Below, piece by piece: positions 1 to 33,642 of a stretch of DNA of 33,642 nt. The position numbers and the translations under genes are program-made. This stretch comes from an uncultured beta proteobacterium (lineage in GTDB: Bacteria > Pseudomonadota > Gammaproteobacteria > Burkholderiales > Burkholderiaceae_C), in the NCBI GenBank assembly GCA_903822205.1, contig CAIJOK010000023.1, positions 1-33,642 of the forward strand, read 5' to 3'. A model generated the notes under the pieces. The model searched no databases. It saw nothing but the letters and a program-made list of their open reading frames with translations, and was not told where the DNA came from. The stretch's first letter is position 1. Each line of letters starts with the position of its first letter.

Positions 1-1
1 A

Positions 2-862
2 ACCAGTCACAGCACTTTTACGGCAGCCACCAATTGCGCGATGTGCCACAACGGCCAGGCAGCGACTGGCAAATCGGCGAATCACATTGCCACCACGGCC
101 ACTTGCGGAACGTGCCACAAGAGCGGCTACACCAGTTGGCTACCGGCCAAATTTCACACCAATGTCTCGGTTGTGACCGGTTGCGCCAGTTGCCATGCCA
201 CGGCTGCATTGGGTTTGACATCCAAACCCAACACCGCATCGCATACGGGGGTAACCCTGTGTGAAACCTGTCATCAATCGACCACCAGTTGGACCCAAGC
301 TCAGTACACCCACGCTCCTGCCTACTCTGTGGGGACCGGCACCTGCGACGCTTGCCACAACGGCTCCAGCACGGCAGTGGCCAAGTCTGCAGTACACATC
401 CCAGTGCCCGCTGGCGCTGCCAAATGCGACTCTTGTCACAAGTCTCAGACCAGTTTTAACGCTGCTGTCACGATGAACCACTCGCTGGCCAGCACGGCCA
501 CCTGCAAGTCCTGTCACAGCGGCACTTATGTGTCACAAGGCAATAACGGCGGCGCATTGGCAAAATCAGCCAACCACATTCCTGAGAACCAACTACAGGC
601 GGGTTCCAGCATGGACTGCAACGCCTGTCACGGCAGCACGGCCTCTTGGTCTGTCCAAAAGATGAACCACAATGGCAGCGTGGGCAACGGTTCAGGCTGG
701 TGCAAGTCTTGCCACCTGATCGGCACGTCTTATGCCGGCAGCATGGAAAAAATGGCCTTGGCTCACCAGTCCAAAAAAGGCAGCATCCCCACCGACTGCT
801 CCATGTCAGGTTGTCATAGACCCCTGGGCAGCAAGGGAAACCCTTACACCAAATGGGATTAG
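2..862 (+). CDS. multihaem c-type cytochrome, 3' portion (5' end outside window)
   Basis: The reading frame is open from the first bases of the window and ends at the TAG at 860-862, so only the C-terminal ~286 residues are visible and the N-terminus with any signal peptide is missing. Nine CXXCH haem-attachment motifs are seen (for example CAMCH, CGTCH, CASCH, CETCH, CDACH, CDSCH, CKSCH twice, CNACH), plus one CX4CH (CSMSGCH) near the end. Extra histidines between the motifs could be distal axial ligands, which suggests bis-His haems. The motif spacing is irregular (roughly 15-45 residues) with Ser/Thr/Gly/Ala-rich linkers, as in large periplasmic or extracellular electron-transfer cytochromes. 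The family role is electron transfer; the partner and direction are unknown. The next gene encodes an outer-membrane beta-barrel candidate. An ATG at 41 is internal to the protein and is not the start. Confidence 0.93.
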   Translation, partial: TSHSTFTAATNCAMCHNGQAATGKSANHIATTATCGTCHKSGYTSWLPAKFHTNVSVVTGCASCHATAALGLTSKPNTASHTGVTLCETCHQSTTSWTQAQYTHAPAYSVGTGTCDACHNGSSTAVAKSAVHIPVPAGAAKCDSCHKSQTSFNAAVTMNHSLASTATCKSCHSGTYVSQGNNGGALAKSANHIPENQLQAGSSMDCNACHGSTASWSVQKMNHNGSVGNGSGWCKSCHLIGTSYAGSMEKMALAHQSKKGSIPTDCSMSGCHRPLGSKGNPYTKWD

Positions 863-1131
863 TCTGCTAGGTCATCAACGATAACAGGACTGACGCAAAA
901 TCGTTCTAGGCGTTCCATCGCAAACAGTACCCCGTGGTAAGGCCACAGTCGTCGCCCCAACGCCGGGACGGTTTTTCATACGTCATAAATAAGTTATATA
1001 CCTAATAATTGCCTCCATTTTATCAGTTTATGCAGAATTGACGGGCGTAAACCTTGAACCAAGCTGCCAGAATGACGTATTTAACTTTTTTAATATTGAT
1101 ATTTTTTTAGACCATGCCCAGGGCCACGAAA
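863..1131. other. intergenic region with hairpins between cytochrome and barrel protein
   Basis: No credible gene is seen here. The first half contains a short hairpin (GTGG at 934-937 with CCAC at 943-946) and a GC-rich structure followed by five T. The second half (about 975-1110) is AT-rich, with stretches such as TTATATACCTAATAATT, and could hold the promoter of the downstream barrel gene. I could not assign a -35/-10 pair with confidence. Confidence 0.5.
950..976 (+). terminator. possible weak rho-independent terminator
   Basis: CGTC (950-953) can pair with GACG (967-970), with a short additional CC/GG pairing inside, followed by G and TTTTT at 972-976. It lies about 90 bases after the cytochrome stop codon. 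The stem is short and interrupted, so the call is tentative. Confidence 0.3.
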
Positions 1132-3354
1132 ATGACCATGACCAGACAATTTTTATTGACACCCATCGCCGCCTGCCTTTTTGCCGGTTTTGCCACCTCC
1201 GTTCATGCCCAGTTTATGGACGAGGTGGAGTGGAAACAAGAAGGCAAAGATGCGATCGCGGTTATCGAATTTATTTCACCCATCCAGTACACAAGGTCCA
1301 TCTCGGCCAGAGCGTCTGACTTGGTGCAGGCTTTTTACACTGTTTTGCCTACACGCGATGTCATCAATCTGGATGCCAGCGAGCGTCGTTTGGTGGGCAA
1401 TGCAGACCTGCCGTCCATCATCGTCAGGGACGAGACCGACATCGGCAAGACCAAGGCCGATACCCACCGTAGGCTGATCGTCCGTTTTGGTAAACCCTTG
1501 CGCTTTAAGGTTCGCATGGGGCCGGACGACCACACGATTGAGATCGTGCTTTTTGACCTGGGCGACGCTGTGGCAACCGCTCCGGTCAAGTCCACCAAAC
1601 CCTTTGAACATGCGCCTGCTGTAGTTCCTGCACCCGCGACACCCGAAGACACCAGCACCGATGCCCAGGCAGCCACTCTGCTGGCCGCAGCCCAGTCGGC
1701 CTTTGATGGCGGAAATTACGATGCGGCCACTGCATCCATCAACCCCTTGTTGAATTTGCCCCCCAACAAATCATCGCGCCGCGCCCATGAACTCGCAGGC
1801 CTGGCGCGTCTGAACGCCGGCGACAGAGCACGTGCTGCCCAAGAGTTTGAGTTATTCCTAAAGCTTTACCCCGATGGCCAAGACAGCGACGCAGTGAGGC
1901 AATTGCTGGCCAGTTTGCCGCCGGTGGGGCAGCAGCCCGTACAAGATACGTTTCCATCGGTAGCCGGCACCACTTCAGTCACCAGTGGTTCGCTGTCCAG
2001 CATCTATTACGGCGGCAAGTCTGACACGCGCACCCTGATGGAAAACTACATCGACAACGGCATTCCAGTGCCGAGATCTGATACCACCTTGTCCAACACT
2101 GACCAAAAGCAGGTGCAGACCCATGTGGACTTGAACTGGCGCTTTCGCGACACTGAAAAAGACATGCGATTTGTCTTCAGGGATGCTTTTACCGATGACA
2201 TTCTGAACAACAGCAAGAGCCGCGAGCGTTTGACGGCGCTCTACTTTGATTACAAATCGCTTCAGTTGGGCGGCAATCTGCGTATAGGCCGGCAGTCTCC
2301 CACCGGTGGCGGTGTGCTCTACCGCTTTGATGGCATTCAGGCGGGGTATGTTTTCAAGCCCAAGTGGAAGGTAAATGCCGTAGTTGGCAAACCTACCGAC
2401 TATCTGCTGGATACCCGGCGCTCGTTTTACGGTGCGTCGGTGGATGCTCAAGCCCTGACCCAAGAACTGAGTGGCAGCGCCTACCTGATCGAGCAGGTGA
2501 TCGACAGCGAAACCGACCGTAGTGCATGGGGGGGTGATCTGCGCTACTTCAAGGGCGGCCTGACGGCATCGGGCCAGTTGGACTACGACCGTGTGCTACA
2601 TGCCTTGAACATTGCATCGGTACAGTCCACCTGGCAAATGTCCGAGGCCACGTCCTTTAACACCCTACTGGACAGGCGAACCACACCCGTGCTGTCTTTG
2701 GGCAACGCCTTGTTCTTTCCTGACCCCGCCCTGACGGTTCAAGCCCAACGCATCCAGGAACTGTTGGGAACTACCCCCATCGACACCCTGCGTGAAAGGG
2801 TTAAAACCCTCAATGCCTACCAAACCCAGTTTCGCGCAGGCGGCACCCATACTTTGACAGCCAACTGGCAGACGGGGGCGGACTTTAGCCTGAGCAGCAC
2901 CGATGCCATCCCGGGTGTGCCGTCTTTGGGCATTTTGCCGCAGGCCAGCACCGGCAACCGCTGGGGGGTTAGTACCCAATTGATCGGCACGAACCTTTAT
3001 TCAGGACGCGACACCCATGTCTTCAACGTCAGCTTGATGGGCGGCCCAACGGACCACGGCACACTTTTGTCGTACAACAACTTGTCCAGTCTGGGCGAGC
3101 AATGGCAGCTTGAACCCTCCGTCAAATACTACACGCAAAGCAGTACCACATCCGGTGACAGCAACACGAAGACGGTGGGCATTCGCGGCATTTACCGGCT
3201 GCGCCATCAAATCTCGCTTGAGTCTGAACTGACCTACGAAAAGAACGACACCACCGGTGTGACCACCACCAACATTCTCGGGGCCACCATCCCGGGCATC
3301 GTCACCTCAGCCACCCGCACCAACTACTACCTGGGGGCGCGCTACGAGTTCTGA
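1132..3354 (+). CDS. TPR-containing outer-membrane beta-barrel protein
   Basis: About 740 residues. A Sec signal peptide (hydrophobic core LLTPIAACLFAGF, cleavage near SVHA-Q) starts from the ATG at 1132; an ATG at 1114 in the same frame would add six residues and lacks a clear ribosome-binding site. The N-terminal ~150 residues form a beta-rich domain, followed by an Ala/Pro linker. An alpha-helical TPR-like segment lies at about residues 176-260 (repeated AAxxxFDxGNYxAA and LAGLARLNAGDRARAAQEF patterns). The rest (~290-740) has alternating polar/hydrophobic strands and Gly/Asn/Thr-rich turns, and ends in YYLGARYEF, the terminal aromatic signature of proteins assembled by the BAM complex. 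Placed after a multihaem cytochrome, it could be the barrel of an electron conduit or a polymer-export or scaffold pore; the specific function is not recognised. Confidence 0.75.
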   Translation: MTMTRQFLLTPIAACLFAGFATSVHAQFMDEVEWKQEGKDAIAVIEFISPIQYTRSISARASDLVQAFYTVLPTRDVINLDASERRLVGNADLPSIIVRDETDIGKTKADTHRRLIVRFGKPLRFKVRMGPDDHTIEIVLFDLGDAVATAPVKSTKPFEHAPAVVPAPATPEDTSTDAQAATLLAAAQSAFDGGNYDAATASINPLLNLPPNKSSRRAHELAGLARLNAGDRARAAQEFELFLKLYPDGQDSDAVRQLLASLPPVGQQPVQDTFPSVAGTTSVTSGSLSSIYYGGKSDTRTLMENYIDNGIPVPRSDTTLSNTDQKQVQTHVDLNWRFRDTEKDMRFVFRDAFTDDILNNSKSRERLTALYFDYKSLQLGGNLRIGRQSPTGGGVLYRFDGIQAGYVFKPKWKVNAVVGKPTDYLLDTRRSFYGASVDAQALTQELSGSAYLIEQVIDSETDRSAWGGDLRYFKGGLTASGQLDYDRVLHALNIASVQSTWQMSEATSFNTLLDRRTTPVLSLGNALFFPDPALTVQAQRIQELLGTTPIDTLRERVKTLNAYQTQFRAGGTHTLTANWQTGADFSLSSTDAIPGVPSLGILPQASTGNRWGVSTQLIGTNLYSGRDTHVFNVSLMGGPTDHGTLLSYNNLSSLGEQWQLEPSVKYYTQSSTTSGDSNTKTVGIRGIYRLRHQISLESELTYEKNDTTGVTTTNILGATIPGIVTSATRTNYYLGARYEF

Positions 3355-3472
3355 TGCTCCTCATGGCGTGCGGCCCCCTGGGCGCGTAAGCTGACGTGAC
3401 AGGCAATCTACCTCTGACGGAGAGGGACAGATGGATTGGGTGGTATCCTACGGACGGGGGTGTGATGAAAAT

Positions 3473-3500
3473 GTCAATAGGTCAATAGGTCAATAGGTCA
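3473..3500. repeat. 8-bp tandem repeat, 3.5 copies of GTCAATAG
   Basis: GTCAATAG occurs at 3473-3480, 3481-3488 and 3489-3496, followed by a partial GTCA (3497-3500). The array lies about 50 bases upstream of the solute-binding protein start, in its probable promoter or leader. It could be a slippage-prone tract or a set of regulator half-sites; nothing else in the sequence distinguishes these. Confidence 0.9.
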
Positions 3501-3549
3501 GAATGCCTCGAATTGGTTTCTCAACTTTATGCAAGAAAAAGGTAACTGT

Positions 3550-4443
3550 ATGAATTTTCTCAAAAAATCTTGTCTTCTACTGGCTTCGTTTGTCGTGTCG
3601 TCTGCTGTGTCGGTGGTTTGTGCCGCTGACCTGAAAGACATCAAGGCTCGCGGTGAGTTGCGCCACTTGGGCATCCGATACGCCAACTTCGTCACAGGAG
3701 CCGGTGATGGTTTTGATGTCGAACTGACTCAGGGCTTTGCCAAACACATTGGTGTGAAGTACACCCTGGTTTATTCGGACTTTTACAACGTGATCCGAGA
3801 TCTGTTGGGCAAGGATGTGGTGCGCAAAGGTGCAGAAGTCACACTAAAGGGTGACTTTCCAGTCAAAGGTGACATGATTGCCACTGGGTTTACCAAGCTG
3901 CCTTGGCGCGAGGCCGTGTTGCTCTACTCCAAGCCAACCTTCCCGTCCCAAGTGCTGTTGGTGGCACGTGCTGACTCCCCTTTAGCCCCCATCAAGGGCA
4001 GCAAGAGTTTGCCGGATGACATTCTCGAAACAAAGACCTTGATAGGCCAGAGCAGTTTGCTGGTCATGGAGCGCACCTGCCTCGATCCGTCTAACTACGC
4101 GCTCAAGGGAACGGGTATCGACCTCAAAGCCTACACCAAAAGCACCAACCTCAACGAAATGATCCCGGCGCTGCTCAACAAAGAGGCTGCACTGACCTTG
4201 TTGGACGTGCCCGATGCCATTTTGGACTTGAAGAAGTGGGCTGGGCAGATCAAAGTGATCGGCCCAATCTCCGAGCATCAGGAGTTGGCGACTGCTTTTC
4301 CCAAGGATGCACCTGAATTGCGTCAAGCCTATGACGAGTACTTGGTTAAGGTCAAGGCAGACGGGACCTACGACAAACTGGTTGATAAATATTATCCAGG
4401 CATCCGCCGTTATTTTCCAGTTTTTTTCACCGCAAAGAACTGA
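3550..4443 (+). CDS. orphan periplasmic solute-binding protein, family 3 (amino-acid type)
   Basis: 297 residues from the ATG at 3550, chosen because it opens a classic signal peptide (MNFLKKS, hydrophobic core, cleavage around residue 25-26, CAA/D); an upstream in-frame ATG at 3529 would place charged residues first. The mature start LKDIKARGELRHLGIRY matches the opening strand of SBP_bac_3 proteins, which bind amino acids or related small ligands in the periplasm. The C-terminus has the usual ending motif (YDKLVDKYYPGIRRYFPVFF). No permease or ATPase gene is adjacent. Instead a hybrid histidine kinase starts 38 bases downstream on the same strand, so the protein may present ligand to the kinase sensor domain rather than feed a transporter. 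That role is inferred. Confidence 0.85.
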   Translation: MNFLKKSCLLLASFVVSSAVSVVCAADLKDIKARGELRHLGIRYANFVTGAGDGFDVELTQGFAKHIGVKYTLVYSDFYNVIRDLLGKDVVRKGAEVTLKGDFPVKGDMIATGFTKLPWREAVLLYSKPTFPSQVLLVARADSPLAPIKGSKSLPDDILETKTLIGQSSLLVMERTCLDPSNYALKGTGIDLKAYTKSTNLNEMIPALLNKEAALTLLDVPDAILDLKKWAGQIKVIGPISEHQELATAFPKDAPELRQAYDEYLVKVKADGTYDKLVDKYYPGIRRYFPVFFTAKN

Positions 4444-4481
4444 TGAAGCTGGTATTTTCTGATATTTGAGGTAAATTAAAA

Positions 4482-7400
4482 ATGCCCATACTCGGGCGCA
4501 TTTCCTTGCGGTGGCCGATGGTTTTGGCCGCCGCTTTTTGTCTTTATACCCTGGTTTTGTTGTGGAACGTATTTGGAGCTCAGTCTCTGTTGCGTTCTAC
4601 CGCAGAGTCCCGCTTGGTGGCTGACAGCCAGCGAAGAGCAGCGACCATGGGTGACTTTATGGCTGAGCGCCGAAGTGCGGCGGTCGATTTGTCAGAAAGC
4701 CATGAAATCGAGGCTTACTTGGTCAATAAAGCATTGGGCATGTCTTTGCAGTATGGGCTGATTGCCAACATCGATGCCATTGACCAGCGTTTCAGACACA
4801 AAAAAGAACAAAAAGTCCTTCGAGGCACACCACTGTTCAGCGACATTGTCTTTTTTGACGAAGAGGGTCATCCAATCTCGGAGCAAAGTTCCAAATCGGG
4901 TGCTGATGCGACATTACCTGAAGGCTTCAAAGAGGAAGCCAAGCTGGTTATTGAATCTCAAAAGAAACTGATCATTGCCAGTGCGCCGGTCCTACACAAA
5001 GGCATCTACAGCGGTGTTGTCGTCACAACGGGTGACCTAGCCCAAGTGGCCCGATTTTTGATGGCCAACAACAGCGCCGATATCACGCGCAAGTATCAGG
5101 AAATTCTTGTCTCGTCAGAGGGTTTGGGTCTGTCTGGTGCTGACAGCCAACGGACGCTGGACAAAGGCTTTGTGCAGGAGTTGATACAGTTGCCTGAAGA
5201 TGCATTGTCCTTGGCTGCAAGCCTGGATCACGCCCCCCCCCATTTGCACGGTTATCTGGTACTGCGCACCCCTGTTTCGGGTACGACACTGTCCTTGGTC
5301 ACGTTGATCGACCGGGATACGGTTTATGGACACATCAGCTCCAGCATTTTTTTGTATTCGCTCAGCGTCTTTCCATTTCTTTTGTTGGTTGCAGCCATTG
5401 CCTTCGATCGCCAGCGAATTAGAACGATCCAATTGCAAGATGACAATTCGGCACTGGCAGAGGAGGTCGCCCGGCGTGAAGCATTGGAAGTCGAACTGAG
5501 AAACAACACGACCCGATTGGAGCAAATGGCCAGCCAACTACAGATCAGCGTGATTCGTGCTGAAGATGCAAGCCGCGCCAAGTCTGATTTTCTGGCCACC
5601 ATGAGCCACGAAATACGCACTCCGATGAACGGGGTGATCGGCATGACGGATCTGGCCCTTGAAACCGACCTGACCGATGAACAGCGAGAGTATTTGAATA
5701 TTGTCAAATCTTCAGCAGATGGCCTGCTGACCATCATCAACGATATTCTTGATTTCTCTAAGGTTGAGGCGGGCAAGATGGTCATTGAAAAGATCGTCTT
5801 CGATCTCCACAGTATGGTCTCAGCGGTGATGAAACCGCTGTCTGTGCGTGCCCAAGAACGCAACCTTGAACTGATTTGCGATGTCCAGCGCGATGTGCCT
5901 TGGCATGTGATGGGCGACACCGGTCGCTTGCGTCAGATTCTCATCAACCTGCTCAACAATGCCATCAAGTTCACCGAGCAGGGCGAAGTAGAACTGACAG
6001 TATCGGTTGATGCACTGAAAGATTCAATAGTTCACCTTGAATTTGTTGTTCGTGATACCGGGATAGGTATCCCTGTAGAAAAGCAAAAACAAATTTTTGA
6101 GGCTTTCTCTCAGGAAGACTCGTCCACGACGCGCCGTTTTGGTGGTACCGGGCTTGGACTGACGATTTCCAGTCGTCTTGCGGGCTTGATGGGTGGGCGG
6201 CTATGGGTTGAAAGTGAGCCAGGCAAAGGCAGCCTGTTTCATGTGCTGCTTCCTTTTGAGAAGGTCATCAGTGAACCATTGACCACTGCCAGTGAAGACT
6301 TACACCATCAACGGGTCTTGTTGATTGATGATAATTCGGTCAATCGAGAGGTTTTGGGCCGAATGGTGCAGCAATGGGGTATGCATTTGACCGAAGCCGC
6401 CTCTGGCCCTTTGGCTCTACAGATATTGGATGAATCTGCTGAGCAGACCTTTGATCTGCTATTGGTTGATTTTCAGATGCCAGAAATGGATGGTATCGAG
6501 TTGGTGGCCCATTTGAAGCAGGATGTGAGATTTCAATCCATCAAAACCATCCTGCTTTCATCTGCAGCCAGTCCGGGCCAGGCCGCGCAATGTCGAGAGT
6601 TTGGCATTGATGCCTACTTGACCAAACCGGTTGCACAGCACGAATTGGAAAGGGCCATTCAGACAGTCCTTGGGCACTCACCCCCCCCAAATGCAGGCTC
6701 ATCTTCGTTCGTCACCCCACATTCCCTTCAGAACGTCAGCGCGGGGCTCAAGGTACTTGTCGCTGAAGACCATCTGGTCAACCAAAAGCTCATTTCTACT
6801 CTATTGGGAAAATGGGGGCACGAAGTTGTCCTGGCCAAGGATGGCCAAGAAGCCGTCACCCTGCATGGTCGGGATGTTTTTGATGTGATCCTGATGGATA
6901 TGCAGATGCCCGTCATGGGGGGTCTTGAGGCCACGCGACAAATTCGTGCGAGAGAGGCCTCCGATCCAGGATTAAGTAAAACACCCATTTATGCGCTGAC
7001 GGCCTCTGCGCTTGCAGAGGATCACGAGGCAGGACACCAGGCCGGAATGGATGGCTATTTGACAAAACCCATCAACAAAAAACAACTTCAAGACGTGCTG
7101 GGTCAGATCAGTGCAGGTCACGTGCCGCACAGTTCTCAAGCCTTGGACTTTGATTATTCAGCAGCATTAGCAGGGTCTGACCCTGAGATTTTGGAAATCA
7201 TTGGCGAGCAATTTCTGTCTTCTGCATTCTCCGAAATTGCAGCCATTGAGGGCGCAGTGAACGCCAAGAACTGGCCCGTGCTGGAACGTCTTGTACACAC
7301 ACAAAAGGGCGTGGTCAGTCATTTTGGTGCCCAACCCATTGAGCACCTGTTATCAGAACTGGAACAAAAATCCCTTCAGCAATCCATGCCAGAAACCATC

Positions 7401-7505
7401 CTGATGGCAGATTTGCGGCGTGAATGGGCCAAGTTATGTGAATCGCTACAAACAACTGTGCGTTTTCGAGTGCAGGGCAGTGCCGATGTAGATTCGCACA
7501 AATAG
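4482..7505 (+). CDS. hybrid sensor histidine kinase (HisKA-HATPase-REC-REC-HPt)
   Basis: 1007 residues, preceded by a GAGG ribosome-binding site (TTGAGGTAAATTAAAAATG). A membrane segment lies at ~12-35, a periplasmic sensor region at ~36-280 and a second membrane segment at ~285-308, followed by a coiled coil. HisKA carries the phospho-acceptor in [10 protein letters not shown] (His376). The HATPase has the N box ([10 protein letters not shown]) and the G boxes (DTGIGIP, GGTGLGL). Two receiver domains follow, with acceptor Asp663 (LLLVDFQMP) and Asp806 (VILMDMQMP). A C-terminal HPt domain keeps its histidine (His939, in LVHTQKG). All phosphorelay residues are present, so this should be a working multistep phosphorelay; no cognate DNA-binding regulator is adjacent. 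The solute-binding protein just upstream is a likely sensor partner, comparable in logic to TorT/TorS or LuxP/LuxQ. Confidence 0.93.
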
Positions 7506-7536
7506 TTTGACTTCATTTCATCTCATTTCACGACCA

Positions 7537-7562
7537 CTCGATCATCTAAAAGCATGATTGAG
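7537..7562 (+). terminator. hairpin after the hybrid kinase gene
   Basis: CTCGATCAT (7537-7545) pairs with ATGATTGAG (7554-7562) over nine positions with one G-T wobble and an 8-base loop. It starts 32 bases after the kinase stop codon. There is no following T run, so it may be a processing or pausing structure rather than an intrinsic terminator. Confidence 0.4.
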
Positions 7563-7697
7563 CCATAGTCGTCGTGCAGTCTCAACTTTGATTACATTGC
7601 TACATATTTCATAGCGATATGCTATGATAATGACGATCAACACACATTGCGTCCCCATCGGGGCGCTTGGGTATCACCCCCACCAATAACGCACACC

Positions 7698-8276
7698 ATG
7701 ACCGACTCGCCCCCCATTTCAGCCCTTGAGCGTTTGATTCAAAAGCTCAAACTTCCACAATTGCCATCACCATTACTGCTCCCGTTACAGGCCAGGGCCA
7801 TCCATGGGGCACAGCAGCGCCTTGTTCTGCTTTTTAACCATGTGCTGATGCAAGACCGTTTGGCAACAGAGCGTCTGACGGGCCAGCAAGGCCGCGTGAT
7901 TTTGCTGCGGTGGCGCACCTTCCAGTTGTGCACTGTGGTCACGCCGGCAGGTCTGTTTGACCTTGTAGGCGCTGATGACCGTCCCGATCTGACGATCTCC
8001 GTAACTGACACATCACCGCTTGCGTTGGTGCGGTCCGCACTCAAGCAAGAGACTCCAGCCCTGCATATTGAGGGAAATGTGCAATTGGCCTCCGATGTCC
8101 ACTGGGTGATCGGCCACGTTCGCTGGGATATTCAGTCAGACCTAGCCCTGATCATCGGGGACGTTCCTGCCCACACCCTGTGCCGATGGGCCAAAGGCTT
8201 GGCTGCGGCCTTACAGCAGTTCATCGCTCTGGCGACTGAGCGTATGGCTTGCCAAGACTGCAAAGACTCAAAATGA
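7698..8276 (+). CDS. ubiJ: ubiquinone biosynthesis accessory factor UbiJ (SCP2 domain)
   Basis: 192 residues from the ATG at 7698 ([13 protein letters not shown]); an in-frame ATG at 7647 would add a Pro-rich stretch unlike the family. The length and the SCP2-like lipid-binding fold pattern (central beta-rich segment, with a [13 protein letters not shown]-like strand-helix portion and a hydrophobic C-terminal helix) agree with UbiJ. UbiJ is a soluble accessory protein that, in the known family, binds ubiquinone intermediates and helps assemble the Ubi complex. The stop codon overlaps the ubiB start (ATGA at 8273-8276), the classic ubiJ-ubiB arrangement and the strongest support. The usual upstream ubiE is not here; a signalling gene precedes it instead. 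Confidence 0.82.
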
Positions 8277-9844
8277 CTCAGATTTTGCGAAGCGGTTTTA
8301 TTCTGTGGGTGATCTGGCGCTTTCGTCTGGATGACTTGGTGGTATCGGGCTTGGACAAGCCCTGGCTCGTCCGACTGGCGCGTTTGTTGACACTTGGGTA
8401 CAGACCGCAGGCCCCACGTGCGCAGCGTTTGCGGCAGGCGCTTGAGGTGCTCGGCCCCATTTTTGTCAAATTTGGTCAGGTGTTATCCACCCGCCGTGAC
8501 CTGTTGCCACCTGACATTGCCGACGAGCTGGCACTGCTACAAGACCACGTGCCGCCCTTTGCCAGTGATATTGCGGTTGGCATCATTGAGCATGCCTTTA
8601 AAAAAAACCTGGCCGATGTTTTTGTGTCGTTTGATCGTCAACCGGTGGCCAGTGCATCGATAGCCCAGGTTCACTTTGCCGTCCTGAAAGATCGCAACGG
8701 ACATCTGCACGATGTAGCCGTCAAGGTCTTGCGCCCCGGGGTGCTCTGTGTGATCGAAAAAGACCTGGACTTAATGCGCCGTGTGGCCGTATGGATTGAA
8801 AAACTGTCCTCTGACGGCAAACGCTTAAAGCCGCGTGCCGTTGTCGCCGAGTTTGACAACTACCTGCACGATGAGCTTGACTTGGTGCGCGAGGCTGCCA
8901 GCGCTGCGCAGTTGCGGCGCAATATGTCAGGGCTCAACCTGGTGCTGATCCCAGAGATGTACTGGGACTATTGCACCACCCACGTCATCGTGATGGAGCG
9001 CATGAAGGGCGTACCCATCAGTCAAATGGATGCCTTGCACGCTGCGGGTGTGGACACACAAAAACTGGCCCGTGACGGGGTCACCATTTTTTTTACCCAG
9101 GTGTTTCGTGACGGTTTTTTTCATGCGGATATGCACCCTGGCAACATTCAGGTCAGTCTGGAGCCTGCCACATTTGGGCGCTATATTTCACTTGACTTTG
9201 GGATCATGGGCACACTCACCGAGTCAGACAAAGCCTATTTGGCCCAAAATTTCGCAGCATTTTTTAGGCGAGACTACAAGCGCGTGGCCCAATTGCACCT
9301 TGAGTCCGGCTGGGTGCCTGCCACCACCCGTGTTGAGGATTTTGAGGCCGCCATTCGCACAGTCTGCGAGCCTTACTTTGACCGCCCGTTAAAAGAGATA
9401 TCACTGGGTATGCTGCTGATGCGTTTGTTTCAAACTTCGCGCCGTTTTTCTGTTGAGATACAGCCCCAACTGGTACTGTTACAAAAAACATTGCTCAACA
9501 TTGAGGGCCTAGGTCGGCAGCTTGACCCTGACCTTGACCTGTGGACAACGGCCAAGCCTTTTCTGGAAAAGTGGCTGGCACAGCAGATTGGCCCCAAAAA
9601 ACTGTTGGATGCGTTGCGCAAGGAAATCCCCAACTACGCCAGTCTTCTTCCAGAATTGCCTCGTTTGTTGGCTGATTTTTTGCGGCGCAAAGAACCCGAT
9701 CACGCATATTCCGATGATCTCAGGGCATTGCTGGTCGAGCAAAGACGTACCCATCAGCTTTTGCAGGCTTTGATCTACTGCGGCGCAGGCTTTGTGCTGG
9801 GGCTCGTTGTCTTACAGATTGTGATCCGAGTAAGACTGTTTTAG
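8273..9844 (+). CDS. ubiB: UbiB, atypical kinase-like ubiquinone biosynthesis ATPase
   Basis: 523 residues from the ATG at 8273, which overlaps the ubiJ stop in an ATGA and implies translational coupling; the longer in-frame start at 8249 lies inside ubiJ. Family signatures: the KxGQ motif of the ABC1/ADCK/UbiB clan ([20 protein letters not shown]), the Ala-rich loop ([11 protein letters not shown]) in place of a P-loop, the [10 protein letters not shown] lysine strand, the HADMHPGNI catalytic-loop equivalent and the LDFG metal-binding motif. The C-terminus ends in a hydrophobic segment ([20 protein letters not shown]) that anchors the protein to the inner membrane. In the known pathway UbiB supports ubiquinone synthesis, probably by ATP-driven extraction of membrane-bound intermediates. 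The gene looks intact. Confidence 0.95.
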
Positions 9845-9876
9845 GATGACCGTTGAGCTTTTTGGACCTCCAACTG

Positions 9877-9897
9877 CCGCCATTCTGGCGTGGGCGG
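9877..9897 (+). terminator. short GC hairpin after ubiB
   Basis: CCGCC (9877-9881) pairs with GGCGG (9893-9897) around an 11-base loop, about 30 bases after the ubiB stop. GAATTT follows, but there is no uninterrupted T run. A weak candidate. Confidence 0.3.
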
Positions 9898-9916
9898 GAA
9901 TTTAGTTGTGTTTGTT

Positions 9917-9944
9917 ATATTTTGTTTGTGATATTTTGTTTGTG
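9917..9944. repeat. 14-bp perfect tandem duplication (ATATTTTGTTTGTG)
   Basis: ATATTTTGTTTGTG is at 9917-9930 and again at 9931-9944, with a related TTGTGTTTGTT just before and TTATTTTTTT just after. The T/G-rich tract lies 40-70 bases upstream of the adenylate cyclase gene, where its promoter should be. Confidence 0.88.
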
Positions 9945-9983
9945 TTATTTTTTTGCGTGCTTTTTGTTTAATTATCTTGATGG

Positions 9984-11765
9984 ATGATCTCTATGCGTAC
10001 CCATAAAATCAGTTACAAACTCAATATTGGGCTTTATTTCTTCTGTGCTTCCATCATTTTGGTGTTACTGGTCACCAGCACCTATTATTATCTAATTCGT
10101 GAAAAGCTTTATGCTGAGATCATTGACAATCTTAAATCAACTGTTGATCTGGGGGCAAAAACCCTGGACACAGAAGCCTTTAAAAAACTGGTCAATCAAC
10201 TACCACCTAAAAATTTACCCGCCAGCGACAAGCTGTCATTGAGCACCACAGCACAATCGTCTGTTGAATCTGTTGAATCCTCTGTGGAGTTTCGGAGAAT
10301 TTCAGAACAGTTGAATGACATTCGTGATACCAGGCCAGGGCTGATTCTGTACACCTACACCCTGGCATCTGGGCAGGGTAAGAACAGCGCCCGATTTGTC
10401 GTAGATGCTGACCTGTTGAACGATCTGAAAAACAGAACTGAAGAGAATAAAAATGATGAAATATCGCCCTTTGGCAAGGTCTATGATATCTCTGCACAAC
10501 CCGCTACGCAACAGGCACTAACCGAGAGAAAATTGGTCATCAACAATGTATTCGTCTATGACAAGGAATATAAAGTCAATTCCATCATGGGGTTTGCCCC
10601 TATTTACGACAAAAAAACTCATGAATTTCTCGGGATCTTGGGCGCAGATATTTCGGATGCGAATATAGCCACATTTTTGAATAAAATTTTGATGACCAGT
10701 ATTCTGATCACCTTGGCCGCTATCGGTGTCGTGACCATCATGTCCGTCACCATGGCGGGGTCGGTCAGCCGCCCCATTACCAGTATGTCAATGGTGGTCA
10801 AGCGGTTTTCTGATCATGACCTTGATGCGCGAGTGGACTTTGACACACGCATTCTTGAGATATCAAATTTGATCACCAGTTTTAACTTTATGGCCGATAC
10901 GATCAAAGCCAACCATGACCGTCTGATCCTGCTGAACGCTTCGTACGAACGGTTTGTCCCGGTTGAGTTCTTGGGTTATCTGTCCAAGGATAATATTTTG
11001 CAGGTTCAGTTGGGTGATCAGATTCAAAAGGACATGGTGATTATGTTTTCTGACATCAGGTCATTTACCACATTGTCAGAGGCTATGACCCCCAAGCAGA
11101 CGTTTGATTTTTTGAATTCTTATTTACAACGCGTTGGCCCGATTATTCGGAGGAACGCAGGGTTTGTCGATAAATATCTGGGAGACGGCATTATGGCCTT
11201 GTTTCCAAAGTCCCCAAATGATGCCATCAATGCGGCTATTGAGATGCGCCAGGAACTGATCACATACAACCAGATGCGCCGCGAACAAGGTCAGGTTGAA
11301 ATCAATACCGGCGTAGGTCTGCACGTCGGTACGCTGATGTTAGGAACCATCGGGGAAGATAAACGGATGCAAGGCACGGTGATCTCGGACTCTGTCAATC
11401 TGGCCTCACGGTTGGAAAGTTTGACCAAGGTTTATGGCGTTTCGACGCTGATCAGCAAAGAACTGTTTAGCCGACTTGACTCCCCCGAAAAATACCATTA
11501 CCGATTTTTAGGAAATACCAATGTCAAAGGCAAGACTGAGAGTATTGCCGTCTTTGAGATCTACGACGGTGATGCCCCCGATGTGATCTCCAAAAAGGAT
11601 ACCATCAAGCCAGACTTTGAGAAAGCCGTCCACTACTTTGCCACCGAAGAGTATGCAGTAGCACAAGGTTTATTTGCCGATGTGCTTGAGAAATATCCTG
11701 AAGACAAGATATCGGATTTTTACCTGCAAAAATGCCAAGACCACCCGATGGCGACAGTCGCCTGA
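9984..11765 (+). CDS. membrane-bound class III adenylate cyclase with sensor and HAMP domains
   Basis: 593 residues (an ATG three codons downstream, at 9993, is an equally possible start). A membrane segment lies at ~17-40, a periplasmic sensor domain follows to ~230, then a second membrane segment (ILITLAAIGVVTIMSVTMAG), a HAMP linker (SRPITSMSMVVKRFSDHDL) and the cyclase homology domain. Catalytic residues are present: metal-binding Asp357 (FSDIRSFT) and Asp401 (YLGDGIMALF), base-recognition Lys397 and Thr465 (GTVISD), and transition-state Asn472 and Arg476 (VNLASRLE). The Lys/Thr pair indicates ATP rather than GTP and class IIIb. The C-terminus has a helical TPR-like tail. The product would be cAMP in response to a periplasmic signal. 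It is transcribed towards the minus-strand housekeeping block. Confidence 0.92.
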   Translation: MISMRTHKISYKLNIGLYFFCASIILVLLVTSTYYYLIREKLYAEIIDNLKSTVDLGAKTLDTEAFKKLVNQLPPKNLPASDKLSLSTTAQSSVESVESSVEFRRISEQLNDIRDTRPGLILYTYTLASGQGKNSARFVVDADLLNDLKNRTEENKNDEISPFGKVYDISAQPATQQALTERKLVINNVFVYDKEYKVNSIMGFAPIYDKKTHEFLGILGADISDANIATFLNKILMTSILITLAAIGVVTIMSVTMAGSVSRPITSMSMVVKRFSDHDLDARVDFDTRILEISNLITSFNFMADTIKANHDRLILLNASYERFVPVEFLGYLSKDNILQVQLGDQIQKDMVIMFSDIRSFTTLSEAMTPKQTFDFLNSYLQRVGPIIRRNAGFVDKYLGDGIMALFPKSPNDAINAAIEMRQELITYNQMRREQGQVEINTGVGLHVGTLMLGTIGEDKRMQGTVISDSVNLASRLESLTKVYGVSTLISKELFSRLDSPEKYHYRFLGNTNVKGKTESIAVFEIYDGDAPDVISKKDTIKPDFEKAVHYFATEEYAVAQGLFADVLEKYPEDKISDFYLQKCQDHPMATVA

Positions 11766-11789
11766 TTGCCACCCGATGGTGAGCAATCA
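11763..11789. terminator. hairpin between convergent genes, possible bidirectional terminator
   Basis: TGATTGC-CACC (11763-11773) pairs with GGTG-A-GCAATCA (11778-11789): 11 base pairs with one bulged A and a CGAT loop. It begins at the cyclase stop codon and sits directly before the end of rsfS on the other strand, so it lies where both transcripts must stop. AATTTA flanks it on the plus-strand 3' side. Confidence 0.5.
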
Positions 11790-11791
11790 AT

Positions 11792-12217
11792 TTACCGATC
11801 AAGTTTGCCAATGGCAGCCCCAGGATTGACCCGCACGGGCTTGTGGCCCCACAGGTCTTCAAGCTGGTAATACTGGCGAATGTTGGGCTGCATCACGTGG
11901 GCGACAGCAGGGCCGCAGTCCACGATGATCCATTCGCCGTTTTCAAGGCCCTCGATGCGGGGCTTGCCAAACCCAGCCTTGCGCACGGCATCGACCACAC
12001 TGGCGGCTAAAGCGCGGGTCTGCCGATTGGATGTGCCGGTTGCGATGATCACCCGCTCAAACAAGGGCGACAAGTGTTCAGTGTCGAATACCACAATGTT
12101 GTCAGCCTTGGTGTCTTCAAGGCCGTCCACGATGGCCCGTTGCAGGGTTTGAATGAGGGCAGGTTTGAAAGCGTTGGGGACAGATGTCCGTAGGGGTTGG
12201 GGTGGGTTGATCGTCAT
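11792..12217 (-). CDS. rsfS: ribosome silencing factor RsfS
   Basis: 141 residues, slightly longer than the usual ~110 because of an N-terminal extension. The core matches RsfS/YbeB/Iojap: KADNIVVFDTEHLSPLFERVIIATGTSNRQTRALA followed by GLENGEWIIVDCGPAVAHVMQPNIRQYYQLEDLWG. The family binds ribosomal protein uL14 and blocks subunit joining during starvation. The start overlaps the nadD stop in an ATGA (12214-12217), so translation is probably coupled; nadD-rsfS is a widely conserved pair. The rlmH gene that often follows rsfS is absent, and the cyclase gene converges here instead. Confidence 0.95.
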   Translation of the reverse strand: MTINPPQPLRTSVPNAFKPALIQTLQRAIVDGLEDTKADNIVVFDTEHLSPLFERVIIATGTSNRQTRALAASVVDAVRKAGFGKPRIEGLENGEWIIVDCGPAVAHVMQPNIRQYYQLEDLWGHKPVRVNPGAAIGKLDR

Positions 12218-12861
12218 TGAATCGTCGTGTAAAGGTGGTGATGGGCAATATAGCGAGCCACCTGTGGGTGGATCATCGCAGTCACGTCTGCGCCCGCTGC
12301 AATCAGGGTTCTGATGTCGGTGGCGCTGATGGGCAGCATGGGCATCTGGAGATGCACCTGGCGGATAGCCGTTTGCACGGCTGTTGGTGCGTCAGCCCGG
12401 TCACAACCATCGCCCACAGAGCAAGCGCGATCAGCAAAACAAATCGTGGCCACCCCGATGATGTCTTGGTAGGCCTTCCATCGGTGTAGTACACGAGCCT
12501 GGTCGGCACCCAAGATCAAAAAAAGCTGACACCCTGGCCATAAGGCCATGATTTCATGCAGGGTATCAATGGTGTAGCTGGGGCCGCTTCGGGTGGTTTC
12601 ACGGTCATCCACGGCGGCCGAGGCCAGATCGGCAAAGGCCAATTGCACCATGGACAGGCGATGCTGTGCAGAGGTCAAAGGGCCGGGCCGGTGAACCGCC
12701 TGACCGGTTGGGACGAGGTGCAAGGTGTCAAGCCGCAATTGCGCCACTGCGGATCGGGCCAAAGTCTGGTGCGCCAGATGCGGTGGATCAAACGCGCCAC
12801 CCAAAACACCGATACGCCGGACGGTGCCGTCACCCGTGCCGAGGGAAGCATCAAGATGCAA
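12214..12861 (-). CDS. nadD: nicotinate-nucleotide adenylyltransferase NadD (start uncertain)
   Basis: It transfers AMP from ATP to nicotinate mononucleotide in NAD synthesis. Signatures: the nucleotidyltransferase GGAFDPPHLAHQ motif close to the N-terminus, and ISATDIRTLIAAG (the ISSTxIR-type motif) near the C-terminus. The frame is open with an ATG at 12972, but that would add ~37 residues unlike the family and overlap purD by 122 bases. No ATG lies between there and the GGAFDPPH motif. A TTG at 12861 gives 215 residues, the normal length, and overlaps the purD end by 11 bases; a GTG a little further upstream is another option. The downstream end overlaps rsfS. Identity is firm, the start is not. 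Confidence 0.9.
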   Translation of the reverse strand: MHLDASLGTGDGTVRRIGVLGGAFDPPHLAHQTLARSAVAQLRLDTLHLVPTGQAVHRPGPLTSAQHRLSMVQLAFADLASAAVDDRETTRSGPSYTIDTLHEIMALWPGCQLFLILGADQARVLHRWKAYQDIIGVATICFADRACSVGDGCDRADAPTAVQTAIRQVHLQMPMLPISATDIRTLIAAGADVTAMIHPQVARYIAHHHLYTTIQ

Positions 12862-14200
12862 GATGGGGACCAGCAGATGGCTGGGCGACGAGCTTTTTGA
12901 TGGCACGGTGTCCAATATCGGTACGGTACTGTCTGCCGTCAAAGTCAATACCGGCGGCCAGCGTATTGGCACGCTGCTGCGCTTGTTTCACACTGTCGGC
13001 CAGTACCGTCACGCACAGCACGCGTCCACCTGATGTCTGCAACTGGCCCTGTGCCGACCGCTGTGTACCGGCCTGAAAGATAACGGCATCGCTGGTATCG
13101 GCAGGAATGTAGCGAATGGCATCGCCGTAGCGTGGGCTAGAAGGGTAGCCATGTGCGGCCACCACCACACCCAACGCGGTACGCCGATCCCACTGTAATT
13201 CGATCGGGTCCAAGCCGCCAACGGTCTCTGTGGCGGCCAGCAAGACATCCACCAGATCGGTCTTGAGACGCATCATGATGGGCTGGGTTTCGGGGTCGCC
13301 TAGGCGGCAATTAAATTCAAGTGCTTTGGGGTGTCCGTTGGCATCGATCATGAGGCCGGCATACAAAAACCCGGTATAGGCGATGCCGTCGATTTCCATG
13401 CCGCGCACCGCCGGCATGATGATTTCACGCATCACGCGGGCATGAACATCCGGGGTAACCACCGGAGCGGGTGAATAGGCCCCCATGCCGCCGGTGTTGG
13501 GGCCGGCATCACCATTCAAAAGTCGCTTGTGATCCTGGCTGGAAGCCAGCGGCAACACGTTTTTGCCGTCTGCCATGACGATAAAACTGGCCTCTTCGCC
13601 CTCAAGATAGTCCTCGATGACGATGCACGCACCGCCCTCATTGTGGAGGATGCCGGCAGCACCGGTCTGTAGCATCTGGTCGATGGCCGTATGTGCTTCG
13701 TCCAGTGTCATGGCCACCACAACGCCCTTGCCGGCTGCCAGGCCGTCAGCCTTGATGACGATCGGAGCGCCTTTTTGAGCAACGTAATCGTGGGCTACAG
13801 CAGAGTCAGTAAAGATCTGGCAATCGGCCGTTGGGATATGGTGGCGCTGCATGAAGGCTTTGGCAAAGGCTTTGGAGCTTTCAAGCTGGGCTGCCGCGCG
13901 AGTGGGGCCAAAAATGCGCAAACCGTGGGCGCGAAACTCATCAACGATGCCACTGGCCAGAGGTTGCTCGGGGCCGACAACCGTTAATTCGATGCGGTTG
14001 GACAAAGCCCATTCCCTAAGCGCTTGAATATCGGACAGGTTGATATTGTCAAAACGGGAATCCCAGTCGGTTGCTGCTGTGCCGGCATTGCCGGGGGCTA
14101 GGTAAATTTTTTTGACCTTGGGGGATTGGGCGAGCTTCCAGGCAAGAGCATGCTCGCGACCGCCGCCGCCGATGACCAAAATGTCCATGAATGTGCTCAT
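12851..14200 (-). CDS. purD: phosphoribosylamine-glycine ligase (GAR synthetase)
   Basis: 449 residues. It catalyses the second step of purine synthesis, ATP-dependent joining of phosphoribosylamine and glycine. The N-domain opens with [21 protein letters not shown] and the PGNAGTA loop. The ATP-grasp region has [16 protein letters not shown], the family's [12 protein letters not shown], and the metal-binding [13 protein letters not shown]. The start ATG (14200) overlaps the yebC stop (ATGA), which supports this start over the internal ATG four codons later. The C-terminal tail extends slightly beyond typical family members and overlaps the start region of nadD. In many Burkholderiales hemF lies between purD and nadD; here it does not. 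Confidence 0.97.
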
Positions 14201-14931
14201 AAGTTGTCGGTGTCTAGTTCGGCATTGTGATAGACCGCCTGAACGTCGTCCAAGTCTTCAAGGGCATCGAAAAGCTTTTGCATCCGTACAGCATCTGCAC
14301 CGGTTAACTCGATGGGGTTATCGGCCCGCAAAGTGACCTCGGACACTTCAGGGGTCAGACCAGCGGCTGTCAGGGCGGTTTTGACAGACTCAAATTGAGA
14401 CACTGACGTGATGACCTCGATGACACCCTCGCAGTCAGTCACCACATCGTCGGCACCGGCCTCAAGGGCCAGTTCCATCACATGGTCTTCGCTGACACCA
14501 GGTGCAAAAACAAACTGGCCACAATGCTTGAACTGAAATACGACCGAGCCTGCTGCACCCATGTTGCCGCCATATTTGGCAAAGATATGGCGAACCTCGG
14601 CCACGGTGCGAACTCGGTTGTCGGTCATGGTATCGACGATGATAGCCACACCAGCCATGCCATAGCCCTCATAGCGTATCTCTTCATAACTGATGCCCTC
14701 GGCACAACCGGTGGCCTTGTCAATGTTGTATTTGATGCGGTCAGCCGGCATATTGGCAGAGCGTGCACGGTCCATTGCCAGCCGCAGCCGGGGGTTTGAC
14801 GATGGGTCTGCGCCACCGGCACGGGCGGCCACGGTAATTTCACGGATGATGCGCGTCCATATCTTGCCACGTTTTTCATCCTGGCGACCTTTACGGTGCT
14901 GGATGTTGGCCCATTTGCTGTGTCCTGACAC
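14197..14931 (-). CDS. yebC: YebC/PmpR family protein
   Basis: 244 residues, the usual length. The N-terminus [20 protein letters not shown] and the [26 protein letters not shown] segment are diagnostic of the YebC family, cytosolic proteins described as transcriptional regulators and, in some members, as translation factors relieving ribosome stalling at proline runs. A Shine-Dalgarno-like AAGGAG lies upstream (reverse complement of CTCCTT near 14938-14943). It precedes purD with a 4-base overlap, so purine synthesis and NAD synthesis genes are downstream in the same transcript. Confidence 0.96.
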
Positions 14932-14962
14932 AAAAACTCCTTTTTTAGCGATTCATCAAAAG

Positions 14963-15424
14963 TCAAATCACGGCTACTTCGGCGATCATGTCGATCTCCA
15001 GACAAGCCCCCAGCGGGATTTGGGCCACGCCAAAGGCACTGCGCGCATGCTGACCACGCTCGCCAAACACCGAGACCAAAAGCTCACTAGCCCCATTGGT
15101 GACGAGATGGTGCTCGGTAAAGTCAGTGCTGGAATTAACCAACGACATCAGTTTGACGATACGCACGACGCGGTTTAAATCTGACACCGCGGCATGCAAA
15201 GTGCCCAGCAAGTCGATGGCTACGGCGCGTGCAGCGACCACGCCGTCAGCGGTGCTGAGAGTTTTGCCAAACTGCCCTACCCAGGGCTTACCGTCTTTTT
15301 TGGCAATATGACCGCTTAAAAAAATCAGTTTTCCAGTCTGGACAAACGGCACATAAGCTGCCGCTGGCACGGCCAAGGGGGGCAAAATGATACCGAGCTT
15401 GGACAAATTTTGGTAAATGCTCAT
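14963..15424 (-). CDS. RidA family (YjgF/YER057c/UK114) protein
   Basis: 153 residues. The fold signature GKLIFLSGHIAKKDGKPW and the C-terminal block FGERGQHARSAFGVAQIPLGACLEID are typical of the RidA superfamily; the arginine in the HARSAFG block aligns with the conserved arginine that binds the carboxylate of imine/enamine substrates. The family hydrolyses reactive 2-aminoacrylate-type intermediates to protect PLP enzymes; this longer subgroup is less well characterised, so no gene symbol is given. It lies 31 bases upstream of yebC and 70 bases downstream of the kinase gene on the same strand. Confidence 0.9.
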   Translation of the reverse strand: MSIYQNLSKLGIILPPLAVPAAAYVPFVQTGKLIFLSGHIAKKDGKPWVGQFGKTLSTADGVVAARAVAIDLLGTLHAAVSDLNRVVRIVKLMSLVNSSTDFTEHHLVTNGASELLVSVFGERGQHARSAFGVAQIPLGACLEIDMIAEVAVI

Positions 15425-15494
15425 GGATGCGAAAGTACCTGGGGAGATGTGGGGGGATGAGGTGTATGGAGTAGGAGACCGGCGCTACCGCCCG

Positions 15495-19427
<3,933 letters not shown>

Positions 19428-19544
19428 GACGCGGATCGGGCTGACGTTGGGAATAATGCTGTCAAGTCGTCACTCCGTGAACGGGCGAGGCAAGACACTG
19501 CGCTCCCGCCACAGAACAAGGTATCCAAACGACGATGCCCTGCA

Positions 19545-20525
19545 TTACTGCACATTGGACGCAGTGACAAGCCGTGTGTCGATCAGGGTGACGGGGGGGA
19601 CGGGCTTGCCGTCCAGCAGTTGTTTCGCCAAAACCACGCCCTGGTAGCCCTGAAGGGCAGCCTGTTGATCGATGGTGGCCGCCAGCCGATGGGCGCGAAC
19701 CTCGGCGATGGCCTCAGACAATGCGTCAAAACCGGCTACCTTGACGCTGGTCTTACCGCTTTCCTGCAAATACTTAAGGGCACCGATGGCCATGATGTCG
19801 TTGGCAGCAAAGAGGAGTTGAATATCAGGGTGTTGTGCAAACATCTGCCGTGTCACCTCGTACCCCTCGTCAATTTTCCAGTTAGCGGTCTCGGAGGCCA
19901 CCACCTTGACGAACTTATTCTCAAGCAGGCCACGCAGGGCACCCTGGGCACGCTGACGTGCGTTGTCGGCACTGCGGATGCCCTCGAGGATGGCCGCCTG
20001 CGTGGGAGCTGTGATGCCTTTGGCCAAAAACTGCCCAGCCTTGTAAGCACCTGCCTCGTTATCGACACTGATAAACGGAATGGGGCTCAGGCCGGCCAGC
20101 AAAATAGCCTCGGGGTCAAGCCGGTTGTCGATATTGACCACTTTGATACCTGCTTCAATGGCTTTTTTCAGGACAGGCACCAGACGCTGGGAGTCACCTG
20201 GTGCGATCACGATGGCGGCTACTCTGGCGGTAATCAGATCATCAACCAACTGAATTTGTTGCTCAATTGAGGCCTCTTGAGCGGCCGTCTTGACCTTCAG
20301 CCGAATGTCGAGTTCCTTTTCGGCACGCCGCGCCCCTTTTTCCATCTCAACAAAGAACGGGTTGGTCAGGGTCTTCATGACCAATCCGATCTCCGGTTTC
20401 GCTGGCGCAGAGGCCGGAGCAGAGTCGACCTTCACAGCGCTGGACGCTCCCGAACCGGAAGGTCTGTCGCAGGCGACCAACCCCAAACCAACCAGCAGAG
20501 GAAACAACAGGTGCAATAACTTCAT
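19545..20525 (-). CDS. orphan sugar-type (RbsB/LuxP-like) solute-binding lipoprotein
   Basis: 326 residues from the ATG at 20525, which starts a lipoprotein signal (MKLLHLLFPLLVGLGLVAC; lipobox cysteine at residue 19); an ATG four codons upstream (20537) is less likely. The mature protein is a type I periplasmic binding protein: IGLVMKTLTNPFFVEMEKGA, AIVIAPGDSQRLVPVLKKA, VVNIDNRLDPE, LLFAANDIMAIGALKYL and VAGFDALSEAIAEV line up with the RbsB family that binds sugars or autoinducer-like ligands. No ABC permease or ATPase gene is adjacent. The next gene on the strand is a hybrid kinase with a periplasmic sensor domain, as in LuxP/LuxQ-type pairs. The lipid anchor would hold it at the membrane near the kinase. 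Confidence 0.88.
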   Translation of the reverse strand: MKLLHLLFPLLVGLGLVACDRPSGSGASSAVKVDSAPASAPAKPEIGLVMKTLTNPFFVEMEKGARRAEKELDIRLKVKTAAQEASIEQQIQLVDDLITARVAAIVIAPGDSQRLVPVLKKAIEAGIKVVNIDNRLDPEAILLAGLSPIPFISVDNEAGAYKAGQFLAKGITAPTQAAILEGIRSADNARQRAQGALRGLLENKFVKVVASETANWKIDEGYEVTRQMFAQHPDIQLLFAANDIMAIGALKYLQESGKTSVKVAGFDALSEAIAEVRAHRLAATIDQQAALQGYQGVVLAKQLLDGKPVPPVTLIDTRLVTASNVQ

Positions 20526-20532
20526 GGATGCT

Positions 20533-20587
20533 CTCATTCAAGGCGCTCAATACGCGATAACGCGCGGGGGGCGCTATTATGAATGAG
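20533..20587. promoter_or_regulatory. inverted repeat upstream of the solute-binding lipoprotein gene
   Basis: CTCATTCA (20533-20540) and TGAATGAG (20580-20587) form a perfect 8-bp inverted repeat separated by 39 bases, just upstream of the lipoprotein start on the minus strand. A CATAAT hexamer reading on the minus strand (20581-20576) could be a -10 element inside the right arm. The intervening sequence is GC-rich. It may be an operator; no known regulator motif is recognised. Confidence 0.35.
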
Positions 20588-20625
20588 CGCTTTTGAGCAA
20601 GACAGCGGTGTCACAGACAGAAAGA

Positions 20626-21255
20626 TCACACAAGGATCGCCCCTGTGTCCATCATCCGACGTATGTACCGTGCGATCAAATCGATTTCCAGATTGACCCT
20701 GGCACCCGTTTGCAGTGTACGTAGGGTGGTGTTGTGCAGAGTATGCGGGATGAGGTTGATCTGCAACAGACAGCCGTTCTCAGTGTCGCAGACGTGATTG
20801 ACCGTCAGACTGACTCCATTGACTGCGACAGACCCCTTGCAGGCAAGATAGGGAGCCACGTCAGCGGAGGCCAAAAGGTGCAAGGTCAGGCTTTCGCCCG
20901 CCGTGACCACGTGGGCGACGTGGCCAATGCCGTCGACGTGACCCGTGACCATGTGACCGCCCAAACGATCCTGCGCACGCAAAGCTTTTTCAAGGTTAAC
21001 CCAGCCAGGTCGATCCAATCCGGTCGTTGTCTGTAGAGACTCTGCCGACACATCAACCATGAACTGTTGCCGCTCCACACCCAGCGTAGTGACAGTCAAG
21101 CAAGCACCGTTGAGCGCGATGCTATCGCCAAGAGCCACGTCATCAAGGTAGTAGGGCGGACAAGCAACCACGAGGTGTTTGCCGTGCAGGGGAGTGTCCC
21201 CAAGGTTGCTGACCGTGATGATCTGGCCTATGCCCGTGATGATGCCTGTAAACAT
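20626..21255 (-). CDS. ribE: riboflavin synthase, alpha subunit
   Basis: 209 residues. It converts two 6,7-dimethyl-8-ribityllumazine molecules to riboflavin and the pyrimidinedione. The diagnostic N-terminus MFTGIITGIGQI is present, as are the two lumazine-binding repeats, with SIALNGACLTVT in the first and SVAVNGVSLTVN in the second, plus GGHMVTGHVDGIG between them. The usual rib operon partners (ribD, ribBA, ribH) are not next to it; it lies 21 bases downstream of ugd on the same strand and may share its transcript. No FMN riboswitch is visible in the short gap. Confidence 0.96.
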   Translation of the reverse strand: MFTGIITGIGQIITVSNLGDTPLHGKHLVVACPPYYLDDVALGDSIALNGACLTVTTLGVERQQFMVDVSAESLQTTTGLDRPGWVNLEKALRAQDRLGGHMVTGHVDGIGHVAHVVTAGESLTLHLLASADVAPYLACKGSVAVNGVSLTVNHVCDTENGCLLQINLIPHTLHNTTLRTLQTGARVNLEIDLIARYIRRMMDTGAILV

Positions 21256-21276
21256 AAGTAATTGTCACCTGACAGG

Positions 21277-22485
21277 TTAGTCTTGCCCAAACAGGTCACG
21301 GCTATAGACTTTGCACGCCGCATCACGGATGTCATCTGTGATGCGGTTGGCCACAATCACGTCAGCCTCTGCCTTGAACTGTGCCAAGTCATTGACCACA
21401 CGGCTGTTGAAAAATGAAGCTACTTTGAGAGCAGGTTCGTACACGATGATTTCGACACCCTTGGCTTTGATGCGCTTCATAATGCCCTGAATGCTGCTGG
21501 CGCGAAAGTTGTCGCTACCAGCTTTCATCACCAAACGATAGATGCCAACGACACGGGGCTTCGGGGATACCTCATCACTGACATTTTCCGGTGAACGAAG
21601 GGGTGATGATGCAAGCTTTTCAAGGATGTCGGCAGCACAAAAGTCTTTGCGTGTGGTGTTGCTATCAACGATGGCCTGCATGATGTTTTGCGGGACAGCG
21701 TTGTAATTTGCCAGTAATTGTTTGGTGTCTTTGGGAAGACAGTAGCCGCCATAACCAAAGCTGGGATTGTTGTAGTGGCTGCCGATGCGCGGGTCTAAAC
21801 ACACGCCCTGGATGATTTGCTTGGTGGCCAGTCCGTGGGTGGCGGCGTAGGTGTCAAGCTCGTTGAAAAATGCCACGCGCATCGCCAAATAAGTGTTGGC
21901 AAAGAGTTTGACGGCTTCAGCTTCTGTGCTGTGGGTGAAAAGGACATCAATGTTTTGTTTGACAGCGCCTTGTTGCAAAAGTGCCGCAAAGGCTTTGGCA
22001 CGTTCACTGATTTCTCCAACGACGATTCTGCTGGGGTGCAAGTTGTCGTAGAGGGCGCGGCCTTCGCGCAGAAATTCGGGGCTGAAGATGACGTTAGGTT
22101 GATTGAGTTTGGCTGTGTAGCCTACGGGAACGGTGCTTTTAATGACCATCACTGCGCTGGGGTGGATACGCTGCACATCGTTTACGACAGATTCGATCGA
22201 CTGGGTGTTGAAGTAGTGAGTGGAAGGGTCGTAGTCGGTTGGGGTGGCGATGATCACAAAGTCGGCATTTGTGTAGGCCTCGGTCGCGTCTAGCGTGGCT
22301 CTGAAATTAATCTGCTTGTTTTGTAAGAAGTCTTCTATCTCAGCGTCTGCAATCGGACTTTGCTTGCGATTGAGCATGGCCACTTTTTCAGGGATGACAT
22401 CGATGGCAACCACTTCGTTGTGCTGGGCCAGCAGCATGGCGTTGGACAGGCCGACATAGCCAGTCCCGGCGATAGCGATTTTCAT
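21277..22485 (-). CDS. ugd: UDP-glucose 6-dehydrogenase (short type)
   Basis: 402 residues. It oxidises UDP-glucose to UDP-glucuronate with two NAD+, supplying precursors for exopolysaccharide or lipopolysaccharide. The NAD-binding [15 protein letters not shown] opens the protein. The middle has KSTVPVGYT and the [24 protein letters not shown] block of this family. The catalytic cysteine lies in the [15 protein letters not shown] motif. The C-terminal domain includes [15 protein letters not shown]. Its length fits the E. coli-type short UGDs. It is divergent from bcsD across a 310-base gap, so a sugar-nucleotide gene and a cellulose-synthase-like operon share one intergenic region. Confidence 0.95.
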
Positions 22486-22682
22486 AAAATTCCCAATCGG
22501 TTAGTAGGTGTTTGCGCTGATTTTCATCTGGTAAGGACCGAGTTTATTCAACATTCACACGACACACTCGCTTTATGCCCTTCCTTTTTGAGCAACGCGT
22601 ACAACGCATCCGAATGGTCCACACTGTTGCGTAGACTTCACCCTTCATGGATAGCGAACTGACGCAAAAAAGCCCATAAAAT

Positions 22683-22710
22683 CAGGCACACAGGCGCAAA
22701 GCCTGCCCTG
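22683..22710 (+). promoter_or_regulatory. nested hairpin in the bcsD upstream region
   Basis: CAGGC (22691-22695) pairs with GCCTG (22701-22705) around a GCAAA loop; outside it, CAGG (22683-22686) can pair with CCTG (22707-22710). No T run follows. It lies about 90 bases before bcsD and could act in the leader RNA or as a DNA palindrome. Confidence 0.4.
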
Positions 22711-22730
22711 AGTGATGCGCATCCAATTGA

Positions 22731-22770
22731 TCTTTTTGACCCTTTTTGACCCTTTTTGACCCTTTTGACA
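22731..22770. repeat. 10-bp-period repeat CCTTTTTGAC upstream of bcsD
   Basis: Four consecutive units: TCTTTTTGAC (22731-22740), CCTTTTTGAC (22741-22750), CCTTTTTGAC (22751-22760) and a one-T-shorter CCTTTTGACA (22761-22770). The 10-base period puts each TTTTTGAC on the same DNA helix face. The array ends 25 bases before the bcsD start codon. A similar unit (TTTTACCCTT) recurs at 29383-29411 before the second bcsQ-like gene. Confidence 0.9.
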
Positions 22771-22795
22771 TTTTTGCCCCTGCGAGAACGCCCCC

Positions 22796-23260
22796 ATGAC
22801 CAACCTGAGCTTCAACAACTACTTTCGCAGTCAGCAAGTCCCTCTACAGTGGCTGCCCATCTTGCGAGCCATGGCGCTTGAGTTTTCAGCCAACTTTGAC
22901 GAGGCCGCCTTGAGGCAACTTTTCTTCAGAGTGGGAGAGCATTTTGCAGAGGACGTGGAAGACCGTTTTCAGGGGGTTCAAACTTTGGCCGATTTGGAGG
23001 AGTATCTGAATGAATTTTGGGCCCAGTTGAATTGGGGGTGGGTGGAACTGACCGAGGTCACTGGTGCAATCAACATCGTCCACCAGGCACTGCCTCTGGC
23101 CGAGGCCTTTGGCGACGACTGTATGGTTTGGAGCGTGGGCCTGCTGGAGGGGTTTTACCAGACCGTTTTCCATGTGTTGGGTGCCGGTGATGGCATGAAG
23201 GTCTTGGCCGTGGCCGATGCCTGTAGCGACCTGACCGTGCAATTACGCTTTAGCCGATAA
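22796..23260 (+). CDS. bcsD: cellulose synthase subunit D homologue (BcsD)
   Basis: 154 residues, the family length. The central block LNEFWAQLNWGWVELTEV and the C-terminal DDCMVWSVGLLEGFYQTVFHVLGAGDGMKVL match the BcsD (AxCesD) family. In Komagataeibacter this protein forms an octameric periplasmic-face or cytoplasmic ring/rod that helps align terminal complexes and crystallise cellulose. No signal peptide is visible. It is the first gene of the plus-strand bcs-like operon, 34 bases before bcsP. Its presence with BcsP and BcsQ places the cluster in the bcsD-type (type I) group known from betaproteobacteria. Confidence 0.9.
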   Translation: MTNLSFNNYFRSQQVPLQWLPILRAMALEFSANFDEAALRQLFFRVGEHFAEDVEDRFQGVQTLADLEEYLNEFWAQLNWGWVELTEVTGAINIVHQALPLAEAFGDDCMVWSVGLLEGFYQTVFHVLGAGDGMKVLAVADACSDLTVQLRFSR

Positions 23261-23294
23261 GCCTCCTGACATCTGCCTTTTACGCTTTGCCAGA

Positions 23295-24038
23295 ATGCCC
23301 AAGCACATCCCCGGGAACAAGCTTTCCCCCATTTTCAAATCGCTACAACCCGACCAGCCCTCTGGTGTTCAATGTGCGCCTGTTGCGCCTGTTGCGCCTG
23401 TTGCGCCTACTGCACCGGCCCTCGAAGCCCAGCAGCGCTGGCCATTGTTCAAGGCCATTACACCTGTTCAACCCACTGCCCCCCCCGCACTGACAGATGA
23501 AGAGCGCCAAAGCTGGCAACGATCCGGGGGCGTGAGCCTGCGTGACCTCCAGCAAGATGCGGCTGTGCCAAGTCTCAACGAAAAACTGGCCGACGGCCTG
23601 GGCAGGCTGGCAGGTGTCCATGCGGGCCATCAGCACCACAGCCACCACACCCTGGACGTACCCCCTCCTGCCCCACCCCACTCCACAGCCACTATGGACC
23701 ATGCGTCCACAGTCCCCCCTCCTGCACCTGAACCACCTGTATTTTTGCCCTCACCCCCGCTAACGACACCCAGCCTGTTCCCCCAGCCCGATACGCCCCC
23801 CCTTGAGCCTGCCGCCAGCACTGACATCCCTGCGGCCCCCACGCCTTCAACACGTGGTTTTTCATCGATCAGGCCGACCTTGGCCGTCAACCACATCCAG
23901 TCTGCTCCTGACGGTACGCCACAGCACCCAAGTGAGTCCCTCAAAAGCCTGTTCAGACGCCTGGAAAGCCCAACAGTTCCCATCACTCGGTCCGTTGCCA
24001 AAAAGTCTTCTTTTCTAAGCCGGTTAGGCAGGCGATGA
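23295..24038 (+). CDS. bcsP: proline-rich BcsP-like protein
   Basis: 247 residues of low complexity, very rich in Pro, Ala and Thr, with a His-rich patch (HAGHQHHSHH). An N-terminal short segment (KLSPIFKSL) and a C-terminal segment (SLKSLFRRLE ... SFLSRLGRR) are the only parts that look structured. Such proline-rich proteins with conserved short ends located between bcsD and bcsQ are called BcsP in betaproteobacterial cellulose operons; the role is thought to be spatial organisation of the synthase with BcsD, but that is family inference. A 9-bp tandem repeat encodes APV units near the N-terminus. The stop overlaps the bcsQ start in an ATGA (24035-24038). Position and composition drive the call more than sequence motifs. 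Confidence 0.7.
   Translation: MPKHIPGNKLSPIFKSLQPDQPSGVQCAPVAPVAPVAPTAPALEAQQRWPLFKAITPVQPTAPPALTDEERQSWQRSGGVSLRDLQQDAAVPSLNEKLADGLGRLAGVHAGHQHHSHHTLDVPPPAPPHSTATMDHASTVPPPAPEPPVFLPSPPLTTPSLFPQPDTPPLEPAASTDIPAAPTPSTRGFSSIRPTLAVNHIQSAPDGTPQHPSESLKSLFRRLESPTVPITRSVAKKSSFLSRLGRR
23376..23411 (+). repeat. 9-bp coding tandem repeat GCGCCTGTT
   Basis: Three perfect copies (23376-23384, 23385-23393, 23394-23402) and a fourth degenerate one (GCGCCTACT, 23403-23411) in frame in bcsP, encoding Ala-Pro-Val, Ala-Pro-Val, Ala-Pro-Val, Ala-Pro-Thr. Copy number changes would keep the frame and only alter linker length. Confidence 0.92.
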
Positions 24039-24796
24039 GCGTTATCGGTGTCGTTTCCATGAAGGGCGGCGTTGGAAAAACGACCACAACCGCCAATTTG
24101 GCCAGTGCTCTGGCCATCAAGCTTGGGCGGGGGAGCGTCAGCGTGCTTGACTTGGACCCCCAAAACGCCTTGCGCTGGCATTTGGGTTTGCCTGATACCC
24201 AGCAAGGTGTTTGCGATCTGTCCCGACGGGGAGGGGACTGGCGGCAAGTGGCATTTCCCAGTCCGTTTAACGTGCTGTGTCTGCCTTACGGTCAGGCTGA
24301 CGAGATCGGCCGCATGGCGTTTGAGGACGTTTTGGAACAGCATCCTCGTTGGGTCAGTGACCAGTTGGACCGCGCCGGCCTCAAGCAAAATGCCTTGGTT
24401 TTGATCGATACACCGCCTGGGCCATCGGTCTATCTGCGGCAGGTCTTTGCCTGTGCTGATTTTATTTTGGTGGTGTTGCTTGCAGATGCCGGCTCGTATG
24501 CCACTGTCCCCGCCATGCAAACCTGGCGGGCTGATGCCTCTGCTACACGCCCCAACCTGGGTGTGTATTACGTTCTTAACCAGGTGGACCGCAGTGACCC
24601 CTTGAACCGCGACACTGCGGCTTTTTTGCATCAACAACTTGTCTCTTGCATCTGTCCGGTCGACATTCACGGCGACGAGGCCGTTGGCGAGGCGCTGGCC
24701 TTTACCCAGCCTGTCTTGCAATATGAACCCCACGCCCAAGCCAGTCTCGATATGACTCGGCTGGCAACATGGGTGCTCGATATGCTGAACCGATGA
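24035..24796 (+). CDS. bcsQ: BcsQ, ParA/MinD-like ATPase of the cellulose synthase cluster (copy 1)
   Basis: 253 residues. The deviant Walker A motif KGGVGKTTTTANLASALA is at the N-terminus, followed by VLDLDPQNALRWHLG (Walker A' region) and LVLIDTPPGPSVYL (Walker B region). The ALAFTQPVLQYEPHAQASLD segment near the C-terminus is typical of BcsQ/YhjQ rather than plasmid ParA. BcsQ is needed for polar localisation or assembly of cellulose synthase in enterobacteria. It overlaps bcsP upstream and bcsA downstream by ATGA in each case, so the three proteins are translationally coupled. A second, related ATPase gene lies 4.7 kb downstream. Confidence 0.9.
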   Translation: MSVIGVVSMKGGVGKTTTTANLASALAIKLGRGSVSVLDLDPQNALRWHLGLPDTQQGVCDLSRRGGDWRQVAFPSPFNVLCLPYGQADEIGRMAFEDVLEQHPRWVSDQLDRAGLKQNALVLIDTPPGPSVYLRQVFACADFILVVLLADAGSYATVPAMQTWRADASATRPNLGVYYVLNQVDRSDPLNRDTAAFLHQQLVSCICPVDIHGDEAVGEALAFTQPVLQYEPHAQASLDMTRLATWVLDMLNR

Positions 24797-27060
24797 CCCC
24801 CTCTACCTTGTTATCGCTATGGCGTATGCGCTGGGGCAAAACCAACGTGACGGCTCTGGCGCAACCCCTGATAACGGGACGTTTGAGCGCATTGGGAGAC
24901 AGCCTGGCAGATTCATGGCTTTGGCGTGTGCCCGGATTCAACCTTTTGACCGTCGTGTTGTGGGGAGCAGTGCTATTTTTGCTGACACCCGTTCACCTGA
25001 CCTCGAACCACCAGTTGGCTTTGTCGCTGGTTTTGTTGCTGCCGGCGCTGTTGCTGAGGTGCTACAAAGGCCCTTGGATCACCCTGATGTTGTTGGGGCT
25101 TGCGCTGATCAGTACTTCGCGCTACCTGTATTGGCGCATGAGCCAAAGTCTGGGGACGGACGGCATCGATGCTGTGGCTTTTATAGCATTGGGCATCCTG
25201 GTGGCAGAGGTTTTGTACATTGCCCGGGTGGCCCTGTGCATCGCCAACCGGTTAGTGCCCCTTGCAGAACCCTCCAGTGCCCTGCCTGATGCTGTAGCCG
25301 ACTGGCCAACGGTGGGCATCTTTGTGGTGTGTACCGGTCAGCGTCTGACCCGCATTGAAGCAACCTTGCGCGCCGCAACAGACATTGCCTGGCCCAGACT
25401 CAAAATCACGCTTTACTTTATCGATGCGGTGGCACGCGACGGTGTACGCAAGTTTTTGAACGCCAACAATACCGTCTATCTGGTTTACCCCGAGCCTACC
25501 GACCATGCCCAGACTTCCAGCAATGGCTACATGAAAGGCGTTGTAAAAAGCGCGGTGACGACAGAAAACGCCACCGCCATGCTTAACCGCGTTCTGTCTG
25601 ATGCCAAAGAAGACCTGTGCGTCCTGCTGAACATAGGGGATGTTCCAACCAAACATTGCTTGACGGATACCCTGGGGTGGTTTTGGCGTGACCCCACGTT
25701 GGGATTGGTCTGCACCCCTGGGCATTTTTTGACCCCGCCTTTCAGCCTATCGCTGACAGGACGAGTTGAAGCGACTGCTCCCTCAGACGGCAGCTGGATG
25801 GTGCTGCGACGCAACATGCTGCTCTCGTTGGGCGGCCTGCCAGACGGGCCTGTCACCAGCCAACATCACATCGCACAGGTGATGCACCAAGCCGGCCTCA
25901 AACACGCTTTTGTTGTCTCGTCTGAGCATCTGCCGTCGAGCGGCTTGCCGCCTTGTATTCTGCCGTCGCGTACCGTGACCACGCCCCCCTCAGAGTCCTG
26001 GTATCGCCTGAATACACCTTTTGGGCGCTATTCATGGTGGTGGCGGTGTCGTATCCATCGCCTGAAAACTGCGCTGGATGCCTGTCTGCCCCTGCTGCAC
26101 TTGGTCTTTTGGGTCACTCCCATGGTATTTTTGTTGACTGGCTTGCTACCCGTCCACGCCCCGATCGCCGCCTTGCTGCCCTACGCCGTACCCCACTTGT
26201 TACAGGGCTGGTTGCTGTATCAACGCCTGCACACCCCTGTGCATCTAACGCTGTGGCTTGAGCTGCAAGAGGCCTTTTGGGCACTGTATTTGTTGGTTCT
26301 CACGACGGTGACGGTGACAGTGACCAAAGTCGGCCGAATGGTTAATGCCTGGAAAACCCACACACCACCCGTGCAGGGGCAGGTTGCATGGCCGATGAGC
26401 ACTCTGGATACGCTGCTGATGGCCGGATGGGGACTGTCGATCATCGTGGGTATCACCCTACTGCAACCAAGCGATATGCCTTTGCTGATCAACACCCTGT
26501 TCTATGGTGCATGGTGCGGCATGGGGTTGATGCTGGTGGCTGCCAAACTGGCAGTTGCCGAAGAGGAACAAGACCAGCGATTGCACCGACAGATCAGAAT
26601 GCAAATGCCCGCAATGCTCAAGCTACCCAACAACCGCACCGTGGCTTGCAACACCACTAACTTTCCGCAGCCCCACCTGCAACTGGCTGTGCCCACAGCC
26701 CTGCCGCTGCGGACGGGTGATGCCGTCAACATTTCACTTTTTAACGGATTTGATGAAGTTATCTTTGCTGGCCAAGTACAGTCCGCTGAGGACCGTGCCG
26801 TGTATGTCACTATCGACCCAAACGGTGGGGCGGAATACGCAGCGCTGGCTGATGCCGTAGCTGCCCGTGGCCACGATGGTCCGCCATGGCTGCCTGACAG
26901 CGATGCAGACCAAATCATCCCGGACTGGGTCACTGATGCATTGCAGTGGCCCCTACTGGCCTGGATGCGACTGTGGGCCAGTCTGATCCAAAAACAGCCG
27001 TCGGCAACACATCAACCCAAGCCCGCTGCACCACCCCCCTCGTCCACACCAAAATTATGA
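24793..27060 (+). CDS. BcsA-like protein lacking glycosyltransferase catalytic motifs
   Basis: 755 residues from the ATG at 24793 that overlaps the bcsQ stop. The BcsA architecture is kept: N-terminal membrane helices, the family motif TSRYLYWR (Ser109-Arg115), a GT2-like cytosolic domain (~170-380), further membrane helices and a C-terminal PilZ-like domain. By eye against canonical BcsA the key motifs are gone: DDG is IDAV (Asp211-Ala212-Val213), HAKAGN is HAQTSSN, the DXD of FDxDHVPT is LNIGDVPT (Asn280, Gly282), TED is TSQ (355-357, catalytic Asp to Gln357), and no QXXRW follows. The surrounding framework (DVPTxxxLxxTLGWFWRDPTL, VLRRNMLLSLGG) is conserved. The PilZ RXXXR is altered (R596-LHR-Q600) and D/NXSXXG reads N623-F-P-Q-P-H. 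Probably an inactive paralogue with a channel or scaffold role. The frame is intact, so this is not simple decay. Confidence 0.88.
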   Translation: MTPSTLLSLWRMRWGKTNVTALAQPLITGRLSALGDSLADSWLWRVPGFNLLTVVLWGAVLFLLTPVHLTSNHQLALSLVLLLPALLLRCYKGPWITLMLLGLALISTSRYLYWRMSQSLGTDGIDAVAFIALGILVAEVLYIARVALCIANRLVPLAEPSSALPDAVADWPTVGIFVVCTGQRLTRIEATLRAATDIAWPRLKITLYFIDAVARDGVRKFLNANNTVYLVYPEPTDHAQTSSNGYMKGVVKSAVTTENATAMLNRVLSDAKEDLCVLLNIGDVPTKHCLTDTLGWFWRDPTLGLVCTPGHFLTPPFSLSLTGRVEATAPSDGSWMVLRRNMLLSLGGLPDGPVTSQHHIAQVMHQAGLKHAFVVSSEHLPSSGLPPCILPSRTVTTPPSESWYRLNTPFGRYSWWWRCRIHRLKTALDACLPLLHLVFWVTPMVFLLTGLLPVHAPIAALLPYAVPHLLQGWLLYQRLHTPVHLTLWLELQEAFWALYLLVLTTVTVTVTKVGRMVNAWKTHTPPVQGQVAWPMSTLDTLLMAGWGLSIIVGITLLQPSDMPLLINTLFYGAWCGMGLMLVAAKLAVAEEEQDQRLHRQIRMQMPAMLKLPNNRTVACNTTNFPQPHLQLAVPTALPLRTGDAVNISLFNGFDEVIFAGQVQSAEDRAVYVTIDPNGGAEYAALADAVAARGHDGPPWLPDSDADQIIPDWVTDALQWPLLAWMRLWASLIQKQPSATHQPKPAAPPPSSTPKL

Positions 27061-29360
27061 GCAACCTTGCCACGTATCACAGTATTAATGGGATCAAACT
27101 GTCGCTGTTTGCCTTGGTTATCGGGCTTGTGTGCGTCTTCGCCAGTCCGTTGGCCCACGCAAAACGATCCAAACACAAGGCCGTCGTAGAGGAAGTCATC
27201 GAAACCACGTCATCTGACATCGCCACAGCTCCTAAAACACGCCAGGTGTCTTTGAGTTTCAAGCAAATGGGCGCTTGGTCATCGGTGAACCTGAACGGTG
27301 CGGACGGTTCTCGGACGCTTAATTTTTCGATTCGAGCCGATGAGGTGGTGACCTCTGCCAGACTCAAACTACAGTACGACTATTCGCCATCGCTGATACC
27401 CGAGCTAAGCCACCTGCGCATCTTGGTCAATGAGCATGTCGCCGCCGTTGATGTTCTTCCGCAGGGCAAAAATATCGCCAACAGCCGTGAATACGATCTT
27501 GACCCCCGGCTGTTCACCGATGTCAATTTTTTGCGGTTTAACCTGATTGGTCACTACACCCGCCAGTGCGAAGACCCCTTTCATTCGTCCTTGTGGCTAA
27601 CCCTGAGCGATTTGGGTCGGCTTGAGCTGACCTTGGCCTCCAAGGCCGCCACTTATGACCTTAAATATCTGCCAGCTCCGTTTATTGACAAACGAGACGG
27701 TGCCAAGCTCAAGCTGCCTTTTGTCTTTGTGGGAACACCCTCTGCGGGGACGATCAAGGCTGCCGGCATCGTCGCCTCATGGTTTGGCATACAGGCAGGC
27801 ATCCGGGGTGTGCAGTTTCCGGCCCAGTTCAACACCTTGCCTGACGGCAACGCCGTGGTCTTTGTGCAGGGCACGGAGAAGTTAAGCGGGGTGACGGTAC
27901 CGACTGGTGCCAGCGTGAGTATTGCACCTCACCCCACCAATCCTTCAGCCCAACTGTTGGTCGTGACGGGCATTGGCGATACCGAAATGTTGCGCGCAGC
28001 GCGAGCCATCGCCCTGATCAGTAGCACCTTGGCGGGGCAGTCGGTCACAGTCACCAAAGAAACCGATGCCACCCCACGTAAGCCCTACGACGCACCGGCC
28101 TGGGTGCCCGACAACCGGCCAGTGCGTTTGGGCGAGCTTGCACATCCTGAAGAACTGCGGGTTTTTGGCTGGTATCCAGACACCATTCGCGTCAACTACA
28201 GGGTGTCCCCAGACCTTTTTGCATGGCGCACACTGGGCACACCGTTCCACCTTAAATACCGATTTATCCGTCTGCCTGAGCACAAAAACTCTAGCCTGAA
28301 CGTCAGCGTGAACAACAACTTTTTGCATGCTTTTGCGCTGAATCTGCCATTCAAAAACCCAGACGAGATCAACCGCCTTAACCTGGCCGGCAGTGATCAT
28401 GTCTCCAGGCGCGATGACCTGCTCTATATTCCGCCCTACACCATCGGTGGCCGTGAACAGCTTCAAATGGGGTTTTTCTTTGAGATCATCAAACACGGCG
28501 AGTGTCAAAGCATGCCGCCAGAAAACCTACAGGCCTCGATCGACCCCGAATCCACGCTTGACTTTAGCACCCACCCCCACTATGCCGCCATGCCTAATCT
28601 GGCTTATTTTGCTAGCCTGGGCTACCCTTTTACGCGCATGGCCGACCTGTCAGGCACGGCTGTGGTGATGCCTGACCGGCCAAACCCCTTTGAACTGGGG
28701 ATGTATCTGACCCTCATGGGCCGCATGGGCGAGGCCACGGGCTATCCGGTGCTGCGCCACACCATCGTGACCGCCGCAGATGCTGACCGGGCCACAGACG
28801 CTGACCTCCTGGTGATCGGATCGGCCAACAGTCAGGCCTTGATGAGCAAATGGGCAGACAAGCTGCCGGTCGTTCCCATCAATGGCGAGCGCAGGGTGCG
28901 TGAGCCTGATGCCACCTGGATGCCCTCTTACCGCTGGGAAGAAAAAGACGTGCAATTCACCCCCCAGCCCAAGGGTGATCTCAATCTGACCGGCAACGGC
29001 TATCTGACCACGATCATGGCGTTTGAGTCCCCGCTCAAATCAGAGAAAAGCGTGGTCATGATCCACGCCGACAAAGCTGCCGACCTTCAAAAGGTGTCTG
29101 ATGTTTTGACTGACCCTGAGCGTGTGGGCCAGATCAAGGGTGACTTGGTGGTGGTGGACGACAAAACTGTCAATCACACCAAAGTCAGCGCCACCTATTA
29201 CGTGGGTTCGCTGTCGCGCTGGCAACGTCTGCAATGGCTTTTGGAGGACCACCCCGTGTGGGTCGGAATTTTGGCCGCATTGGTTTGCCTACTGGCGGCC
29301 ATCGCGGCCTACCGTCCGGTGCGTTTGTTGCTGGTTCAATACGCGAAACCCAAAGCGTAA
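27057..29360 (+). CDS. bcsB: BcsB, periplasmic cellulose synthase subunit homologue
   Basis: 767 residues from the ATG at 27057, which overlaps the bcsA-like stop (ATGA); an in-frame ATG at 26946 lies inside the upstream gene. A signal peptide (core LSLFALVIGLVCVFASPLAHA, cleavage near residue 35) leads into a BcsB domain: LSFKQMGAWSSVNLNG, LKLQYDYSPSLIPELSHLRILVNE, and the diagnostic GHYTRQCEDPFHSSLW. A C-terminal membrane helix (PVWVGILAALVCLLAAIAAY, ~735-755) anchors it next to BcsA. BcsB normally guides the glucan across the periplasm and its anchor helix is needed for BcsA activity. Here its partner appears catalytically dead, while BcsB itself looks normal. Bacterial cellulose operons usually continue with bcsZ and bcsC; these are not found. 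Confidence 0.93.
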   Translation: MSNLATYHSINGIKLSLFALVIGLVCVFASPLAHAKRSKHKAVVEEVIETTSSDIATAPKTRQVSLSFKQMGAWSSVNLNGADGSRTLNFSIRADEVVTSARLKLQYDYSPSLIPELSHLRILVNEHVAAVDVLPQGKNIANSREYDLDPRLFTDVNFLRFNLIGHYTRQCEDPFHSSLWLTLSDLGRLELTLASKAATYDLKYLPAPFIDKRDGAKLKLPFVFVGTPSAGTIKAAGIVASWFGIQAGIRGVQFPAQFNTLPDGNAVVFVQGTEKLSGVTVPTGASVSIAPHPTNPSAQLLVVTGIGDTEMLRAARAIALISSTLAGQSVTVTKETDATPRKPYDAPAWVPDNRPVRLGELAHPEELRVFGWYPDTIRVNYRVSPDLFAWRTLGTPFHLKYRFIRLPEHKNSSLNVSVNNNFLHAFALNLPFKNPDEINRLNLAGSDHVSRRDDLLYIPPYTIGGREQLQMGFFFEIIKHGECQSMPPENLQASIDPESTLDFSTHPHYAAMPNLAYFASLGYPFTRMADLSGTAVVMPDRPNPFELGMYLTLMGRMGEATGYPVLRHTIVTAADADRATDADLLVIGSANSQALMSKWADKLPVVPINGERRVREPDATWMPSYRWEEKDVQFTPQPKGDLNLTGNGYLTTIMAFESPLKSEKSVVMIHADKAADLQKVSDVLTDPERVGQIKGDLVVVDDKTVNHTKVSATYYVGSLSRWQRLQWLLEDHPVWVGILAALVCLLAAIAAYRPVRLLLVQYAKPKA

Positions 29361-29382
29361 ACATTCATCCTTGGTTCTGGGC

Positions 29383-29411
29383 TTACCCTTTTTTACCCTT
29401 TTTTACCCTTT
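29383..29411. repeat. 10-bp-period repeat TTTTACCCTT upstream of second bcsQ-like gene
   Basis: TTACCCTT (29383-29390, partial), TTTTACCCTT (29391-29400) and TTTTACCCTT (29401-29410), then TACCCC. The array lies between the bcsB stop and the second ParA-like gene, ending ~47 bases before its start. The unit resembles the one before bcsD (CCCTTTTTGA versus CCCTTTTTTA when aligned on the CCC). Confidence 0.88.
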
Positions 29412-29457
29412 ACCCCCACACTGACCTTGGCCTGATGGCCTAACCCAAGCACCACCC

Positions 29458-30207
29458 ATGCAAATCATTGCTTTTATTTCCGGTAAAGGAGGTGTCGGCA
29501 AAACCACCCTGGCGGCCAACATGGCGGTCGCTTTGGTTCAGCGTAAAAAAAAGGTTTTGTTGATCGATCTGGACCCCCAAAACGCCCAAAAGCACCACCT
29601 GAGCATGGACCCCGACGAAATCGCCGGTCTGGTGCGCGAAGGCATTGCCCCCACGTCAATTTTTGAGAGTCCTTTTGAGGTCAGTTTTATCCCGTTTGGG
29701 CGTGTCACCGATGCTGAGCTACAAGCTTTTGAGACCCATCTCAGGCAAGATACCGACTGGGTGGCGGCAAGCATTCATTCGCTGGATGCGTTTGTTTTTG
29801 ACTACGTGCTCTTAGACACACCTCCTGGGCCGTCCGTTTACTTGCACCAGGCTCTCACGGCTGCCACGCACGCCATCGTCGTCCTACTGGCCGATGCCGC
29901 ATCGTTTGCAACCATCGGCCACATTTCATCTCTGGTGCATCAATGTACCCATGATCGCCCCAACTTTAGTGGGATGCACATGTTGATCAACCAGATGCCT
30001 CTACACAGCAAACTAGGACATCAGGTGCAATCGGCACTTTATTCTCACTATCCTGGTCAGATGATTCCAGCCTCCGTCCACCGAGACCCGCGTGTGTCGC
30101 AGGCTCTGGCGTTTGAACGGCCCGTCTTGCAGTACGAGCCTGGCTGCAAGGCCAGTTTGGACATTCAGTATGTGGCAGATTGGCTGGTCAATGGCCTGGA
30201 GCCTTGA
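29458..30207 (+). CDS. second BcsQ-like ParA/MinD-family ATPase
   Basis: 249 residues. Walker A is KGGVGKTTLAANMAVALV, followed by VLLIDLDPQNAQKHHL and VLLDTPPGPSVYLHQAL. It shares with the BcsQ at 24035 the LDTPPGPSVYL/IDTPPGPSVYL block, VVLLADAxSxAT, and the ALAFxxPVLQYEPxxxASLD segment, so it is a paralogue from the same family rather than a chromosome-partitioning ParA. It lies 97 bases after bcsB, separated by the T-rich repeat array, and 4 bases before the GH18-like gene. Two such ATPases could form a heterodimer or serve different positioning roles; this is inference. Confidence 0.88.
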   Translation: MQIIAFISGKGGVGKTTLAANMAVALVQRKKKVLLIDLDPQNAQKHHLSMDPDEIAGLVREGIAPTSIFESPFEVSFIPFGRVTDAELQAFETHLRQDTDWVAASIHSLDAFVFDYVLLDTPPGPSVYLHQALTAATHAIVVLLADAASFATIGHISSLVHQCTHDRPNFSGMHMLINQMPLHSKLGHQVQSALYSHYPGQMIPASVHRDPRVSQALAFERPVLQYEPGCKASLDIQYVADWLVNGLEP

Positions 30208-30211
30208 TTTT

Positions 30212-31387
30212 GTGAAGCCAAACCTCCTTGGTGCGCTAGCGCTGTCGATGTGTTTTCTGGTTGATCCTGTGATGGCGATGGGCAATGACCAGCAGCCCCT
30301 CAAGGCCTTGGGCTACCTGGCCTGGTGGATGCCTGACAGTTGGCGCAGCGTGCCGCTGAATGAGCTGGACCGACTTTTGTTTTTTGGCCTTACCGTCGAT
30401 CCATCAGGCCATGTGAGCGACCGACACGGATGGCCTGAGCAATGGCAAGAGCTGCAAGCCGCCACTCGCTTGCACCAAGTACCGGTCGATGTGGCCTTGA
30501 CCCTACTGGATGCCAAGGGCTTTAACGCCCTGTTTGGCTCTGAATCTGCGGTCAATACCCTGATGACCGATGCGCTAGAGCTGGCAAATCAAAGTCAGGT
30601 TGCCGGTCTGCATCTGGACGTTGAAGTCTACGATGGGGCCAACCCCATGGCCATCACGCACTACCGCAATTTTGTGGTCACCCTGGCCGGGCAATTGCAA
30701 CAACTGTCGCCCCCCAAAATCCTGTCCGTATTTTGTCAGGCCGGAGGTCATCCACCGCTCTACGATGCCGAGACTTTGCACCACGCCAGCCTGGTTGTGA
30801 TGCAGGCCTACGATACCCACTACCAGGGCAGCCCTAACGCCGGGCCGGTAGCCCCCCTGGCGGGGTCTGATGCCTTGACTTGGCGGTCTGCTGCATCCAC
30901 TGGTGTGGCGCTGGGGGTGCCTAAAGATCGGCTTGTGATGGGCTTTCCGCTCTACGGCTATGAGTGGCCGGTCAAAACGGGCCAACTGCGCAGTGCCGTT
31001 CAGGGTGGCGGCCAGGTCACCACCTTTGCCGCCGTTCCACCGAACGTGTTGCCGGCCATTCAAACCAGCATCACCCAGCGCGTGCAGCAGTACGGGGCCA
31101 CGCATGATCCTGTCAGCGGGTCATCTCATTACCAATTCAAGAATACAGGCGGTCGCCGCATCGAAGGCTGGTTTGAAGACTGGTGGTCGCTTGGAAAAAA
31201 GTTTGACTTTTTGGTCAAAGAGCAATTGGGCGGCATGGCTTTTTTTGTGCTGGGCTACGACGATGGCGCACTGGTTCGCTATTATTTGCAACGCCGTGGC
31301 CCCAAAAATCATGACGCTCTCCCTGTGACAGACCCCCCTGTTGATGCCGTACAGCCGACGATACAGAACGCTCCACCTGTACCCTAA
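30212..31387 (+). CDS. secreted GH18-like glycosidase
   Basis: 391 residues from a GTG at 30212, preferred because it gives a clean signal peptide (VKPNLLGALALSMCFLVDPVMA) with GGAG about 10 bases upstream; an ATG at 30191 in frame is the alternative. The mature part resembles the GH18 TIM barrel: LGYLAWWMPDSWRS opening, the catalytic strand VAGLHLDVE where the family has DGxDxDxE (Asp136 and the acid Glu138 kept, the first two Asp replaced by Ala and His134), MQAYDTHYQG, RLVMGFPLYGYEW and GGMAFFVLGYDDG. The catalytic Glu is kept, so hydrolysis is possible; GH18 normally cleaves beta-1,4-GlcNAc polymers. It ends in a Pro-rich tail. Placed as the last gene after a BcsB and BcsQ, where cellulose clusters carry the BcsZ cellulase. 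Confidence 0.75.
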   Translation: MKPNLLGALALSMCFLVDPVMAMGNDQQPLKALGYLAWWMPDSWRSVPLNELDRLLFFGLTVDPSGHVSDRHGWPEQWQELQAATRLHQVPVDVALTLLDAKGFNALFGSESAVNTLMTDALELANQSQVAGLHLDVEVYDGANPMAITHYRNFVVTLAGQLQQLSPPKILSVFCQAGGHPPLYDAETLHHASLVVMQAYDTHYQGSPNAGPVAPLAGSDALTWRSAASTGVALGVPKDRLVMGFPLYGYEWPVKTGQLRSAVQGGGQVTTFAAVPPNVLPAIQTSITQRVQQYGATHDPVSGSSHYQFKNTGGRRIEGWFEDWWSLGKKFDFLVKEQLGGMAFFVLGYDDGALVRYYLQRRGPKNHDALPVTDPPVDAVQPTIQNAPPVP

Positions 31388-31431
31388 CCAGTGCCATACT
31401 CTGACGCGCCCCACTGAAGAATCCAGCTCAA

Positions 31432-31959
31432 ATGCCCAGCCCTGCTCCGCCGCAACCGCGTGTCATAAAAAAGTACCCTAATCGCAGGCTCTACGATACC
31501 AGTTCATCTGCCTATATCACCCTGCCAGAGATCAGGCAATTGGTGATCGATCAACAGGCATTTGAAGTGATCGATGCCAAAACCGATGCCAACCTGACCC
31601 GCAGCATCTTGTTGCAGATTATTCTGGAGGCCGAAGCCGGCGGTGCGCCCTTGTTTACAGCCCCTGTGTTGGCCAGTTTGATCCGTTTTTATGGTCACGC
31701 CATGCAGGGTTTTCTGGGGGGGTATCTTGAAAAGAATATTCAGATGCTGATGGATATCCAAACCCAATTGGCCGAAAAAACCGGCGGCCTGACCCCCGAT
31801 ATGTGGACGCACTACCTCACACTACAAGCCCCCATGATGCAGGCGATGCTAGGCGGTACGCTGGACCAGTCCAAGGCCATGCTCACGGTCATGCAGGAGC
31901 AAATGCAGAGGCAAGCCGATCAGATGCTGGATGCCTTTGGCATTCGTCACAAGCCTTGA
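31432..31959 (+). CDS. phaR: polyhydroxyalkanoate synthesis repressor PhaR
   Basis: 175 residues. The N-terminal PHB/PHA accumulation regulator DNA-binding domain is unmistakable (VIKKYPNRRLYDTSSSAYITLPEIRQLV), followed by the second conserved block (TDANLTRSILLQIILEAEAGG, then LIRFYGHAMQGFLGGYLEKN). The Met/Gln-rich C-terminal helix is typical of betaproteobacterial PhaR. It represses phasin and pha genes and is released when it binds PHA granules. It starts 44 bases after the GH18-like gene and is probably an independent unit. The usual neighbours phaC/phaA/phaB are not in the window. It points to a PHA-storing betaproteobacterium. Confidence 0.95.
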   Translation: MPSPAPPQPRVIKKYPNRRLYDTSSSAYITLPEIRQLVIDQQAFEVIDAKTDANLTRSILLQIILEAEAGGAPLFTAPVLASLIRFYGHAMQGFLGGYLEKNIQMLMDIQTQLAEKTGGLTPDMWTHYLTLQAPMMQAMLGGTLDQSKAMLTVMQEQMQRQADQMLDAFGIRHKP

Positions 31960-31969
31960 CCCAACACCC

Positions 31970-32300
31970 TATTCCCGGATGGTTCCACCGGGATACCCAG
32001 CCGAAAACTCGCAGGCCAACTGCCAGCGTACCATCAAATCCTTGCACCAAAAAACGACCGCAGCGAACACAATCCAGCTTGTTGGCCAAGGGACTGACCG
32101 TATCGTGGCGATGCGCGCGTTCAGCATCTCCAACTGATCGATCATAGCCGAGGGGGCTAGTTTGAGGTTTTCCGGGGGGCAAACCAGATGCCACGGCAGC
32201 CAAAACACAGGTCGATTTCAACCCTGCCACCCGTCACACTGGCCAGGTTTTGTACCGTCATGGGTGCTCTACAGGTTGGGCATTGGGCCGTCAATGGCAT
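31970..32300 (-). pseudogene. frameshifted zinc-ribbon (zf-TFIIB type) protein gene
   Basis: On the minus strand, from an ATG at 32300, one frame encodes MPLTAQCPTCRAPM and VEIDLCFGCRGIWF, two CXXC pairs of a zf-TFIIB-type zinc ribbon, then stops early. The expected continuation (ENLKLAPSAMIDQLEML) is in the next frame, beginning at a run of six C/G (32175-32180). A third frame carries PLANKLDCVRCGRFLVQGF, the next expected CXXC segment, from about 32120 down. At least two frameshifts therefore separate pieces of one protein. The first is at a homopolymer and could be a sequencing error; the second is not at an obvious run, which favours genuine decay. It converges on phaR. Confidence 0.62.
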
Positions 32301-32490
32301 GAGGCTGTTTATCCCTAGAGCCTGCGTCAAAGCGAGATGTACACAAACAATCAGCCAACGACATGACAATCAGATTGACAATCATCCCTTGCAGAGCAGA
32401 AAACAAAGGTCAATTTTCATGACATGATCAGGCACACGTGGGTGGTATCCTTGCGAAAATCATCTGTCATTAACCACAATACATGCCACA

Positions 32491-32751
32491 ATGATCGAAA
32501 ACAAGCCAATGCGCGTTGTCGGACGCAATCACATTGCCCTACCCAGCTTGATGCCCAGTGCGGCAGCACTTCAGCAAGCGGCGATACATCAAGCCACTGC
32601 CTTGGCCATGATGCCACTTGCCACTTGCGGTGTACGCAAAGGCATTTATCGCTTTACCACCCATGAGCTGGCTAACCGCGCCAGCGATGATGCGCTTTGC
32701 GTTGCCATGTCGTTGAACACGGAGTTTTTGAGAGAGTACCCTCATGAGTGA
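32491..32751 (+). CDS. small conserved-looking protein, possible antitoxin-like partner
   Basis: 86 residues, no membrane segment. The C-terminal half contains KGIYRFTTHELANRAS, resembling small proteins of the form KGVYRFxxHEEAN that I recall next to nucleotidyltransferase genes; no function is known to me. The stop at 32749-32751 overlaps the next start (32744) by eight bases, so translation is probably coupled. The arrangement of a short gene overlapping an AbiEii-like nucleotidyltransferase gene is typical of toxin-antitoxin-like modules. The start ATG at 32491 could instead be the one at 32509 (MRVVGR). Confidence 0.6.
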   Translation: MIENKPMRVVGRNHIALPSLMPSAAALQQAAIHQATALAMMPLATCGVRKGIYRFTTHELANRASDDALCVAMSLNTEFLREYPHE

Positions 32752-33232
32752 TCACCCACAAGATACCGCTCGCCCAGCCAGTGTGGCTGACCTCAAATTA
32801 CTGCTCAGTGTATTACAAGCGCACGGAGTGGATTATTTTCTGATTGGTGGCTACGCACTCTATGCACTGGGCTACCAACGCGGTACGGTGGATATTGACC
32901 TCTTGCTGCGTCCCACCCTGGAGCAGGGAAATCAAGTCAAACAAGCCCTGCTGCTGTTACCCGACGGTGTTGCCAAAGATATGGACCCTGCATGGTTTAC
33001 AGAAGGTGACACTATTCGGGTTGCCGACGCTTTTGTGGTGGATCTAATGTTTAAGGCCTGCGGTGAAAGCTATGAATCTTTGCTGCCTTATGCTGTGACG
33101 ATCGACTTTGACGGCGTAGCACTCAGAACCGTCAATTTGGAAGGGCTGCTGAAAACAAAAATGACATCCCGCGAAAAAGACAAAATGGATCGCGTCATTT
33201 TGGAACGTGCGTTGGCGGCCAGCAAAAAGTAA
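32744..33232 (+). CDS. AbiEii-like nucleotidyltransferase
   Basis: 162 residues. The N-terminal half has the DNA polymerase-beta-type fold signature YFLIGGYALYALGYQRGTVDIDLLL, with the GG loop and the DxD metal pair (the two Asp in TVDIDLL), and a possible third acidic residue in AFVVDLMF. The C-terminal LLKTKMTSREKDKMDRVIL resembles the Lys/KDxxD block of AbiEii/DUF6036 nucleotidyltransferases. These occur as toxins of type IV-like AbiE systems or as orphan enzymes. It overlaps the small upstream gene. The classic AbiEi antitoxin (wHTH) is not present, so a functional toxin-antitoxin system is only a possibility. Confidence 0.78.
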   Translation: MSDHPQDTARPASVADLKLLLSVLQAHGVDYFLIGGYALYALGYQRGTVDIDLLLRPTLEQGNQVKQALLLLPDGVAKDMDPAWFTEGDTIRVADAFVVDLMFKACGESYESLLPYAVTIDFDGVALRTVNLEGLLKTKMTSREKDKMDRVILERALAASKK

Positions 33233-33529
33233 TGTCAACGTCCGGCGCTGAAAATCCGGTACTTGAGGATTGGGGTGTTGCTTGAATATTAACGGTTACT
33301 TTGGCCCTGCATGACATCGCATTGTGATAAAAGGTTTGAGGATACATTTGTCAGTTGAACCCATGACCCAGAATGTAATTATCAATAAGTTTGATACATC
33401 ATATTGCTTCAAAAAAAAGCGCGGACACACGTATTTAGTGCATTGAGTGCTATCAATAGATGACTTTTTATGTATTTAATTTTTATAAATATCATGCATT
33501 ATGAGTAACCGTTTAGACCCCCCGCCGTC

Positions 33530-33549
33530 ATTCCCGCTCAAGAGGGAAT
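33530..33549. repeat. REP-like palindrome
   Basis: ATTCCC (33530-33535) and GGGAAT (33544-33549) form an inverted repeat around CTCAAGA-like loop sequence, preceded by CCGTC and followed by CCAGTG, the form of the common dispersed CGTCATTCCCG...CGGGAATCCAG repeat. Confidence 0.65.
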
Positions 33550-33563
33550 CCAGTGTGATGTTG

Positions 33564-33642
33564 CCCCTCACCCCGGCCCTCTCCCCAAAGGGGCGAGGGA
33601 GTTTTGCCCTCTCCTCTGTGGGGAGAGGGTTAGGGTGAGGGG
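33564..33642. repeat. 23-bp imperfect inverted repeat at window end
   Basis: The left arm (33564-33586) begins CCCCTCACCCC and the right arm (33620-33642) ends GGGTGAGGGG; the arms match at 20 of 23 positions when one is reverse-complemented. The inside also contains GGGGCGAGGG and CCCTCTCC pieces. It resembles dispersed palindromic elements (small MITE- or REP-type) rather than a transposase-bearing IS. Confidence 0.8.

Follow-up and report, generated by a model that had tools for sequence, protein, structure and literature searches.

In the available part of PMC11470070, which deals with type I Bcs systems, BcsQ of E. coli touches the PilZ module, with BcsR acting as a plug at the back of GT/PilZ. 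Modelling gave a similar plug for the beta-proteobacterial BcsP, which inserts its N-terminus there and recruits BcsD (PMC11470070). The locus described here shares with the beta-proteobacterial type I systems, as far as that text presents them, BcsB, BcsQ, BcsD and a BcsP-like protein around a protein of the BcsA fold. Unlike them, it has a dead synthase that has also lost its PilZ motif, no BcsZ at the locus and no BcsC barrel in the genome, together with a second BcsQ, a GH18-type hydrolase and a separate GT2 cluster. The poly-GlcNAc systems Pga and Ica share the PgaC-like GT2 and the CE4-type deacetylase; a candidate porin, TPR/beta-rich, is a possible third parallel. Here, unlike in Pga/Ica, the GT2 does not reach the PgaC cut-off, the deacetylase is not named PgaB, and BcsE and Bcs proteins are linked. 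The Wss system of acetylated cellulose has an active synthase. MBOAT and AlgX-type acetylation genes, as in the accessible part of the Wss report (PMC7112194), also lie downstream of the pseudo operon in many relatives; unlike Wss, the locus itself has neither.

The nearest precedent is the sfz stalk-formation cluster of iron-oxidising Zetaproteobacteria, for which a BcsB-like protein has been proposed together with a non-BcsA GT2 (PMC8250860). The sfz GT2 has an EpsE-like N-terminal domain, and the portion of that report at hand mentions no pseudo-BcsA (PMC8250860). The Rhodoferax GT2 lacks the EpsE/MshEN domain; a family search with it returned GT2-type families alone. The initial annotation knew of no described system like this one. 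We found neither an equivalent nor a description of the pseudo-BcsA family in the open-licence papers searched, and no passage on other taxa or polysaccharides in the available part of PMC7439463, but that a BcsB-like protein works with a GT2 other than BcsA had already been proposed (PMC8250860, as far as available).

The window (the whole stretch of DNA that was analysed, 33,642 nucleotides) is the entire contig C23 of a 3.05 Mb genome in 146 contigs. Profile matches identified the type I Bcs components BcsB, BcsQ and BcsD (Table 1). The gene order matches that at canonical loci within the genus, and ATGA start/stop overlaps join bcsP, bcsQ1, pseudo-bcsA and bcsB. PhaR flanks the operon on one side and unrelated genes on the other. 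The BcsP-like protein is proline-rich, occupies the position of BcsP, and has an N-terminus that is alike between pseudo and canonical loci. For the GH18 gene a GTG start was chosen, and the signal-peptide-like N-terminus was judged by eye. Its active-site strand reads LHLDVE, and its top PDB match is the spore protein YaaH (4s3k, E 6e-9). Five AlgX-like matches are found elsewhere in the window's genome.

Table 1. Features of the pseudo-BcsA operon in the window, with the profile matches or motifs on which each assignment rests.
Feature	Position	Strand	Evidence
bcsD (cellulose synthase subunit D)	22796..23260	+	PF03500 E 1.3e-16
bcsP-like, proline-rich protein	23295..24038	+	NF040718 E 6.8e-4, 19.1 bits (cut-off 55)
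bcsQ1, SIMIBI ATPase	24035..24796	+	TIGR03371 208.5 bits (cut-off 157.85); Walker A KGGVGKT intact
pseudo-BcsA, BcsA fold	24793..27060	+	processive GT2 motifs and PilZ c-di-GMP motif lost
bcsB, normal family member	27057..29360	+	PF03170 E 2.1e-206; NF008323 756.9 bits (cut-off 750)
bcsQ2, second BcsQ-type ATPase	29458..30207	+	TIGR03371 179.1 bits (cut-off 157.85); Walker A intact
GH18-type hydrolase, putatively exported	30212..31387	+	PF00704 E 1.9e-19

The initial annotation described a BcsA homologue with an intact reading frame and lost catalytic motifs, and this was confirmed. The window protein has IDAV at DDG, NIG at DXD, TSQ at TED and no QXXRW. HAKAGN is also lost. It scores 186.6 bits against TIGR03030, below the cut-off of 699.1. 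We aligned 21 pseudo-BcsA with 16 canonical BcsA sequences. TED, QXXRW and FFCGS are missing at the aligned positions in all 21. The c-di-GMP motif DxSxxG of the PilZ module, present in 14 of the 16 canonical sequences, is replaced by NFPxxxL in every pseudo-BcsA. A whole-protein regex search, with G105 added as the 22nd sequence, found TED, QxxRW and FFCGS in none and NFP in all 22. Displaced motifs were thus rejected. The predicted model has the BcsA fold with membrane helices, in a comparison with the chains picked by Foldseek, and it retains the PilZ fold. With the catalytic-base and acceptor-binding motifs gone, pseudo-BcsA is not expected from its sequence to act as a processive GT2.

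The loss of DDG is partial across the group, as its first Asp is retained in 20 of 21 sequences. TPxH is likewise kept (T308 in 20/21, P309 in 18/21, H311 in 21/21), and DXD is still at its position in six. The pseudo copy of G094, which retains LLDD, GKVGN and DCD, looks like an intermediate. These remnants would fit a protein that has turned the former GT-A cleft into a new active site, as an enzyme or a sensor, and that for example binds a nucleotide sugar without transferring it. We consider this very unlikely. Each of the 101 GT-A positions that are invariant in canonical BcsA is kept by 7.4 of the 21 pseudo sequences on average. The 19 GT-A positions that 18 or more of the 21 have in common include no conspicuous new polar cluster.

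By score, pseudo-BcsA occurs in 18 of 90 Rhodoferax genomes. Its carriers are a group of freshwater bacteria. Motifs were inspected for all 18 carriers, 17 by alignment and G105 separately; G074, G098 and G103 were represented by loci L045, L037 and L042. Outside Rhodoferax, homologues were found at four loci, in Hydrogenophaga (L069), Noviherbaspirillum galbum (L059), L048 and L053. Partial copies are present at L054 and L143. Recent decay in a single strain was rejected on this distribution. Neither of the outcomes that would have refuted the initial annotation was encountered: TED and QXXRW are missing from all 22 full-length homologues of the pseudo group, and no displacement of the motifs was seen. 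In the tree, one branch (SH-aLRT 100, length 0.61) splits the 21 pseudo from the 16 canonical sequences; the tree is a quick, unrooted search with no bootstrap and three long rows, and does not imply a single origin of the losses.

The order survey of 399 genomes gave matches in 89, with the window's protein alone above 500 bits; the 11 loci inspected among these 89 (L118-L128) were all canonical by motif. The family survey, also of 399 genomes, found BcsA-like proteins (E <= 1e-60) in 44. Among the matches inspected there, L135 is the pseudo copy of G010, L136-L139 are canonical, G607 is pseudo and G499 is canonical. One contig of G567 ends in pseudo-BcsA-like sequence too short for motifs, and one of G764 ends in bcsD. 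G066 has a divergent bcsB-bcsZ locus at which the reference sequences recognised no BcsA.

The initial annotation took the protein for a selected, expressed-looking pseudo-glycosyltransferase next to a normal BcsB. Purifying selection, open frames and the ATGA overlaps bear this out. The dN/dS ratio is 0.26–0.28 in three close pseudo pairs, taken from the 22 most similar pairs listed, which is purifying but relaxed. Canonical pairs, again among the 22 most similar listed, give 0.05–0.14 at identities of at least 81% and 0.16 near 70%. For one and the same genome pair the ratio is 0.26 for pseudo-BcsA and 0.14 for canonical BcsA. Between the window and its nearest relative, G105, it is 0.28 for pseudo-BcsA, 0.10 for BcsB (partial) and 0.08 for BcsQ1, at a dS of 1.8 that is near saturation. 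The regions do not clearly differ in this pair (PilZ 48% identity, 43–47% elsewhere).

Where the relaxation falls was compared for five genomes that carry both copies; they gave eight pairs, which are not independent of one another. Identities at the pseudo and canonical loci, respectively, are 50–94 and 88–97% for GT-A, 38–90 and 85–98% for TM5-8, 53–93 and 72–94% for the N-terminal region, 72–93 and 74–99% for PilZ, and 76–96 and 72–97% for BcsB. The G094/G018 pair gives 50/90 for GT-A, 38/87 for TM5-8, 76/74 for PilZ and 76/72 for BcsB. PilZ differs from the canonical value by no more than 5 points in five of the eight pairs and is lower in the three closest (93/99, 81/95 and 78/94). The synthase core is thus relaxed and BcsB is not. 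Judged from these identities, selection on pseudo-BcsA is purifying yet relaxed, mostly in the GT and channel regions.

Relaxation of the GT and TM5-8 regions also suits a slowly decaying relic, retained for the useful operon around it through polar or coupling effects. Identity to the window protein is 28–34% in the nine other rows of alignment A1, against 55–71% for their BcsB, and the translational overlaps could protect the reading frame. We regard a relic as unlikely, because all 22 full-length copies are open, dN/dS is clearly below 1 in the pairs measured, the new NFP motif is common to all pseudo copies, and PilZ identity stays within 5 points of canonical in five of the eight non-independent comparisons.

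The regional pattern bears equally on the suggestion, made in the initial annotation, that the protein serves as a channel. TM5-8 houses much of the BcsA channel. The modelled BcsA fold with its membrane helices would allow the polymer of the GT2 to cross the inner membrane through pseudo-BcsA. TM5-8 is, however, the most relaxed region and loses most relative to canonical in 8/8 pairs, and the GT2 is flanked by hydrophobic segments of its own (judged by eye), like HAS and PgaC types. A channel role is therefore disfavoured and quite improbable.

Another proposal was that pseudo-BcsA works beside a second, active BcsA, as a regulatory or structural partner in a mixed synthase complex. Six of the 18 pseudo genomes (G018, G033, G034, G074, G094 and G103) do hold a BcsA over the TIGR03030 cut-off, and two further Rhodoferax genomes have canonical BcsA alone. 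The other 12 pseudo genomes have none over the cut-off, so that pairing with an active BcsA does not explain the pseudo form in general. The window's genome is one of the 12; a second canonical BcsA was rejected there, as none reached the cut-off and the only other TIGR03030 match was the PgaC-like GT2. Completeness is 90% or more in six of the 12 (G000, which is the window's genome, G001, G010, G064, G081 and G107), two of which, G010 and G064, each consist of one contig. The remaining six are 70–89% complete, which makes the absence less sure there. The BcsC barrel points the same way. It occurs in 8 of 90 genomes, all but one of the eight that carry canonical BcsA plus G014, where the match is partial; save for this match, the pseudo-only genomes are without it. 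A mixed complex thus appears quite improbable.

In the window's genome PF05420 gave no match to a BcsC barrel. The place of BcsC is often taken at pseudo loci by a short TPR protein whose start is signal-like. In N. galbum this protein is longer (899 aa), and no barrel family was found in it. The bcsZ gene was found at none of the pseudo loci searched. A GH18 gene accompanies a visible pseudo gene at 15 loci, including the window, and no canonical locus that was searched has one. Its catalytic pair DxE is kept in 17 of 17. No GH18 was seen at the pseudo loci L037, L042, G018, G034, G001 and L048, and the contigs of L045 and G105 end too early to judge. In G499 the GH18 gene adjoins the GT2 cluster, with canonical bcsA on another contig.

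The initial annotation suggested a scaffold for another polymer, and a concrete candidate for the source of that polymer can now be named. The window's genome encodes, on contig C139 and thus apart from pseudo-bcsA, a GT2 best named by PgaC_IcaA (TIGR03937, 224.4 bits, below the cut-off of 422.3). Its motifs DDGSTD, DGD, ED and QRYRW are invariant in 16 of 16 aligned relatives. The order of the cluster is bcsE, u532, GT2 and deacetylase. The Asp, HxxxH and RxP motifs of the deacetylase, which we take to have the roles assigned to them in CE4-type enzymes, are invariant in 14/14, and its CE4 PDB matches start from 9e-6. The protein u532 has TPR matches, is beta-rich and has no NCBIfam match. 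For a relative (L048, modelled with its N-terminus cut) TPR helices and some 15 strands were predicted, at a pLDDT of 47 that is too weak to establish an outer-membrane barrel; u532 is a candidate TPR/beta-rich outer-membrane porin. BcsE keeps the c-di-GMP site RxGD in the 13 of 13 examined; in G107 bcsE is split across two ORFs.

Orthologues of the GT2 are present in 18 of 90 Rhodoferax genomes (17 beyond the window's, at 67–80% identity). All 18 have BcsB, which occurs in 21 of the 90 (hypergeometric 3.5e-16, not corrected for relatedness). The GT2 is carried by 16 of the 18 pseudo-BcsA genomes and is missing in G025 (86% complete) and G105 (75%). In the wider family it is found in 6 of 399 genomes. 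Four of these (G000, G010, G499 and G607) are among the 44 with BcsA-like proteins (E <= 1e-60), of which 40 are without it; the other two are G567 and G764. The GT2 and deacetylase genes lie directly upstream of bcsD-bcsQ1-pseudo-bcsA on one strand at L048/L140 (one contig), L053 and L143, where the contig end cuts pseudo-BcsA. The GT2 is 16–17 kb from pseudo-bcsA in G014, G031, G081 and G107, 63 kb in G010 and more than 1 Mb in G064. It also lies 10–11 kb from canonical bcsA in G018, G034, G074, G094 and G027, and it is present without pseudo-BcsA in G017 and G027. The GT2 is therefore not exclusive to pseudo-BcsA, and this linkage to canonical operons weakens an exclusive pairing of the two.

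Taken by its sequence, pseudo-BcsA is a conserved pseudo-synthase. Purifying selection maintains it in an operon whose BcsB, BcsQ and BcsD are normal. Our preferred reading, to which we give a probability of roughly 0.48, is that it acts as a membrane dock that keeps BcsB, BcsQ and BcsP-BcsD in place for the GlcNAc-type polymer of the PgaC-like GT2. Its N-terminal helices would hold BcsB and its PilZ module would hold BcsQ and BcsP-BcsD, so that the secretion assembly could persist without a cellulose synthase. From co-occurrence and operon linkage we infer that this assembly would now serve the polymer of the GT2. That polymer is probably GlcNAc-based, as the likeness to PgaC, the CE4-type deacetylase and the GH18 hydrolase suggest. 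The GH18 hydrolase would trim it as BcsZ does cellulose, and the acetyltransferases adjoining in relatives may modify it. Regulation may have moved to BcsE, since its c-di-GMP site is kept. The equivalent of the hinge arginine (R692, via alignment, numbering assumed native) is kept in 20/21 pseudo-BcsA sequences. Against a dock, the GT arginine of the triad (E. coli R367, K287 in the window) is mostly lost though the hinge arginine is kept, remaining in just 3/21. Also counting against this reading are the lower PilZ identity in the three closest pairs and a PilZ that evolves no more slowly than other regions between the window and G105, the GT2 cluster's separate contig in the window's genome and its nearness to canonical bcsA elsewhere, the GT2 score under the PgaC cut-off, the pseudo loci at which no GH18 was seen, the split bcsE of G107 and the partial BcsC-barrel match of G014.

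A more far-reaching version of the dock is tentative. The whole cellulose-secretion machine may have been re-tasked, with the synthase turned into a non-catalytic scaffold, and with the BcsB assembly and a BcsD-BcsP cytoskeleton organising export as ordered chitosan-like fibres. The exported chain would be a GlcNAc polymer, deacetylated in part, whose PgaC-like synthase belongs to another lineage.

In the open-licence papers searched, we found no description of a processive polysaccharide synthase that several genera retain in catalytically dead form within its own operon. If the scaffold reading is true, the structural role of BcsA in holding BcsB, BcsQ and BcsP-BcsD would separate from catalysis, and pseudo-BcsA would offer a natural separation-of-function variant for the study of Bcs assembly. 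It would also mean that an exopolysaccharide machine can switch its product by swapping the polymerase while retaining the frame. Annotations of cellulose producers based on bcsB, bcsD or bcsQ alone would need re-reading.

The pseudo-BcsA of G094, a genome that also carries a canonical BcsA, retains the LLDD, GKVGN and DCD motifs and scores 424 bits against the BcsA profile TIGR03030. This copy may be an evolutionary intermediate.

Pseudo-BcsA of G094 and genes adjoining the bcs loci and GT2 clusters
Feature	Location	Strand	Context
Pseudo-BcsA	L038:6644-8824		G094
UDP-glucose 6-dehydrogenase gene	window 21277-22485	-	divergent neighbour of bcsD
MFS transporter gene, PF13000 (acetyl-CoA-transporter-like) match	L017:214-1572	-	divergent to bcsD
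T2SSE ATPase, extended N-terminus, MshEN/c-di-GMP-binding type	L017:10164-12776		G023; after the GH18 gene
Second, distant deacetylase-like protein (~685 aa)	L097:14114-16168 and equivalents	-	divergent to bcsE

In many GT2 clusters, bcsE is accompanied by the divergent gene for the ~685-residue second deacetylase-like protein. Orthologues of the L017 MFS transporter adjoin bcsD, likewise in divergent orientation, in the pseudo-BcsA genomes G010, G033, G107 and G105. This transporter possibly plays a role in oligosaccharide recycling.
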